64,000 nucleotides of DNA from Blastococcus haudaquaticus (GTDB lineage Bacteria; Actinomycetota; Actinomycetes; Mycobacteriales; Geodermatophilaceae), in contig NZ_OCNK01000002.1 in NCBI RefSeq assembly GCF_900230285.1, forward strand, positions 124,001 to 188,000, written 5' to 3'. This document shows positions 1 through 64,000 of the stretch, in pieces; the first letter of the stretch is position 1, and every line of letters begins with the position of its first letter. The notes under the pieces are model-generated. The model made no database searches. It had not been told where the DNA came from and was given only the letters and a program-made list of their open reading frames with translations. The position numbers and the translations under genes were made by a program.

Positions 1-525
1 CTGCCCCAGCCCGCCGTTGCAGTTGAAGCACAGCAGGGCTCGGACTGCACCCGTCGCGTGGTCATGATCGACATGCACCGCCGGGGCGGCCCGACAGATC
101 GCGCATAGTCCGCCTTGATTGCGGAGCATGTGATCGGCCTCCGCGGCCGTGATTCCATAACGACGGGTCAGGTGGTACGTACGAGAACCGCCGACCTTGT
201 CCTTCGCGCGCTTTCCTCTCGCGTTGTGACAAGGCTTGCAATAGGAGCCGAAGCCGGTGGCCGACGCGACGGTTCGGACGAAGTCGTCGACCGGCAGGAC
301 GCGATCGCAGTCACCGCACCACTTGTGTCCGTCGGGGACAGCGACCTCTTCCGCCGGACGCCGTTGCACACGCGGGCGAGTCCGCCGGGCCTCGCGGCTG
401 CGAAGGGCGCGCTCGGCCAGGTGCTCACGACAGTAGAAGGCGAGGCCGTCCCTCGTCCTAGCATTCCGCGAGAAGTGCGCTAGGGGGCGATAGTCGTCAC
501 AGTCCTTGCAATACTTGAGAGCCAT
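1..525 (-). CDS. Recombination endonuclease VII-like protein, 3' end cut by window edge
   Basis: I read 175 codons from ATG at 525 without a stop before the window edge, so the C-terminus is missing. The protein starts MALKYCKDC and carries paired cysteines: CKDC near residue 6, WCGDC near 75 and a C-K-P-C-H-N motif near 103. It then has a typical endonuclease VII segment (Y-G-I-T near 130, C-A-I-C near 148, H-V-D-H-D-H near 157, L-L-C-F-N-C-N near 168). In the family the DHDH/FNCN part is the beta-beta-alpha-metal nuclease core with a structural zinc site. The gene starts 24 bases after the pup stop on the same strand, so it is probably cotranscribed with dop and pup. Genes of this type have been seen in actinobacterial proteasome loci, but their role there is unknown to me. 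The family call is firm; activity is inferred. Confidence 0.82.
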   Translation of the reverse strand, partial: MALKYCKDCDDYRPLAHFSRNARTRDGLAFYCREHLAERALRSREARRTRPRVQRRPAEEVAVPDGHKWCGDCDRVLPVDDFVRTVASATGFGSYCKPCHNARGKRAKDKVGGSRTYHLTRRYGITAAEADHMLRNQGGLCAICRAAPAVHVDHDHATGAVRALLCFNCNGGLGQ

Positions 526-549
526 TGTGCCGATTTTGCACGAGATTAT

Positions 550-759
550 TCACTGGCCCCCCTTTTGTACATATTGCCTCACGAATTCCTCGCTATTCTC
601 CTCCAATACCTCGTCAATTTCGTCGAGGAGAGAATCGACGTCTTCCGTCATTTCCTTGTGACGTTCGGCGACCTCGGTGTCGACCGAGGCCTCGACCTCG
701 TCGGTCTCCTCGCGCGAACGCGTCGCCTTCTGCTGTCCGCCGGTGTCCCTGGTGGCCAT
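550..759 (-). CDS. pup: Prokaryotic ubiquitin-like protein Pup
   Basis: This 69-residue acidic, disorder-type protein ends in Gly-Gly-Gln. The C-terminal Gln must be deamidated to Glu by Dop before PafA can ligate Pup to lysines of target proteins. The central part (about residues 25-58, rich in D, E and V) matches the helix-forming region that binds the coiled coil of ARC/Mpa. The length is normal (60-70 residues). The start is an ATG with GGAGG about 8 bases upstream. It lies 87 bases downstream of dop and just before the endonuclease VII-like gene, in the usual dop-pup order. prcB and prcA are expected beyond the left edge. Confidence 0.97.
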   Translation of the reverse strand: MATRDTGGQQKATRSREETDEVEASVDTEVAERHKEMTEDVDSLLDEIDEVLEENSEEFVRQYVQKGGQ

Positions 760-846
760 GGCTTGCCCTCCGGTTCTACGGAACTACTGCTGCCTGAAAG
801 CTACCCGCCGCCGGTGACATCCACGGTCAGTCGGACGGGCTGGAGG

Positions 847-2352
847 TCACGATCCGGTGATGGTGTCGACAAGCTCCTGCGCCGTCGACGTCGACTCGAA
901 CAGGGCTCCCACGTGCTCCCGGGTGCCCCGCAGCGGCTCCATCGTCGGGATGCGCACGAGGTTCTCCCGGCCCAGGTCGAAGACCACCGAGTCCCACGAC
1001 GCCGCGGCCACCTGGGCCGGGTAGCGCCGCAGGCACTCACCGCGGAAGAACGCGCGGGTGTCCACCGGCGGGTTGACCATCGCCCGGGTCACCTCGTCGT
1101 CGTTGAGCAGCCGCTGCATCGACCCGCGCGCCACCAGACGGTTGTAGAGCCCCTTGTCCGGCCGGATGTCGGAGTACTGCAGGTCGACCAGGTGCAGCCG
1201 CGAGTCCCCCCACGAGAGCCCGTCACGCGTGCGGTAGCCCTCGAGCAGCCGGAGCTTCGCCGGCCAGTCCAGCCGGTCCGCGCAGCGCATCGGGTCGATC
1301 GACAGGTCCTCGAGCACCTCGGCCCAGCGCCGCAGCACGTCGGCGGTCTGCTCGTCGGACTCCCCCTGGGTGGCCACGAACTTCTCGGCCTGCTCCAGGT
1401 AGATCCGCTGGAGGTCGAGGGCCGTCATCCGCCGGCCGTCGCGCAGTCGCACCAGGTGGGTGAGCGTCGGGTCGTGGCTGATCGCCTGGAGCGCCTCGAC
1501 CGGCTCCTCGAGGGCGAGGTCCCCCGGCAGTGCCCGCGCCTCGACCATCGCCAGGACCAGCGACGTCGTCCCGACCTTGAGATAGGTCGACAGCTCCGCC
1601 AGGTTCGCGTCGCCGATGATCACGTGCAGCCGGCGGTACTTGTCCGCGTCGGCGTGCGGCTCGTCGCGGGTGTTGATGATCGGCCGCTTGAGCGTCGTCT
1701 CCAGGCCCACCTCGACCTCGAAGAAGTCCGCCCGCGAGGACAGCTGGAAGCCCTGCGTCCGGCCTTCTGTGCCGATCCCCACCCGTCCGGCTCCGGCGAA
1801 CACCTGCCGCGTGACGAAGAACGGCACGAGACCACGGATGATGTCGATGAACGGCGTCCTGCGGTCCATCAGGTAGTTCTCGTGCGCCCCGTAGGAGGCG
1901 CCCTTGCCGTCGGTGTTGTTCTTGTACAGCTGGATCGTCGGCTGGCCGGGGATGCGGGCGGCGCGGCGGGCCGCCTCGGCCATCACCTGCTCCCCCGCCT
2001 TGTCCCAGAGGACGATGTCGCGCGGGTTGGTGACCTCCGGCGTCGAGTACTCCGGATGCGCGTGGTCGACGTACAGCCGGGCCCCGTTGGTCAGGATGAC
2101 GTTGGCCATCCCGGTGTCCTCGTCGAGGTCGTTGTGGTCCAGCGCCTGCGCCGGCGAGAGGTCGAAGCCACGGGCGTCGCGCAGCGGCGACTCCTCCTCG
2201 AAGTCCCAGCGCGGACGGCGCGGCGTCGGGGCCTCGGCCACCGACCAGGCGTTCACCACCTGGCTGGACAGCGTCGTCGGGTTCGCCGTCGGCTGCCCCG
2301 GCACCGAGATGCCGTACTCGACCTCGGTGCCCATGACCCGCCGCACGCTCAT
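847..2352 (-). CDS. dop: Pup deamidase/depupylase Dop
   Basis: A 501-residue member of the carboxylate-amine ligase-like (glutamine synthetase fold) family. Dop deamidates the C-terminal Gln of Pup and also removes Pup from tagged proteins. Residues 8-16 read GTEVEYGIS, the Dop form of the conserved N-terminal catalytic strand; the ligase PafA has a different sequence there. H-A-H-P-E-Y-S near 97 and [18 protein letters not shown] near 143-160 are further nucleotide and metal-site signatures. Length and sequence run parallel to mycobacterial Dop from end to end. A second Met at position 7 is possible as the start. It is first in the leftward dop-pup-nuclease group. Confidence 0.96.
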
Positions 2353-2458
2353 GACCCAACCCTAGGCGGCGCCCGGACGGCGGGCCGATCCGCCGGGGCG
2401 ACTGTGCCGGGCTCCCTCGCGTGCCGGTTCCTTCGCCACCGGATGTCGTGCCGTCATG

Positions 2459-2479
2459 TACTTGCCAGGCTGGCAACTA
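2459..2479. promoter_or_regulatory. Inverted repeat, probable operator of the downstream regulator pair
   Basis: Arms TACTTGCCA and TGGCAACTA flank a 3-base GGC spacer, with eight of nine positions complementary. The centre is about 50 bases upstream of the ATG at 2520. The next genes encode a membrane protein and a winged-helix regulator, so autoregulation through this site is likely. The binding is inferred, not shown. Confidence 0.55.
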
Positions 2480-2519
2480 CTTGCTGTACTGGTCGGGCCC
2501 TCGTCGAACAGGAGATCCC

Positions 2520-2969
2520 ATGAGCACCGAGCACCCGCTGCTGACCCCCGAGCAGGCACGCGAGCAGCTCGCCGCCGTCGGTGGCCGGTCGCTGCACCTC
2601 GCCCGCGACCGGAGGATCCACGCGACAGGGACCGCGGTCTTCGGGCTGACCGCCGCCGTGCACATGACGACCCAGAACGTGGTGACGGGGGCGGCTCAGG
2701 TGGTGCTCTCCTGCGTCGTGCTGGCGATCTTCGTCGCCGAGGCCGTCGTGGTGGAGCGCGCCGCCCGCACCGTGCCCCTCCGGGCCCGCTTCTGGTCCCG
2801 CACGGGGATCGGCGCATCGTTCGTCCTGGCGCTCGGGGTCGTGCTGCCCTGGCTCAATCTCCAGGCCCAGACCAGCCCCAACACCGTGCCGATGGTGCTC
2901 GGGGGCGCAGTCCTCGTCGCCGCCCCCAGCCTGCTCGCGGCCGTCGTCATCGCACGGCGACGCACGTGA
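2520..2969 (+). CDS. Four-helix membrane protein of unknown function
   Basis: The product is 149 residues. I chose the ATG at 2520 because GGAG lies 5 bases upstream; longer readings start inside the upstream inverted repeat. After a polar N-terminus of about 30 residues, hydrophobic segments lie near 36-50, 56-78, 95-112 and 124-144, and the chain ends in RRRT, which suggests an inner-membrane protein with a cytoplasmic tail. I see no catalytic motif. Its stop overlaps the GTG of the regulator gene (GTGA), so the two are translationally coupled. Such small membrane proteins paired with winged-helix regulators are common in actinobacteria and have no assigned job that I know of. Confidence 0.75.
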   Translation: MSTEHPLLTPEQAREQLAAVGGRSLHLARDRRIHATGTAVFGLTAAVHMTTQNVVTGAAQVVLSCVVLAIFVAEAVVVERAARTVPLRARFWSRTGIGASFVLALGVVLPWLNLQAQTSPNTVPMVLGGAVLVAAPSLLAAVVIARRRT

Positions 2970-3280
2970 CCGCGACCGCAGGCCGCCACGCCCGTCACCA
3001 GCTGGACGCCGTCATCCACTCGCCGGTGCGGTTCAGCATCGTCGCGGCCCTCGCCGGGGTCGACGAGGCCGAGTTCGGTCACGTCCGGGACATCATCGAG
3101 ATCTCCGACTCGGCGCTGTCCAAGCAGGCGACGCAGCTCGAGGCAGCGGGCTACGTGCGGATGCGGAAGGGCTACGTGGGCAAGCGCCCGCGCACCTGGC
3201 TCTCCCTCACCGCGGACGGCCGGCAGGCTTATGCCCGGCACATGCAGGCGCTGCGGGCCATCGCCGGGGACGCCACGTAG
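2966..3280 (+). CDS. Winged-helix transcriptional regulator (MarR/PF13601-like)
   Basis: A 104-residue protein starting at GTG 2966 inside the stop of the preceding gene. It is almost only a DNA-binding domain: Q-L-D-A-V-I-H-S-P-V-R at the start, a helix-turn-helix with S-D-S-A-L-S-K-Q near 50, and a wing with K-G-Y-V-G-K-R-P-R-T-W-L-S-L-T near 71-85. This is the pattern of the short winged-helix family PF13601. There is no separate ligand domain, so any signal must act on the dimer or through the coupled membrane protein. The inverted repeat at 2459-2479 is the obvious candidate operator. Confidence 0.85.
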   Translation: MTATAGRHARHQLDAVIHSPVRFSIVAALAGVDEAEFGHVRDIIEISDSALSKQATQLEAAGYVRMRKGYVGKRPRTWLSLTADGRQAYARHMQALRAIAGDAT

Positions 3281-3295
3281 CGCCCGCCGGGCGCG

Positions 3296-3328
3296 GGAAG
3301 GCACCCGGCCCCACCGGGACCGGGTTCC
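3296..3328. terminator. Hairpin between convergent genes
   Basis: ACCCGG at 3303-3308 pairs with CCGGGT at 3320-3325, with further GGAA/TTCC pairing outside, in the 66-base gap between the rightward regulator gene and the leftward arc gene. There is no clear T-run, as is usual for actinobacterial terminators. Confidence 0.4.
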
Positions 3329-3346
3329 TCCGCCGCGACGACGTCG

Positions 3347-5125
3347 CTACAGGTACTGGCCGGTGTTCGTCGCCGTGTCGATCGCGCGGCCGGACTCGTT
3401 GCCCTTGCCGCTGATGAGCGTGCGGATGTACACGATCCGCTCGCCCTTCTTGCCCGAGATCCGCGCCCAGTCGTCGGGGTTGGTCGTGTTGGGCAGGTCC
3501 TCGTTCTCCTTGAACTCGTCGAGGCAGGCGGCCGTCAGGTGGCTCACCCGCAGACCGGACGTGCCGGTCTCCAGGTGCTCCTTGATCGCCATCTTCTTCG
3601 CCCGGTCGACGATGTTCTGCAGCATGGCGCCGGAGTTGAAATCCTTGAAGTACAGGACCTCCTTGTCACCGTTGGCGTAGGTGACCTCGAGGAAGCGGTT
3701 CTCCTCGCTCTCGGTGTACATGCGCTCGACGGTGCGCTGGATCATCCCGGCGATCGTCGCCTCACGGCTGCCGCCGTGCTCGGCGAGGTCGTCCGGGCTG
3801 ATCGGCAGCGTCGTCGTCAGGTACTTGCTGAAGATGTCGCGCGCGGCCTCCGCGTCCGGACGCTCGATCTTGATCTTCACGTCCAGCCGGCCGGGCCGGA
3901 GGATCGCCGGGTCGATCATGTCCTCGCGGTTGGAGGCACCGATGACGATGACGTTCTCCAGGCCCTCGACGCCGTCGATCTCGCTCAGCAGCTGCGGCAC
4001 GATCGTCGACTCGACGTCGGAGGACACCCCCGATCCACGGGTGCGGAAGATCGAGTCCATCTCGTCGAAGAACACGATGACCGGCGTGCCCTCGCTGGCC
4101 TTCTCCCGCGCCCGCTGGAAGACCAGGCGGATGTGCCGCTCGGTCTCGCCGACGTACTTGTTCAGCAGCTCCGGGCCCTTGATGTTGAGGAAGTAGGACT
4201 TCCCCTGGCTCGTGTCGCCGTCGCCGCGGATCGCCGCGACCTTCTTGGCCAGCGAGTTCGCGACCGCCTTCGCGATCAGCGTCTTGCCGCACCCGGGCGG
4301 CCCGTACAGCAGGATGCCCTTGGGCGGGCGCAGCTCGTAGGTGCGGAACAGGTCGGCGTGCAGGAACGGCAGTTCCACGGCGTCGCGGATCTGCTCGATC
4401 TGCCGCGACAGGCCACCGATGTCGCTGTAGTCGATGTCGGGGACCTCTTCGAGGACGAGCTCCTCGACCTCGCTCTTCGGGATCCGCTCGTAGACGTAGC
4501 CCGACCGCGACTCCAGCAGCAGCGAGTCGCCGACGCGCAGCGGCTGGCCGGTCAGCGAGTCGGCGAGGAAGACCACGCGCTCCTCGTCGGTGTGCCCGAT
4601 GACCAGCGCGCGCGGCGTCACGCCGTCGACGGGCTCGAGCAGCTCCTTGAGCATGACGACGTCGCCGGCGCGCTCGAAGTCGCGCGCCTCGACGACGTTC
4701 ATCGCCTCGTTGAGCATGACCTCCTGGCCGGTGCGCAGGCTCTCGACCTCGACGTTCGGCGAGACCGACACCCTGAGCTTGCGCCCACCCGTGAACACGT
4801 CGACGGTGCCGTCGTCGAAGCGGGTGAGGAAGACCCCGTAGCCCGACGGCGGCTGGCCGAGCCGGTCGACCTCTTCCTTGAGGGAGACCAGCTGCTCGCG
4901 GGCGTCACGCAGGGTGCCCGCCAGCTTGTCGTTGCGCTCGGACAGGAACGCCGCACGCCCCTCGGCCTCGGCGATCCGCTCCTCCAGCAGGCGCACCTGC
5001 CGCGGGCTGTCGGCCACCTTCCGGCGGAGGAGGCCGATCTCTTCCTCGAGGTAGGAGATCTGGCTGAGCAGTGCCGCGACGTCTCGTTCACGCCGCGCTC
5101 GAATCTCGTCGGGACCCAGACTCAT
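3347..5125 (-). CDS. arc: Proteasome-activating AAA ATPase ARC/Mpa
   Basis: A 592-residue ring ATPase that recognises pupylated proteins, unfolds them and threads them into the 20S proteasome. Residues 1-90 are a heptad-rich coiled coil (the Pup-binding part), about 95-240 are the tandem OB domains, and the AAA module follows with Walker A GPPGCGKT near 275 and Walker B V-F-F-D-E-M-D near 345. The chain ends in G-Q-Y-L, the C-terminal motif that docks into the proteasome alpha ring. The start at 5125 is set by GGAGGT 5 bases upstream; readings starting further upstream run into trmI. In mycobacteria the gene is called mpa. Here it is separated from dop by the two rightward genes at 2520-3280. 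Confidence 0.96.
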
Positions 5126-5163
5126 CGCGCACCTCCACACACTCCGAGGGAGTTCAAGACGCA

Positions 5164-5169
5164 AATCTA
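5164..5169 (-). promoter_or_regulatory. Candidate -10 element of arc
   Basis: TAGATT on the minus strand fits the TANNNT pattern. It lies in the only A/T-rich patch of the 118-base trmI-arc gap, about 40 bases before the arc start. I see no convincing -35 element. Confidence 0.3.
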
Positions 5170-5243
5170 TACACGCGACCGGACACTTCGCCGTGGGCTC
5201 GCGGGAGGCCGTGACCGGCCTGTCACACGAACCCGTGCGGGGC

Positions 5244-6224
<981 letters not shown>

Positions 6225-6238
6225 CTAGCCTCGGGTGC

Positions 6239-7195
6239 ATGACGGCGATCCTGCACACGGAACCGGCTGCCGAGGTCACTGCTGACGAGGTCTCCGCGGA
6301 GACGGTCGACGACGCCGCGACCGCCCCCCGCCGCCCGTCGCTGTCCCCGAGCCGCGCGGCCGACTTCAAGACGTGCCCGCTGCTCTACCGCTTCCGCACC
6401 ATCGACCGGCTGCCCGAGCGCAAGAGCCTCGCCGCCGTCCGGGGCACCCTCGTGCACTCGGTGCTCGAGCGGCTCTACGACCTCCCGCCGGCCGGCCGCA
6501 CGGTCGAGGCGGCGCAGGAGCTGATCGAGCCGGCCTGGGCCGACCTCCGCGACGAGCCGGGCATCGCCGATCTCTTCCAGGTCGCCCAGGACGACGGCGC
6601 CGAGACCGATCCGAACGCGCCCGAGTCCGTGGAGGCGTGGCTGGCGTCGGCCGGGAAGCTGGTCGAGAAGTACTTCGCCCTGGAGGACCCGACCCGCATC
6701 CAGCCGGAGGGGCGCGAGCAGCTGGTCGAGGTGACCCTGCCCGACGGCCTGCTGCTGCGCGGATACGTCGACCGCGTCGACGTGGCGCCCAACGGCGCCC
6801 TGCGGGTCGTGGACTACAAGACCGGCTCCATGCCTCGCGAGGCATTCGAGGCCAAGGCGCTGTTCCAGATGAAGTTCTACGCGCTGGTCCTCTGGCGCAC
6901 CCGCGGTGTCGTGGCCGCCCAGCTGAAGCTCATCTACCTGGGCGACGGCGACACGCTCACCTACGCGCCCGACGAGGCCGAGCTGGTCCGCTTCGAGCGC
7001 ACGTTGCTGGCCATCTGGGCGGCGATCGAGCGGGCGGTGTCCACCGGCGACTTCCGCCCGAACAAGACCCGGCTCTGCGGGTGGTGCGACCACCAGGCGG
7101 TCTGCCCCGAGTGGGGTGGCACTCCCCCGCCGTTCCCGGCCGAGGCCGCTGCCGCCGCGGGCTGGCAGACGCTGCCGATCGTCGAGCGCGACTGA
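6239..7195 (+). CDS. RecB-family PD-(D/E)XK exonuclease-like protein
   Basis: A 318-residue stand-alone nuclease domain (Cas4/AddB-like). The chosen ATG lacks a strong ribosome site; a reading 17 codons longer is less likely because it enters the divergent promoter region. Residues 35-52 read S-L-S-P-S-R-A-A-D-F-K-T-C-P, then R-G-T-L-V-H-S-V-L-E near 68. The nuclease core is V-V-D-Y-K-T-G near 190, with Q-M-K-F-Y-A-L near 208. Four cysteines (one near 46, and CGWC plus C near 280-289) match the iron-sulfur ligands of this family. Role in DNA repair or processing is inferred. It is divergent from trmI and recurs beside the arc locus in actinobacteria. Confidence 0.88.
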   Translation: MTAILHTEPAAEVTADEVSAETVDDAATAPRRPSLSPSRAADFKTCPLLYRFRTIDRLPERKSLAAVRGTLVHSVLERLYDLPPAGRTVEAAQELIEPAWADLRDEPGIADLFQVAQDDGAETDPNAPESVEAWLASAGKLVEKYFALEDPTRIQPEGREQLVEVTLPDGLLLRGYVDRVDVAPNGALRVVDYKTGSMPREAFEAKALFQMKFYALVLWRTRGVVAAQLKLIYLGDGDTLTYAPDEAELVRFERTLLAIWAAIERAVSTGDFRPNKTRLCGWCDHQAVCPEWGGTPPPFPAEAAAAAGWQTLPIVERD

Positions 7196-7198
7196 CCG

Positions 7199-7975
7199 TC
7201 AGCCGAGGGTGGCAGTACGGGCGTCCACGTCGCGGTAGGCGGTGGCACTCGGGGCCGGCCGGCCGGCCCGCAACCGGCGGACGACGCCGACCGCCTCGTC
7301 GAGGGCGGCACGGAACAGCAGCGAACCGGTGCTGATCCGGCGCACGCCGAGCTCGGCCAGACGCGGCACGGTGTGCTGCGGCGTCGCGAGGACGTTGACC
7401 GGCACCGGGAGGGCACCGGTCAGCTCGCGGACCTGGGCCTCGGTGAGCGGGCCGGGGACGAACACGCCGTCGGCGCCGGCGTCCACGTAGCGCAGCGCGC
7501 GACCGACCGTCGCCTCCGCCGAGGCGCGTTCGCCGAGCCAGAACGTGTCCACCCGCGCGTTGACGAAGACGTCCGGGCACCGCTCCTTGACCGCTGCCAC
7601 CTTGGCGGCATGGGCAGCGGGGGCCACCAGCTTCCCGGCGGAGCTGTCCTCCAGGTTGAGGCCGGCGACCGGCAGCGCCGCGACCAGGTCGGCGACCTGC
7701 CCCGGGTCGTCGGAGAAGCCGTCCTCCAGGTCGACGGTCACCGGGACGGGAAGGCCGGCGAGCCGGTGCGCCAGGTCGATCGTCAGCGAGCGGACGGCCC
7801 GAGTGGCGTCCGCCCGTCCGGCGGCGGCGGCGATCCCCAGGCTGGTGGTGCCCACCGCGGGGGCTCCGTCGGCCACGAACGCCAGCGCCGACGCGACGTC
7901 CCAGGCGTTCGGCAGCAGCAACGGACCGGGGCCGGCGTGGAGGTCGCGGAACACCCGAGCGTGAGCGGGCGTCAT
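7199..7975 (-). CDS. Isocitrate lyase/PEP mutase family protein
   Basis: A 258-residue single-domain TIM-barrel protein. The stretch L-P-N-A-W-D-V-A-S near 21, G-T-T-S-L-G near 42, the metal-binding D-L-E-D-G near 82 and a late G-V-F-V-P-G near 165 are family marks. The Cys of true isocitrate lyases and the carboxyphosphonoenolpyruvate mutase signature are not evident, so this belongs to the broad oxaloacetate decarboxylase/2,3-dimethylmalate lyase-like group; the substrate is unknown. The ATG at 7975 overlaps the stop of the upstream P450-like gene (ATGA), so they are translated together. Confidence 0.85.
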   Translation of the reverse strand: MTPAHARVFRDLHAGPGPLLLPNAWDVASALAFVADGAPAVGTTSLGIAAAAGRADATRAVRSLTIDLAHRLAGLPVPVTVDLEDGFSDDPGQVADLVAALPVAGLNLEDSSAGKLVAPAAHAAKVAAVKERCPDVFVNARVDTFWLGERASAEATVGRALRYVDAGADGVFVPGPLTEAQVRELTGALPVPVNVLATPQHTVPRLAELGVRRISTGSLLFRAALDEAVGVVRRLRAGRPAPSATAYRDVDARTATLG

Positions 7976-8547
7976 CGGGTCACTGCCCGGGTCAGGTCCC
8001 TGGCGATCGCCTCGCCCGGGCAGGCATGGCGCCCCCGGCCGAACGGGGCGTCGGACAGGTCGACCTCGACGAGGGCACCGTCCGGACCCACCCTGCGGGT
8101 GGTCGGTACCGGTGGCGCCGTCGATCCTCGACGGAGGTTGCTGACCAGGGCCGCCGTCGCGGCGTGCGCCTGGACGAGGACGCAGATCCGGGCCGCGGTC
8201 ATCTCGTCCCGCGACCCGCAGACGGCGACCAGACGGTCGACAGCGGCGTCGGCCGCCGCCGACTGCGGCAGGTGCGGCTGGTAGGCACCGGCCGCGAGGG
8301 CGACGTCCCGGGCGCACTCCGGTGGCAGGCCCATCGCCGCCACCAGCGCTGCGGTCGGGTCCGCCGAGGGCTCCAGCGCCAGGCCGCTCAGGATCTGCTC
8401 GACGAGGGCGCGTCGGCGGGCATGGTCCTCGCCGTCGCTGAATCGCGCCACGTGCCCGCGCAACCAGGCGAGCCCGGTCGGGCCGGCCACCACCGGGGGC
8501 ATCCGGTAGCGCTCGTCGTCGAGGACGGCGGAGGAGAGGAGTTCCAC
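7972..8547 (-). CDS. Miniature cytochrome P450-like protein
   Basis: About 191 residues, less than half of a normal P450 (around 400). The C-terminal part holds a full heme-ligand loop F-G-R-G-R-H-A-C-P-G-E near residue 173. Before it, V-L-V-Q-A-H-A-A-T-A resembles an I-helix, and A-P-P-V-P-T-T-R-R resembles the strand after the K-helix, but the K-helix ExxR itself is not visible, as if an internal piece were lost. The start is uncertain: GTG at 8547 or 8565 are both possible, and longer readings would cross the divergent regulator's promoter. It overlaps the PEP mutase-like gene by 4 bases. Whether it binds heme is open. Confidence 0.65.
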   Translation of the reverse strand: MELLSSAVLDDERYRMPPVVAGPTGLAWLRGHVARFSDGEDHARRRALVEQILSGLALEPSADPTAALVAAMGLPPECARDVALAAGAYQPHLPQSAAADAAVDRLVAVCGSRDEMTAARICVLVQAHAATAALVSNLRRGSTAPPVPTTRRVGPDGALVEVDLSDAPFGRGRHACPGEAIARDLTRAVTR

Positions 8548-8570
8548 CGGCCGAGCGTGGCGCACGGACC

Positions 8571-8588
8571 GTTCGGCCGGCACCGAAC
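8571..8588. promoter_or_regulatory. Inverted repeat in divergent promoter, likely ArsR-type operator
   Basis: GTTCGG at 8571-8576 and CCGAAC at 8583-8588 are exact inverted repeats with a 6-base spacer. They sit between the start of the leftward P450-like gene and the ATG of the rightward ArsR-type regulator, which is the usual place for an operator controlling both. Confidence 0.5.
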
Positions 8589-8608
8589 AGTCAGCGACCT
8601 GCGGCAGG

Positions 8609-9310
8609 ATGCCGGACGTGCCCGTGACCGCCGAGTCGATCAGTGCCTTCGCCGGTGTGCTCGCCGACCGCAGCCGGACCGCCATGTGTCTCGCGCTGCT
8701 CGACGGTCGCGCCTGGACCGCCGGGGAACTGGCCCGGACGGCGGAGGTCGCCCGATCGACCGCGAGCGAGCACATCAGCGCCCTGCTGGCGGCGGGTGTG
8801 GTCACCGACGAGCGCCAGGGACGGCACCGCTACGTGCGGCTGGCCGGCCCGGAGGTCGCCGAGGTGATCGAGACCCTCGGCTCCGTCGTAGGTGTACCGG
8901 TGCGGCCCACGTCCCTGCGGACGGCGCGGGCCACGGGTCGGCTGGCGGCGGCGCGCACCTGTTACGACCACCTGGCCGGCGCATGGGGCGTCGCCGTCTT
9001 CGAGGGCCTGACCCGCGCGGGGCTCCTCCGCACCGTCGACGGCGTCGTGCTCACCCCGGCCGGGCGGGCCTGGTTCGCCGAGGTGTGCGCCGAGCCGGAG
9101 GTGTCGGCCCCGGGACGGCGGCCGGCCGTCCGGGCCTGCCTGGACTGGACGGAGCGACGGAGCCATCTCGGCGGCGCAGCGGGCGCGGCCCTGCTGCGGA
9201 GAGGTCTCGAGGACGGATGGTTCCTCCGGGATGCGGCGGTGCCGCGAGCGCTGACCATCACTCCGCACGGTCGGCGCACGCTGGCTGACCTCCTCGGCGT
9301 CGCCGTCTGA
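8609..9310 (+). CDS. ArsR-type helix-turn-helix regulator
   Basis: A 233-residue protein. Residues 10-75 form an ArsR-type winged helix (A-G-E-L-A-R-T-A-E-V-A-R-S-T-A-S-E-H near 38-55, then the wing R-Q-G-R-H-R-Y near 69). No clustered metal-binding Cys or His is present in the DNA-binding helices, so a metal sensor is unlikely. The C-terminal 130 residues are a second domain with A-R-T-C-Y-D-H-L-A-G near 113, a pattern seen in larger ArsR-like proteins of actinobacteria. GTG codons at 8618 and 8624 are alternative starts, and GGCAGG suits 8618. It is divergent from the P450-like/PEP mutase-like pair and probably controls it. Confidence 0.83.
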   Translation: MPDVPVTAESISAFAGVLADRSRTAMCLALLDGRAWTAGELARTAEVARSTASEHISALLAAGVVTDERQGRHRYVRLAGPEVAEVIETLGSVVGVPVRPTSLRTARATGRLAAARTCYDHLAGAWGVAVFEGLTRAGLLRTVDGVVLTPAGRAWFAEVCAEPEVSAPGRRPAVRACLDWTERRSHLGGAAGAALLRRGLEDGWFLRDAAVPRALTITPHGRRTLADLLGVAV

Positions 9311-9317
9311 CGCCCGG

Positions 9318-9794
9318 TCATCCCACGGTGCCGTCCAGCAGCTCGCGGGTCGCGTCGGCGTGGCCGGCGTGCCGGGCGGTCTCCTCGATGAGGTGCAGCA
9401 GCACCCAGCGGAGGTCGCGGCCGCTGCCGTCCGTGGTCCTCCGGTCGAGCGGGAGCCTGCGCACCAGCTCCTCGGTGGCCCGGGCACGCTCCCGGTAGGC
9501 GGCGACGGCGTCGGCCACGAAGAGCTCCGGACCGGGCCGGAACTCCGCTTCGCTGCGCGACGTCGCAAGCCCGAGCATCATGCCGTCCATCCACCGCCAC
9601 TCGACGCAGGTCAGGTGGTTGACGATCCCCAGCAGCGGGATGAGGGCACCGTCCGGCGTCCACCGGGACTGCTGCTCGTCGAGATCGGCCACCTTGCGCA
9701 CGATCGACGTCCGCAGGTGGTCCAGCCACGCCAGCAGCAGGTCCCGCTCGTCGGTCGTGGGCGCGGGCTCCGGGAGCTCGGGGAGTTCAGGCAC
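9318..9794 (-). CDS. DinB/DUF664 family protein
   Basis: A 158-residue four-helix-bundle protein of the DinB/YfiT superfamily. The metal-binding histidines of the fold are visible: G-I-V-N-H-L near 60 and A-R-H-A-G-H near 140-145. W-R-W-M-D-G near 67 is typical of DUF664. Relatives include thiol-dependent S-transferases, some using mycothiol or bacillithiol, but the substrate here cannot be read from sequence. It converges on the ArsR-type gene with a 7-base gap. Confidence 0.85.
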   Translation of the reverse strand: MPELPELPEPAPTTDERDLLLAWLDHLRTSIVRKVADLDEQQSRWTPDGALIPLLGIVNHLTCVEWRWMDGMMLGLATSRSEAEFRPGPELFVADAVAAYRERARATEELVRRLPLDRRTTDGSGRDLRWVLLHLIEETARHAGHADATRELLDGTVG

Positions 9795-9871
9795 GGCCGA
9801 AGGCTAGAGGCGTGCCGGGGACACCCGGCGCCGGATCGTTCCCAGCCGGACGCGGACGGGAGCGGGCGTGG

Positions 9872-10606
9872 TCAGGCGGGACGCCGGCCGAGCCGCGCCG
9901 CCGCGAGGACCTGCTCCAGCTCGGCGACGCCCACCCCCAGCAATCCCTCGCGCAGGACGAGGCCCGGGGCCGGCGCCACCTCCTGGAGGGCGGGCACACC
10001 GAGGACGGCGGCGCCGGCGGCCAGTCCGGAGGCGATGCCGGCCACGGAGTCCTCGATCACCACCGACTCCGCCGGGTCCACGCCGAGCTCCGCCATGGCC
10101 TGCAGGTAGGGCGCCGGGTCCGGCTTGCGGGCGGGCACCTCGTCGCCGCAGATGGTCAGGTCGAACGGGTCGGCGCCGAGGTCCGCACGGATCGAGCCGA
10201 GCACGATCTCGGCCAGGCGCCGCGGTGTCGTCGTCACCAGGGCCGTTGCCGGCCCCGCGGCCCGCACGGCGACCAGCAGGTCCCGCGCGCCCGGCTGCCA
10301 GGAGATGCCGGCGCCCATCAACTGCGCCGTGCGGTCCTCCACCCACCGCGCGTCGGCCTGCAACTGGTCCTCGGTGCGCGTCACGCCGAGGTCGGCGTGC
10401 AGCACCTGCATCGAGCGCCGCATGGTGGAGCCGACCGTCTGTGCGCGGGCCTCGGCCGACATGCGGCCGCCGAGCCGATCCGCGAGCTCGAACATCGCCT
10501 CGCCCCAGTACTCCTCGGTCTCCACGAGGGTGCCGTCCATGTCGAAGAGCACCGCCCGCAGCGTGGTGGGAGGAGCCGTCGCGGTGTCCGGGAGTCGCTG
10601 AGCCAT
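9872..10606 (-). CDS. HAD-superfamily phosphatase, beta-phosphoglucomutase-like
   Basis: A 244-residue HAD hydrolase with all four motifs: D-M-D-G-T-L near 22 (nucleophile and acid/base Asp), T-T-T-P near 125, K-P-D-P near 160 (Lys), and V-I-E-D-S near 182. A helical cap of about residues 30-105 puts it in subclass IA. These enzymes dephosphorylate small sugar phosphates or nucleotides; the substrate is unknown. It lies between the DinB-type gene and the epimerase on the same strand, with 37 bases to the latter. Confidence 0.88.
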   Translation of the reverse strand: MAQRLPDTATAPPTTLRAVLFDMDGTLVETEEYWGEAMFELADRLGGRMSAEARAQTVGSTMRRSMQVLHADLGVTRTEDQLQADARWVEDRTAQLMGAGISWQPGARDLLVAVRAAGPATALVTTTPRRLAEIVLGSIRADLGADPFDLTICGDEVPARKPDPAPYLQAMAELGVDPAESVVIEDSVAGIASGLAAGAAVLGVPALQEVAPAPGLVLREGLLGVGVAELEQVLAAARLGRRPA

Positions 10607-10643
10607 CGCCGCCCACAGTAGGCAGCCGTGTCGGCCCGATCCG

Positions 10644-11621
10644 TCAGCGCGTGGTGTACGGGCCCGTCGGCTCCGGGTGGTAGCCCTTGGCTCCGACGCT
10701 GCGGGCGAGCGCGCTGCGGGGCTCCTCCCCCGCCGCGAGCAGGTCCAGCGCGTGGCGGAAGTCGTACCGGGGCGTCCAGCCCAGGTCGCGCCGCGCCCGG
10801 GCGTTGTCGTAGACCCGGTCGATGCCCGGGAACATCCGCCAGCCGAGCCGGCCGTAGACCTCGGCCTGGTCGGGGAACAGCCGCTCGACGACGGCCGGCG
10901 CGTCCGTGCGGAGCTCCGGCAGGTCGTCGGGCGTGAACGGCGTCGTCGCGCTGACGACGTACCGGCCGAACCCGATCGCCGCTGCCCGGTGCACCGCCGC
11001 CAGGTGCGCCTCGACGACGTCCGCGAGGTCGACGCGGCGGTACAGCAGCTCGTTCACCTTGGCGTTCCCGTCGGCATACCCGGAGCGGACCTGCTCGCTG
11101 TCGTCGGCCTCGGGGAAGAAGCGGGACGTCCGCAGGACCACGCACGGCAGCCCGTGATCGCGCGCCACCAGCTCGCACAGGTCCTCAGCGGCCACCTTCG
11201 TCGCGCCGTAGATGTTCCTGGGTCGCGGCACGACGTCCTCGGTGATCCAGGCCGCGGGAGCGCCCTCCCCGGGCGTCAGCGCCCGGCCGAAGGCGCTGGT
11301 GGTGCTGGTCTGGACGAACGCACCGACATCGGCGGCGACGGCCTCCTCGAGGAGGGCCAGCGTGCCGGTCACGTTGGTGTCCACGAACTCCTGGCGGGAG
11401 TGCGACCCGACGTGCGGCTTGTGCAGCGTGGCGGTGTGCAGCACGGCGTCGGCACCGGCGAGAGCCGAGCGGACCGCCCCACGGTCGGTGATCGACGCGA
11501 CCACGTCGGTGTGCGGAGAGGCCAGCCGGTCGAGCCCCACCGTCTCGTGGCCGACGTCGCGCAGGGTGCGCACCAGCGCCTCGCCGAGATGTCCGGCGCT
11601 GCCGGTGACCAGCAGGCGCAC
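10644..11621 (-). CDS. NAD-dependent epimerase/dehydratase (extended SDR)
   Basis: A 325-residue extended short-chain dehydrogenase. The nucleotide loop T-G-S-A-G-H-L-G is at about residues 6-13 and the catalytic Y-G-A-T-K near 138, with T-S-T-T-S-A upstream supplying the Ser/Thr. I set the start at GTG 11621 because GGGGAG stands 7 bases before it; a reading five codons longer has no such site. The family acts on nucleotide sugars or similar hydroxy-ketones; the exact substrate is unknown. Confidence 0.85.
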   Translation of the reverse strand: MRLLVTGSAGHLGEALVRTLRDVGHETVGLDRLASPHTDVVASITDRGAVRSALAGADAVLHTATLHKPHVGSHSRQEFVDTNVTGTLALLEEAVAADVGAFVQTSTTSAFGRALTPGEGAPAAWITEDVVPRPRNIYGATKVAAEDLCELVARDHGLPCVVLRTSRFFPEADDSEQVRSGYADGNAKVNELLYRRVDLADVVEAHLAAVHRAAAIGFGRYVVSATTPFTPDDLPELRTDAPAVVERLFPDQAEVYGRLGWRMFPGIDRVYDNARARRDLGWTPRYDFRHALDLLAAGEEPRSALARSVGAKGYHPEPTGPYTTR

Positions 11622-11679
11622 GGTCGCTCTCCCCACGACGATCGGGCGGGCGCCCCGGCCGGGCGCCCGCCCGACCAGG

Positions 11680-12600
11680 TCAGCGGTAGTTCACGTGGAC
11701 GTGGTCCATGTGGTTCGCCGTGGGGCTGCCCCGGTTCTCCATCATCTTCCAGGACCCGCCCGGCGAGCTCAGCATCCGCTGCTGCCAGATGATGTACTCC
11801 ACGCCCAGCTCGTCCCAGTGGGCGATGTGGTACTCGGCGATCGCGTCGCCCAGCGACGGGCTGCACATGTAGTCCAGCGCGAGGCCGGAGGGGTGCCCGC
11901 CCGGGTCGGCCGCGCTGGCGCGGGTGCCGCCGATGGTGATCCCGTCCGCGCCGGGCACGTTCGAGACGACCTTGTTGGCGGCTTCCTGCGCCTGCGGCCG
12001 AACCGGCCCGGAGCTGTTGCTGATCTTGGCGATCACGCTGACCGCCGTCGCCGCAGCAGCGGTGGCTGCCTCTTCGGCGGCCGCTGCCTCGGCCTGGGCC
12101 GCGGCCTCGGCCTGCGCCGCCGCCTCGGCAGCTGCGGCGGCCTCGGCCGCGAGCCGGGCCTCCTCCGCGGCCTTCGCCTCGGCGGCGGCCTGCTCGGCCT
12201 GCGCCTGCGAGGCGGCGGCAGCGGCCTGCTCGCCGTCGCGCTGGGCCCTGCTGGCGGCCAGTTGCTCGAGCACCGCGGCGTCCTCCGAGGGGGAGACCTC
12301 GATGCCGGAGCCGGTGATCCCGAGGGCGTCGGCCACGGCGACCGACGACTGCTCGTCGGCGGTCGCCTGCCGGGGGCCGCCGGTCAGCAGGTTCACCGCG
12401 GCCAGGGCGCAGACCATGGAGATGCCGAGCGAGTACGCGATGCGGGAGTGCGGCGCGGAGATCCGACGCCGGCCGTGGGTGCCGTGGGAGGACGTCGTCG
12501 CACCGGAACCGTCGTCGTCGCCGACGAGGTCGGTGTGTGCCGGGTCGTTCTGTGCCGGGTCGTTCCGTGCAGCGTGCGTCTGTGCAATGTGCATGTTCAA
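11680..12600 (-). CDS. Membrane-anchored protein with zinc peptidase-like C-terminal domain
   Basis: A 306-residue protein. About 50 polar residues precede a single membrane segment near 54-72, which points the rest outward. Residues about 100-190 are an Ala/Glu/Gln-rich coiled coil. The last 115 residues match the ARB-07466-like C-terminal domain, with H-P-S-G-L-A-L-D near 235 and M-D-H-V-H-V-N near 299. These recall the His/Asp/His zinc site of M15-type peptidoglycan peptidases. A role in cell-wall remodelling is inferred and is strengthened by the c-di-AMP riboswitch in its leader, a switch known to control wall hydrolases in actinobacteria. The start codon lacks a clear ribosome site close by; two Met codons occur at residues 1 and 3. 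Confidence 0.85.
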   Translation of the reverse strand: MNMHIAQTHAARNDPAQNDPAHTDLVGDDDGSGATTSSHGTHGRRRISAPHSRIAYSLGISMVCALAAVNLLTGGPRQATADEQSSVAVADALGITGSGIEVSPSEDAAVLEQLAASRAQRDGEQAAAAASQAQAEQAAAEAKAAEEARLAAEAAAAAEAAAQAEAAAQAEAAAAEEAATAAAATAVSVIAKISNSSGPVRPQAQEAANKVVSNVPGADGITIGGTRASAADPGGHPSGLALDYMCSPSLGDAIAEYHIAHWDELGVEYIIWQQRMLSSPGGSWKMMENRGSPTANHMDHVHVNYR

Positions 12601-12624
12601 GGGCGCCCGGGGGCGGCTCTCCGT

Positions 12625-12724
12625 TCTTCCTCAGCCGCCTACCGAGTTAGCTGACGGGTTCGGGCCGGAAGTTGCCCTACCTGCGGCGAGAGGACGCGCG
12701 CAGGATTCACCCCAGAGGAACCGT
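12625..12724 (-). promoter_or_regulatory. ydaO-type c-di-AMP riboswitch
   Basis: Read on the minus strand, the aptamer opens with TTCCTC, continues with TGGGGTGAATCC and closes with CAGCTAACTCGGTAGGCGG followed by GAGGAA. The conserved GGTGAATCC and CAGCTAAC..GGTAGGCGG blocks are the hallmark of the ydaO/yuaA class (Rfam RF00379). The outer TTCCTC (plus 12715-12720) and GAGGAA (plus 12627-12632) form the closing P1 stem. The leader ends 25 bases before the start of the wall-type protein at 12600. The class is normally an OFF switch that binds c-di-AMP. The rest of the 352-base gap up to metH should hold the promoter, but I see no clear hexamers. Confidence 0.88.
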
Positions 12725-12952
12725 GGGTCCCCGGTCCGGTCGCAGCTCTCTGCCGCGTCCGGTTCGACGGTGTCCGGCCGAGGTCCTCGGTCGAGGAGCA
12801 GGGCTCGGCGGACAGATGACGAAACTACTACGAAGCCACGCGACGCGCCCGAGAAGCTTGCTGAACAGTGGGACGCGCAACAGTCAGGAAGCGCCTATGG
12901 CCCCGGTGCAGGGCCTCCGCCGCGAGCGAGTGGTGGGGGGCACCGGGGTCCT

Positions 12953-16753
<3,801 letters not shown>

Positions 16754-16960
16754 AGGTGATCCCCAGTGGCGCTTGGCTGTGGGTCTGCGGGCTCTGGATG
16801 TGGAGCTCCGGCACCCCGGCGGGCTGGCCCAGGCTTGGGCGCTCCCGATGTCGCGGACATTCTGTCACCCGCGCGCCCGCGTGGCGGGAGGCGAGCCCGC
16901 AGTCACCCGCGAGAGTCGTCCCGCGGGGCGGGGCGCCGGCATCGACGTAGGCTGATACGG
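16754..16960. other. Divergent metH/PAC2 promoter and leader region
   Basis: This 207-base region must hold promoters for both genes. On the minus strand I see a small hairpin (GCCCA and TGGGC around AGCC). On the plus strand there is a 10-base direct repeat GTCACCCGCG at 16864-16873 and 16902-16911. I looked for B12-box and SAM/SAH riboswitch signatures and did not find them. Confidence 0.45.
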
Positions 16961-17824
16961 GTGACCGACCCGAAGTCGCCCGCAGACGATCTGCCCCAGT
17001 TGACCGACCCGCTCGTGGTCGTGGCGTTCGAGGGCTGGAACGACGCCGGGGACGCCGCGACCGGCGCCGTGGAGCACCTCGAGCTGATCTGGGACGCCAA
17101 GCCGCTGGCCGCGCTGGACCCCGAGGACTACTACGACTTCCAGGTGAACCGCCCGACGGTCTCCCTCGTCGGCGGGGTGAGCCGCCGGATCGAATGGCCG
17201 ACGACGCGGATCTCGGTGGCCCGGCCGCCCGGCAGCGAGCGGGACGTCGTCCTCATCCGCGGCATCGAGCCGAACATGCGCTGGCGCGGCTTCTGCGAGG
17301 AGCTCCTCGCCATCCTGACCGAGCTGGACGTCTCGATCGTGGTGGCGCTGGGCGCGCTGCTCGCCGACACGCCGCACACCCGGCCCACGCCGGTCACCGG
17401 CTCCGCCTACGACGCCGAGTCGGCCCGGAACTTCGGCCTGGAGACCTCCGGCTACGAGGGGCCCACCGGCATCCTCGGCGTCTTCCAGGACGCCTGCGTG
17501 CAGGCCGGACTCCCGGCCATCAGCTTCTGGGCGGCCGTGCCGCACTACGTCTCCCAGCCTCCGTCGCCGCGGGCGACGGTGGCGCTGCTGCAGCGCGTCG
17601 AGGAGGTCCTCGAGCTCACCGTGCCGCTGGGTGCTCTGCCGCAGCAGGCCGAGGACTGGGTGAAGACCGTCGACGAGATGGCCAACGAGGACGACGAGGT
17701 CGTCGAGTACGTGCGCTCACTCGAGGAGCGGGCAACCGAGGTCGACCTGTCGCAGGCCAACGGCGACTCGATCGCCAAGGAGTTCGAGCGCTACCTCCGC
17801 CGCCGCGGCGCCTCCGGAGGCTGA
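16961..17824 (+). CDS. PAC2 family protein (proteasome assembly chaperone fold)
   Basis: A 287-residue PAC2-family protein starting at GTG 16961. F-E-G-W-N-D-A-G-D-A near residues 24-33 is the family signature. V-A-L-G-A-L-L-A-D-T-P-H near 130 and G-P-T-G-I-L-G near 168 are core strands. The C-terminus is an acidic helix followed by a basic tail (L-R-R-R-G). PAC2 names the fold of eukaryotic proteasome assembly chaperones; whether actinobacterial members assist the 20S proteasome is unproven, although proteasome genes lie only about 14 kb away. Its position opposite metH is conserved in actinobacteria. Confidence 0.9.
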   Translation: MTDPKSPADDLPQLTDPLVVVAFEGWNDAGDAATGAVEHLELIWDAKPLAALDPEDYYDFQVNRPTVSLVGGVSRRIEWPTTRISVARPPGSERDVVLIRGIEPNMRWRGFCEELLAILTELDVSIVVALGALLADTPHTRPTPVTGSAYDAESARNFGLETSGYEGPTGILGVFQDACVQAGLPAISFWAAVPHYVSQPPSPRATVALLQRVEEVLELTVPLGALPQQAEDWVKTVDEMANEDDEVVEYVRSLEERATEVDLSQANGDSIAKEFERYLRRRGASGG

Positions 17825-17936
17825 GCACCCTGCGACGCTCTGCGACGCACCGCGGCCACGTGCCGTCCCCTGCCGCGTTGAGCCGCTGCGTCGTTCGATC
17901 GCGGAGACCCTCCGGGCCCCCACTCCTCACGACAGA

Positions 17937-18977
17937 TCAACCCAACAGCGGCGTCATCTGCGACGTGGCGTCGGCGTCGAAGAGCCGGTCGTGCATGGCC
18001 AGCGCGAAGCGGTCGGTCATCCCCGACACGTAGTCGACGACCTGGGTGACCGCATCGGCCTCGCTGTCCCGGTAGGACGCGGGGATCAGCTCCGGATGTG
18101 CCAGGTGGTGGTCGACCAGCCGGCGGATCACGTCGATGGCGACGTGCTTCTGGCCCGCCGCGGTCTCCGAGGCGTACACGCGCTCGAACATGAACGCCCG
18201 CAGCTCGTGCATCGCCACGAGGGGACCAGGCGCCATCACCACGGCGCCGGCCGTGTTCTCCGGCGACAGCGATCCCTCGACGACGGCGGCGATCATCCTG
18301 CCCACCATCTCGCTGCCCGGTGCGCCGAAGGCGTCACGGGCACCGACCGGCAGGTCTCCCAGCTCGATCACGCCGGCCCGGATCGCGTCCAGCGCATCGT
18401 GGGACAAGTAGCCGATCCGGTCCGCGTAGCGGACGCACTCACCCTCCCGCGTCGACGGCGGCGGGTCGATCTTCCAGCTGTGCGACCGGACCCCGTCGCG
18501 CACCTCCCAGGTCAGGTTGAGGTGCTCGAGCACCTCCACGATCCGCACGCCCTGGGCGGCGTGGTGCCAGCCGCCGGGTACGTAGGGCTCCAGCGCGTCC
18601 TCGCCCAGGTGCCCGAAGGGCGAGTGGCCGACGTCGTGCGCCAGCGCGATCGCCTCGGCGAGCGTCTCGTTGAGGCCCAGCGCCCGGGCCAGCGAGCGCG
18701 CGACCTGGGTGACCTGGAGGGTGTGGGTGAGCCGGGTGACGAAGTGGTCGCCGTCGGGATTCAGGAAGACCTGGGTCTTGTGCTTGAGCCGGCGGAAGGC
18801 CTTGGCGTGCAGGATCCGGTCCCGGTCCCGCTCGAACGCGGTGCGCAACGGGTCCTCGGGTTCGGGCCGGACGCGGCCCCGGCTGGCGACAGCGCGGGTG
18901 GCCGCCGGGGCCAGCTGGTCCTCCGCAGCTTCCCGTGCCGCCCGGTCGGTGAACCGGAAGGGACCGGGTGTGCTCAT
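17937..18977 (-). CDS. dgt: Deoxyguanosinetriphosphate triphosphohydrolase-like protein
   Basis: A 346-residue HD-domain protein of the dNTP triphosphohydrolase type 2 group, which cleaves dNTPs to deoxynucleosides and tripolyphosphate. R-L-T-H near 88, [11 protein letters not shown] near 117 and a later Y-L-S-H-D near 193 give the metal-binding H, HD and D residues. [10 protein letters not shown] near 66 is a conserved nucleotide-contact stretch. The ATG at 18977 overlaps the mshC stop (ATGA), so it is translationally coupled to mshC. It ends in a convergent 112-base gap with PAC2 in which I see no strong terminator. Confidence 0.92.
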
Positions 18978-20227
18978 CCGCAGTCGCCTAGTGCCACACC
19001 GAGCAGGGCGTCGATCGCGTCGCACACGATCCGCGGCGACTCCTCCTCGACGTCGTCCCCGCCGGTCAGGGTGCGGTGCGCCCAGGCGTCGACGAGCGCG
19101 ATCGCGCCCGGGCTGTCGAGGTCGTCGGTGAGACGCTCGCGCATGCCGAGCAAGAGCGGAGCGGCGGGAGCACCGGCGTCGAGCGCGACGGCCCGGCGCC
19201 ACGTGGCGAGCCGTTCCTCCGCGGTCGCGAGGAGGTCCGCCGTCCAGGCACGGTCGGTGCGGTAGTGACCGGACAGCAGGGCCAGCCGGATCGCCATCGG
19301 GTCGACGCCCTCGCCCCGCAGCTTGGAGACGAAGACCAGGTTGCCCCGGCTCTTGCTCATCTTCTCGCCGTCGAGCCCGATCATCGCCGCGTGCACGTAG
19401 GCGCGGGCGAACGGCTTGGTCGCCGTCAGGGCCTCGGCGTGGACCGCGGAGTACTCGTGGTGCGGGAAGACCAGGTCGCTGCCGCCGCCCTGCACGTCGA
19501 AGCCCATGCCGATGGTGTCCAGCGCGATCGTGGCGCACTCGATGTGCCAGCCCGGCCGGCCCGCCGTGCCGGGTGGACCGGGCCAGGACGGCTCGCCGGG
19601 GCGCTCCCCGCGCCACAGCATCGGGTCCAGCGGCTGGCGCTTCCCCGGGCGGTCGGGATCTCCCCCGCGCTCGGCGAAGAAGCCCAGCATCGTCGTCTCG
19701 TCGTACCGGGACTCCCCGCCGAAGCCGGGCGCCTGGGCGACGTCGTGGTAGATGTCGCCGGTGCCGTCGTCCAGCACGTAGGCCAGCCCCTCGGCCAGCA
19801 GGTCCTCGACGTGGGCGACGATGCGCGGGATGGACTCGACCGCGCCGACGTAGTCCTCGGGGGGCAGCACGCGCAGCGCGGTCATGTCCTCGCGGAACAG
19901 GGCCGTCTCGCGCATGGCCAGGACGACCCAGTCCTCGTTGTCGCGGGCGGCACGCTCGAGCAGCGGGTCGTCGATGTCGGTGACGTTCTGGACGTAGTGG
20001 ACCGCGTGGCCGGCGTCGCGCCAGACCCGGTTGACGAGGTCGAACGCCAGGTAGGTGGCGGCGTGCCCGAGGTGGGTGGCGTCGTAGGGCGTGATGCCGC
20101 AGACGTACATCCGGGCGGTGGGACCTGGGCTGGTGGACACCACCTCGCCGCGGGCGGTGTCGTGGACCTTGAGCGCGGGCCCGGTCCCGGGCAGAGTCGG
20201 CAGGAGCGGAGCGGGCCAGGAGAGCAC
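18974..20227 (-). CDS. mshC: Cysteine--1-D-myo-inosityl 2-amino-2-deoxy-alpha-D-glucopyranoside ligase
   Basis: A 417-residue ligase of the mycothiol pathway: it joins cysteine to GlcN-Ins using ATP. It resembles cysteinyl-tRNA synthetase but is shorter, as MshC is. M-Y-V-C-G-I-T-P-Y near 40-48 supplies a zinc Cys and leads into the HIGH-like T-H-L-G-H near 52. W-H-I-E-C near 229 and F-P-H-H-E near 252 complete the zinc site, and K-M-S-K-S near 290 is the ATP loop. The MshC-specific ending is present. It is coupled to the dNTPase gene and divergent from an MDMPI-family gene whose relatives use mycothiol. Confidence 0.96.
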
Positions 20228-20337
20228 GGGGCGAGCCTAGTTCGGGGCGCCGACCATCTTTCGCCGCGCATCGCGAGCGCCCCGTTCGCTGCCCCGCTCC
20301 CCTAGCGTTCCGGGCGGCGGCGCCACGAGGAGGATGC

Positions 20338-21054
20338 ATGCAGCTGGACGAGTACCTGCCGGTGCTGGAGAAGACCAACGCGCGCTTCACCGCCGCTGCC
20401 GCCGAGTCCGTGCTCGCGCACGGCTGGCAGGCCCCGGTCCCCGGGTGCCCCGGCTGGCGGCTCGCCGACCTCGTCTGGCACCTGTCCGAGGTCCAGCACT
20501 TCTGGTCCTGGGTGGTGCGCACGCGGGCCCCCGACCCGGGCACCTACGTGGAGCCCGCGCGCCGGCCGGACGACGAGCTGCTCGGGTTCATCGCCGCGCA
20601 GAACGCGGAGCTGGAGACGGTCCTCGCCGGTGCCGACCCCGCCCAGCGGGTGTGGACGTGGGCGCCGCAGCAGGACGTCGCCTTCGTGCTCCGCCGGCAG
20701 GTGCAGGAGGCCACCGTGCACACCGTGGACGTCGAGCAGGTGCTCGGTGACGTGCGGCCCATCCCGGCCGACGTCGGCCTCGACGGGCTGGACGAGTGGC
20801 TGGAGGTGATGGTCCCCGGCGCCCTGCCGGGCGGTCCTCCCCCGGACGCGCACCCGGTCGTCTTCCACGCCGTCGACGCGGACGCCGAGCGCACGCTGTT
20901 CCCCGGCACGCGACCGTTCCCGATCGCCGCGCTCACCGGCACGGCCGGCGACCTCCTGCTGGCGGCCTGGCGGCGGGTTCCGCTGGAGGTGCTCACCGTC
21001 GACGGGGACGGGCTGCAGGCCGCCGCGATGATCGGCCTCGTGGAGCTGGAGTAG
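20338..21054 (+). CDS. Maleylpyruvate isomerase-family mycothiol-dependent enzyme
   Basis: A 238-residue protein with the MDMPI/DinB-like N-terminal domain. P-G-C-P-G-W-R-L-A-D-L-V-W-H-L near 34-48 supplies the first metal His. R-Q-V-Q-E-A-T-V-H-T-V-D-V near 122-134 supplies the others. A C-terminal domain follows from about 160. Characterised relatives use mycothiol in isomerisation or conjugation; the substrate here is unknown. GGAGGA lies just before the ATG. Its place next to mshC makes a mycothiol-linked role plausible. Confidence 0.87.
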   Translation: MQLDEYLPVLEKTNARFTAAAAESVLAHGWQAPVPGCPGWRLADLVWHLSEVQHFWSWVVRTRAPDPGTYVEPARRPDDELLGFIAAQNAELETVLAGADPAQRVWTWAPQQDVAFVLRRQVQEATVHTVDVEQVLGDVRPIPADVGLDGLDEWLEVMVPGALPGGPPPDAHPVVFHAVDADAERTLFPGTRPFPIAALTGTAGDLLLAAWRRVPLEVLTVDGDGLQAAAMIGLVELE

Positions 21055-21055
21055 C

Positions 21056-21502
21056 TCAGGCCGCCAGGAGGGCGGCGAGCCGGTCGAGCGCCATCCGCCA
21101 GCCCAGCGCGTTGTCCTCCGGTGCGATGGCGGCGGGGACGCCCTCGTGGACGGCCAGCAGCTCGGTGCCGCCGTCGTGGTCGCGCAACGTGACCGTGAGG
21201 GTCATCGGCCCGGCCAACGCGGGGTCGGTGGTGTCGAATTCATCGACCTCGACCACCAACTCGTCGCGGACCAGCCGGGTGAAGCGGGCCGTGTAGGCGT
21301 CGCTGTGCGCGGTGGTCTTGCCCTGCGCATCCGGAGCGTCGTACCTCAGCGTGACGCGGAACGCGCCGTGCTCCTGTGGCTCGACGACGCTGGTCATGCC
21401 GTCGGGGAACCGCCACCGGGCGAGCAGCGCCGGATCGGTGAGCGCCCGGTACACCGCGGCCCGCGGCGCCCGCAGCCGAGCGCTCACCCGGGTGGTGCTC
21501 AC
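21056..21502 (-). CDS. SRPBCC/AHSA1-like protein
   Basis: A 148-residue single START-like domain of the Aha1 C-terminal-related group. A-P-R-A-A-V-Y-R-A-L-T-D-P near 12-24, F-R-V-T-L-R-Y near 48 and a C-terminal helix W-R-M-A-L-D-R-L near 134-141 are typical. The fold has a hydrophobic pocket for small ligands, and no catalytic residues can be assigned. The GTG start overlaps the stop of the upstream glyoxalase-fold gene (GTGA), so the two are coupled. Confidence 0.85.
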   Translation of the reverse strand: MSTTRVSARLRAPRAAVYRALTDPALLARWRFPDGMTSVVEPQEHGAFRVTLRYDAPDAQGKTTAHSDAYTARFTRLVRDELVVEVDEFDTTDPALAGPMTLTVTLRDHDGGTELLAVHEGVPAAIAPEDNALGWRMALDRLAALLAA

Positions 21503-21885
21503 GGCCAGCTCACCGCGTAACGCTCGAAGGCCTCACCGGTCTGGATGCCGACGACGCAGAACACGAGCCCGGCGGGGTCGAGCATCTGCCAGAACGAGCC
21601 CATGTCCCGGTGCCGCGTCGCCCCGAGCGCTTCCAGGCGGGCGACCTCGGCGGGGATGTCGTCGGTCTCGATGTCGACGTGCCAGCGCGGCTGCGTCCCC
21701 TCGCCGGTGCGCTGGATCTCGACGTGCCAGCCGTCGGCGAAGGAGCCGAGCGACGCCCAGTCCTCGTCGGTGTGGTCGGGTTCGGCGGGGTGTCCGGTGG
21801 CCCCGGCCCAGAAGTCGGTGCCGGCGACGTGGTGCTCCGGCGGCAGGTCCAGCAACAGGATCGACAGGCGGCTGCGATGCGGCAT
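21499..21885 (-). CDS. VOC/glyoxalase-fold protein
   Basis: A 128-residue protein with the two-motif layout of the vicinal oxygen chelate superfamily: L-L-D-L-P near 9, W-H-V-D-I-E-T-D-D near 70, and M-L-D-P-A-G-L-V-F-C-V-V near 103-114. I chose the ATG at 21885 with AGGA about 10 bases upstream; a start at 21924 would overlap the left arm of the large inverted repeat. The pair with the SRPBCC gene is common in actinobacteria and resembles small-molecule binding or resistance proteins. The ligand is unknown. Confidence 0.8.
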   Translation of the reverse strand: MPHRSRLSILLLDLPPEHHVAGTDFWAGATGHPAEPDHTDEDWASLGSFADGWHVEIQRTGEGTQPRWHVDIETDDIPAEVARLEALGATRHRDMGSFWQMLDPAGLVFCVVGIQTGEAFERYAVSWP

Positions 21886-21908
21886 GGATCGCATCCTGGA
21901 CCGCGGCA

Positions 21909-21974
21909 CCGACGAGATCTGCACACTCGCCCGCTCCAGGGCGCTGATGGCGGCGAGTGTGCAGATCTCGTCGG
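21909..21974 (-). repeat. Perfect 23-bp inverted repeat (terminator or REP-like element)
   Basis: The left arm at 21909-21931 and the right arm at 21952-21974 are exact reverse complements over 23 bases (core GATCTGCACACTCGCC), with a 20-base loop. The element begins two bases after the stop of the SCO1664-family gene, so it can terminate that leftward operon. It also contains far fewer G/C pairs in its outer half than neighbouring DNA, which is unusual for a simple actinobacterial terminator and may mark a dispersed palindromic element. Confidence 0.8.
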
Positions 21975-21976
21975 GC

Positions 21977-22726
21977 TCAGAAGGGCGGCCAGGGCAGGGC
22001 GGGCCACTCGCCGCTGGGCTCGGGGTGCCGGCCGGAGCGCAGCAGCTCCGCGACCCGCCGCTGGGTGGCGCGCACCTCGGTGCGGGTCAGGTGCTCGTGC
22101 AGCTCCTCGCCCAGGTCTCCCCGCAGCTCCTCGCCGAGGCGCTCCAGTACCGCCATGGCCTCCTCGGTCAGCCGCTTGGTGGCCCACCGCCACAGCAGGG
22201 TGCGCAGCTTGGGGTCGACGGAGAAGCAGATGCCGTGGTCGACGCCGTAGACGTGGCCGTCCGGCATCGGGATGATGTGCCCGCCCTTGCGGTCGGCGTT
22301 GTTCACCACCGCGTCGAAGACGGCCATGCGGCGCAGTGCGGGGTCGTCACGCCGCACGAACGCCGCCAGGTCGACGTCCTCGTCGCCGTCGATCCACAGC
22401 TGCACCATCCCGGGCCCGAACGGCCCGTCGCGCAGCACCGTGGGCGGGACCACCCGCCAGCCGGTCGCCTCCGACACCAGGTACGCGGAGATCTCCCGGC
22501 CGGCGAGCGTGCCGTCGGGGAAGTCCCAGAGCGGCCGCTCGCCCGCCACGGGCTTGTAGACGCACTCTCCCACCAGCTCGCCGGTGCGGATGGTGCCGAC
22601 CAGCGTCACGTTCGACGCGTCCAGCATCCGGCCCTCGAGGTCGATGACGCCGTCGCGCAGCAGCTGCCGCGCCTCGTCGTCGTCCGCCGGGGGCCGCAGG
22701 TCCGGCTCGACCGGTTGCTCGCTCAT
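21977..22726 (-). CDS. SCO1664-family protein, atypical kinase-like fold
   Basis: A 249-residue protein of the actinobacterial SCO1664 family. Visible marks are C-V-Y-K-P near 56 (a possible ATP-contact Lys), F-D-A-V-V-N-N-A-D-R-K-G-G-H near 138-151 and G-V-D-H-G near 161-165. The order Lys, then N-x-D-x-K-x-G-H, then D-H-G resembles the lysine, catalytic loop and DFG-like motif of phosphatidylinositol 3/4-kinase-type and HipA-type kinases. The activity is not established. It follows the DUF3090 gene by 13 bases in a conserved group with a histidine phosphatase and uppP. Confidence 0.82.
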   Translation of the reverse strand: MSEQPVEPDLRPPADDDEARQLLRDGVIDLEGRMLDASNVTLVGTIRTGELVGECVYKPVAGERPLWDFPDGTLAGREISAYLVSEATGWRVVPPTVLRDGPFGPGMVQLWIDGDEDVDLAAFVRRDDPALRRMAVFDAVVNNADRKGGHIIPMPDGHVYGVDHGICFSVDPKLRTLLWRWATKRLTEEAMAVLERLGEELRGDLGEELHEHLTRTEVRATQRRVAELLRSGRHPEPSGEWPALPWPPF

Positions 22727-22739
22727 GGGGAGCCGCCGG

Positions 22740-23291
22740 TCAGCGGCGGTAGCCGTTCTGCCGAGGGCAGACGTGCCCGGCCGGGTCCAGCGGGAGGGAG
22801 CACAGCGGGCACGGGGGCCGGCCGGCGGCGATGACGCGCCGCGCGCGGGCGACGAACGCACGGGCGGCGACCGGGGTGATGGTCACGCGCAGGGCGTCGG
22901 GACCCTCGTCGCTGTCGGAGAGGATGGCCTCCTCGTCGATGGGCTCCTCCCCCGCGGCGACGGCCTCCACGACCACCGCCTCGGCCGAGCCGTCCCAGGC
23001 CAGCCCCATGGCGGCGACCCGGAACTCCTCGTCGACGGGAGCGGTGAGCGGCTCGAGGTCGTCGACCTCGGCCGCTTCGGGGATCACCGTGCTCGCGCGG
23101 CCGGCGACCTCGTCCAGCAGCTCGTTCATGCGGTCGGCGAGGACCTGCACCTGGTTCTTCTCCAGGGCGACGCTGACCGTGCGACCGGTCTCGTCGGAGG
23201 CCTGCAGGTAGAAGGTGCGGTCGCCGGGCTGGCCCACGGTGCCGGCGACGAAACGGCTCGGACGCTCGAAGAGATGGACCTGACGGGGCAC
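22740..23291 (-). CDS. DUF3090 family protein
   Basis: A 183-residue protein. The N-terminus (V-H-L-F-E-R-P-S-R-F-V-A-G-T-V-G) and Y-L-Q-A near 28 are the DUF3090 signature. The chain ends in a small cysteine cluster C-P-L-C near 160 and a further C near 174 followed by a basic tail, which could bind zinc. No function is known. It is always near the SCO1664-family gene in actinobacteria, which suggests a joint role. It lies 50 bases downstream of the histidine phosphatase gene and 13 bases upstream of the SCO1664-family gene. Confidence 0.88.
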   Translation of the reverse strand: MPRQVHLFERPSRFVAGTVGQPGDRTFYLQASDETGRTVSVALEKNQVQVLADRMNELLDEVAGRASTVIPEAAEVDDLEPLTAPVDEEFRVAAMGLAWDGSAEAVVVEAVAAGEEPIDEEAILSDSDEGPDALRVTITPVAARAFVARARRVIAAGRPPCPLCSLPLDPAGHVCPRQNGYRR

Positions 23292-23341
23292 GCGACCAGG
23301 TTACGCGGGCCGGGTGACGGCCGGCCGCGACGACACCGAGG

Positions 23342-24040
23342 TCAGACCGTCGTGCCTGCGCCGCCCCCGACGACTGCGTCCGAGGACGCCTTGCCGCGGC
23401 GCCGCTTGCGGGGCGGCGGGATGAGCGCGGAGACGTCGCCGCCGGTGTCGTTCATCCGCACGACGAAGGGACGCGTGTCGGTGTACGTGACGACCGAGAT
23501 CGAGGCCGGGTCGACGACGATGCGCTGGAACTGGTCGAGGTGCAGGCCGAGCGCGTCGGCCAGGATCGCCTTGATCACATCGCCGTGGCTGCAGGCCAGC
23601 CAGACGGCGTCGGGGCCCAGCCGGGCGTTCCAGCTGCGGATCGCCGACACGGCGCGGGCCTGGGTCTGGGCCAGCCCCTCCCCCTCCGGTCCCGGGAAGA
23701 CGGCGGCCGAGGGGTGCTGCTGGACGACCTTCCAGAGCGGTTCCTTGGCCAGCTCCTTGATCGTCCGGCCGGTCCAGTCGCCGTAGCGCGCCTCGCCGAG
23801 CCGGTCGTCGGGCTCGACGGTGAGGTCGCGCCCCGCGACCACGGCCGCCGAGGTCTGCCGGCAGCGCTCCAGCGGGCTGCTCACGACGGCGGCGAGCGGC
23901 ACCTTCGCCAGCCGCTCCGCCGCCGCGGTGACCTGAGCCGTGCCCGTCTCGTCGAGCTGCACACCCGGGGTCCAGCCGGCCAGGACGCCACCGGTGTTGG
24001 CCGTCGTCCGGCCGTGCCGGAGCAGGATCACGGTGGTCAC
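23342..24040 (-). CDS. Histidine phosphatase family protein (MSMEG_4193-type)
   Basis: A 232-residue member of the histidine phosphatase/phosphoglycerate mutase superfamily. The catalytic L-R-H-G-R-T near 7-12, S-S-P-L-E-R-C near 54-60 and the second His in S-H-G-D near 153 are all present, so a working phosphatase is expected. The C-terminal 30 residues are a basic, Gly/Ala-rich tail (P-P-R-K-R-R-R-G). It starts with GTG 10 bases after uppP ends, in the same leftward group as DUF3090 and the SCO1664-family gene. The substrate is unknown. Confidence 0.9.
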   Translation of the reverse strand: MTTVILLRHGRTTANTGGVLAGWTPGVQLDETGTAQVTAAAERLAKVPLAAVVSSPLERCRQTSAAVVAGRDLTVEPDDRLGEARYGDWTGRTIKELAKEPLWKVVQQHPSAAVFPGPEGEGLAQTQARAVSAIRSWNARLGPDAVWLACSHGDVIKAILADALGLHLDQFQRIVVDPASISVVTYTDTRPFVVRMNDTGGDVSALIPPPRKRRRGKASSDAVVGGGAGTTV

Positions 24041-24050
24041 AGGCAGGAGC

Positions 24051-24881
24051 CTAGGTCGGGTCGAGCACCCCGGCGCCGACCAGGGCGAGGACGGTCAGCC
24101 CGAGCACGATCCGGTAGACGACGAACGGGGTGAAGCTGCCCCGGTCCAGGTAGCGCAGCAGCCAGGCGATGACCGTGAGGCCGACAGCGAACCCGATGAC
24201 CGTGGCCAGGATCGTCGGCCCCCAGGCGACGCCCTGGCCGGCGACGTCGCCGGTGAGCGCCTCGTACGCCTGGAAGACGCCGGAGCCCAGGACGGCGGGG
24301 ATGGCGAGCAGGAACGAGTAGCGGGCCGCCGCCGCCCGGGAGTAGCCGAGGAAGAGCCCGGCGGTGATCGTCCCGCCGGAGCGCGAGACGCCGGGGATCA
24401 GCGCCATCGCCTGCGCGAACCCGAAGCCGATGCCGTGCGGGACGGTGAGGTCGGCGAGCTCCCGCTGCTTCGCCCCGACCCGGTCGGCCCAGAACAGGAT
24501 CAGCGAGAACAGGACGAGGCAGATCGCCACGATCCGCAGGTCGCGCAGCGTCGTCTCGATGTCGTCCTGGAAGAGCAGCCCGAGGACGACGATCGGGATG
24601 CTGCCGACGATGATCAGCCAGCCCATCCGGGCGTCGGGGTCGCCCTTCCGCCGGCCGGCCAGCGATCCCAGCCAGGCGACGATGATCCGCCCGATGTCCT
24701 TCCGGAAGTACAGGAGGACCGCGGCCTCGGTGCCGATCTGGATGATCGCGGTGAAGGCGGCGCCGGGGTCCTCCCAGCCGAACAGCTCGCCGACCAGGCG
24801 CAGGTGGGCGCTGGAGGAGATCGGCAGGAACTCGGTCAGCCCCTGCACCACGCCCAGGACCACGGCCTCGATCCAGCTCAT
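24051..24881 (-). CDS. uppP: Undecaprenyl-diphosphatase
   Basis: A 276-residue polytopic membrane enzyme (BacA/UppP family) that recycles undecaprenyl pyrophosphate to the phosphate for cell-wall synthesis and gives bacitracin tolerance. [15 protein letters not shown] near residues 13-27 and G-V-S-R-S-G-G-T near 166-173 are the two active-site motifs. Several transmembrane helices follow at normal spacing. ATG at 24881 begins MSWIEA. It heads the uppP-phosphatase-DUF3090-SCO1664 group. Confidence 0.95.
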
Positions 24882-25040
24882 CGGCGTGTCCCGGTCGGGA
24901 GGGTGCGGGCAGGTCGGCGGGCGGGGCAGGCAGGCACGACCGGTCACCCTAGGCGGGGCGGCGCGGCGACCCGACGCGCCGCTCCGGGCGCCCGGGTGCT
25001 CCCCGGTGGCGGGCAGCCCTCGCCGGTAGGTTGGCACCTC

Positions 25041-26021
25041 GTGGAGCAGCGCGCGCTGGGACGAAGCGGTCTGGTCGTGTCCCGGTTGGCGCTGGGGACG
25101 ATGACGTGGGGCCGGGACACCGACGAGGACGAGGCCGCCATGCAGCTGACGGCCTTCGTGGACGCCGGCGGCACCCTCGTCGACACAGCCGACGTGTACT
25201 GCGACGGCGAGAGCGAGCGCACCCTCGGCCACCTGCTCACCGACGTCGTCCCGCGGTCCGACGTGCTGGTCGCCACCAAGGCGGTGGGCCGGACCTCGCC
25301 GGGGCCCATGGGCCGCGGCGCGTCCCGCGGGCACCTGCTGGCCGCCCTGGACGCGTCGCTGGAGCGCCTGGGCCTGGACCACGTCGACCTGTGGCAGCTG
25401 CACGCCTGGGACGAGTCGACGCCGCTGGAGGAGACCCTCGCCGCCTGCGACGCCGCCGTCTCCTCGGGCCGCACCCGCTACGTCGGCGTCAGCAACTTCA
25501 CCGGCTGGCAGACCGCCCAGGCGGCGACCTGGCAGCGTGCCTGGCCGGGCCGCACCCCCCTCGTCAGCACCCAGGTCGAGTACTCCCTGCTCCAGCGCGG
25601 CGTCGAGCGCGAGGTGATCCCGGCGGCCGAGGCCCTGGGGCTCGGCGTCCTGCCGTGGTCCCCGCTCGGACGCGGCCTGCTCACCGGGAAGTACCGGCAC
25701 AGCACCCCCACGGAGTCCCGGGGCGCCTCCCCGCAGTGGCAGGGCTTCATCGACGGTCTGCGCTCGGCGAAGGCGGACCGGATCGTGGAGGCCGTGATCA
25801 CCGCCGCGGAGGGTCTGGGCACCACTCCCCTGGCGGTGGCGCTGGCCTGGGTCCGCGATCGCCCGGGCGTGGTGGCGCCGATCGTGGGCGCGCGCACGGC
25901 CCAGCAGCTGCAGGCGAGCCTGGACGCGGAGGGCGTGCGCCTGCCGGCCGCCATCCGCACCGCCCTGGAGGACGTCTCCGCGCCGGCCTTCAGCTACCCC
26001 GAACGCCGGTCGGACACGTGA
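25041..26021 (+). CDS. Aldo-keto reductase
   Basis: A 326-residue (beta/alpha)8 NADPH-dependent oxidoreductase of the YghZ/YajO-like group. It has D-T-A-D-V-Y near 49-54 with the catalytic Tyr, A-T-K-A near 78 with the Lys, and L-H-A-W-D near 116 with the His. G-V-S-N-F near 148 and the C-terminal cofactor part P-I-V-G-A-R near 280 also fit. The start is GTG 25041 with a weak AGG upstream. Its stop overlaps the GTG of the helicase gene, so the two are coupled, as in other actinobacteria. The substrate is unknown. Confidence 0.92.
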
Positions 26022-27967
26022 CGGCGGTTGAGACCCCGGCGGCCGGGGGCGACCCCGTCTTCGCCGCGTTCTGCGCGGCGGGCCTGTGGCCGGGGCTGGG
26101 CCGGCGGACGGCGGCGGAGCTCCCCGGGGCGGGCATCACCTCCCCCGACCACGTCTCGGCCGACCGGCTGGTGAAGATCCCGCTCGTGGGGCGGCAGCGC
26201 GCCGAGCGGCTCTTCTCCAGCTTCCTGGCCGCGCAGCCCACCTACGACGTCGTCGAGCTGCTCGTGGGCGCGGGGCTGAACGCCAAGCTGGCGGCGGGCG
26301 TCGCCGACACGCTCGGCCCGGACGCCGCCCGGCGGCTGCGCGACGACCCGTGGGCGCTGCTCGCGCTCACCGGCGTCACCCTCGGCGACGCCGACCGGCT
26401 GGCCATCGCCGTCCTCAAGGGCGCGGACCGGCAGGACGGCCGCCGTGGCCGCGCCATCGTCGGTCTCACCCTGCGGACGGCGACCCGCGACGGGCACACC
26501 GTGCTGCCGGCCGACCTGGTGGTCGCCGCGCTGCAGGCCGAGGGCATCGCCGACCCGGCGGCCGCGATCGTGGCGGCCGTGGAGTCCGGCGACGTGCTGG
26601 AGCACGAACCCCCCGAGCCGGAGGATCCGGAGGCCGAGCCCGATCCCGCGCTGCGGTCGCTGTCGCTGGCCCGGTACGGAATGGCCGAGGAGGCCGTGGC
26701 GGAGGGCATCGCACGGCTGGCCGCCTCGGCGGAACGGATCGCCGACCCCGCGTCGGTGCGCAGCGTCGCCAAGGGCCTGGACAAGGCGCAGCTGGCCGCC
26801 GTCGCCCAGGTCCTGGGGTCTGGCGTCAGCCTGCTGACCGGCGGGCCCGGCACCGGCAAGAGCCGGACCGTGGCGGCGGTGGTGAAGCTGCTGCGGGCCA
26901 AGGGCAGCGACATCGCGCTGGCCGCCCCCACCGGCCGGGCGGCCAAGCGCCTCGAGGAGCTCACCGACCACCCGGCGACGACGGTGCACCGGCTGCTCGG
27001 CGCGCAGGGCATGACCGGCGGGTTCGCGCGGAACGAGGAGTGGCCGCTCGACGCCGACGTCATCGTCGTCGACGAGGCCTCGATGCTCGACGTCGAGCTG
27101 ACCGCGGCCCTCCTGGAGGCCTGCCCCGACGGCACCCACCTGCTCCTGGTCGGCGACCCGGCGCAGCTGCCGTCGATCGGGCCGGGGCACGTGCTGGGCG
27201 ACATCATCGACTCCGGTGCCGTCCCGGTCACCGAGCTGACCACGCTCTACCGGCAGGCCGAGGGCGGCGCGATCGCCCGGCTGGCCACCGCCGTCCGGGG
27301 CGGGGAGCTGCCGCCCGTCGACTCCCCCGACCGCGAGGTCGTCGTCGTGCCGGCGACGGGGAGCGCGGAGGCGTCCCGGCGGGTGGTCCAGCTGGTCACC
27401 GACTCGATCCCGCGGGCCCTGGGGATCGACCCGGCCGCGGTGCAGGTCGTGACGCCCGTGCATCGCGGGCCGGCCGGCACGATCGAGCTGAACAAGGCGC
27501 TGAAGGCCGTCCTCAACCCCGGCGAGGGCACCGTCTGGGGCTTCGACGCCGGGGATCGCGTGGTCGCCACGGCGAACCACCTGGAACTGGAGCCCACCGG
27601 GTTCGCCAACGGCGAGGTGGGAGTGGTGACCAAGACCGGCGACGGCTCCCTGGACGTCACGTTCGCCTCGGGGCCGGTCACGGTGACGGGCAAGGCGATG
27701 TCGGACCTGCGGCACGGCTGGGCGATCACCGTCCACCGCGCGCAGGGCTCCGAGTGGCCGGGGGTGGTCGTCGTGGTGCCGCCCGAGGCCGGCGGGATGC
27801 TGTCGCGGCCGTTGATCTACACCGCACTGACCCGGGCGCAGAGCCATCTGTCGATCGTGCACGCCAGCGGCGCCGCCCTGGCCCGGGCGGTGCGGGAGAT
27901 CGACGTCCGGCCGCGGCGCACCCGGCTGGCCGCCCTGCTCGCCGAGCTGGGCGACCTCGCCGGCTGA
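26018..27967 (+). CDS. RecD2-like ATP-dependent DNA helicase
   Basis: A 649-residue superfamily 1B helicase. The N-terminal 260 residues contain helix-hairpin-helix-like stretches (I-P-L-V-G-R-Q-R-A near 53) as in RecD2. Walker A G-G-P-G-T-G-K-S is near 278, followed by A-P-T-G-R-A-A-K-R near 308 and the Walker B V-V-D-E-A-S near 350. G-D-P-A-Q-L-P-S near 380, Y-R-Q near 411 and the late [10 protein letters not shown] near 571 complete the motor motifs. It lacks RecB/RecC partners here, so it likely acts alone on DNA 5'-3'. The start is GTG 26018 within the stop of the reductase. Confidence 0.92.
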
Positions 27968-27970
27968 GCG

Positions 27971-28771
27971 TCAGGCGGGTCGGAGCCGGTTCCGCGCCGC
28001 GCAGGCGAGCCGGCCGATCGCCGGTCCGAGCTCGCCCGGGCAGGTCAGCGGCCGGCCGAAGGGCACCCGCACGTCCTGGTGCCCGCCGGGGCGCTCCACC
28101 CGCAGTCGGAAACCGAACCGGTCGAGGCCCAGCGGCCGCAGGGCATCGGCCGGACCCAGGGCACCGGCCGGCAGCAGCCGGCTCAGGAGCGCCAGGAACT
28201 CGGGATGGTCGCCGTCCAGGTGTGCCAGGTGGTCGGCCTCGAGGGCGGCGAGCGGGTCGGGCCGGGCAGCCAGGAACTCGAGCGGGCTGACGTCGACCGC
28301 CGGGCCTCCCTCCCCCAGCACGACCTCGGCAAGGTCGAGGCGGAGCAGGGTGATCGACCGCCCGACGTCCAGCAGCACCTCGGCGGGCCGGGCCTCGGCG
28401 AAGGCGAGCACGGCGGCCCGCTGGTCCCGGTCGGGTACCGGCGTCAGCCAGCCGGAGAGCCAGAGCTGGGCGCGGAGCGGCCGCCGGAGGGGCACCGGGG
28501 CGTGGTCGGAGACCATGACCAGTGCGGAGAGGTCGGCGCCGGGAGCGGCCCGGACGGCGCCCACGAGGTCACCGCCGGCAGGGAGGGCGACCAGGACCTG
28601 GTCGGCGTCGGTGACGGCGTGGGCCAGCACCCTGCTGCTCTCGACACCGGCGGCGCAGACGGTGGCACCGTGCCGGCCGGCGACCGTACGGGCGCGTTCT
28701 GCCGGGCCGGGGCGCAACAGGTCGAGATCGCGCTGCGGCTCCGGCGCCGGGCGGCTCGGACAGGTCGCCAT
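27971..28771 (-). CDS. DUF2470 heme/iron-related protein under iron control
   Basis: A 266-residue protein whose last 95 residues match DUF2470, the small domain also found at the end of HugZ-type heme oxygenases: H-L-A-H-L-D-G-D-H near 182, then L-G-L-D-R-F-G-F near 213 and R-V-P-F-G near 235. The N-terminal 160 residues look like a degenerate flavin-reductase-like split barrel. GGAGGA stands about 9 bases before the ATG, and an IdeR-type box lies 20 bases upstream, so expression probably rises when iron is scarce. A role in heme or iron use is inferred from both facts. Confidence 0.85.
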   Translation of the reverse strand: MATCPSRPAPEPQRDLDLLRPGPAERARTVAGRHGATVCAAGVESSRVLAHAVTDADQVLVALPAGGDLVGAVRAAPGADLSALVMVSDHAPVPLRRPLRAQLWLSGWLTPVPDRDQRAAVLAFAEARPAEVLLDVGRSITLLRLDLAEVVLGEGGPAVDVSPLEFLAARPDPLAALEADHLAHLDGDHPEFLALLSRLLPAGALGPADALRPLGLDRFGFRLRVERPGGHQDVRVPFGRPLTCPGELGPAIGRLACAARNRLRPA

Positions 28772-28790
28772 GACACCCCTCCTCCATCAG

Positions 28791-28809
28791 TTAGGGCAGC
28801 CTAACCATA
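28791..28809 (-). promoter_or_regulatory. IdeR/DtxR iron box
   Basis: TTAGGGCAGCCTAACCATA matches the 19-base IdeR consensus (TTAGGTTAGGCTAACCTAA) at 14 positions and keeps the TTAGG...CCTAA palindrome. It lies 20 bases before the start of the DUF2470 gene, where bound IdeR-Fe would block transcription. Confidence 0.75.
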
Positions 28810-28930
28810 CGAAGGAGGCGTCGGTAGGGATCGGTCCGAGTTCCGCCGGATCGCCCGCCGAGGCGCGGTCTCAGCCCAGGAGGTGACGATCCCTCCCGCG
28901 TCCGGAGGGAACGGGTCGGCTCAGGACGGG

Positions 28931-29203
28931 TCAGCTCAGGACGTCGTCCTCGTCCAGGGGGACGTCCGCGTCCTGCTCGAGGACGTCGGCTTCGTTCGCC
29001 TCCAGGTCACCCACCGGGCGGGCGGGGCTGCCGGTCTCCCCGGGGCGCGCCGACAGCTGCTGCTCCAGCGCGTCCGCCTCGGGCACGCCGTCGCCAGGGG
29101 TGCTGGCCTCTCCTGCCGAGCCGACGGCGGGCGGGTCGAGCAGCGCGTCCTGCTCCGCGCGGTCGGCGTCGGAAGCCTCGCTCGGCATGCCGGGTCCGGT
29201 CAC
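28931..29203 (-). CDS. Small acidic protein with repeated E-A-D-x-L-E-Q motif
   Basis: A 90-residue, strongly acidic and probably disordered protein. I set the start at GTG 29203 because GGAGG lies 5 bases before it. The motif E-A-D-A-L-E-Q occurs near 48 and E-A-D-V-L-E-Q near 76, and a weaker form R-A-E-Q-D-A-L-L is near 15. The end V-P-L-D-E-D-D-V is typical of a widespread actinobacterial family that has no known function. No membrane segment or Cys is present. Confidence 0.75.
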   Translation of the reverse strand: MTGPGMPSEASDADRAEQDALLDPPAVGSAGEASTPGDGVPEADALEQQLSARPGETGSPARPVGDLEANEADVLEQDADVPLDEDDVLS

Positions 29204-29334
29204 GTCGTCCTCCCTCGTCGTGCGCTGGCGGGTCCTCCCCATCCTGCCGAAGGTCGGAGGCCGCGGCAGACCGGAGATGTCGGCCGGGCCACGATCGCGT
29301 GACCTCGCGGCGCCGCCCGTGCACAATCGGGCTG

Positions 29335-29538
29335 ATGGAGGCGGCCGCGGATTACCAGTACGCGCCGCTGCGGATCCCGCCGGGCACGTCCCGGTCCGCA
29401 GCGGCGACCATGCTGAGCCTGCAGGCCGACACCGGTGGGTGGGAACTGGCCCGGCTGCAGCTGCACGCCGACGGCACGCGCAAGGTGATCCTGCGCCGCC
29501 GCGCCCGCCTGTCCTACCTGCCGCTGCCGGTCATCTGA
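29335..29538 (+). CDS. DUF5703 family small protein
   Basis: A 67-residue protein starting at ATG 29335. Y-A-P-L-R-I-P-P near 9-16, A-A-A-T-M-L-S-L-Q near 22-30 and D-G-T-R-K-V-I-L-R-R near 47-56 are the family pattern. Function is unknown. Its last 8 bases overlap the 3' end of the convergent pentapeptide gene. Confidence 0.82.
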   Translation: MEAAADYQYAPLRIPPGTSRSAAATMLSLQADTGGWELARLQLHADGTRKVILRRRARLSYLPLPVI

Positions 29539-30346
29539 CGCCGTCCGCCCAGTGCGGCGGCGCCGACACGGCAACCGGAAGACAGGTGGACCTGTCGCCG
29601 CGCGCGGCGGTCACCTGCGGCTGGGTGAGGAACAGGCAGCGGCTGAGGTCGGCGCCGCGGACGTCGGCGGCGCGCAGGTCGGCGCCGAGCAGGTCCGCCG
29701 TCCCCAGGTCGACGCCCCGCAGGTCGGCGCCGATCAGGTAGGCACCGCGCAGGCTCCCGTCCCTGAGCTTCGCGCGGCGGAGGTTCCGCCCCATCAGGTC
29801 GGCGCCCCGCCGGTCGGGACGGCCGGGTCCGCGGACGTCCTCGCTGACCCGGGACAGGAGCTCGCCCACCCGCGCCCGGTGGACGCCGACGTCGAGAACG
29901 GAGAGGTCGTCCGGCGTGCCGCCCGCCAGCCGCTCGGTCAGCTCCCGGAGCTCCCGTACCTCCGGCGCACCGCTCAGCGACTCCGCCTCGGTGAGATACC
30001 AGAGCGCCTCGTGCAGCTGGCGGACCACCGGGAGGACGGCGAACTGGGCGGCGGCCAGTTGCGGCGCCTCCCGCCAGCTCCGGCCACCGAACGTGTCCTG
30101 CGTGATCCGCTGTCCGGCGCCGAAACAGTCGAACACCGTGCAGCCGGGGAAGCCACGCTCCCGCAGCTGGGCATGGATGCCGCAGCGGAAGTCCTCGCGC
30201 AGGTTGGGGCACGCCACCCCGGCGGGCTTGTCGATGGCGAAGTCGGCCGAGGCCGCGAACGCCGGGGCGACGCAGCACAGCCCGGCGCACCGCGAGCAGT
30301 CCGCTCGCAGGTGCGCCCGCGCATCGATCAGCGGGAGCTCGGTCAC
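29531..30346 (-). CDS. Pentapeptide-repeat protein with N-terminal cysteine cluster
   Basis: A 271-residue protein in two parts. Residues 15-70 hold a dense cysteine group (C-S-R-C-A-G-L-C-C near 17-25, then C-P near 46, C-G near 55, C-T near 69 and C-F near 74). The C-x-x-C-x-x-x-C-C pattern is like YkgJ-type iron or zinc clusters. Residues about 175-240 are pentapeptide repeats (A-D-L-x-G and A-x-L-R-x units, around a dozen), which form a right-handed beta-helix. The combination suggests a metal-binding module joined to a DNA-mimic or scaffold helix; the actual function is unknown. Confidence 0.85.
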   Translation of the reverse strand: MTELPLIDARAHLRADCSRCAGLCCVAPAFAASADFAIDKPAGVACPNLREDFRCGIHAQLRERGFPGCTVFDCFGAGQRITQDTFGGRSWREAPQLAAAQFAVLPVVRQLHEALWYLTEAESLSGAPEVRELRELTERLAGGTPDDLSVLDVGVHRARVGELLSRVSEDVRGPGRPDRRGADLMGRNLRRAKLRDGSLRGAYLIGADLRGVDLGTADLLGADLRAADVRGADLSRCLFLTQPQVTAARGDRSTCLPVAVSAPPHWADGVR

Positions 30347-30369
30347 CCCGCCAGGCTAGGTGCGCACCC

Positions 30370-31326
30370 TCAGGGGACGAGGACGACCTTGCCCACGGTG
30401 TCCCGGGAGGCCAGCTTCATCAGCGCCTGGGGCGCCTCGTCCAGCGGATGCACGGAGCCGACCAGGGGGTCGACGGCGCCGGACCCGACCAGCGCCACGA
30501 GCTCGTCGTGGACCTGGCCGAAGATCGCGGGCTCGTACTTGCGGTACAGGCCCCAGTGCAGGCCGACGACGCTGTAGTTCTTCACCAGCAGGTGGTTGGC
30601 CCTCGCCTCGGGGATCCGCCCGCTGGTGAAGCCGACGACGACGAGCCGGCCCTCGAACGCGATGCACTTGGTGCTCTTGTCGAAGACGTCGCCGCCGACC
30701 GGGTCGTAGACGATGTCCGCCCCGTGCCCGCCGGTGACCTCCTTGACGATCGGGACGAAGTCCTCGGTCGTGTAGTCGATGACGTGGTCGGCGCCGAGCT
30801 GGGTGCACACCTCGGTCTTGCGGGCGCCGCCGGCCGTCGCGATGACCTTCGCCCCGGCTGCCTTGGCGAGCTGGATGGCCGCCGTCCCCACTCCCCCGGC
30901 ACCGGCGTGCACGAGCACCCAGTCGCCGGCCTGGATGTGCGCGCGGCGGTGCAGGCCGACGTAGCCGGTCTGGTAGGTCAGGTAGAGCGACGCCGCCTTC
31001 TCGTCGGTCATCGAGTCGGGCACGGGCCAGGCGTTGTTCTCGTCCATGAGCGCGTACTCGGCGAAGGCACCCGGGCCGCCCGACGGTGAGCCGATCACGC
31101 GCTGGCCGGTCCCGACGATCTCGCCGCAGAGCTCCACGCCCGGCGTGTACGGCAGCGGCGGCTTCTCCTGGTACATCCCCATGGCCATGAGGACGTCGGG
31201 GAAGTTCAGCGCCGCCGCGCGCACCTTGACCAGCACCTGACCCTCGCCCGGGGTGGGCTGGTCGACCTCGTCCAGGCTCATCACCTTCGAGGGATCACCG
31301 AGCTCGTGTACCCGCCATGCACGCAT
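30370..31326 (-). CDS. NADPH:quinone oxidoreductase family protein
   Basis: A 318-residue medium-chain dehydrogenase/reductase without zinc-site cysteines. A-L-N-F-P-D near 39 and P-G-V-E-L-C-G near 62 mark the N-terminal domain. G-A-G-G-V-G-T-A near 139-146 is the NADPH loop. The quinone reductase/crotonyl-CoA-like subgroup reduces quinones or enones. The length is normal. It lies alone on the minus strand, 23 bases after the pentapeptide gene start and 73 bases from the next SDR gene. Confidence 0.88.
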   Translation of the reverse strand: MRAWRVHELGDPSKVMSLDEVDQPTPGEGQVLVKVRAAALNFPDVLMAMGMYQEKPPLPYTPGVELCGEIVGTGQRVIGSPSGGPGAFAEYALMDENNAWPVPDSMTDEKAASLYLTYQTGYVGLHRRAHIQAGDWVLVHAGAGGVGTAAIQLAKAAGAKVIATAGGARKTEVCTQLGADHVIDYTTEDFVPIVKEVTGGHGADIVYDPVGGDVFDKSTKCIAFEGRLVVVGFTSGRIPEARANHLLVKNYSVVGLHWGLYRKYEPAIFGQVHDELVALVGSGAVDPLVGSVHPLDEAPQALMKLASRDTVGKVVLVP

Positions 31327-31399
31327 GCCCCGACCCTACGGCCACCCTTCAGGGGCCCGTGCCGAGCGTGCGAGGCGTGGGGGGAAGGGTGGTCCTTTT

Positions 31400-32206
31400 T
31401 CAGCGCATGGACGGCGGGCGCAGTGCCTCGGGGACGACGGCGGTCTCGCCGGTCTCCGTCCGCGCAGCCGGCACGCCCTTGAACTTGTAGGGCACCACGC
31501 CCACGCCGGGCTGGATCACGTACGCGGCGCCCGGCTCGGCCGACGTCCAGGCCATCACCATCGCGTCGGCCACCTCCTCGGCAGTGAGCACCGGGAAGCC
31601 GGCCGCGGTGAACTCGTCGCGGATCCGGTCGATGATCGCGGTGTCGGCGAAGCCGGGGCAGATGGCGGAGATCGTCGTCCCCTCGGCGGCCAGCCGGGGA
31701 GCCATGGAGCGGACGAACGCGATGGCCCCGCCCTTGGCCACGCTGTACCCCGGGTCTCCGGCCATCGGCGAGAGCCCGGCGAGGGACGCCGTCACGACGA
31801 TCGCCCCTCCCCCGGCCCGCTTGATGGCCGGCCGCGCGGCCTGGGCGCCATAGACGACACCGAACAGGTCGATGTTCACGACCTTCATGAACTCGTCGAG
31901 GTCCAGGGCGTCGTCGGACTTGGCCGCGGAGATCCCGGCGTTGAGGAAGGCGGCGTCGAGCCGTCCGTGCTCGGCCTCGATCTGGGCGACGACGGCCTGG
32001 TTGGCGGCCGGATCGGTGACGTCGAGGGGCAGGAACGGGCAACCGAGGTCGGCGGCGACCTGCCGGTTGCGCTCGCTGTCGAGGTCGGTCAGGACGACGG
32101 TGACCTCGAGCCCCCGCAGCTTCGTGGCGAGCGCGCGGCCGAAGCCCCCCGTCCCACCGGTGATCAGAGCGACGGAGCCGGGCGCGGGTGTGGGAGTCGT
32201 CACCAC
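31400..32206 (-). CDS. Short-chain dehydrogenase/reductase
   Basis: A 268-residue classical SDR. It has T-G-G-T-G-G-F-G near 16-23 for the cofactor, D-L-D-S near 41 (an Asp that prefers NAD), N-A-G near 87, the catalytic Ser near 141 and Y-S-V-A-K near 154-158. The start is GTG at 32206, with a second GTG one codon later. The C-terminal 40 residues are extended and polar. The substrate is unknown. It follows the M20 peptidase gene with 46 bases between them. Confidence 0.87.
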   Translation of the reverse strand: MVTTPTPAPGSVALITGGTGGFGRALATKLRGLEVTVVLTDLDSERNRQVAADLGCPFLPLDVTDPAANQAVVAQIEAEHGRLDAAFLNAGISAAKSDDALDLDEFMKVVNIDLFGVVYGAQAARPAIKRAGGGAIVVTASLAGLSPMAGDPGYSVAKGGAIAFVRSMAPRLAAEGTTISAICPGFADTAIIDRIRDEFTAAGFPVLTAEEVADAMVMAWTSAEPGAAYVIQPGVGVVPYKFKGVPAARTETGETAVVPEALRPPSMR

Positions 32207-32252
32207 GGCATCACACCATGCCGTCTCCCGCCCGGCCGTCTCCCGCCCGGTC

Positions 32253-33581
32253 TCAGGCGTTGCGCAGGAACCGGTCCAGCACCCGGACGCCGAACCTCAG
32301 CGACTCGACGGGCACCCGCTCGTCGATGCCGTGGAACAAGGAGGCGAAGTCGAGGTCCGGCGGCAGCCGCAGCGGCGAGAAGCCGAAGCAGCGCATGCCG
32401 AGGGTCTGGAAGCTCTTGGCGTCGGTGCCGCCGCTCATGGTGAACGGCACCGGGCGCGCGCCGTCGTCCTCGGCCTTGAGCGCGGCGACCATCTGGTCGA
32501 CGAGCGGGCCGTCGAACGTCGTCTCCACCGCGCTGTCGTGGACGAGCCACTCGCGCTGGATGCCCTCGCCGATCAGCCCGGCGAGCTGGCGCTCGAACTC
32601 CTCGTGCTGGCCGTAGAGGAAGCGGCCGTCGACGGTCGCGGACGCCGTCCCCGGAATGACGTTCGCCTTGTAGCCGGCGTCGACCATGGTCGGGTTCGCG
32701 GTGTTGCGCAGGGCCGCGCCGATCATCCGGCTGATGCTGCCCAGCCGGGCGAGCGCCTCCTCGGGCTCGTCCGGGTCGATCTCGATGCCGTAGGCGTCCT
32801 CCACCTCCGCGAGGAACTGCCGCATCGGCGGGGTGAGGACCGTGGGCAGGCGGGCCGAGCCCAGGCGCGCGACCGCCTGGCAGAGCCGGGTGACGGCGTT
32901 GTCGTCGTGCACGAACGAGCCGTGGCCCGGCTTCCCCTGGGCGGTGAGGCGCATCCAGGCCAGGCCCTTCTCCGCCGTCTGCACGAGGTAGAGGCGCAGG
33001 TCGTCGCGGACGGTGATGCTGAAGCCGCCGACCTCGCTGATCGCCTCGGTGCAACCCTCGAACAGGTCGGGGTGCTCGTCGACCATCCAGCGGGCGCCGA
33101 GCTTCCCGCCGGCCTCCTCGTCGGCGAGGAAGGCCAGCACGATGTCGCGCGGCGGCTGCACGCCGGTGCGGGCCCAGTCGCGGACCAGCGCCAGCACCAT
33201 GGCGTCCATGTCCTTCATGTCCACCGCGCCGCGGCCCCAGATGTAGCCGTCGCGCTCCTCGCCGGAGAAGGGGTGCACGCTCCACTCGGAGGGATCGGCG
33301 GGGACGACGTCGAGGTGCCCGTGGACGAGCAGGGCGGGACTGCTCCGGTCGGCGCCGGGGATGCGCGCGACGAGGCTGGCCCGGCCGCGCTCGGACTCGT
33401 GGATCTCCGACTCGATGCCGACGTCGGCCAGCTTGCACGCCACCCACTCCGCGGCAGTGCGCTCACCCGCGCTGGTGCTGGTGTCGCCGGTGTTGGTCGT
33501 GTCGATCCGGATCAGGTCGGAGAGCAGCTCGGCGACCTCGTCCTGGGCTCCGGCGAGGCGGGGCGGGGTGGTCTCGGCCAT
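32253..33581 (-). CDS. M20 family metallopeptidase
   Basis: A 442-residue di-zinc peptidase of the ArgE/DapE/carboxypeptidase G2 group. V-H-G-H-L-D-V-V-P near 86-94 gives the first metal His and Asp. G-R-G-A-V-D-M-K-D-M near 114-123 gives the bridging Asp, and D-E-E-A-G-G near 152-157 gives the catalytic and metal Glu. M-S-G-G-T-D-A-K near 389 and F-H-G-I-D-E near 421 complete the site. The inner dimerisation domain spans about 200-310. It may act on dipeptides or N-acyl amino acids. ATG 33581 is the first Met. Confidence 0.93.
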   Translation of the reverse strand: MAETTPPRLAGAQDEVAELLSDLIRIDTTNTGDTSTSAGERTAAEWVACKLADVGIESEIHESERGRASLVARIPGADRSSPALLVHGHLDVVPADPSEWSVHPFSGEERDGYIWGRGAVDMKDMDAMVLALVRDWARTGVQPPRDIVLAFLADEEAGGKLGARWMVDEHPDLFEGCTEAISEVGGFSITVRDDLRLYLVQTAEKGLAWMRLTAQGKPGHGSFVHDDNAVTRLCQAVARLGSARLPTVLTPPMRQFLAEVEDAYGIEIDPDEPEEALARLGSISRMIGAALRNTANPTMVDAGYKANVIPGTASATVDGRFLYGQHEEFERQLAGLIGEGIQREWLVHDSAVETTFDGPLVDQMVAALKAEDDGARPVPFTMSGGTDAKSFQTLGMRCFGFSPLRLPPDLDFASLFHGIDERVPVESLRFGVRVLDRFLRNA

Positions 33582-33615
33582 GCCCGCGATCCTGCCACCG
33601 GGGTCGCGGCGGCGG

Positions 33616-33942
33616 TCAGCCGAGCAGGCGCCGTACCCGCCCCACCGAGCGGTCGAGGCACCACCCGGCGACGCGCACGCCCAGGACCCACAGGTCACCC
33701 CACTGGGCCGGCCGCGGCTGGGCCGGACGCGGCGCCGGGGACTTCGACGCCGCGGGCGCTGCGTCCGACGGACCGGTGGGCGCCCCGGCGAACAACAGGT
33801 CGATCGCATCCGCCTGCCGCCGACCGCGCAGCGACGCTAACGAGGGGATCGACGGGGCGAGCGGTGATTCGTCGTCGTCAGCCCGCGACGACGGGCTCGG
33901 GACGACCGGCCCGGACAGGGTCTCCGGCAAGTCGATCGGCAT
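33616..33942 (-). CDS. Hypothetical protein, Pro/Ala-rich
   Basis: A 108-residue reading from ATG 33942, ending 34 bases before the M20 gene. Residues 15-75 are Pro/Ser/Ala-rich and probably disordered; the end (W-G-D-L-W-V-L-G-V-R-V-A-G-W-C-L-D-R) is an amphipathic helix with a basic finish. I do not recognise a family. Being cotranscribed with the peptidase is possible. Codon bias supports coding, but a false reading is not excluded. Confidence 0.5.
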   Translation of the reverse strand: MPIDLPETLSGPVVPSPSSRADDDESPLAPSIPSLASLRGRRQADAIDLLFAGAPTGPSDAAPAASKSPAPRPAQPRPAQWGDLWVLGVRVAGWCLDRSVGRVRRLLG

Positions 33943-34116
33943 GCCGTCCGACGCTAGTCGCCGCCCTGCGATCCGGCTGCGTCGACGTCCGCTGTCCGGG
34001 CCGGGCATCCGCGGTCTGATTGCGGTACGAGGACGTCCGCATCGCTGTGCAAGAGGGGCCCCTCGGAGGAGTGAGAGCCCCTCGTCCTGGCGGGCGCGGC
34101 GACCGATGCTCCTCGT

Positions 34117-35151
34117 GTGACGGGGACGAGCATGCGGGCGCGGGAGCCGGAGTCGGCTGCCCGCAGCGGCGTGCTGATCCTGGTCGTGGCGGCACTCGTG
34201 CTCGCCGCGTTCAACACCTTCCAGCCCCTGCCCTACAACATGTGGGCGAAGGTGGCCGCCTGGTCGGCCGTCGCCTTCGTGCTCCTGGTCGCCGCCGCCG
34301 TCGCGGTGGTCTCCGCCGAGAAGCTTAACCGCATCGGCGTCTACACGATGATCGCCGTCGGTGGCGTGCTGCTGATCTGCGGCCTGAACGTGCTGACGAA
34401 CGACCCGTCCGCCGCGTCGCAGGCGTTCCTCGCCTTCCCGGTGCTCTGGGCGGCATCCCACCTGGAGCGCGGCGCCGTCGTCCTGGTGACCGGGACCGCG
34501 GTGGTCGGCGACGGCGTCGCCCTCCTGCTCCTGCTGCCCTTCGACGCGGCGATGACCGACCTCGTCTTCTTCGGCACCGTGCTCGTCGTCATGGCGGTCA
34601 TGCTGGTCCGCGCGAACACGACGCAGGAACGGCTGGTCGCCGCCCTGCAGGAGCAGCTCACCGTCGACTCGCTGACCGGTCTGGCCACCCGTCGCGCCTT
34701 CGACGGTGCCCTCGAGACGGCGATGAGCCGGTCGGTCCCGGGCGGGACCGCCCTGGTCCTCATCGACGTCGACTCGTTCAAGTCGATCAACGACACCCAC
34801 GGCCACCCCGTCGGCGACGACGTCCTGGTGCACCTCGCGACCGTCCTGCGCGGCCGCGTCCGGGCCGAGGACGCCGTGCTGTCGCGCCTGGGCGGCGACG
34901 AGCTCGCCGTGCTCATGCCCGGCTGCGACCGCACGATCGCCGAGTACCGGGCCAAGGATCTGCTCGACGCCGTCCGTTCCGCGCCGATGACCCTGGCCGA
35001 CGGGACGCTCCTGGCGCTGTCGATCAGCGTGGGCGTGGCCCATGTGCCGCAGCACTCCAGCGATCGGCGCGGGCTGTACACGGCTGCCGACGCCGCGCTC
35101 TACGACGCCAAGCGGGCCGGCCGCGGTCGGGTGTCGGTCGCCGCGACCTGA
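34117..35151 (+). CDS. Membrane diguanylate cyclase (GGDEL variant)
   Basis: A 344-residue protein with six or so hydrophobic segments in residues 18-160, followed by a GGDEF domain at about 180-340. The active site reads L-S-R-L-G-G-D-E-L, a GGDEL variant known in some active cyclases, and D-V-D-S-F-K near 215 holds the metal Asp. The inhibitory RxxD (R-A-E-D) precedes GGDEL by six residues instead of the usual five. The GTG at 34117 has no clear ribosome site; ATG 34132, with GGGGA 5 bases upstream, is a good alternative start. It would make c-di-GMP in response to a membrane signal. Confidence 0.9.
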   Translation: MTGTSMRAREPESAARSGVLILVVAALVLAAFNTFQPLPYNMWAKVAAWSAVAFVLLVAAAVAVVSAEKLNRIGVYTMIAVGGVLLICGLNVLTNDPSAASQAFLAFPVLWAASHLERGAVVLVTGTAVVGDGVALLLLLPFDAAMTDLVFFGTVLVVMAVMLVRANTTQERLVAALQEQLTVDSLTGLATRRAFDGALETAMSRSVPGGTALVLIDVDSFKSINDTHGHPVGDDVLVHLATVLRGRVRAEDAVLSRLGGDELAVLMPGCDRTIAEYRAKDLLDAVRSAPMTLADGTLLALSISVGVAHVPQHSSDRRGLYTAADAALYDAKRAGRGRVSVAAT

Positions 35152-35206
35152 ACGCCGGGGGGTGCTTCGAACGCCGCAGCCGCTCCGGTAGTCTGGTCAG
35201 GCACTC

Positions 35207-35291
35207 GTCCGGGTGGCGGAATGGCAGACGCGCTAGCTTGAGGTGCTAGTGCCCTTTATCGGGCGTGGGGGTTCAAGTCCCCCCTCGGACA
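35207..35291 (+). tRNA. tRNA-Leu (anticodon GAG)
   Basis: The acceptor stem GTCCGGG pairs with CTCGGAC (one G-T pair), with discriminator A at 35291. The anticodon stem CTAGC/GCTAG encloses loop TTGAGGT, giving anticodon GAG. A long variable arm (GCCC..GGGC type) marks a class II leucine tRNA, and the T arm GGGGGTTCAAGTCCCCC is perfect. CCA is not encoded. A terminator hairpin follows 14 bases downstream. Confidence 0.95.
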
Positions 35292-35305
35292 CTTCGAATT
35301 GGACC

Positions 35306-35330
35306 CCCACGGCTCCCAGGCCGTGGGTTT
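35306..35330 (+). terminator. Intrinsic terminator after tRNA-Leu
   Basis: CCCACGGC at 35306-35313 and GCCGTGGG at 35320-35327 form an 8-bp stem with a 6-base loop, followed by TTT and a further T-rich stretch. It is the best intrinsic terminator in the window. Confidence 0.8.
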
Positions 35331-35561
35331 CGTCGTTTCCGGAGTCGTCGGCGCATGCGCTCGCCGCTGCCGCCTGCTGCCTCCGGTCGCGCTGCAGTGC
35401 CACCCTCGGGTGGGGCCGCACCACAGAACCAGCAGGACCGGCAACGCGGACGGAGCGCCGTGGCGTTCACCTGCTCCCCTCGACGCGCACGGAGTCTGCC
35501 TGGCCGAGACCGTCAATATCTCGTCCTGGCGCCGTGGATGCGGCTGACCCAGGATCGCTCC

Positions 35562-36095
35562 GTGCCGACGACGCCTGCGCAACCCACGAGGACGGAACCC
35601 GCCGCGGGCGGTTCGGCGCGGCGAGGGGCCGCTCGGGCCTCCGCACGTCGCTCGGCCGGCGGCCACCTCGGCCGGCTCGGCCCGCTCACCGCCCTTCGCA
35701 CGCCGGTGGGCTGGGGAGTCCTGGGGGGCTGCCTGCAGGCTGCGTCGCCTCTCGCCTTCTTCTGGATCGAGCCGGCAACCGTCTACGCGCTTGGCCTCGT
35801 GCTCATCGCCGCGGTCTACCTCGGGTTCGGCGTCGCCGACGGGCGGACCAAGGTCATCGCCGTCGAGACCTGCGTCGCATCGGCTTTCGTCGTCGTCGCA
35901 GCGGCGGGGGTGACCGGGTCGGGTTGGCTGCTCGTCGCAGGGCTGGCCGGGCACGGTCTCAAGGACCTCTGGCAGCACCGGACAGGGTTCGTGGCGAACA
36001 CCCGGTGGTGGCCGCCGTTCTGCGCCACCGTCGATGTCGTCGCTGCCGCCCTCCTCGCCGTCGTCATCCTCGCGGACCTGCGGGTCGGGTGGTGA
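35562..36095 (+). CDS. Small membrane protein of unknown function
   Basis: About 177 residues. AGGA at 35551 favours the GTG at 35562; ATG 35538 in the same frame is the alternative. After about 55 polar residues rich in Ala, Arg and Thr, four to five hydrophobic segments follow (near 60-75, 78-95, 103-125, 128-138 and 155-172), with G-H-G-L-K-D-L-W-Q-H-R near 138-148 between the last two. I recognise the pattern of actinobacterial hypothetical membrane proteins but no function. It stands alone downstream of tRNA-Leu and converges on the broken regulator gene. Confidence 0.7.
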   Translation: MPTTPAQPTRTEPAAGGSARRGAARASARRSAGGHLGRLGPLTALRTPVGWGVLGGCLQAASPLAFFWIEPATVYALGLVLIAAVYLGFGVADGRTKVIAVETCVASAFVVVAAAGVTGSGWLLVAGLAGHGLKDLWQHRTGFVANTRWWPPFCATVDVVAAALLAVVILADLRVGW

Positions 36096-36169
36096 CGACC
36101 GCACGGAGGATGACGCGGGTCCCGGCGAAGTCGACGTCGGCCCCGCGGGTCCGTCGATGACGGCGACGT

Positions 36170-37138
36170 CTACTGCTCGGCGAGGGAGCCGAAGTGGCGG
36201 CGGTGGTCTCCCGGGGTCGTGTTCAACCGACGACGGAACGAGCGGTTCATCGTCTCCGGCACCCGGAAGCCGCAGATCCGGGCGATGTGGTCGACGGCGT
36301 GGCTGGTGGTCTCGAGGAGCCGGCAGGCCGCCTCGAGGCGCACCCCCTCCACGTGCTCGCTCGGTGTCACGCCGACCTCGGCCTTGAACACCCGGCTGAA
36401 CTGTCGCTCGGACAGGTCGCACGCGGTGGGCCGGGGCGGGCACGGACAGGTCTGCGGTCAGGTGGTCGGCAGCCACGCCAGCAGCTCCCGCACCGGTTCG
36501 CTCTCGGCCGCCTGGGCGGCGAGCAGCGTGGAGAACTGCGCCTGCCCGCCGGACCGCCGCAGGTAGACACCAGGTGGCGGGCGACCGCCGCCGCTGCCCC
36601 CGCAGCGTGGTCGTCGGCGACGAGGGCCAGTGCCAGGTCGATGCCCGCCGTCACGCCGGCGGAGGTCCAGACGTCGCCGTCGCGCACGTAGATCGCGTCA
36701 TTGTCGACCGACACCTGCGGGTGGGCGGTCGCCAGCTGCTGGTACTCCGCCCAGTGGGTGGTCGCCCGACGCAAGTCCAGCAAGCCGGCTGCTGCCAGGA
36801 CGAAGGCGCCGGAGCAGACCGAGGTGACCCGTCGCGCGCTGTCCGCCAGCCGCCGGACGTGCGCCACCAGTTCCTCGTCCGCAGTTGCCTCGTCCATGTC
36901 CCGACCGCCGGCCACCACGAGCGTGTCGACCGGCGCCACGACATCGGCGAGCGCCGTGGTGCCGAACGACAGACCCGAGCTGGCCCAGCACCGGACCGCC
37001 CGACGTACTCACCACCTGCGTGGAGTACTCCGCGGCCGGCAGCAGGCGGCTGGCGCTGGAGAAGACCTCCTGCGGACCAATCACGTCCAGGATCTGCGCG
37101 GACGGGAACGTGACGACGGCGACTCCGCGGGCAGCCAC
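36170..37138 (-). pseudogene. GlxA-type (DJ-1/PfpI plus AraC) regulator broken by frameshifts
   Basis: Pieces of one protein of about 320 residues appear in different frames. From GTG 37138, V-A-V-V-T-F-P-S-A-Q-I-L-D-V-I-G-P is the DJ-1 domain start. Near 36985 the frame changes to S-S-G-L-S-F-G-T-T and runs through V-C-S-G-A-F with the nucleophile-elbow Cys. Near 36568 it changes to V-Y-L-R-R-S-G-G-Q-A-Q-F. Near 36467 it changes to D-H-L-T-A-D-L-S-V-P. Near 36430 it changes to L-S-E-R-Q-F-S-R-V-F-K-A-E, the AraC helix-turn-helix, ending at 36170. Each break can be explained by a single missing base. Four breaks in one gene point to real decay rather than sequencing error. Confidence 0.85.
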
Positions 37139-37405
37139 CGGCCCGTATCGGCCACGCGCTCGTCCCTGCTCCTCGACGCCTCCGACTCCGCCTTCAGCGT
37201 CGCCGCCATCGAGGACGTGGTGCAGGCGGTGAGCACGCAGACAGCGGTCACGGCGAACTGAGCGGACCAGCGGCCGGCGCACGCTGTCGACCGCGCGCCC
37301 GGGGCGCTCGTCCACTTCGTGGTGATCGACGAGACGGCGTCGCTGCGGTCGACTCGGCTCCTGCAGGCGGATCCGTCGGCGGGCACGGGCCTCCGGCACA
37401 ACGGC

Positions 37406-39883
37406 TCAACCGTCCCTGCCCGCCGCGTCCGGCCGTGCCGCGGCGAGTGCCCACCGGCCGGCCAGCTCCACCAGGACCGCCGCCGGCACGGCCAGCGCCG
37501 CCGCGATCCCCAGCACCGCCGCCGACACCTGCAGCAATACGACGTCCTCGGCCAGAGCCGGAAGGGCGAGCACGAGCACCACGACGGCGGCCATGGTGGC
37601 GACGAGTGCCGCCTTGACACCGTCCAGCGGGCGGGCCAGCACGAGGAGCGTCCAGAGGGCGAGGGCGAGGACGACGAGCGTGGCCGCGGTACGCGCAGCC
37701 GGCACGCCCGCCCCCGGGACGAGCCACCGGGTCAGCGCGTATCCGGCGTAGGCGGCGATGCCCGTCAGCACCCCTACCGGCACCGCGAAGCAGAGCACCC
37801 GGCGGAGGAAACCGGGCACGTACCGCCGCCGGTTGGGCAACAGGGCGAGGAAGAAGCCGGGGACCCCGATCGTCACCGTCGAGATCAGCGTCAGCTGCAC
37901 CGGCTCCAGCGGGTAGGCCGCCACGGTGACGACGGTGACCAGCGCCAGCACCAGCGAGTAGACGTTCTTGACGAGGAAGAGGCTGGCCGCCCGCTCGATG
38001 TTGGCGATCACCCGCCGCCCCTCCGCGACCGCGGCCGGCAGGTGGGCGAAGCGGCCGTCGAGCAGCACCAACTGGGCGACGGCGCGCGTGGCCGGCGACC
38101 CGTTGCCCATGGCCACTCCGATGTCGGCGTCCTTGAGCGCCAGCGCGTCGTTCACGCCGTCGCCGGTCATCGCCACGACGTGGCCCCGTCGCTGAAGTGC
38201 CCGGACCATGGCCCGCTTCTGGTGCGGCGTGACCCGCCCGAAGACGCTCGCAGTCTCCACGACCGCGGCCAGCGCGTCGTCGTCCTCGGGGAGGGTGCGC
38301 GCGTCCACGGCGTCGACCGCCCCGGACACACCGGGCACGCCGACGGCGGCCGCGACGGCGCCCACGGTGCGCGGGTTGTCGCCGGAGATCACCTTCAGCG
38401 CGACACCCTGCTCGGTGAAGTAGCCCAGCACCTCGGCGGCGTCCTCCCGGATCCGCTCGGCCAGGACGACGAGCGCGACGGGCCGCAGGTCCTGCGGGAG
38501 GCCGACGTCCTCCCCCGAACCCGGAGGCGGGTGCGGCGACGACGCCAGGAGGAGCACCCGCCGCCCCTCCGCGGCCAGCTGATCGGCCCGGTGGCGCGCC
38601 GTCCCCGCCGCCCCGGTGGCGGCTCCGGCCAGCACCATCTCGGGCGCCCCGAGCAGCCAGGTGCCGGCATCCGCCAGGCTCACCGCGGACCACTTGCGGG
38701 CCGAGGAGAACGGGACCGCACCGACCACCGTCGCCCCTGCAGCGGGCGGGAAGGCAGCGGTTATCGCGGCCGCGGTGGCGTTCGCGGCGTCGGCACCGGC
38801 CAGGGCGCCCAGGGCCTTCCGCACGCCGTCGGCATCAGCGCCGTCGAGCAGGTCGAGCCGGTCGAAACGGACGTCGCCGTGGGTGAGGGTGCCGGTCTTG
38901 TCCAGGCAGACGACGTCCACCCGCGCCAGCCCCTCGACGGCGGGCAGCTCCTGCACGAGCGTCTGCTGCCGGACCAGCGTCAGCGACGCCACCATGAAGG
39001 CGAGCGTCGTCAGCAGGACCAGTCCTTCGGGGACCATCCCGACCAGCGCGGCGACCGTGCCGGTGACTGCGTCGGCCCACCCCTCGTTGTCCTCGCTGCG
39101 GAACTGGCTCCAGAGCACCGCGGGGCTCACCACCACCAGGACGACGGCGATCCAGCGCAGCAGGCGGTTCGTCGCGGCCACCATTTCCGAGTAGGTCGTG
39201 GTGAACCGCCGGGCCTCGGTGGCCAGCCGGGCGGCGTACGCGTCGTCCCCCACGGCGGTGGTCTGCGCCCGCGCGCTACCGGCGACGACGACCGACCCCG
39301 ACCGCACCGGATCGCCGGCCGCCTTCGTCACGGGCTCGGACTCCCCGGTGAGCAGCGACTCGTCCACGGTCAGGCCGACCGAGGAACGGACCAGGGCGTC
39401 GGCCGGGACCTGGTCCCCTGCACGGATCTCCAGCAGGTCGTCGAGCACGAGTTCGGCCACGTCGAGCTCGGTGACGACGCCTTCCCTGACCACGCGCGCC
39501 CGCGGGGCGTTGAGCACCGCCAGCCGGTCGAGCGTCCGTTTCGCGCGCAACTCCTGCACGATGCCGATCCCCGCGTTGGCGATGACGACCCCGCCGAAGA
39601 GGGCGTTCTGCCAGCGCCCGGTGGCGACGGCGACCACCCACAGCGCCGTGAGCAGGCCGTTGAAGAAGGTGAGGACGTTCGCCCGGACGATCTGGCCGAC
39701 CGTCCGGCTGGTCCGGACCGTCGTGGCGTTCGTCAGCCCGGCCGCGACCCGTTCGGCGACCTCGGCCACCGAGAGCCCGGCCGGCCCGGTGACCGGCCGG
39801 TCCGCCGGCGTGGGAGGGCCTATCGCTCCCTCGCCGACGACCGGCGCTCGGCTCGCGCTCTGCCCGTCCACGCGACAGAGCAT
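37406..39883 (-). CDS. ctpE: P-type ATPase, CtpE-like (calcium type)
   Basis: An 825-residue cation pump. The phosphatase motif L-T-G-E-S-E-P is near 178. M-V-P-E-G-L-V near 288 is the membrane ion-site helix in CtpE-type pumps, where heavy-metal pumps would have CPC instead. The phosphorylated Asp is in C-L-D-K-T-G-T-L-T near 327, and T-G-D-G-V-N-D-A near 570 is the hinge. There is no N-terminal metal-binding domain. Mycobacterial CtpE imports calcium, so that role is likely here. The start ATG has only a weak ribosome site. It lies 55 bases downstream of the hydrolase gene on the same strand. Confidence 0.9.
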   Translation of the reverse strand: MLCRVDGQSASRAPVVGEGAIGPPTPADRPVTGPAGLSVAEVAERVAAGLTNATTVRTSRTVGQIVRANVLTFFNGLLTALWVVAVATGRWQNALFGGVVIANAGIGIVQELRAKRTLDRLAVLNAPRARVVREGVVTELDVAELVLDDLLEIRAGDQVPADALVRSSVGLTVDESLLTGESEPVTKAAGDPVRSGSVVVAGSARAQTTAVGDDAYAARLATEARRFTTTYSEMVAATNRLLRWIAVVLVVVSPAVLWSQFRSEDNEGWADAVTGTVAALVGMVPEGLVLLTTLAFMVASLTLVRQQTLVQELPAVEGLARVDVVCLDKTGTLTHGDVRFDRLDLLDGADADGVRKALGALAGADAANATAAAITAAFPPAAGATVVGAVPFSSARKWSAVSLADAGTWLLGAPEMVLAGAATGAAGTARHRADQLAAEGRRVLLLASSPHPPPGSGEDVGLPQDLRPVALVVLAERIREDAAEVLGYFTEQGVALKVISGDNPRTVGAVAAAVGVPGVSGAVDAVDARTLPEDDDALAAVVETASVFGRVTPHQKRAMVRALQRRGHVVAMTGDGVNDALALKDADIGVAMGNGSPATRAVAQLVLLDGRFAHLPAAVAEGRRVIANIERAASLFLVKNVYSLVLALVTVVTVAAYPLEPVQLTLISTVTIGVPGFFLALLPNRRRYVPGFLRRVLCFAVPVGVLTGIAAYAGYALTRWLVPGAGVPAARTAATLVVLALALWTLLVLARPLDGVKAALVATMAAVVVLVLALPALAEDVVLLQVSAAVLGIAAALAVPAAVLVELAGRWALAAARPDAAGRDG

Positions 39884-39938
39884 GCCGACTCGGGCCGCCG
39901 GGCGCAGCGGCGTGCCAGGCGCCGGACCGGGGACCTCG

Positions 39939-41783
39939 TCAGTTCCGCAGGTGGTGCTCCAGCCGGTCGGAGTCGGCGTCGGTCCAGCCGATCGGTCGCA
40001 GGACCGTCACCCAGGAGTCGACGGCCTCGGCGCTGTAGTGGTGCCCGTGCCCGGGTGGGGCGTCCGCGGCGAAGGGCATGTCCAGGGTGACCTGCCAGAA
40101 GGTGACGAGCGGCAGCCACACCATCTCCTCCAGCACGTCCGCCTGGGGCGGCTCGGCCAGCCAGTCCGGGCGCTCGACCAGCAGGTCGGGGGTCCACACC
40201 GACACCGGGTCGGATGCGTGCTGCACGTACAGCACCCGGGTGCCCGACCAGGGTTCCCCCCGCGGCGGGGCCCCGGTGTCGGGATCGGTGCTGAAGCGCA
40301 CCGTGCGCCCGTCCCGGTAGACCGGCTCGACGGCCGGACTGCCCGGGTCGCGGTCGTCGCGGAACTCGCCGTACAGCACGTTGAACTCGGGCGGCCCGAC
40401 GAACACCGCCCCGGACAGGCGGTTGCGCAGGTCGTGTTCCCCGCTGAACGCCGCCTCCGCCCCGAAGGAGCCCAGGCTCTCGCCGAACACGTACAGCTCC
40501 GGCCGGTCCTCCGGCGGCAGCGCGCTCCACCGCTCGTACACGGCGTCGAACAGCTCCCGGCCCGCCGCGCGCGCCCGTGTCTGGTCGAACAGGTAGGACA
40601 ACGGCGAGGGCAGGTACGAGTACTGCATCGACACGATCGCCGAGTCGCCGCCGGACAGGTACTCGAAGGCCGACATCCAGTTCCCGTCCAGCCATCCGCT
40701 GCCGGTCGTCGTGGCGACCAGCAGCCGGTCACGCCGGAATCCGCCGGTGCGGTCGAGCTCTGCCACCGCCACCCGCGCCCGCTCCTCGACGTCGTCGCTG
40801 GAGCCCAGGCCCGCGTAGGCCCGGAGGGGCTCCGGGGACGGGCCCCCGGTGAACGCCGCGATGTCCGCCCGCGACGGACCGCGGTCGACGAAGACCCGCC
40901 CCTCCCGCCCGAGCTCGTCCCAGTCGACCAGCGATCCCGGACCACCGGATCGCTGGGCGCTGTCCGGCCGCCGGACGCCGTCGGGCGTGGTCCCGTCGGC
41001 CAGCGAGAAGGCGTTGTCGGCGGTGGTCACGAAGGCGTTGACGCCGACGTCGGTCACCAGGAGGAGGACGGCGGCGCCCACGGTCAGCGCCCCCAGGGCA
41101 CGGGCCGCCCGCCGCCCCATCCACCGGGACAGCAGCCGCCCCGTCCGGCCGGCCAGCACGTACACCGTCCGGCACACCGCGATGAGGACGGCGTAGACCA
41201 CCAGGGCGACGACCGGCCACAGCAGCCAGCGCCACAGCGGCTCGCCCGGCACCCCCATGAGCGCGCGCAGTTGTCCCTGCCAGCGCCGTCCCAGCACGAG
41301 CGCGACGAGCAGCAGGACACCCCCGCCCAGGGCCAGTCCCCACCACGCGGCCCGCCGTGCCGGCCGGGCATCCCGGTCGGCGAAGGCACGCCAGCCCGCG
41401 GCCACAGCCAGCCCCAGGGCATGGCCCAGCGCGGCGGTGATCCCGCTGACCACGCCCTGGACCGGGCCGTCCCGCGGCAGCAGCGACGGCGTCAGCGACA
41501 GCGACACCAGCAGGAGCGCGCCCCACGCGGCCGGCAGCGTGACTCCCCACCACGGGCGGAGGCGATCCGCCGCCGCGACCCGCCCCGCGGTCCGCCGTTG
41601 CCGCCCGGTCGTGTCCGGCACCGGGGCGCCGGGCTCCCGCACCTCGCCGGCGCCGCCTGTCCCGGGCGCCACGGTCCGCGGCTCTGACACCGGACCCGGC
41701 TCACGGTCCCGCCCGGCGGCCCGGACCGGCGGGGGGCCCGGCCGGGTCGTCGGGCGCCCTGTCGGCCGTCGACCCTCGGGCAT
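39939..41783 (-). CDS. Membrane alpha/beta-hydrolase, two-domain family (PF15420/PF10081)
   Basis: A 614-residue protein. About 85 polar N-terminal residues are followed by four to six membrane segments (about 90-265), including L-T-P-S-L-L-P-R near 105, the signature of the N-terminal domain. The C-terminal 320 residues are the catalytic domain, with G-E-S-L-G-S-F-G near 440 as the nucleophile elbow, V-Q-H-A-S-D-P near 525 with the acid, and a late H-G-H-H-Y with the His. AAGGAG sits 7 bases before the ATG. The family is common in actinobacteria with unknown substrate; lipid or cell-envelope ester cleavage is a guess. Confidence 0.87.
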   Translation of the reverse strand: MPEGRRPTGRPTTRPGPPPVRAAGRDREPGPVSEPRTVAPGTGGAGEVREPGAPVPDTTGRQRRTAGRVAAADRLRPWWGVTLPAAWGALLLVSLSLTPSLLPRDGPVQGVVSGITAALGHALGLAVAAGWRAFADRDARPARRAAWWGLALGGGVLLLVALVLGRRWQGQLRALMGVPGEPLWRWLLWPVVALVVYAVLIAVCRTVYVLAGRTGRLLSRWMGRRAARALGALTVGAAVLLLVTDVGVNAFVTTADNAFSLADGTTPDGVRRPDSAQRSGGPGSLVDWDELGREGRVFVDRGPSRADIAAFTGGPSPEPLRAYAGLGSSDDVEERARVAVAELDRTGGFRRDRLLVATTTGSGWLDGNWMSAFEYLSGGDSAIVSMQYSYLPSPLSYLFDQTRARAAGRELFDAVYERWSALPPEDRPELYVFGESLGSFGAEAAFSGEHDLRNRLSGAVFVGPPEFNVLYGEFRDDRDPGSPAVEPVYRDGRTVRFSTDPDTGAPPRGEPWSGTRVLYVQHASDPVSVWTPDLLVERPDWLAEPPQADVLEEMVWLPLVTFWQVTLDMPFAADAPPGHGHHYSAEAVDSWVTVLRPIGWTDADSDRLEHHLRN

Positions 41784-42032
41784 GCCCGTGCTCCTTCCCG
41801 CTGCGCCGATCACACCCGGGCACCACGGCCGCCCTGACCCGACGCTATCGGCTGAACCGCCGTTCGGGCGACGCTCCGAGCCGTCCGCCCGGAACTCTGC
41901 GACCCTGCCGACGACCGCCCAGAACGAGGTAGCCGGGCGGCGGCCCCGGGCGGCGGGTTGGGCCCGCCGGGTCGTGGTCGCCGGCCACCCCAGGGCTGTG
42001 CGGTGTTCACCTGGATGCGGCAGGGTCGGTCC

Positions 42033-44447
42033 ATGGCGATGCGGGAGGGCACGGCCGAGCTCACGGAGTACTCCGCGGACGACCTCGAACTGGACCTGCG
42101 GTGGTGGGCCGCGGCCAACTACCTGACGGTCGGGCAGATCTACCTGCGGGACAACGCCCTGCTCCGCCGGCCGCTGCAGCACAGCGACGTCAAACCGCGG
42201 CTGCTCGGCCACTGGGGCACCAGTCCCGGGTTGTCGGCGCTCTACGTGCAGCTGAACCGGTTGATCCGGCGCACGGGCACGCCGTGCGTCTACATCGCCG
42301 GCCCCGGGCACGGCGGTCCGGCGCTCGTCGCGGGCACCTACCTCGAGGGCACGTACAGCGAGGTCTACCCGGCGGTGAGCCAGGACGCCGAGGGCGTGCT
42401 GCGGCTCTTCCGCCAGTTCTCCAGCCCGGGCGGGATCCCCAGCCACGTCAGCGTGCAGACCCCCGGCAGCATCCACGAGGGCGGGGAGCTCGGCTACGCG
42501 CTCGTGCACGCTGCCGGTGCCGCGTTCGACTCCCCGGACCTGCTGGTCGCCTGCGTCGTCGGGGACGGGGAGGCCGAGACCGGACCGCTGTCCGGCTCGT
42601 GGAAGATCCCGGCATTCCTCGACGCGCGCCGCGACGGCGCCGTGCTCCCGGTGCTGCATCTCAACGGCTACAAGATCAGCAGCCCGACCGTGTGGGGCCG
42701 GTCCAGCGACGACGAGGTCGCCGGCTACCTGACCAGTCAGGGCTGGGCGCCGGTCTTCGTCGCCGGTGACGATCCCCGTCAGGTGTTCCGCGACCTCGAG
42801 GCGGCACTGCGCACCGCGCACGACCGGATCCGGGAGATCCAGGCCGCCGCCCGCCACGGCGGCGAGGACCTGCGGCCGGGCTGGCCGGCGATCGTGCTGC
42901 GCACGCCGAAGGGCTGGACCGGACCGGACGAGGTGGACGGTGTGCAGGTCCAGGGGACCTTCCGCGCCCATCAGGTGCCGCTGTCCGGCGTCCAGACCGA
43001 CGACGCGCACCTCGCGCTGCTCGAGGACTGGATGCGCTCCTACTCCCCGGAGACGCTGTTCACCGACGACGGCGCGCTGGTGCCCGAACTCGCTGCGCTG
43101 GCCCCGGACGGCGACCTGCGGATGGGCGCGACCCCCTACGCCAACGGCGGCCGGCGGCGCACCCCGCTGGACCTCCCGCCGCTGGAGACCTACGCCGTCG
43201 ACGTGCCCTCCCCCGGCACCACGTTCCACCAGACCACGCACCCGCTCGGGGAGCTGCTGCGCGACGTCTACGCCCGGACCACCACCGCGGACGGCGGCGG
43301 CACCTTCCGGCTGTTCTGTCCGGACGAGACGGCGAGCAACCGGCTGCAGGCGGTCTTCGAGGTCACCGACCGCTGCCTGCAGGCCGAGGCGCTGCCCACC
43401 GATGAGCACCTGTCCCCGCACGGCCGGGTGATGGAGGTCCTGTCGGAGCACCTGTGCCAGGGCTGGCTGGAGGCTTACCTGCTGTCGGGCCGGCACGGCG
43501 TGTTCGCCACGTACGAGGCGTTCGCGATGGTCAGCGCCTCGATGGTGATCCAGCACGTCAAGTGGCTGCAGCATGCGGCGACCCTGCCGTGGCGGGCGCC
43601 GGTCTCCTCGCTGACGATCCTGCTGACCAGCACCTGCTGGCGCAACGACCACAACGGGTTCAGCCACCAGGGCCCCGGGCTGCTGGACACGGTGATCCCG
43701 CTGTCACCCGACGTCGTGCGGGTCTGGCTGCCGCCGGACGCCAACACCCTGCTGTCGGTCGCCGACCACTGCCTGCGCAGCACCGACCACGTCAACCTGC
43801 TGATCGCCGACAAGCAGCCGCACCTGCAGTACCTGACGCTGGAGGAGGCCGCCGCGCACGCCGCGGCCGGGGCCTCCGTGTGGTCGTGGGCCGGCACCGA
43901 GGGCGAGGACGGCGGCGTCGACGTCCGGGGGGAGCCCGACATCGTGCTCGCGTCGGCCGGCGACGTGCCCACCATGGAGACCCTCGCCGCCGCCGAGCTG
44001 CTGCGGCAGTGGGTGCCCTACCTGCGGGTCCGGGTGGTGAACGTCATCGACCTGATGGCGCTCCTCCCCCAGGACGACCATCCGCACGGCTTCTCGGAGG
44101 ACCGGTTCCTCGAGCTCTTCACCCGGGACACCGACGTGATCGTCGCCTTCCACGGCTATCCGCGGGCGGTGCACCAGCTGCTGCACGGCCGCACCAATCC
44201 CGGCCGCTTCCACGTCCGGGGCTTCGAGGAGCAGGGGACGACGACCACCCCCTTCGACATGGTGGTGTTGAACCGGATGAGCCGCTACCACCTGGTGCTG
44301 GAGGCGCTGCGCCGGTCCCGGCGGGTGCCCGAGCGCGGCGAGGAGCTGGCCCGGTTCTGCCGGGACCAGCTGGCGAGGCACGCCGGCTACGTGCGCGAGC
44401 ACCTGGAGGACATGCCCGAGGTCCGCGACTGGACGTGGGGCGGGTGA
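42033..44447 (+). CDS. xfp: Phosphoketolase (xylulose-5-P/fructose-6-P)
   Basis: An 804-residue thiamine diphosphate enzyme that splits xylulose 5-phosphate or fructose 6-phosphate with phosphate to acetyl phosphate. G-H-W-G-T-S-P-G near 62 and A-G-P-G-H-G near 88-93 hold catalytic His residues. G-D-G-E-A-E-T-G-P near 176-184 with L-N-G-Y-K-I near 207 binds ThDP. C-P-D-E-T-A-S-N-R near 428 and C-W-R-N-D-H-N-G-F near 533 complete the conserved core. I chose ATG 42033 (M-A-M-R-E-G) with AGGG upstream. Acetate kinase follows after 34 bases, so the pair is an operon. Confidence 0.95.
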   Translation: MAMREGTAELTEYSADDLELDLRWWAAANYLTVGQIYLRDNALLRRPLQHSDVKPRLLGHWGTSPGLSALYVQLNRLIRRTGTPCVYIAGPGHGGPALVAGTYLEGTYSEVYPAVSQDAEGVLRLFRQFSSPGGIPSHVSVQTPGSIHEGGELGYALVHAAGAAFDSPDLLVACVVGDGEAETGPLSGSWKIPAFLDARRDGAVLPVLHLNGYKISSPTVWGRSSDDEVAGYLTSQGWAPVFVAGDDPRQVFRDLEAALRTAHDRIREIQAAARHGGEDLRPGWPAIVLRTPKGWTGPDEVDGVQVQGTFRAHQVPLSGVQTDDAHLALLEDWMRSYSPETLFTDDGALVPELAALAPDGDLRMGATPYANGGRRRTPLDLPPLETYAVDVPSPGTTFHQTTHPLGELLRDVYARTTTADGGGTFRLFCPDETASNRLQAVFEVTDRCLQAEALPTDEHLSPHGRVMEVLSEHLCQGWLEAYLLSGRHGVFATYEAFAMVSASMVIQHVKWLQHAATLPWRAPVSSLTILLTSTCWRNDHNGFSHQGPGLLDTVIPLSPDVVRVWLPPDANTLLSVADHCLRSTDHVNLLIADKQPHLQYLTLEEAAAHAAAGASVWSWAGTEGEDGGVDVRGEPDIVLASAGDVPTMETLAAAELLRQWVPYLRVRVVNVIDLMALLPQDDHPHGFSEDRFLELFTRDTDVIVAFHGYPRAVHQLLHGRTNPGRFHVRGFEEQGTTTTPFDMVVLNRMSRYHLVLEALRRSRRVPERGEELARFCRDQLARHAGYVREHLEDMPEVRDWTWGG

Positions 44448-44481
44448 CCGGCCTCGCCGCACGGAGCGGTTCGTCGGACCG

Positions 44482-45555
44482 ATGACCGCCGGCCTGCGGG
44501 TCCTGGTCGTCAACGCCGGCTCCAGCTCGTTGAAGGTCGACCTCGTCCAGGACGGGCGCGCGGTCACGTCCTACGACGGGCTGCCCGACCGCCCACCCGA
44601 GGTGGACGCCGTCGGGCACCGGATCGTGCACGGCGGCCCGGACCTGGTCGACCCGGTCGTCCTCGACGCCGCCGTGGAACAGCAGTTGCGGGACCTGGTG
44701 GAACTGGCGCCGCTGCACCAGCCCAAGTCGCTGGACGGGCTGGCCGCGGCGCAGGAGCTGCTGCCGGACGTGCCGCACGTCGCCTGTTTCGACACCGCGT
44801 TCCACACCACCCTGCCCGCAGCTGCGTCCACATTCGCGCTCCCGCAGGAGTGGCGGAAACGCTGGGGCGTGCGCCGCTACGGATTCCACGGCCTGTCCCA
44901 CAGCTGGGCGTCGTCCCGGGCCGGGCAGCTGGTCCCCGGCGCCCGGCGGGTGATCACCTGCCATCTCGGCGCCGGCGCGTCGCTGGCCGCTGTCCTGGAC
45001 GGGCGCAGCGTCGACACCACCATGGGCTTCACCCCGCTGGCCGGCCTGGTCATGGCCACCCGCAGCGGCTCGATCGACCCCGGCCTGCTGCTGTGGCTCG
45101 AGGAGCACGAAGGTCTGCGCCCGGCCGAGGTCGCCGACGCCCTCGAGCACGCCTCCGGACTGCTCGCGCTGGCCGGCACCGCCGACATGCGCCAGATCCT
45201 GACCCGCAGCGACGAGCGGGCCCGTCTGGCGCTGGACGTGTACCTGCACAGCCTGGCGACCCACGTCGCCGGGATGACCGTGGCCCTCGGCGGGTTGGAC
45301 ACCCTCGTCTTCACCGGCGGCGTCGGTGAGCGTGCGCCGGCGATCCGGTCCGGTGCGGCGGAACGGCTGGCGCACCTCGGCGTCGCCGTCGACCCGGACC
45401 GCAACGACGCGGTCAGGTCCATCGACGGGGACAACCCCGACGCCGACATCACCGGGGCGGACTCCCGGGTGCGCACGCTGGTGGTCCGCGCCCGGGAGGA
45501 CCTGCAGATCGCCGCCGGCGTCGTACAGGCACTGGGCCACAGAGCACGCACCTGA
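44482..45555 (+). CDS. ackA: Acetate kinase
   Basis: A 357-residue ASKHA-fold kinase, a little shorter than the usual 395-400. V-L-V-V-N-A-G-S-S-S-L-K near 7-18 is the phosphate loop. G-H-R-I-V-H-G-G near 47, F-D-T-A-F-H near 95 (catalytic Asp and His) and C-H-L-G-A-G near 155 are present. T-G-G-V-G-E near 278-283 closes the adenosine site. It converts acetyl phosphate made by the upstream phosphoketolase to acetate plus ATP, so no phosphotransacetylase is needed for energy gain. Confidence 0.94.
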   Translation: MTAGLRVLVVNAGSSSLKVDLVQDGRAVTSYDGLPDRPPEVDAVGHRIVHGGPDLVDPVVLDAAVEQQLRDLVELAPLHQPKSLDGLAAAQELLPDVPHVACFDTAFHTTLPAAASTFALPQEWRKRWGVRRYGFHGLSHSWASSRAGQLVPGARRVITCHLGAGASLAAVLDGRSVDTTMGFTPLAGLVMATRSGSIDPGLLLWLEEHEGLRPAEVADALEHASGLLALAGTADMRQILTRSDERARLALDVYLHSLATHVAGMTVALGGLDTLVFTGGVGERAPAIRSGAAERLAHLGVAVDPDRNDAVRSIDGDNPDADITGADSRVRTLVVRAREDLQIAAGVVQALGHRART

Positions 45556-45590
45556 GCAGCCGGCACCCCGTCCCAGGCCGCACCTGCTCG

Positions 45591-45627
45591 GGCGCCGGTT
45601 GCCGACATGTGTGGAGCAGCCGGCGCC
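45591..45627 (+). terminator. Hairpin after the xfp-ackA operon
   Basis: GGCGCCGG at 45591-45598 and CCGGCGCC at 45620-45627 pair perfectly across a 21-base loop, 36 bases after the ackA stop. The loop is long and no T-run follows. An 11-base direct repeat GAGCAGCCGGC also flanks the site. Confidence 0.4.
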
Positions 45628-45970
45628 ATCGGGGTCGTGCTCCGGATCCTGGATCACCGCCCCCACGGATCGGAGCAGCTCCGCGCCGAGCTGGAGGCGA
45701 TCGGCTTCGGCTTCCTCGTCGCGCGCGCACGACGGGATCGACATGCGCGGGACTCGGTACCGGCGGGTGACTCCGCCGGACATCCACGCCACGGCGCCCG
45801 GGCGCCCCGACCGGGTCCCCCCAGCAGGCCGACCCTCACCCGATCGGCGTGGAACGTCTTCCCTCCTGCGTATCTGCTGTCTTCGCGGCGGTCGGCTGGA
45901 TACGCTCCCGCCCGGCTCCGCCGGACCCGACGGAGCGTCTCGCGCGCCCTGGTGGTGAGAGGGGTGGAAC

Positions 45971-46018
45971 ATGCTGCGTCGTCTTCGTCGACTCGCTCGC
46001 GCCCGATCCTGGCGTTGA
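45971..46018 (+). CDS. Possible 15-residue Arg-rich peptide upstream of the M50 gene
   Basis: ATG 45971 opens a 15-codon reading with 8 Arg, 3 Leu, 2 Ala, Ser and Trp. A purine-rich GAGAGGGGTGG lies just upstream. It ends about 120 bases before the GTG of the PqqD-like/M50 membrane protease. It could be a leader peptide, a very small product, or chance. Apart from the hairpin at 45591 I see nothing else in the 580-base stretch 45556-46135; the longer readings across it lack family features. Confidence 0.3.
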   Translation: MLRRLRRLARARSWR

Positions 46019-46135
46019 TGGCTCGTCCCTGAGCCGCGTCTCGGGACCGAGCCGTTTCGAGGCGCCGCGAGCATCCGGCCCGTTCCGGTGCTCGCGGCGT
46101 CGGCCACGCCCGGACCGATCCGCAGGAGGGCCGCT

Positions 46136-47311
46136 GTGCGACTCGCCGAGGGCGTCGTCTGGCGCGCGAGCAAGCGAGGTCTGGTGATCTCCGTTCCCGA
46201 CGGGGACGCCGCGCTCCTGGACCACCCCCGCGCCTGCCGGCTACCGGAGTTCCTCGAGGACGAACCGGACCACCCCACGCTCGCTGCACGGCTCGGCCTC
46301 CCGGCCGGCGAACGGCTGGTGGGTGAACTGGTCGCCGCCGGCGTGCTGACCGACGGCGCGGGAGGGGCCCGGCCGAACCCCACCGGCCCCGCGAGCCGGC
46401 GCGTCGTGCTCACGAGGTCAGGGCTGGAGGTCACCGGCATCGAGCGTCCCGCCCGCTGGATCGACCGGCACCTGGTACCGCTGCTGGGGTCGGCGCCCGG
46501 ACGGGTCCTGCTGGTGGCGGTCGTGCTCGCCGGGTTCGTCTCGCTGCTCCAGGGCCAGCCCGCGGGCCCCACGGTGAGCGACCGTCCCCTGGTGGACGCG
46601 GTGGTGGGCCTGGTCGTCGGTCTGCTGCTCAGCGCCCTGCACGAGCTGGCCCACGCGGTCGCGCTGGTGCACTACGGGCGCCGTCCCCGCCGTGCCGGCT
46701 TCGGCTTCTACTGGGGCGCGGTCTCGTTCTACGTCGACTCCACCGAGGCGATGGCCCTGCCGCGCCGCGCGCGGGTCGTCCAGGCGCTGGCCGGGCTCGC
46801 GGTGGACGTGGTCAGCATCAGCGTCCTCGCCACCGTGGCGCAGCTCAGCTCGTGGGTCCTGGTCACGGGTGTGGCGTGGCGGCTGGCCGTGCTGGTCCTC
46901 CTCGACCTCGTCACCAACCTCCTTCCCGTGCTCGAGCTCGACGGGCACGTGGCGCTGGCCGACTACCTCGACGAACCCGACCTCGCGCCCCGGGCCCGCG
47001 CCGCCTTCGCCGACTCGCTCCGCGGCGTATCCCGGCCCGGGACCCCCACGTGGATGGCCATCTACGGCGGCGTCACCGTGGTCGGCGGCCTGGCACTGCT
47101 CGCCGGTGGGGCCTTCGTGTGGTGGTCGGCATTCGACGACCTGCTGCGCGGCCTGTTCACCGGTGGCCTCGCCGAGGTGGTCGCTGCCGTCCTGCTGGTC
47201 ACCCCGGTGGCACTGGGCGCGCTGGTCAGCTGCCTCGGGCTGCTGGTGCAGGGGCTGGTCCGGGAGGACGACGTCCACCCGCCGGCGGGGTACGTCGCAC
47301 AGGGCGGATGA
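46136..47311 (+). CDS. PqqD-like domain fused to M50 membrane metalloprotease
   Basis: A 391-residue protein starting at GTG 46136 with AGGAGG 6 bases upstream. Residues 1-85 look like a PqqD-type winged-helix domain (L-A-E-G-V-V-W-R near 3 and L-V-A-A-G-V-L-T near 66). From 120 on it is a polytopic membrane protein with L-H-E-L-A-H-A near 168-174, the HExxH zinc motif in a helix, and L-P-V-L-E-L-D-G-H near 262-270, the third zinc ligand region of site-2 proteases. This layout is that of 'peptide zinc metalloprotease' proteins near peptide-export and RiPP genes, but no such partner is visible here. Confidence 0.87.
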   Translation: MRLAEGVVWRASKRGLVISVPDGDAALLDHPRACRLPEFLEDEPDHPTLAARLGLPAGERLVGELVAAGVLTDGAGGARPNPTGPASRRVVLTRSGLEVTGIERPARWIDRHLVPLLGSAPGRVLLVAVVLAGFVSLLQGQPAGPTVSDRPLVDAVVGLVVGLLLSALHELAHAVALVHYGRRPRRAGFGFYWGAVSFYVDSTEAMALPRRARVVQALAGLAVDVVSISVLATVAQLSSWVLVTGVAWRLAVLVLLDLVTNLLPVLELDGHVALADYLDEPDLAPRARAAFADSLRGVSRPGTPTWMAIYGGVTVVGGLALLAGGAFVWWSAFDDLLRGLFTGGLAEVVAAVLLVTPVALGALVSCLGLLVQGLVREDDVHPPAGYVAQGG

Positions 47312-47350
47312 CCTGCGACGGGCCCCGTGCGGAGGCACGCCGGATGCGGT

Positions 47351-47382
47351 GACGGCCCCACCGGGAAACCGATGGGGCCGTC
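47351..47382. terminator. Bidirectional terminator hairpin
   Basis: GACGGCCCCA at 47351-47360 and TGGGGCCGTC at 47373-47382 form a perfect 10-bp stem. The 12-base loop contains an extra CGG-GAAA-CCG mini stem. It lies in the 90-base gap between the convergent M50 and MFS genes and suits both. Confidence 0.75.
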
Positions 47383-47401
47383 GCTGCGTCGTGCCGCTGG
47401 G

Positions 47402-48892
47402 TCAGTGCATCATCACCGGCGTCGCGGTCGCGCCGTCCTCGTCGTCGAGCAGGTGCGACCGCTCCTTCTTGCGGGGAAGGAACGCGACCGGGATCAGCGC
47501 GAGGAGGATCAGGACGAACGCGACGGTGAACGTCGCCCCGAAGCCGTCGGCCATGAACTCCAGCGGCTCCACCGGGCCCGACGGCGTGGACGTGAGCTGG
47601 TTGGTCAGGACCACGGCCAGCACGGCGGTACCGATGGACCCACCGATCTGCTGGACGATGTTGACCAGCGTCGAGCCGCGGGCGACCTCGGAGTTGGTCA
47701 GCGACTTCAGCGCCGAGGTCATGATCGGCATCATCGTGCCGCCCATGCCGAGACCCATCACGAACAGCGCGCTGCACAGCACCAGGTAGGACGTGTCGGC
47801 GCCGACCTGCGTGAAGACGAAGAACCCACTCGCCATCACCAGCAGGGCGACCGGCACGGTGCGACCGATCGGCACCTTGTCGGCGAGGATGCCGGCGATG
47901 GGCATCGTCACCATGGCGCCCAGGCCCTGCGGGGCGATCAGCAGACCGGCCATCAGCGTCGTCTCCCCGCGCACCTGCAGGAAGTAGGACGGGAACAGCA
48001 GGCCGGCACCCATGAACGCGATGACGAAGACGAACATCGACACCGTGGCGATCGTGAGGCGGCGGTTCTTGAACAGGCGCAGATCGATCAGCGGCTTCTC
48101 CGCCCGCAGGGCGTGGAGGACGAAGGTGATGATCAGCAGCACGCCGAGAGTGCCCGAGATCCACACCCTCGGGCCGAAGGAAGCACCCTCGCCGCCCTCG
48201 GCGATCGAGGAGACGCCGAACAGGAAGAGGGCGAGGCCGGGCGACAGCAGCAGCATGCCCAGGAAGTCGAACGGCTCCGTGGTGCTCGGCTCGTCCTTGG
48301 GAAGCACCCGCAGCGAGTACACGAGAGCGGCGATCCCGATGGGCAGGTTGATCAGGAAGATCCAGTGCCACGAGGCGATGTCGATGAGCCAGCCGCCGAG
48401 GATCGGGCCGGTGATGGGGCCGAGCAGCATGGGGATGCCGAGCACGGCCATGAGTCGGCCGATGCGGTCGGGGCCTGCCGCGCGGGTCAGGATCGTCATG
48501 CCCAGCGGCATGAGCATGCCGCCGCCGAGACCCTGCAGGACGCGGAAGGCGATGAGCATCTCGACCGAGGTGGCGATCGCGCACAGCACGGACCCGGCGG
48601 TGAAGAGGAACAGGGCCGCGAGGTAGAGGCGCTTCGTCCCGAAGCGGTCCGCGGCCCAGCCGGTGAGCGGGATGACGGTGGCGAGAGCCAGCGTGTACGC
48701 CGTCATGGTCCAGGCGACCGTCGCGTAGGTGGCGTCGAAGACGTCCTGGAAGGTCGGCAGCGCGACGCTGACCACCGTGATGTCGAGGATCGACATGATG
48801 GCGCCGAGGACGACGACACCGGCGATCTTGAGGACCGCTCCGTCGATCTTCTCGGGGTACGCCGGCCCGGTCGGCGGGGCTTGGCTGGTCAC
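47402..48892 (-). CDS. DHA2-family MFS drug efflux transporter
   Basis: A 496-residue transporter with about 14 membrane helices. V-V-S-V-A-L-P-T-F near 43, G-W-A-A-D-R-F-G-T-K-R near 77-87 (motif A) and G-P-I-T-G-P-I-L-G-G near 156 (motif C of antiporters) place it in the EmrB/QacA group of proton-driven exporters. The GTG start overlaps the stop of the MarR gene upstream, so the pair is one operon. The drug or metabolite is unknown. Confidence 0.93.
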   Translation of the reverse strand: MTSQAPPTGPAYPEKIDGAVLKIAGVVVLGAIMSILDITVVSVALPTFQDVFDATYATVAWTMTAYTLALATVIPLTGWAADRFGTKRLYLAALFLFTAGSVLCAIATSVEMLIAFRVLQGLGGGMLMPLGMTILTRAAGPDRIGRLMAVLGIPMLLGPITGPILGGWLIDIASWHWIFLINLPIGIAALVYSLRVLPKDEPSTTEPFDFLGMLLLSPGLALFLFGVSSIAEGGEGASFGPRVWISGTLGVLLIITFVLHALRAEKPLIDLRLFKNRRLTIATVSMFVFVIAFMGAGLLFPSYFLQVRGETTLMAGLLIAPQGLGAMVTMPIAGILADKVPIGRTVPVALLVMASGFFVFTQVGADTSYLVLCSALFVMGLGMGGTMMPIMTSALKSLTNSEVARGSTLVNIVQQIGGSIGTAVLAVVLTNQLTSTPSGPVEPLEFMADGFGATFTVAFVLILLALIPVAFLPRKKERSHLLDDEDGATATPVMMH

Positions 48893-49359
48893 AGGCAGTT
48901 CTCCTGGTCTGTACGTGGGCGGAGGACGCCGCCCGCGAGGATGTCCGTGAGTGCCCGGTGCAGCTGATCGCGCTGCTCCGGGGGAAGGGCGCGCGTGAAC
49001 GCCTTGACCGACTCGCGCTTGGCCTCGACGTGCTGGGCCACGAGCTGCTCGCCGGTCGACGTCAGCGACACGAGCTTGACCCGCCGGTCGCTCGTGCTCT
49101 CCCGCCGCTCGACCATGTGCAGACCGAGGAGCTGGTCGACGTTGCGTCCCGCAGCAGCCACCGAGAGACCGAGGCCCTCGGCGATGGCGTGGATGGGCAT
49201 CGACTCGGCCGTCTTGGCCAGCAGGAACAGCGTGCGTGCCTGCGAGAACGACAGGTCGCTCCCGATCAGCGCGTCGAGCCCGTCGGACTCGCCTCCGCTC
49301 ATCAGCCGCGTCACGAAGTCCACGAGCACGTCGTCGAGCTCGTCAGGTCGATGGGGCAC
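48889..49359 (-). CDS. MarR-family repressor of the MFS pump
   Basis: A 156-residue MarR protein. L-S-F-S-Q-A-R-T-L near 35, the recognition helix L-S-V-A-A-A-G-R-N-V-D near 65-75 and the wing R-R-E-S-T-S-D-R-R-V-K near 84-94 are typical. L-T-S-T-G near 97 is the dimer helix start. It is upstream of and coupled to the exporter gene, so it likely represses both genes until an exported compound binds. Repression would act in the A/T-rich gap upstream. Confidence 0.92.
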   Translation of the reverse strand: MPHRPDELDDVLVDFVTRLMSGGESDGLDALIGSDLSFSQARTLFLLAKTAESMPIHAIAEGLGLSVAAAGRNVDQLLGLHMVERRESTSDRRVKLVSLTSTGEQLVAQHVEAKRESVKAFTRALPPEQRDQLHRALTDILAGGVLRPRTDQENCL

Positions 49360-49661
49360 CCGGAGATACTAACGGCCTTGCAACTGTCCGGGACGTGAAA
49401 CGTTTGCGAACTCACAACGTTCTTGCTGCGGGCGGAGCGGCAAGGCACCTCGTCCCGGCGGTCACCGGGTTCTCCGCCACCTCCTCCACCGCCGAGCAAC
49501 TCGTCAGTGGCTACCTCTTCGAGGACCGACGGCGACCCGCGAACGCCCTGCGTGCCGGCCCCGACCCCGACCGCGGACCCGGTCCTCGCTGACGGACGCC
49601 CGGTCAGCGCCCACGGCCGGGCCGCCGACCGGGACCGGGCCTCGGGGAGACCCCGACGCTG
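49360..49661. promoter_or_regulatory. MarR promoter region, otherwise empty gap
   Basis: The first 65 bases are unusually A/T-rich. On the minus strand TAGTAT (49366-49371) is a likely -10. Near-palindromic GTTTGCGAAC at about 49401 and an AACGTT block nearby are operator candidates for the MarR protein. From about 49430 to 49661 I see nothing I can support as a gene. Confidence 0.45.
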
Positions 49662-50570
49662 TCAGCCGCGAGTCGTCAGGCCCTGCCGGAGCTCGTCCAT
49701 CGCCTGCGCGAGGCTCACCCGCGGCGCCCAGCCCCAGCCCCTCGCGCGGTCCGAGCGCAGCTGCCCGGTCCAGACCGGCTCGTCCGACCACTCGGGCTCG
49801 ACACCCAGCGCGTCGGTCACCGTGCCCAGGTAGTCCCGCCACGTCGCAGGCTCACCAGCGACGATGACCGCGGTCGTGCTCCCGGCCACGGGACCCCGCT
49901 CCGGATCGTCGGCCGTCGCGACCGCGCCCGTGGCGACGTCGGCGATCAGGGCCGCCAGGTCGTCGACGTGCACCCAGCCCCAGGTCTTCGCCGGGTTCAC
50001 CCGGAGCCCACCGCCGCGGACGTCCTGCGGTCGCAGCGAGTTCCAGATCGAGGTCTCACCGGCGCCCATGACCGCCGGCGGTCGGACCAGCACGGTCGTC
50101 AGCCCGCCCACCTGCGCCAGCGCGGCGTCGGTGGCGTTCTTGGTGTCGGCGTAGTCGTCGCTCCCCTCGGGCACGAGGGCACCGTCCTCGGCCACGTCGC
50201 CGACGCCGGCCGACCGGTCGTACACCCCGGCCGTGGACACGTGCACGAGGCGGGCGACTCCGGCGTCCCGGGCGGCGCGGGCGAGGACCGGCGTGCCCTC
50301 GACGCCCACCCGGTGCTGCACCTCCCGGGGGGAGCCCATCGGGTGGACGGTCGTGACCACCGCGTCGGCGCCCTGGGTCACCGTGCGGGCGAGGGACTCG
50401 TCGGCGAAGTTCCCGACGTGCTCGGTGACCCCGTCGAGCGCAGGCGCGCTGCCGGCGCGGCGGACGACGGCCCGCACCTGCGCCGACCGCTCGACGAGCG
50501 CCCGGCACACCGCGGTGCCCACCAGACCGTTCGCGCCGGTCACCACGACGACGGGAGAGGCATCCACCAT
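49662..50570 (-). CDS. NAD-dependent epimerase/dehydratase family protein
   Basis: A 302-residue extended SDR-like protein starting at ATG 50570, chosen because GGAGG lies 3 to 8 bases upstream. V-V-T-G-A-N-G-L-V-G near 9-18 is the cofactor loop and H-V-S-T-A-G-V-Y near 106 holds the catalytic Ser. The place of the Tyr-x-x-x-Lys pair reads Y-A-D-T-K near 137, so the active site is complete. The substrate is unknown. Confidence 0.87.
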   Translation of the reverse strand: MVDASPVVVVTGANGLVGTAVCRALVERSAQVRAVVRRAGSAPALDGVTEHVGNFADESLARTVTQGADAVVTTVHPMGSPREVQHRVGVEGTPVLARAARDAGVARLVHVSTAGVYDRSAGVGDVAEDGALVPEGSDDYADTKNATDAALAQVGGLTTVLVRPPAVMGAGETSIWNSLRPQDVRGGGLRVNPAKTWGWVHVDDLAALIADVATGAVATADDPERGPVAGSTTAVIVAGEPATWRDYLGTVTDALGVEPEWSDEPVWTGQLRSDRARGWGWAPRVSLAQAMDELRQGLTTRG

Positions 50571-50670
50571 GCCCTCCACCCTGCCAGCGACCACCCGACG
50601 GCGCCCCCTGTGCCGGTCGACGGTGCCGGCGGGGCCGGGACGGACGGTGGGCGACCGGCGGTCCGGCGAC

Positions 50671-51819
50671 TCAGGTGACCCGGGCGTCCGGCGCCGGCTG
50701 CCGGCTCAGGGCCCGCGGATCTCCGGTCGGAGCGGTGCGGCGCCGGTAGTAGGCATACGTGGCGAGGCCCAGAGCCGGACCCCAGATCGGTGCCGGGAGC
50801 ATGAGGAGCAGCCACAGCACGTCGTTCTGCAGCGACATCACGACCAGGCTGACGGACGCGGCGCTGAGCGCCAGGGCCACCACGGAGGCGGGCACGACCG
50901 CGGCGAGCACGGGGACCGGCCGGCCGCGGAGCCCGGGCAGCCAGGCCGGCCACACCTCGCCCCAGCGGGAGATCAAGCCGAGGGTCAGCCAGGCACCGCC
51001 GACCGCGGCGAGGCCCAGGGAGACGCCGAACACCCGGACGCCGTCGTCGAGCATCTCCTCGTGCCCCTCCCCCAGCCCCTGCGGCCACGGCGTCAGCCAG
51101 GTCATCCGGAGGAGGGCGTAGGGCAGCGGGCACACCGCGGCCAGGATGGTGGCGCGCCGGCCCCACCGCCGCAGCCGCTCCGGGGAGTCGCCGTGTCCGT
51201 CCGCTGAGTGCACAGCGGTCACGGTCGTGGCGGCGAAGAGCAGGCCGCCGGCGAGCATGAACGCGAGCACCAGCGGGCGCGGCCCCACGGTGGCCAGCCC
51301 GTCGCGGATGTTGCGGAACAGCTCGACCGTCGGCGCCCCGATCTGCCCCGTTCCGACACCGATGCCGACGACCGCGGCCATCAGCGCCAGGACCAGGTGG
51401 TTCCGCCGGTGCCGACGTGATCCGGCCAGGAGGATCGCGACGAGGATCGGACCCCCGAGGATCGCCAGCGCGTAGCCGAGCAGGCTGAGCACCTGCAGGT
51501 CGGGGACGACCACGCCGAAGAACACCGCGAACCCGGCCCCGCCCGCCGCGAGCGCCCGCCGACCGGCGCTGCCCGTTCCCGCCTGCACCAGCGAGACGGC
51601 CAGTCCTGCGCCCAGGAGGCCGAGCACGAGGAACAGCAGGGATCCGGCTGCCGGGGAGAGCACCATCATCAGCGACGTCGGCTCGTTCGTGACGTCGTCG
51701 AGGACGTAGGCGCCCGGCTCCAGCAGCCACCACAGGCCCAGCGCGGCACAGGACAGCGCCCAGGCCGCCGTCGAGACGGCGATCCGGGAGGTCGCCGTGG
51801 GCGACACCGGCGCGGTCAT
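50671..51819 (-). CDS. Polytopic membrane protein of unknown function
   Basis: A 382-residue protein with about ten hydrophobic segments spread evenly along the chain, e.g. near 16-34, 52-75, 85-110, 115-130, 140-160 and 180-200. No transporter or enzyme motif is evident. ATG 51819 overlaps the stop of the NADH dehydrogenase-like gene (ATGA), so the two are coupled. A family name cannot be given from sequence alone. Confidence 0.75.
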   Translation of the reverse strand: MTAPVSPTATSRIAVSTAAWALSCAALGLWWLLEPGAYVLDDVTNEPTSLMMVLSPAAGSLLFLVLGLLGAGLAVSLVQAGTGSAGRRALAAGGAGFAVFFGVVVPDLQVLSLLGYALAILGGPILVAILLAGSRRHRRNHLVLALMAAVVGIGVGTGQIGAPTVELFRNIRDGLATVGPRPLVLAFMLAGGLLFAATTVTAVHSADGHGDSPERLRRWGRRATILAAVCPLPYALLRMTWLTPWPQGLGEGHEEMLDDGVRVFGVSLGLAAVGGAWLTLGLISRWGEVWPAWLPGLRGRPVPVLAAVVPASVVALALSAASVSLVVMSLQNDVLWLLLMLPAPIWGPALGLATYAYYRRRTAPTGDPRALSRQPAPDARVT

Positions 51820-53219
51820 GCCGGCACCTCCGCGCGGGCGTCGGTGCGTGCGGCGAGGCCGCCCGGCACCAGGTCCGCTGCCGTCAGATCGCGGCGGCCG
51901 AGGAGTGCCGCGGTCCAGTCCAGCACGATCCGCTCCTTGCGCCCCCAGGTCGGCATCATCGCCAGGTGGTAGACGCGGTGCAGCAGCCAGGCGGGCAGCC
52001 CGCGCAGCGGCACCCCGTAGATGCGGGCGACCCCGCGGTGCAGTCCCAGGCCGGCCACCGAGCCGGCGTCCCGGTGCCGGTACTCGACCAGGTCCCGGCC
52101 GCGCAGCGTGGCGAGGAGGTTCCGCGCCAGCACCTTCGCCTGCCGCACCGCGTGCTGGGCGGTCGCGCCGCACATCGGAGCCGAGACGTCCGCCGGCCCG
52201 GCTGCGGCGAGGTCGGGTACGGCCGCGCCGTCGCCGGCGGCCCACAGGTGCGCCACCCCGTCCACCTGCAGGGTCGGGCGGGTGCGCAGCCTGCCCCGGG
52301 GATCGACCGGCAGGCCGATCCGCGCGAGGAGCGGGTTGCCCCGGACGCCGGCTGCCCACACGACCGTGTCGGCGCGGAACCGCTCGCCGTCGGAGAGCTC
52401 CACCAGGCCGTCGACCATCGAGGTGACCTGCGTCTTCAAACGCACGGTGATCCCGCTGCCGGCCAGGCGGGCACGGGTGTAGGCCCCGAGGCGCGACGGC
52501 AACTCCGGCATGATCTCGGCGTCGGTCTCGACGAGCTCGAAGCGCAGCTCGCCGGTGTCCAGGCCCGGGTACCGGCGGGCCGTCGAGCGGGCGAGGTCCT
52601 GCAGCTCCGCCATTGCCTCCACGCCCGTGTAGCCGCCGCCGACGACGACGAAGGCCAGGGCCGCCCGTCGCCGTTCGACGTCCTCGGTGTCGGCGGCCAG
52701 GGCCAGGCGGGTGAGCACCGCGTCCCGCAGCCGCAGGGCATCGGCGAGGGTGGTGAAGCCGATCGCGTGCCCGGCGAGCCCGGGCACGGCCTGCGTCCGG
52801 CTGACCGACCCGGGGGCGAGGACGAGCTCGTCGTAGTCGAGCCCCATGGTCGTCCCGTCGGGCAGCGTGACGTGCAGCCGCCGCTGGTCGTGGTTCACCG
52901 CCGTCGCCCGTCCGGTGAGCACACGGGTCCCCCGCAGCGTCGTCCGCAACGGCACGGCGACGTGCCGCGCTTCGATCCGGCCGCCGGCCACCTCGGCGAG
53001 GAACGGCTGGTAGGTCATGGACGGCGAGGCGTCGACGAGGACGACCTCCGCCTCGCCACGGCGCAGTCGCCGCTCGAGCCGCCGGGCGAGGGTGAGTCCG
53101 ACGAAGCCACCGCCGACGACGACGATGCGGGGCGCGGGCGGCGACGGTCGGCGTTCCCCGGGGAACGGACGCCGGGGCGCGGGCCGGAAGGTGCGATGCC
53201 GGGTGGGGTTCGATGTCAT
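51816..53219 (-). CDS. Type II NADH dehydrogenase-like flavoprotein
   Basis: A 467-residue NAD(P)/FAD-dependent oxidoreductase. I-V-V-V-G-G-G-F-V-G near 32-41 binds FAD and F-V-V-V-G-G-G-Y-T-G near 191-200 binds NAD(P)H. Y-Q-P-F-L near 69 and the C-terminal A-A-G-D-G-A near 320 (second FAD contact) fit the NDH-2 family. A C-terminal segment with W-L-L-H-R-V-Y-H-L near 412 may be the membrane-binding helix. It likely feeds electrons from NADH to menaquinone without pumping protons. ATG 53219 has GGAG upstream. Confidence 0.87.
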   Translation of the reverse strand: MTSNPTRHRTFRPAPRRPFPGERRPSPPAPRIVVVGGGFVGLTLARRLERRLRRGEAEVVLVDASPSMTYQPFLAEVAGGRIEARHVAVPLRTTLRGTRVLTGRATAVNHDQRRLHVTLPDGTTMGLDYDELVLAPGSVSRTQAVPGLAGHAIGFTTLADALRLRDAVLTRLALAADTEDVERRRAALAFVVVGGGYTGVEAMAELQDLARSTARRYPGLDTGELRFELVETDAEIMPELPSRLGAYTRARLAGSGITVRLKTQVTSMVDGLVELSDGERFRADTVVWAAGVRGNPLLARIGLPVDPRGRLRTRPTLQVDGVAHLWAAGDGAAVPDLAAAGPADVSAPMCGATAQHAVRQAKVLARNLLATLRGRDLVEYRHRDAGSVAGLGLHRGVARIYGVPLRGLPAWLLHRVYHLAMMPTWGRKERIVLDWTAALLGRRDLTAADLVPGGLAARTDARAEVPA

Positions 53220-53348
53220 GCTCCGAACCTGGCCGCCGGCACCCTGCCACCACATCGGACCGCAGGATCCGGCCTCCGATACCGCGGGACGAGACGGCAG
53301 GGACCGTGGTCTGATCCGCCGCCCTCCCCCGCTGCCTAGGCTCCAGCC

Positions 53349-54644
53349 GTGCATGCGGACCGGGCGGCCATGGAGCGGGTGGACGCCTGGGTCCGCCGCC
53401 GGGAGTGGGTGACCGACCTGCTGCTCGCGTCCGTCCTCGCGGGCCTGGTCGCACCGGTCTCGGTGACCATGGTGGCGGCCGCCGGCCTCGACCGCGGGTG
53501 GACGGTCGCACTCTGGTGCCTGCTCGGCAGCCTGCACCTCGCGGTGGCTTTCCGCCGGTCGGCGCCGGTTCCCGCGTTCCTGGTGCTCGCGACGGCCGAG
53601 CTGGGGTTGGCCCTGGCCCCGTTCCTGTCCGGCGACGACGCGCCCGCCACCACCTATCCCGCCGTCCTGCTGCCGTCGAGCCTCGCCTACCTGATCGGCG
53701 CGTACTCGATCAGCGCCTACGGCCGGCAGCGGTGGCCGGAGCTGTCGCTCCTGGTCGGGCTCGTCGGCGGGCTGCTGGTCACGGTCCGGGTGGCCACCGT
53801 CCCCGGTCCCACGACGGCACTCGGTACCGACGGGGCCGGCGAGCTGCTCCTCCTGGCCGTCGCGGTGCTGGGCGCGGTGACGGCCGCGTGGGCGCTGGGG
53901 CGCTTCCGCCGGGTCCGGGCCGACCAGCTCGCCGCCCTCGCGGAACGGGCCCGGCGGGCCGAGGCCGACCGTGAGCAACGGGACAGACAGGCCGCGGCGG
54001 ACGAGCGGGCCCGGATCGCCCGGGAGATGCACGACGTCGTGGCGCACTCGGTGACGGTCATGGTGCGGCAGGCCGAAGGCGGCCGGTACGTCGCGGCGAC
54101 GGATCCGGCCGCCGCGGCCACGGCGCTGGCCACGATCGCCGAGACGGGCCGGACGGCCCTGACCGACATGCGGTCCCTGCTGGGCGTGCTGGACCCGGCC
54201 ACCGGCCCGGCCGCCGCGGCCCCGCAACCCACCATCGACGACCTGCCCGAGCTGGTGCGGCAGATCCGCGCGTCGGGCCAGCCGGTGACCCTCCGGATCG
54301 ACGGCGACCCGCGGCCGCTGGACCGGGCGGCGCACCTGGCCGCCTACCGGCTCGTGCAGGAGGCGCTCACGAACGTCGTCAAGCACGCCGGCCCCGACGT
54401 CGAGGCGGAGGTCGTCCTCACCTGGGACCGGCAGGCGCTCCGCCTGCAGGTGACCGACCAGGGAACGCCGCCCCGTGCCACGGACGGCGTCCCTGCCGGA
54501 GGCCGGGGGCTGACCGGGATGCGGGAGCGACTGCACCTGGTCGGTGGCCGGTTGAGCGTGGGCCCGGCGGAGTCGGGCGGCTTCTCGGTCGTCGGCGAGA
54601 TCCCGACCGCGGGAGCGGGCCGCGCCCGTGGCGGGCGCCGGTGA
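53349..54644 (+). CDS. Two-component sensor histidine kinase (NarL type)
   Basis: A 431-residue kinase starting at GTG 53349. Five or so membrane helices span residues 22-185 with very short loops, so the signal is probably sensed in or at the membrane. A short coiled coil leads to the HisKA_3 domain with R-E-M-H-D-V-V-A-H-S near 225-234, where H228 is the phosphorylated residue. N-V-V-K-H-A near 342 and G-G-R-G-L-T-G-M-R-E-R near 385-395 are the N and G boxes of the ATPase. It overlaps the response regulator gene by 4 bases. Confidence 0.93.
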   Translation: MHADRAAMERVDAWVRRREWVTDLLLASVLAGLVAPVSVTMVAAAGLDRGWTVALWCLLGSLHLAVAFRRSAPVPAFLVLATAELGLALAPFLSGDDAPATTYPAVLLPSSLAYLIGAYSISAYGRQRWPELSLLVGLVGGLLVTVRVATVPGPTTALGTDGAGELLLLAVAVLGAVTAAWALGRFRRVRADQLAALAERARRAEADREQRDRQAAADERARIAREMHDVVAHSVTVMVRQAEGGRYVAATDPAAAATALATIAETGRTALTDMRSLLGVLDPATGPAAAAPQPTIDDLPELVRQIRASGQPVTLRIDGDPRPLDRAAHLAAYRLVQEALTNVVKHAGPDVEAEVVLTWDRQALRLQVTDQGTPPRATDGVPAGGRGLTGMRERLHLVGGRLSVGPAESGGFSVVGEIPTAGAGRARGGRR

Positions 54645-55330
54645 GCGCCCCCGAGATCCGGGTCGTCCTCGTCGACGACCAGGCGATGATCCGCACCGGT
54701 CTGGCCATGATCGTCGACGCGCAGGACGACATGCGCGTGGTGGGCGAAGCGGCCGACGGGGCGCAGGCCCTGGACGTCGTCGCGGGGACCACCTGCGACG
54801 TCGTCCTGATGGACGTCCGCATGCCGAAGCTCGACGGGGTGGCCGCGACCCGGGAGCTGCTCCGCCGGCACCCGGAGGGACCGAAGGTCGTCGTGCTCAC
54901 CACCTTCGACCTCGACGAGCACGCCTTCGCCGCCCTGCGGGCCGGGGCCGGCGGGTTCCTGCTCAAGGACGCCCCGGCCGAGGACGTGCTCGCCGCCATC
55001 CGGACGGTGCACGCCGGGGACGCGGTCATCGCGCCCTCGACGACCCGCCGCCTCCTCGAGCACGTCGCCGCGGACCTGCCCACCCCGCTGGGCGAGGACG
55101 ACGCGCTCGCTGCCCTGACCGAACGCGAGCGTGCCGTCATGGTCGAGATCGCCCACGGCGCCACGAACGGCGAGATCGCGGCACGCCTGTTCCTCGCCGA
55201 GCCGACGGTCAAGACCCATGTCGGCCGGATCCTGGCCAAGCTCGGTCTGCGCGACCGGGTGCACATCGTCATCCGCGCGTACGAGAGCGGTCTGGTGCGC
55301 CGCGGCAGCGGGGAGCGGGAGGATCGGTGA
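54641..55330 (+). CDS. NarL/FixJ-type response regulator
   Basis: A 229-residue two-domain regulator. V-D-D-Q near 9-12 and D58 in M-D-V-R-M-P (residues 57-62) form the acidic pocket, T-T near 87 and K107 in L-K-D-A complete the receiver domain. The LuxR-type DNA-binding domain has L-T-E-R-E-R-A-V-M near 159 and E-P-T-V-K-T-H-V near 186-193. Its GTG start lies in the stop of the kinase gene, so they are a cognate pair. Targets are unknown; the convergent antiporter gene is only a neighbour. Confidence 0.94.
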   Translation: MSAPEIRVVLVDDQAMIRTGLAMIVDAQDDMRVVGEAADGAQALDVVAGTTCDVVLMDVRMPKLDGVAATRELLRRHPEGPKVVVLTTFDLDEHAFAALRAGAGGFLLKDAPAEDVLAAIRTVHAGDAVIAPSTTRRLLEHVAADLPTPLGEDDALAALTERERAVMVEIAHGATNGEIAARLFLAEPTVKTHVGRILAKLGLRDRVHIVIRAYESGLVRRGSGEREDR

Positions 55331-55363
55331 GCCGGTCCGGACGGCCGACCACCCGGTGCCCCC

Positions 55364-56950
55364 TCAGCCCTGGACGCCGCCCATCTGCGGCGCACTCTGC
55401 GGCTCCGCACCCCGTGCGGCGCTGTGCCCCTTGAGCAGGAGGACAGCCACCGCGAGGGCCACGACCGCAGCCAGCAGTCCGAGGCCGGTGCTCTCCGTGA
55501 GGCCAGAGACCAGGTAGCCGACCGCCGAAGCCGCGGCGGCCACCAGGGCATACGGCAACTGGGTGGTCACGTGGTCGATGAGGTGCACCCCGGACCCGAT
55601 CGAGGACAGGATCGTGGTGTCCGACAGCGGCGACGTGTGGTCGCCGAAGATCGCGCCGGCGAGCACCGCTCCGAAGACCGGGATGAGCAGCGCGCTGTCC
55701 AGGGAGAGCGCGATCTCGGCCGCGATCGGCAGCAGGAGACCGAAGGTCCCGAACGTGCTGCCGATGGAGAAGGCGATGAAGGAGGCAAGCACGAAGAGGA
55801 TGACCGGCAGCAGGGCCAGCGGCAGGGCCTCGTCGATCACGCCGGCCAGGTATTCGCCGATGCCGAGCTCCCCGATGACCTCGGCGGTGATCCACGCGAG
55901 GAAGAGCACCGCGGCCGCGAAGAACATCGACCGAACCCCGGACACCGCGGCCTTGCCGATCACGCGGCCCGGTGTCCGCCGGACCAGCAGCATCGCAGCG
56001 GCCACCAGACAGGCCACGATGGTGCCGTAGAAGAGCGCCAGGATGACGTCGGTGGCGGCCAGGATGTCCATGGGCGCCAGCGAGCCCTCGGCCCCGGCGA
56101 TGCCGATCCACAGTGCGCCGGCCACCGTGACCGCGATCAGGGTGACGATGGGCCACACCAGGTCGCGGACGCGGCCGTCCTCGCGCACCGGCAGGTCTCG
56201 GTCCGTCTCGCCGGGCGGGAGGCCGTGCGCGGCGTCGAACAGCACGTTCTGCTCGATGGCGGTCCGCTCGTGCCGGCGCATGGGGCCGATGTCGATGCTG
56301 AACCACGCCACCGCGACGACCAGCAGCAGGGCGGTGATCGGGTAGAGCATCGCCGGGATCGACTGCAGGTAGGCCTCGTATCCGCTGAGCCCGCCGACCT
56401 CGTTCTCGTCGAGGATGCCGGTCATGGTCGCGGCGATGAACGCCGCCCAGCCGGAGATGGGCACCAGGATGATCACCGGGGCGGCCGTCGAGTCCACCAG
56501 GTAGGAGAGCTTGGCGCGGGACACCCGGTGCTGGTCGGTGATCGAGCGGCTGACCGTGCCACCGACCAGGCTGCTGAACGCGTCGTCGAAGAAGATCACG
56601 ATGCCGGTGACGACCGGCACGAACTGCGCCTGACTGCGGGTGCGCACCCGGCGCACGGCCCATGCGGCGAAGGCCAGCAGACCACCGGACACGTAGATCA
56701 GCGAGGTGAGGACGCCGATGAGGACGACGGCGACGAGGATGTAGACCTCCTCGGCGATCTCACCCTCGGCGACGATGAGGCCCGAGGCAGCCTCCCAGAC
56801 GAACTCCAGGGCGCCCAGGACGTCCCACTCGGCGTACATCAGGGCACCGAGCACGATGCCGACGCCGAGGGAGATCAGGATCCGGCGGGTGGCGATCGCC
56901 AGGACGATGGTCACGAGCGGCGGCAGCAGCGACAGGATCGACGGTTCCAC
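55364..56950 (-). CDS. NhaC-family Na+/H+ antiporter
   Basis: A 528-residue polytopic membrane protein with about 12 helices. F-F-D-D-A-F-S-S-L near 119, R-S-I-T-D near 135 and G-D-H-T-S-P-L-S-D-T near 438-447 are the conserved charged stretches of NhaC-type antiporters. A 30-residue basic and polar C-terminal tail is cytoplasmic. Relatives exchange sodium for protons or organic cations and acids; the exact solute is unknown. It lies 82 bases downstream of the FAH gene. Confidence 0.9.
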   Translation of the reverse strand: MEPSILSLLPPLVTIVLAIATRRILISLGVGIVLGALMYAEWDVLGALEFVWEAASGLIVAEGEIAEEVYILVAVVLIGVLTSLIYVSGGLLAFAAWAVRRVRTRSQAQFVPVVTGIVIFFDDAFSSLVGGTVSRSITDQHRVSRAKLSYLVDSTAAPVIILVPISGWAAFIAATMTGILDENEVGGLSGYEAYLQSIPAMLYPITALLLVVAVAWFSIDIGPMRRHERTAIEQNVLFDAAHGLPPGETDRDLPVREDGRVRDLVWPIVTLIAVTVAGALWIGIAGAEGSLAPMDILAATDVILALFYGTIVACLVAAAMLLVRRTPGRVIGKAAVSGVRSMFFAAAVLFLAWITAEVIGELGIGEYLAGVIDEALPLALLPVILFVLASFIAFSIGSTFGTFGLLLPIAAEIALSLDSALLIPVFGAVLAGAIFGDHTSPLSDTTILSSIGSGVHLIDHVTTQLPYALVAAAASAVGYLVSGLTESTGLGLLAAVVALAVAVLLLKGHSAARGAEPQSAPQMGGVQG

Positions 56951-57032
56951 GAGCCCTCCTCGATGGTGCGGGTGTGGTGCCCCCTGGTCTACGGCGGTGC
57001 TGCTTGCCGGCGGCCGCGGAGCGGGACAGCGC

Positions 57033-57896
57033 TCAGCCGGGGTCGGCGACCAACGGGGTGACCAGGCGCCCCAGGCCCTGGATCTCGCACACCACCTCGT
57101 CGCCCGGCTGCAGCCAGACCTGCTCGGGCATCCCGAGGATCACGCCCTCCGGCGTGCCGGTGTAGACGACGTCCCCCGGCTCCAGGGTCATGATCTGGGA
57201 GAGGTCGCTGACCAGTTCGGCGACGGAGAAGACCATGTCCCTGGTGTTGGAGTCCTGGCGCAGGTCGCCGTTGACCGAGCACCGCAGGTCGAGGGCCTGC
57301 GGGTCGGGGACCTCGTCGCTGGTGACCACGTACGGCCCCAGCGGGGCGAAGCCGTCGATCGCCTTGCCGTACATCCACTGCGAACTGCGCATCTGCAGGT
57401 CGCGCGCGGACAGGTCGTTGCCGGTCGCGTACCCGAAGACGTGCTCCAGCGCGCGGTCCTCGCTCACCTTCCGGGCGCGCCGTCCGATCACGGCCACCAG
57501 CTCGACCTCGTAGTCGGCCTTCTCCGCGACGGCGGGGATGACCACCGCCTCCCCGGAGGCAGCAAGGCTGTTCGCGTACTTGGCGAAGTAGATGGGGCGC
57601 TCGGGTACCGGCATGCCGCCTTCCGCGGCGTGCTTGCGGTAGTTCAGGCCGACACAGATGATCTTGCCGGCGTCGGGCACCGCGGGTGCGAGCCGCAACT
57701 GCTCCACGGCGACGACGTCGGAGGTGGACTCGGCCGCCTGTCGCACCCGCAGCAGGGCCTCGGGCCCTGCGCCGGCGAGCGACCGGACCGACGCGCGGCT
57801 GCCGTCCCCCGCGGCCTCGGTGACGTCGGCGACCCCCGCCTCCGTCTCGACACCGAGCCGCAGCCCCCCGTCCCCGTGGAAGGACACCAGCCTCAT
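57033..57896 (-). CDS. Fumarylacetoacetate hydrolase family protein
   Basis: A 287-residue protein. The C-terminal catalytic domain (about 75-285) has V-G-L-N-Y-R-K-H near 80-87, D-Y-E-V-E-L near 127-132 with the metal Glu residues, and G-N-D-L-S-A-R-D near 156-163. T-G-T-P-E-G-V near 253 completes the site. Such enzymes hydrolyse acylpyruvates or decarboxylate catechol-pathway products. It starts at ATG 57896 opposite the isochorismatase gene, so both may serve one catabolic route. Confidence 0.92.
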   Translation of the reverse strand: MRLVSFHGDGGLRLGVETEAGVADVTEAAGDGSRASVRSLAGAGPEALLRVRQAAESTSDVVAVEQLRLAPAVPDAGKIICVGLNYRKHAAEGGMPVPERPIYFAKYANSLAASGEAVVIPAVAEKADYEVELVAVIGRRARKVSEDRALEHVFGYATGNDLSARDLQMRSSQWMYGKAIDGFAPLGPYVVTSDEVPDPQALDLRCSVNGDLRQDSNTRDMVFSVAELVSDLSQIMTLEPGDVVYTGTPEGVILGMPEQVWLQPGDEVVCEIQGLGRLVTPLVADPG

Positions 57897-57970
57897 CGTG
57901 CGGCCCCCGGCCTGGGTGCGTCCGAGCGTGGACCGACAGCGGTGGGCGTGGTGATCTGCGTCACGTGCGG

Positions 57971-57980
57971 CATCATGATG
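57971..57980. promoter_or_regulatory. Palindrome in FAH/isochorismatase divergent promoter
   Basis: CATCATGATG is a perfect 10-base palindrome in the 169-base divergent gap, in an A/T-rich patch. It may be an operator, but the regulator is not in view. Confidence 0.3.
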
Positions 57981-58065
57981 GCCGGGTCGGTGCAGGTCAA
58001 GGCTACGGAACCGCATCGTTCCTCGGTGACCTCCGGCAGACGTCGCCCGCTCAACGGGAGGTGCG

Positions 58066-58725
58066 GTGGTGTCCCACTGGCCGGCCGACGTCGACCCGCA
58101 CATCGCCCCGGAGCCGGAACGGTCCGCGCTGCTGGTGATCGACACGCAGGTCGACTTCCTCGACGGGGGCAGCAGCCCCATTGCCGGCACCAGCGCCGTC
58201 GTGCCGACCATCTCGCGCCTCGTGCGTGGCTTCCGGGATGCCGCGCGCCCGGTGGTGCACGTCGTCCGGCTCTACGAGGGCGACGACGTCGACCTGCCGC
58301 GCCGCTCGCTCGTCGCTTCCGGGGCCCCCGTGGTGCGCCCGGGTTCCGCAGGGTCGCAGCTCGCCCCCCAGCTGCGGCCTGCGCCGGACGCCCGACTGTC
58401 GCCACGCGACCTGCTGGCCGGACAGTTGCAACCCCTGGGCCCCCGGGAGTGGGCGATGTGGAAGCCGCGCTGGGGGGCCTTCCACCGCACGCCGCTGGAC
58501 GCCCACCTGCGTGCGCTCGGCGTCAGCACCGTCGTGGTCGCCGGCTGCAACTACGCCAACTGTCCGCGGGCGACCGTGTACGGGGCCAGCGAGCACGACT
58601 ACCGGACGTTGATCGCCCAGGACGCGATCTCGGGTGTGGAGCCGCTGCACCTGGAGGAGGCGGCCCGGATGGGCGTCCTGCACGCGACGACCGCCGAGAT
58701 CCTCGCCCGCCTGCCCCGGTCCTGA
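58066..58725 (+). CDS. Isochorismatase family cysteine hydrolase
   Basis: A 219-residue hydrolase. L-V-I-D-T-Q-V-D-F near 23-31 gives the catalytic Asp, K-P-R-W-G-A-F near 134-140 the Lys, and V-A-G-C-N-Y-A-N-C-P near 158-167 the nucleophilic Cys. G-C-N-Y-A-N-C-P is the form seen in amide and nicotinamidase-like members. GGGAGG precedes the GTG start. The substrate, probably a small amide or N-carbamoyl compound, is not clear. Confidence 0.9.
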   Translation: MVSHWPADVDPHIAPEPERSALLVIDTQVDFLDGGSSPIAGTSAVVPTISRLVRGFRDAARPVVHVVRLYEGDDVDLPRRSLVASGAPVVRPGSAGSQLAPQLRPAPDARLSPRDLLAGQLQPLGPREWAMWKPRWGAFHRTPLDAHLRALGVSTVVVAGCNYANCPRATVYGASEHDYRTLIAQDAISGVEPLHLEEAARMGVLHATTAEILARLPRS

Positions 58726-58810
58726 CGGTCATGCCGGTCGCTCTGCCCGGCCGGGCGCGGCCGTCGATCGCGCCGACCCGCCCCAGCCAGTGTCGGGGCG
58801 AGGGCGGGGG

Positions 58811-59914
58811 TCAGTGCGGCATGGTCAGGATGGGCTTGACCACCGCTCCGCTGTACGAGGCCTCGACGGCGTCCTCGATGCGGTCCAGCGGGAAGAACTG
58901 GACCAGCTGGTCGAACGGGAACCGCCCCTGGGCATGCAGGTCCATCAGGGCGGCGATCAGCTGCTGGCCGTGGCCACTGCCACCCAGGGTGCCGCGGATG
59001 GTCTTGCCCCACAGCGTGGTCAGGTGGTCGGCGCTGAACTCCGCCCCCGCGGGGGCACCGCCGATGAGCAGAGCCGTCCCGAGCATGCCCACCGAGTCGA
59101 TCGCCTGGCGGATGACCGAGACGATGCCGGTGCAGTCCAGCGACGCGTCAGCGGGGCCGCCGCAGATGTCGTTCACGGCCTGCACCGGGTCGGCGCTGGT
59201 CGCGTCGATGGTGTGCGTCGCGCCCAGTCCCTCGGCCAGCCGCAGCCTCGCGGCGTGCCGGTCCACGGCGATGATCGTGGTCGCCGCCGAGTTGCGGGCG
59301 GCCATCACCGCGGCCAGGCCGACGGTGCCGGCGCCGTAGACGACGATCGAGCTCCCCGGCTCGGGCCGCAGCGTGTTGAAGACCGCCCCGGCGCCGGTCG
59401 CCAGCCCGCAGGCAACCGGACCCATGAGTTCCACCGGCAGCCCCGCCGGTACCGGGACCAGCGAGGCGGCGGTGGCCATCGCGTAGGTGCCGAACGACGA
59501 CTGCCCGAAGAAGTGGCTGGCCAGCGGGGAACCATCGGTGCCGCGCAGTGCCGACGACCCGTCGAGGCGGCGTCCCCCGGCGACCAGCTCCCCCATCCGC
59601 AGGCAATAGCGCGGCTCGCCTGCCTGGCAGTTGCGGCAGGCTCCGCACGACGGCCAGCCGAGGACGACGTCCTGTCCCTCGCTGACCCCGGTGACGCCGT
59701 CGCCGACCGCCACCACCGTGCCGGATCCCTCGTGGCCGAGCACACCGGGCAGCGGGAAGGGCAGGTCGCCGTCCCGGGCGATGCCGTCGGTGTGGCAGAA
59801 GCCGGTGGCGGCGACCTTGACCAGCACGTCGCCGGGACCGGGCTCGTCGAGGTCGACCTCCCGCACGACGAACGGGCCGTGCAGTTCCTCGACGACGGCA
59901 GCGGTGATCCTCAC
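58811..59914 (-). CDS. Zinc-dependent alcohol dehydrogenase
   Basis: A 367-residue medium-chain dehydrogenase. T-G-F-C-H-T-D-G near 38 and G-H-E-G near 65 bind catalytic zinc. The four structural Cys are in C-G-A-C-R-N-C near 93-99 and a Cys near 107. G-A-G-T-V-G-L-A near 192 is the NAD loop. The start is GTG 59914 with GGAGGG 5 bases upstream. The family includes mycothiol- or NAD-linked formaldehyde and aryl alcohol dehydrogenases. The substrate is unknown. It is the last gene of the leftward run before the tandem repeat. Confidence 0.9.
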   Translation of the reverse strand: MRITAAVVEELHGPFVVREVDLDEPGPGDVLVKVAATGFCHTDGIARDGDLPFPLPGVLGHEGSGTVVAVGDGVTGVSEGQDVVLGWPSCGACRNCQAGEPRYCLRMGELVAGGRRLDGSSALRGTDGSPLASHFFGQSSFGTYAMATAASLVPVPAGLPVELMGPVACGLATGAGAVFNTLRPEPGSSIVVYGAGTVGLAAVMAARNSAATTIIAVDRHAARLRLAEGLGATHTIDATSADPVQAVNDICGGPADASLDCTGIVSVIRQAIDSVGMLGTALLIGGAPAGAEFSADHLTTLWGKTIRGTLGGSGHGQQLIAALMDLHAQGRFPFDQLVQFFPLDRIEDAVEASYSGAVVKPILTMPH

Positions 59915-59994
59915 GTAGGCCCTCCCTCTGTGGTCCGGGCGCACGGTTCGACGTCCCGGTGGCGGCACCACGAGCATGTCCTCCCTCCTCCCGG

Positions 59995-60033
59995 CTCGCG
60001 ACCCCGGCTCGCGACCCCGGCACGCGACCCCGG
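59995..60033. repeat. Three tandem 13-bp repeats
   Basis: Units of CTCGCGACCCCGG occur twice exactly (59995-60007 and 60008-60020), followed by CACGCGACCCCGG (60021-60033). The array lies in the 191-base gap between the alcohol dehydrogenase and the reductase-like gene. Confidence 0.8.
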
Positions 60034-60070
60034 CACGGACGACACCGGCCTGGGACGTGGGGCGGGGGCC

Positions 60071-60096
60071 GCGCGGCCGGGGCTCCCCGGCCGCGC
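60071..60096 (-). terminator. Strong GC hairpin after the reductase-like gene
   Basis: GCGCGGCCGGGG at 60071-60082 and CCCCGGCCGCGC at 60085-60096 are exact reverse complements. The stem ends 9 bases past the stop of the leftward reductase-like gene, so it is placed to end that transcript. Confidence 0.65.
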
Positions 60097-60105
60097 GACC
60101 GCGTC

Positions 60106-61077
60106 CTACGACGCCTTCTGCCGACTCCGCCCCAGCTGGACAGCGGCCTGGGCGTCGGCGAACACCAGGTCGACGTTGATCGCCGTCGCGGCGGCCATCC
60201 CCTGCGCCGCCGAGGCCATGACCTGGGCCGTCACGTCGGCGACGTTGCCGGCCACCCAGACACCGGGCACCTCCGTCAGGCCGGTCGGGTCGGCGGGGAT
60301 CCGGGTACCGCGGACGGCACCGTGCACCACCTGGTCGACCGGCTGGATGCCCAGTCCGCCGAGCAGTCCGGCATTGGTGGTGAACCGCGGCGCCACCACG
60401 AGGGCCTCGCGGGCGATCACCTGGCCCGAGGTCAGCCGGACGCCGGAGAGCGCCCCGTCGGTGATGTCGAGCGCGGCGACCGCGCCCTCGATCACGCGCA
60501 CCCCCTGGGCCGCGAGCTGCTCCTGCTGTTCCGGAGTCGGCAGCGAGCCCGTGTGCGGGAAGAGGACGACATCCTCGCTCCACTGCCGCCAGAGCAGGGC
60601 CTGGACGGTGCTCTGCGGTCCGGAGCCCAGCACGCCGATGGCCCGGTCGCGCACCTCCCAGCCGTGGCAGTACGGGCAGTGCAGGACGCTCCTCCCCCAC
60701 AGCTCGGCCACGCCCGGGACGTCGGGCAGCTCGTCGGTCAGGCCGGTCGCCACCAGCAGCCGGCGCGCCCGGACCGACCGCCCGTCGGCCAGGTCGACGC
60801 GGAAGTCGCCCTCCCCCCGGCTCAGCGCGGAGACCCAGCCGTCCACCACGGTGCCCCCGTAGCCCTCCACCTCGCGGCGACCGATCGCCACGAGCTCTGC
60901 GGGTGGCGTCCCCTCGCGGCCGAGCACGTTGTGCACGTGCCCTGCGGGGGCGTTGCGCGGGGTGCCGGCGTCCACCACCAGCACGCTGCGCCGCGCCCGG
61001 GCAAGGGCCAGCGCCCCGCCCAGGCCGGCGGCGCCCCCGCCGACGACCACCACGTCGTACCTCTCGTCGCTCGTCAT
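60106..61077 (-). CDS. Thioredoxin reductase-like flavoprotein
   Basis: A 323-residue pyridine nucleotide-disulfide reductase of the low-molecular-weight class. V-V-V-G-G-G-A-A-G-L near 10-19 binds FAD. H-C-P-Y-C-H-G near 132-138 holds a redox-active C-x-x-C pair as in thioredoxin reductase. V-A-G-N-V-A-D near 288 completes the FAD site. Whether it acts on thioredoxin, or is one of the disulfide-forming relatives in secondary metabolism, is not clear. The ATG at 61077 overlaps the stop of the frameshifted channel gene. Confidence 0.88.
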   Translation of the reverse strand: MTSDERYDVVVVGGGAAGLGGALALARARRSVLVVDAGTPRNAPAGHVHNVLGREGTPPAELVAIGRREVEGYGGTVVDGWVSALSRGEGDFRVDLADGRSVRARRLLVATGLTDELPDVPGVAELWGRSVLHCPYCHGWEVRDRAIGVLGSGPQSTVQALLWRQWSEDVVLFPHTGSLPTPEQQEQLAAQGVRVIEGAVAALDITDGALSGVRLTSGQVIAREALVVAPRFTTNAGLLGGLGIQPVDQVVHGAVRGTRIPADPTGLTEVPGVWVAGNVADVTAQVMASAAQGMAAATAINVDLVFADAQAAVQLGRSRQKAS

Positions 61078-61748
61078 GTCTTCGTGTCCTCTCGTTCCGT
61101 CAGTGAGTCGGGGGTCGGTCCACCGGGGGCGGGCCGACCGGGGACCGCCGCCTTCGTGCCCGCGGACCGCGCCAGTGGCGCCGCAGGGCGAGCACGCGGA
61201 CGACGAAGACGGCGGCGGCGACGCCCAGGCAGCGCCGTGCTGTCGGCATCGACGGTCGGGGCGATGCCGACGACGAGCGCTCCGGCCACCGCCGGCAGCG
61301 CGTAGAGCTCCGAGTCCGCGCGGACCAGAGCAGGGACCTCGCGCGCGATGACGTCCCGCAGCACGCCGCCGCCCACGGCGGTCGTGACCCCGAGGCAGGC
61401 CGCCGCCACGGGTGCGAGCCCGTGGTCGAGCGCCTTCTCCGTACCGGCCACGCAGAAGAGCCCCAGGCCGGCCGCGTCGAAGACCAGCAGGGGCCGTGCG
61501 AGCCGGGTGAACACGCGGTGCCCGACGGCGGTGACCGCCGCTGCTGCCAGCGCCACGACCAGGTACTCCCACCGGGTGAAGGCCGGAGGTGGCGTGTCGC
61601 CGAGCACGAGGTCGCGGACGATCCCGCCGCCGAGCGCGGTGACCACCGCCAGGATGGCGATGCCCACCACGTCGAAGTCGCGGCGGACGGCCATCAGGGC
61701 TCCGGAGACCCCGAAGGCGAAGACGCCGATCAGATCGATGGTCTGCAC
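61074..61748 (-). CDS. TRIC/YadS-type cation channel gene with C-terminal frameshift
   Basis: The 224-codon reading has the two repeated halves of the trimeric intracellular cation channel family: A-F-G-V-S-G-A-L near 12, G-G-G-I-V-R-D near 41-47 and G-G-G-V-L-R-D-V near 124-131. After residue about 170 the frame turns into a basic Arg/Pro-rich tail, which is not like the family. If one C near 61228-61231 is removed, the frame reads L-G-V-A-A-A-V-F-V-V-R-V-L-A-L, the expected last helix, and stops at 61100. So the last helix is lost through a single-base insertion. It may be a broken or altered channel. Confidence 0.8.
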   Translation of the reverse strand: MQTIDLIGVFAFGVSGALMAVRRDFDVVGIAILAVVTALGGGIVRDLVLGDTPPPAFTRWEYLVVALAAAAVTAVGHRVFTRLARPLLVFDAAGLGLFCVAGTEKALDHGLAPVAAACLGVTTAVGGGVLRDVIAREVPALVRADSELYALPAVAGALVVGIAPTVDADSTALPGRRRRRLRRPRARPAAPLARSAGTKAAVPGRPAPGGPTPDSLTEREDTKT

Positions 61749-61821
61749 GGTTGCTCCGGGTCGGCGCCGGGCCGCTCCGCTGCCCTGCCCAGACGACGGA
61801 GCGGACCCGGCCCGTCCTGGG

Positions 61822-62571
61822 TCAGGCGGCCGTCGCGCGTGCGGCGTCGTCGATGAGCCGCGCGACGACGTCGGGCCGGGAGACCGTCACGGCGTGGGAG
61901 GCGTCGACCTCGACGACGGTCGACGAGGCCCGCTCGGCCATGAAGCGCTGGGCCTCGGCCGGGACGGCCAGGTCCTGGAGCGTGACGAGCGTCCAGGACG
62001 GGATGGTCTTCCAGGCCGCCGCGGTCGCCTTGTCGGCCAGCGCGTCCCCGATGATCGGCCGCTGCGTGACGGCCATCAGCTCGGCGACGTCCGCCGGCAC
62101 GTCCGCGGCGAAGATCGCCCGGAACTTCTCCTGCTCGATGTAGAGGTCGTCGACGGACTGCCCGCCGGGACCGCGGACGGTCACCGGGCGCAGCGCCGAC
62201 CCCAGCTCGTTGCCGGGGAACTTCCCGGCCAGCTCGCCGGTGCTCTCCCCCTCGTCGAGGAGGAAGCTGGCGACGTACACCAGCGCCTTGACCTGCGGGT
62301 GCCCGTCGGCTGCCTCGCTCATCACGCTGCCGCCGTAGGAGTGGCCGGCGAGGACGATCGGCCCGTCGACGCCGTCCAGGACGTCGCGCAGGAACCTTGC
62401 GTCGCCGTGCAGCGAGCGGAGCGGGTTGGCCACCCCGATCACCGGATAGTCGTCCTGCCGGAGCCGCGCGATCACGTCGTTCCAGCTCGACGAGTCGGCG
62501 AAGGCGCCGTGCACGAGCACCACCGTGGGCTTGGTCGTGCCGGTGCGGGAGTCGAGCGTGCTGCTGGTCAT
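61822..62571 (-). CDS. Alpha/beta hydrolase
   Basis: A 249-residue hydrolase. V-L-V-H-G-A-F-A near 18-25 is the oxyanion stretch, A-G-H-S-Y-G-G-S near 74-81 has the nucleophilic Ser, and D-A-S-H-A-V near 226-231 has the catalytic His. It belongs to the group with methyl-jasmonate esterase-like enzymes that is common in actinobacteria near GntR or TetR regulators. The start is ATG 62571, divergent from the GntR gene through a palindromic operator candidate, which suggests control by that regulator. Confidence 0.9.
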   Translation of the reverse strand: MTSSTLDSRTGTTKPTVVLVHGAFADSSSWNDVIARLRQDDYPVIGVANPLRSLHGDARFLRDVLDGVDGPIVLAGHSYGGSVMSEAADGHPQVKALVYVASFLLDEGESTGELAGKFPGNELGSALRPVTVRGPGGQSVDDLYIEQEKFRAIFAADVPADVAELMAVTQRPIIGDALADKATAAAWKTIPSWTLVTLQDLAVPAEAQRFMAERASSTVVEVDASHAVTVSRPDVVARLIDDAARATAA

Positions 62572-62655
62572 GGGTCGGTCCTCTCTGGGTTGCGGACGAT
62601 TCCTTCGCCCGTCCGTTGGGCTCCAGGTGCGCCGTCCCCCGCCAACGCTGCTGGT

Positions 62656-62671
62656 ATGCGATATATTGCAT
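62656..62671. promoter_or_regulatory. Likely GntR operator between divergent genes
   Basis: ATGCGATATATTGCAT is a palindrome with one mismatched pair. It sits in the most A/T-rich spot of the 183-base divergent gap between the hydrolase and GntR genes. FCD-type GntR proteins are known to bind A/T-rich palindromes of this length. Confidence 0.65.
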
Positions 62672-62754
62672 GCTGAATAGGTGGTCCGGAAGACTTCTTT
62701 CCGCCCTTCTTCGTTCCGCAGCGAGCACCCGGTTCCCGCCCCGAGAGGCCCCAC

Positions 62755-63402
62755 ATGCCGATCCCCCCGACGGACCCCGGGCTGGACCGCGGTCTGCTCC
62801 GCGACGACGTCTACCGCCACCTCCGGGACGCGATCGTCGACGGCACCTTCGCCCCCGGCGAACAGCTCAAGGACCTCGAGCTGGCCGCCTGGCTCGGGGT
62901 CAGCCGGACACCGGTCCGCGAGGCGCTGCTGCGCCTCGCACAGAGCGGGCTGGTCCTGGCCCACCCGGGCCGGTCGACGGTCGTGAGCCCGCTCGACGTC
63001 CGCGAGGTCCGGGACGCCCGGGACGTCGTCGCGGCGATGCACGAGCTCGCGGTCCGCGAGGCCGTGCCCGTGGTCACCGAGGCGGACCTGGATGCCATGC
63101 GCGACGCCAACCGCCGGTTCGCCGCCGCCGTCGGGTCCGGCGACGTGGAGGCCGCCGTCCGCGTCGACGACGAGCTGCACGGCGTGCTGGTGCGCCTCTC
63201 CGGAAATCGCGCGGTCGCGACGGTGCTCGAGCAGTTCACGCCCACGGTGCGTCGCGCCGAACGGATGCGGTTCGGCTCCCGTGGCGCCGTGTCGGTCACC
63301 CAGCACGAGGAGCTCATCCGGCTCTGCGCCGCCGGGGACACCGAGGGCGCGGCCGCCGTCGCCTACGACACCTGGCACAGCCTGCCGAGCGGCGAGGGGT
63401 GA
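62755..63402 (+). CDS. GntR-family regulator, FCD subgroup
   Basis: A 215-residue protein starting at ATG 62755. The winged helix has L-K-D-L-E-L-A-A-W-L-G-V-S-R-T-P-V-R-E-A-L near 38-58, the standard recognition helix. The C-terminal FCD domain (about 80-210) has D-D-E-L-H near 139-143, with N and H residues that in relatives bind metal and a carboxylic acid ligand, and H-E-E-L near 182. It likely represses itself and the divergent hydrolase gene. Confidence 0.93.
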   Translation: MPIPPTDPGLDRGLLRDDVYRHLRDAIVDGTFAPGEQLKDLELAAWLGVSRTPVREALLRLAQSGLVLAHPGRSTVVSPLDVREVRDARDVVAAMHELAVREAVPVVTEADLDAMRDANRRFAAAVGSGDVEAAVRVDDELHGVLVRLSGNRAVATVLEQFTPTVRRAERMRFGSRGAVSVTQHEELIRLCAAGDTEGAAAVAYDTWHSLPSGEG

Positions 63403-63422
63403 CTGCTCGCGGCCCCTCGTCG

Positions 63423-63776
63423 TCATGGCGCGATGACGAGCTCGGCGATGAGGTCGCCGTCCAGGGCGAAGCGGTAGCGGAGCTCGACGACGCCTCCGGG
63501 GAAGTCGCCCTCCAGGCGGTTCACGGCGACCCAGTGCGCCTCGTCGACGCGCTCGGCTCCGACGAGCTGGGTGGTGTAGCTGAACTCGGTTCCCGACTCG
63601 GTGAGGAACCGCCAGACCTCCTCGGACCCCCGGTAGGTGGTGCCGTCGTCGACGACCACAGCGGTCGGGGTGAAGGCGCGGAGGGCGGTGTCGGCGTTCC
63701 GGGTCACGTGCGCGGTGAGGAAGCCGCGGATGGTGGCGGGCAGCTGATCCGGCTGGATGCTGGTCGGTGTGGTCAT
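63423..63776 (-). CDS. SnoaL-like/NTF2-fold protein
   Basis: A 117-residue single NTF2-like domain. F-L-T-A-H-V-T-R-N-A-D-T-A-L-R-A-F near 19-35 is the first helix, and V-V-V-D-D-G-T-T-Y-R-G near 40-50 is the core strand pair. It has no known catalytic residues. It is divergent from the MerR-family gene, and both may use the operator at 63821, as in many actinobacterial pairs. Confidence 0.87.
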   Translation of the reverse strand: MTTPTSIQPDQLPATIRGFLTAHVTRNADTALRAFTPTAVVVDDGTTYRGSEEVWRFLTESGTEFSYTTQLVGAERVDEAHWVAVNRLEGDFPGGVVELRYRFALDGDLIAELVIAP

Positions 63777-63820
63777 GGCTCCACGGTGCGGCCTCCCGGC
63801 GCGGGAGGGTCAAGATCTGG

Positions 63821-63841
63821 ACCTTCCCCCGGGGGGAGGGT
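63821..63841. promoter_or_regulatory. MerR-type operator
   Basis: ACCTTCCCCC and GGGGGGAGGGT form a nearly perfect dyad (one mismatch) just upstream of the MerR-family start. The leftward strand also shows TTGACC about 10 bases past the dyad, so a promoter with a long spacer for the SnoaL-like gene is plausible. Confidence 0.6.
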
Positions 63842-63854
63842 GCAGGGTGCGGGG

Positions 63855-64000
63855 GTGCTGGCGATCGGCGAGTTCTCCCGGCTGACCCACCTCAGCGTGC
63901 GCACGCTGCGCCGCTACCACGACGCCGGCCTGCTCGAGCCGGCGACCGTGGACGACGTGACCGGCTACCGCTACTACAGCGCGGACCAGATCCCGACCGC
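63855..64000 (+). CDS. MerR-family regulator, N-terminus only
   Basis: The reading from GTG 63855 runs off the window after about 48 residues. It begins L-A-I-G-E-F-S-R-L-T and continues S-V-R-T-L-R-R-Y-H-D-A-G-L-L-E-P near 14-29 and G-Y-R-Y-Y-S near 37-42, which is the MerR winged helix without change. AGGG lies 7 bases upstream; an in-frame GTG at 63840 is the other possible start. The effector domain is outside the window. Confidence 0.9.
   Translation, partial: MLAIGEFSRLTHLSVRTLRRYHDAGLLEPATVDDVTGYRYYSADQIPT

Follow-up and report, generated by a model that had tools for sequence, protein, structure and literature searches.

A conserved histidine phosphatase-DUF3090-kinase gene trio in Blastococcus haudaquaticus and its relatives: a candidate reversible-phosphorylation module

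The conserved unit in the gene cluster studied here is a trio of a histidine phosphatase, a DUF3090 protein and a kinase-like protein of the SCO1664 family, without the adjoining uppP. The cluster lies in the window, i.e. the 64,000-nucleotide stretch of Blastococcus haudaquaticus DNA that was analysed, where uppP, the phosphatase gene (TIGR03848), the DUF3090 gene (TIGR03847) and the SCO1664-family gene (TIGR03843) follow each other head to tail on the minus strand (Table 1). We give an even chance to the reading that the trio is a three-gene reversible-phosphorylation module. In such a module, as we infer it, SCO1664 would be a soluble ATP-dependent kinase that phosphorylates one dedicated substrate, the histidine phosphatase from the same operon would take that same phosphate off, and DUF3090 would act as a metal-stabilised adaptor holding the phosphatase and/or the substrate. 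The TIGRFAM authors reportedly already grouped these three genes as a trio and noted a likeness to PI kinases.

Gene order and co-occurrence of the trio

As the sequence-only reading had described, the four genes were tightly packed on one strand, and all their products scored above the curated cut-offs of their families. The intergenic gaps, in order from uppP, were 10, 50 and 13 bases with the chosen starts, the kinase start (ATG at 22726) being set by the start of the profile. Furthermore, the uppP product exceeded the cut-off of PF02673 (281.9 bits vs 33.4) and the DUF3090 protein that of PF11290 (219.1 bits, cut-off 27, E 4.5e-65). mshC, which had been named as a neighbour, was present nearby with two minus-strand genes (glyoxalase-like and AHSA1) and one plus-strand gene between it and the kinase gene; however, this linkage was clear only inside the class Actinomycetes (see below).

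Table 1. Genes and predicted functional sites of the cluster (positions in the window).
Feature	Position	Strand	Evidence
uppP, undecaprenyl-diphosphate phosphatase	24051-24881	-	NF001392 357.6 bits, cut-off 308
Histidine phosphatase, MSMEG_4193/TIGR03848 family	23342-24040	-	318.3 bits, cut-off 203.85
DUF3090/TIGR03847 protein	22740-23291	-	239.3 bits, cut-off 117.25
SCO1664/TIGR03843 kinase-like gene	21977-22726	-	334.1 bits, cut-off 172.4; profile 1-253 of 253
mshC	18974-20227	-	
Kinase Lys58, predicted ATP-binding lysine	22553-22555	-	K in 193/193 homologues
Kinase catalytic loop D145-R-K-G-G-H150	22277-22294	-	DRKxxH in 194/194 including the window; HMM alignment to PI4K-II beta
Kinase D163-H-G165, DFG-equivalent	22232-22240	-	D in 193/193 homologues
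DUF3090 predicted metal site C161, C164, H173, C175	22767-22811	-	Alignment

Loci were fetched from 78 of the 107 matching genomes, plus one further genome (G172), and the set of relatives comprised the best 80 of 590. The HMMs for the trio were trained on the same loci that they scanned, and their E-values are partly a matter of construction. A distant relative (L109 in genome G174; 18.9 bits, 9e-20 with an HMM of our own, genome without DUF3090) was left out of the counts. All three genes were found at 141 of 161 loci, and at every one of these 141 they stood in the order phosphatase-DUF3090-kinase on one strand. The same order was kept at nine more Chloroflexota loci with all three genes (9/9), and the exception was a later hand-picked locus (L253) with an inverted kinase gene. 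Since core residues were near-invariant among 193 kinase and 169 phosphatase homologues and the order was kept at 141/141 loci, the cluster is more than a chance arrangement. Across the phylum sample, kinase and DUF3090 occurred together in 106 of 246 genomes, and DUF3090 without the kinase in a single one, on a contig ending 5 bases past the match. Co-occurrence, the lack of which had been held to speak against a module, was thus strong but not strict.

Twelve loci carried phosphatase and kinase with DUF3090 missing. Three of them, in Kocuria, Citricoccus and Propioniciclava, belonged to genomes with no DUF3090 anywhere, and a fourth, in Arthrobacter, to a genome with DUF3090 elsewhere; our control genome, C. 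glutamicum, gave a TIGR03843 match and no TIGR03847 match. In the kinase tree the loci without DUF3090 clustered (2 changes vs 11.7 in shuffles), with one trio row inside the cluster, and therefore their arrangement probably traces back to a single event, with spread among Micrococcaceae and Propioniciclava, although a quick tree of this kind is no proof. DUF3090 and kinase without the phosphatase were observed at four loci (L157, L166, L220 and L228), the kinase alone was lost from the trio at L249, and DUF3090 sat on another contig at L254/L255. Among 101 Chloroflexota genomes, 14 had DUF3090 without the kinase and four the kinase without DUF3090 (two of these weak). The trio genes can be separated, mostly in Chloroflexota. 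Nine hand-picked genomes from one family, 1.2-1.4 Mb in size, also had the trio, which was missing from many small genomes of other classes.

ORF clustering of 80 loci returned, besides the trio and antisense frames, no cluster present in more than 18 loci. At 23 of the 28 fetched DUF3090-only loci, many of them picked as unlinked, neither the His-phosphatase nor the Cys-phosphatase HMM detected a partner. Neighbouring genes at unlinked loci, called crudely as longest frames, contained no recurring kinase or phosphatase, either in the best 25 of 84 families around DUF3090 (83 of 89 called genes scanned) or in the best 25 of 50 families around the kinase (40 of 58 scanned). The viral contigs gave 21 pattern matches, none of which was confirmed.

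Ten trio loci of the class Actinomycetes were fetched, and at six of them, plus the window, uppP lay within 3.5 kb of the kinase gene; it adjoined trio genes also in L249 and L253, whereas L254 had two short uppP-like pieces only, upstream of the phosphatase. Among the other 150 loci of L031-L190, many of which were short, a uppP HMM of limited breadth, trained on sequences like those of the class Actinomycetes, found one uppP about 6.8 kb away. We rejected uppP as a core partner because, with this HMM and in loci of this length, it was found only once outside the class Actinomycetes.

Kinase, phosphatases and DUF3090

The AF2 model of the kinase was of high confidence scores (pLDDT 93.0, pTM 0.90), and type II PI4-kinases were its top structural match among the folds listed by the structure searches (Z 17.7-19.2 over 219-223 residues, 3.4-3.8 A), with 17-18% identity in the structural alignment. 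By profile, PI4K2A/PI4K2B were also the top PDB sequence match (E 1.3e-5). The same model matched the FAM20 secreted kinases (presumably entries 4kqa/4kqb), CtkA and HipA (presumably 3dnv) at lower Z of 13.7-15.8, 13.6-14.4 and 10.7-11.2, respectively, and the gene neighbours of SCO1664 differ from theirs in being a phosphatase and DUF3090. Thus the comparison with PI4K and HipA that had been proposed yielded a predicted kinase fold, closer to PI4K-II, rather than a fold lacking a nucleotide pocket. At the family level, the window kinase scored 22.4-22.8 bits against PF00454 (PI3/PI4 kinase), under the gathering cut-off of 27.1; PF00454 was matched in 66 of 78 family members at E <=0.01 (best 3.4e-10), and HipA_2 in three of the 78.

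The kinase-like motifs reported from the sequence were all found, and K58, E78, D145, R146, K147, H150 and D163 were each invariant in 193/193 homologues, so that the loss of Lys or Asp that would have weakened the assignment did not occur; in these residue counts, rows under the length limits were excluded and near-identical rows were kept. A regular expression for the DFG-equivalent recovered DHG in 137 and DNG in 40 of 194 kinases, with eight unmatched by the pattern. The catalytic Asp and the DxG are shared with type II PI4-kinases. However, the catalytic loop has His at the position where PI4K-II has Asn (194/194), and neither the DRGNDN loop of PI4K-II (taken from the PI4K-II beta row) nor CCPCC, the palmitoylation motif of type II PI4-kinases, was found in any of the 194, all of which carry DRKxxH. 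The SCO1664 family is moreover bacterial, and a lipid substrate would be hypothetical. Taken as a predicted fold with conserved catalytic residues, the family would fall among the kinases in the type II PI4-kinase/FAM20 branch. In the open-licence PMC literature we found no report of kinase activity for SCO1664. The available text of one review describes SCO1664 as an actinobacterial signature protein without function and holds no kinase assignment for it (PMC4255298).

The invariant His could also mean other chemistry. SelO and SidJ are examples of a kinase fold that catalyses a different reaction, and the SCO1664 protein might carry out another nucleotide-dependent reaction, e.g. AMP transfer, which the phosphatase or DUF3090 would reverse or sense. 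We give this little credence, since the Lys, the Glu and both Asp of a working kinase are invariant and a phosphatase partner suits a phosphate product.

The phosphatase carried RHG and SHGD, and its active site was intact, as had been claimed: R8, H9, R59, E83, H152 and D154 were kept in 162-169 of 169 homologues. M. tuberculosis Rv2135c is its presumed orthologue, judged by the adjacency to uppP rather than by sequence, with Rv2134c presumably the DUF3090 protein and Rv2133c the kinase; as in the window, a histidine phosphatase stands there beside a UppP homologue. According to the available text of its description, Rv2135c adjoins the UppP homologue Rv2136c, has RHA in place of the RHG of the window phosphatase, and showed acid phosphatase activity in vitro while mutase activity was absent (PMC3866925). 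The earlier statement that none of the partners has a known function was therefore slightly too strong. At five Chloroflexota loci, the gene after DUF3090 encoded an unrelated phosphatase of the Cys class, bearing a CxxxxxR loop; the one of the five that was scanned matched PTP-SAK (E 7.8e-13). The genomes of four of these five loci had no TIGR03843 match.

In DUF3090, the possible zinc knuckle corresponds to a CPLC...HVC motif, a predicted metal site with C161 kept in 191, C164 in 191, H173 in 178 and C175 in 190 of 192 homologues. Its model resembled PUR-alpha repeats moderately (Z 9.5-9.9, 111-114 residues aligned) and Whirly/MRP proteins (Z 5.3-6.0), the fold being judged by two beta-rich repeats with a helix at the end of each. 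No report on the function of DUF3090 was found in the open-licence PMC literature.

Candidate substrates and alternative readings

The phosphorylation/dephosphorylation system proposed from the sequence was upheld in the kinase fold, the invariant residues, the phosphatase core and the co-occurrence, but not in its uppP and wall-lipid part. As its substrate, we rank first a soluble metabolite or cofactor precursor, a choice that falls just short of even, and second a protein, which is distinctly less probable; an inositol lipid or inositol phosphate comes third and a nucleic acid last. PFKFB and PPIP5K are kinase/histidine-phosphatase enzymes that make and destroy one phosphometabolite. The trio resembles them in this pairing by analogy only, and differs in that its enzymes are separate proteins with another kinase fold. 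The inositol, nucleic-acid and UppP alternatives below are versions of the module with a named substrate, and hence their odds overlap with those of the main reading.

The inositol alternative is unlikely, though it survives best among the three. It holds that the kinase acts on phosphatidylinositol or an inositol intermediate, like its eukaryotic relatives, and that in mycothiol producers the phosphatase could be MshA2, removing the phosphate from GlcNAc-Ins-P; to our knowledge, the MshA2 gene has not been identified. MshA2 is the name used for the mycothiol-pathway phosphatase in the available text of two papers (PMC4360819, PMC2628429). The available text of the review cited above places SCO1664 very close to mshC in Streptomyces and suggests a role in a mycothiol/inositol network (PMC4255298). 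The window region shares this linkage, but genomes lacking mshC can have the trio too. Adjacency of mshC to the trio was confined to the class Actinomycetes, where 31 of 32 genomes picked by hand (without G433, which is 60% complete and has no kinase) had either both kinase and mshC or neither, one mshC falling just under the cut-off, and where phosphatase, DUF3090, kinase and mshC were contiguous in 5 of 8 fetched mshC-bearing loci. However, in the phylum sample 54 of the 107 genomes with the trio had no MshC-like match above 320 bits, a threshold of our own, with mshC the sole mycothiol gene searched. A strict mycothiol partnership for the whole family was rejected on this count, and the mycothiol link is kept as a local association within the class Actinomycetes.

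Together with PI4K-II as the top structural match, the distribution of inositol-phosphate synthase favours this alternative: PF01658 was found in 40/43 kinase-positive vs 21/31 kinase-negative genomes (Fisher p 0.011), although these genomes are not phylogenetically independent. Chloroflexota had the synthase regardless of the kinase (13/14 with, 10/10 without), and CCPCC, as noted, was absent from the kinases. Overall, PF01658 was matched in 64 of 77 genomes, three class Actinomycetes genomes having been added. A search with PF07994 (16 genomes left out) had matched 18 of 74 and would have excluded inositol; we discarded it as a false-negative artefact because the control C. glutamicum was missed with PF07994 and matched with PF01658.

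An action on nucleic acids is improbable. Here DUF3090 would bind ssDNA or RNA, in line with its PUR-alpha- and Whirly-like model and its Cys/His site, and the targets of the kinase and phosphatase would be RNA or a protein bound to it, in the manner of ArkI/KptA, the archaeal tRNA kinase/phosphatase, or of HipA. However, the Foldseek E was 4.3e-3 at best, no PUR family was among the Pfam matches of 45 DUF3090 members at E 0.01, and HipA was not the top match of the kinase. Furthermore, DUF3090 proteins are acidic (median pI 4.7, net charge -11; 6 of 193 with pI >7; all values for the C-terminal 185 residues), and we therefore lowered generic nucleic-acid binding. There is precedent in that reversible tRNA phosphorylation exists, as the available text of one paper describes (PMC9095486).

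A polyprenyl-phosphate wall intermediate processed by kinase and phosphatase is very improbable: uppP stands beside the trio in the loci given above, and the available text on Rv2135c reports it from membrane fractions and suggests that it may act like Rv2136c (Coker et al.; PMC3866925), but outside the class Actinomycetes the uppP HMM of limited breadth found, in loci of limited length, one distant case, L254 has only uppP-like pieces, and strongly hydrophobic stretches were rare (kinase 1/194, DUF3090 0/193, phosphatase 6/170), the first of these counts speaking also against the inositol alternative.

Biological meaning of the module

Carrying the reversible-phosphorylation module further, we tentatively suggest, as a speculation, an undescribed core phosphorylation cycle of Actinomycetota and many Chloroflexota. 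A cousin of PI4K-II with His at a metal-ligand position would make a phosphometabolite or messenger, a His- or Cys-type phosphatase would destroy it, and DUF3090 would couple the two, the cycle being wired to mshC in mycothiol producers. If the module is such a cycle, two phyla would share a widespread pathway, retained in some of their 1.2-1.4 Mb genomes, and the kinase would be a bacterial counterpart of a type described chiefly in the lipid signalling of eukaryotes. Given the invariant active-site His, the exchanged phosphatase and the natural losses of single genes, the function of the module is directly testable in laboratory strains.

Gene cluster and its distribution

The sequence-only reading had described four packed genes including uppP; the observation proved correct and stronger than stated. 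All four lie on the minus strand and pass the NCBIfam cut-offs, with gaps of 10, 50 and 13 bases between uppP, phosphatase, DUF3090 and kinase. In the longer kinase frame (21977-22861) the TIGR03843 profile begins at residue 68, so the start of the gene was set at the ATG at 22726. Glyoxalase-like, AHSA1 and plus-strand MDMPI-like genes separate the kinase gene from mshC.

Genes of the cluster and mshC in the window
Gene	Position	Strand	Remark
uppP	24051-24881	-	over curated NCBIfam cut-off
histidine phosphatase	23342-24040	-	over curated NCBIfam cut-off
DUF3090	22740-23291	-	over curated NCBIfam cut-off
SCO1664-family gene (kinase)	21977-22726	-	over curated NCBIfam cut-off
mshC	18974-20227	-	~1.7 kb past kinase gene

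A co-occurrence survey, proposed with that reading, supported the association, with known exceptions. In an even sample of 246 Actinomycetota genomes, the kinase (TIGR03843) and DUF3090 (TIGR03847) were each matched in 107 and together in 106. The sole kinase-only genome (G174) held a distant relative at 18.9 bits, and the contig of G172, the one genome with DUF3090 alone, stops 5 bases past the match. The phosphatase profile TIGR03848 matched 228 of the 246 (81 over its cut-off), presumably because histidine phosphatases cross-match. We compared 161 loci: 80 from this sample, 80 from named genomes, taken as the top 80 among 590 relatives, and the window. All three genes were present in 141, invariably in the order phosphatase, DUF3090, kinase on one strand. 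Of the 20 incomplete loci, 12 carried phosphatase and kinase. Three had DUF3090 and kinase, one of which (L171) lies at a contig edge. Another three showed just the kinase; L125 and L160 are edge loci of this kind, and the genome of L151 has DUF3090 elsewhere. The last two were one with phosphatase and DUF3090 at a contig edge and one with the distant kinase relative. DUF3090 was not found in the genomes of Kocuria L150, Citricoccus L170 and Propioniciclava L177, nor in the C. glutamicum control, where TIGR03843 was matched; these genomes speak against a strict rule for the trio.

The phosphatase-kinase pair without DUF3090 (L128 953-6669, L036 and 10 related loci) occurred in Arthrobacter, Kocuria, Citricoccus and Propioniciclava, and in L128 it diverges from AAA_5 and VWA genes. 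The distant relative (L109 of G174, 7818-8363) had no DUF3090 or phosphatase nearby and could be another branch of the kinase family. Six records (L125, L130, L135, L139, L173, L176) were labelled Bifidobacterium breve, Rokuibacteriota or Acidobacteria; their kinases grouped with actinobacterial rows in the kinase tree, and the labels may be wrong. Later-fetched class Actinomycetes loci with the full trio kept the usual order in five of six; in the exception (L253 of G471, 3923-7937) kinase and mshC were inverted relative to uppP-phosphatase-DUF3090, breaking the one-strand order.

The named loci (best 80 of 590) included Acidimicrobiales, Arthrobacter, Kocuria and Citricoccus, together with the Chloroflexota Bellilinea, Thermoflexus and an Oscillochloris bin. 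Among 101 sampled Chloroflexota genomes, 55 had the kinase (53 over cut-off) and 65 DUF3090 (35 over cut-off): both in 51, DUF3090 only in 14, kinase only in 4. The 58 Chloroflexota loci fetched were selected partly for unlinked genes; 9 had the full trio in the usual order. DUF3090 was paired with the kinase in 2 and lay ~6 kb from it in 1; in 1 more, close to the end of a contig, it accompanied the phosphatase. A further 28 loci had DUF3090 alone and 17 the kinase alone. Within class Actinomycetes, 140 of 148 genomes had the kinase. Nine hand-picked genomes of 1.2-1.4 Mb from one family of this class (f86) all had kinase and DUF3090, and the four fetched loci (L250, L251, L252, L257) had phosphatase-DUF3090-kinase-mshC intact, which suggests a core role in that lineage. 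The trio was absent from many similarly small genomes of other classes in the phylum sample.

Predicted kinase, phosphatases and DUF3090

The AlphaFold2 model of the kinase (78 aligned sequences; pLDDT 93.0, pTM 0.90) was compared by Foldseek and VIA-align. Human PI4K-II alpha and beta came on top (E 2.8e-8; Z 17.7-19.2 over 219-223 of 249 residues), ahead of FAM20 (Z 13.7-15.8), CtkA (13.6-14.4) and HipA (10.7-11.2), with weaker matches to PI4K-III beta (9.8) and RIO (9.4); in the suggested comparison with PI4K and HipA, the predicted kinase fold gave the higher Z against PI4K-II. The kinase profile also matched the PI4K-II beta (E 1.3e-5) and alpha (1.1e-3) sequences. PF00454 was matched by 66 of 78 family members, the window kinase being under its gathering score. 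The Lys and Asp motifs read as kinase-like were confirmed: K58, E78, D145, R146, K147, H150 and D163 were invariant in all 193 homologues, a set that includes 16 from Chloroflexota loci where the genes are unlinked. DRKxxH was present in all 194 sequences, whereas PI4K-II beta has DRGNDN; in the HMM alignment H150 lies opposite its last Asn, which binds metal. The DFG-equivalent was DHG in 137 and DNG in 40 of the 194; the CCPCC motif was found in none, and a strongly hydrophobic stretch in one. The predicted kinase therefore looks active, with one unusual invariant active-site residue.

The phosphatase active site was indeed intact, R8 (168), H9 (168), R59 (169), E83 (162) and H152 (169) being kept among 169 homologues, with Asp two residues past H152 in all. 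According to Coker et al. (PMC3866925), Rv2135c of M. tuberculosis is a tetramer in solution with acid phosphatase activity (pH optimum 5.8, Km 10.6 mM for pNPP), less active on PEP, glycerol-1-phosphate and fructose-6-phosphate and inactive on 3-phosphoglycerate, glucose-6-phosphate and ADP; the authors cite membrane-fraction reports and note that the gene adjoins uppP. Such poor kinetics suggest that the true substrate was not among the compounds tried.

In five Chloroflexota loci (L191, L194, L200, L203, L233) the gene directly after DUF3090, on the same strand, encodes a Cys-type phosphatase; its loop reads CMGGVGRT in every case. The one scanned (L200) matched PTP-SAK (PF22784, E 7.8e-13), with weaker matches to further dual-specificity families and to PTP-like phytase. 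TIGR03843 was not matched in four of the five genomes (G275, G294, G337, G353). Two unrelated phosphatases beside one partner argue that phosphate removal matters. The other 23 of the 28 DUF3090-only Chloroflexota loci had no neighbouring phosphatase by His- or Cys-phosphatase HMM, which speaks against a general pairing rule. In L191 (1834-8124), L194, L200 and L203 genes for an HTH/TPR regulator and for LigD lie upstream of the pair; their domains were scanned in L191, and the other three loci have related frames.

In the DUF3090 model (pLDDT 89.4, pTM 0.80) there are two repeats, both rich in beta structure and closed by a helix. Its top eleven Foldseek matches were all PUR-alpha (E 4.3e-3 to 8.0e-2), with VIA-align Z of 9.5-9.9 and all others at most 6.7; since a best Z of 7-8 is frequent even without a true relative, the likeness is a moderate match. 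G20, G23, R25 and F27 were invariant in all 192 homologues, and the alignment showed a C-terminal Cys/His site, whose CxxC..HxC motif was noted before in PMC9425974. In PMC13118837, DUF3090 is one of the syntenic orphan clusters listed for Streptomyces. DUF3090 and the kinase are acidic (median pI 4.7 and 5.0) and the phosphatase is mostly basic (pI >7 in 123 of 170); we therefore favour a putative role of DUF3090 as protein adaptor over nucleic-acid binding.

Links to uppP, mycothiol and inositol

Among ten fetched class Actinomycetes trio loci, uppP lay within 3.5 kb in six and mshC within 2.2 kb in eight; both are near the trio in the window. Across the remaining 150 loci of L031-L190, part of them the best 80 of 590 relatives, mshC was found in none and uppP once, ~6.8 kb away from the kinase. 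A wall-lipid intermediate tied to uppP, as first proposed, is thus not supported, and the proximity to mshC stood for the window and the class, not for the other loci. A review (PMC4255298) had noted the SCO1664-mshC link. In the phylum sample 20 of the 246 genomes had an mshC match over cut-off, and every one of them has the trio; MshC-like matches of 323-446 bits occurred in 37 further genomes, 33 with the trio; 54 of 107 trio genomes therefore have none above the 320-bit line set by our analysis. Within one class, then, the trio is associated with mycothiol, but its overall range is wider. The 37 MshC-like genomes lie outside class Actinomycetes; their proteins (e.g. G134:C5:92620-93720), under the MshC cut-off and above most CysRS-like matches, may form a cysteine ligase family of their own.

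Among 32 genomes of class Actinomycetes picked by hand, mshC, kinase and DUF3090 occurred together in 25 (one mshC just under cut-off), six without mshC also lacked kinase and DUF3090, and one (G422) had mshC and DUF3090 without the kinase. Its locus (L249, 5001-8392) reads uppP-phosphatase-DUF3090-mshC, the last two matches 74 bases apart, with no kinase between them or elsewhere in the genome; it is a natural single-gene loss. In another genome (G369), two short uppP-like pieces (L254 5755-5973; profile 2-24 and 230-278) lie immediately upstream of the phosphatase gene and appear to be what is left of a uppP with an internal deletion; the genome's DUF3090 is on another contig (L255).

The trio may act on an inositol compound, at low probability. 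PF01658 was commoner with the kinase (40 of 43 kinase-positive vs 21 of 31 kinase-negative genomes; Fisher p 0.011, p values that kinship among genomes makes overstate the case), but the difference came from Actinomycetota (27 of 29 vs 11 of 21), and Chloroflexota showed none (13 of 14 vs 10 of 10).

Candidate roles of the trio

Phenotype hints are weak and name no pathway. M. smegmatis treated with dibucaine showed an excess of insertions in MSMEG_4192 (1.49, p 0.045; PMC10127668), a gene whose number makes it probably that of DUF3090, and a ClpC1 interactome table includes it (PMC10433963). Rv2134c appears with -1.42 among BCG mutants of altered rifampicin sensitivity (PMC11329110). With about even confidence, the trio is best explained as a module in which the SCO1664-type kinase would write a phosphate, the phosphatase would erase it and DUF3090 would act as adaptor. 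The families were known before as hypotheticals; new here are the PI4K-II-like predicted fold with its invariant His, the exchange of the phosphatase and the range measured across two phyla.
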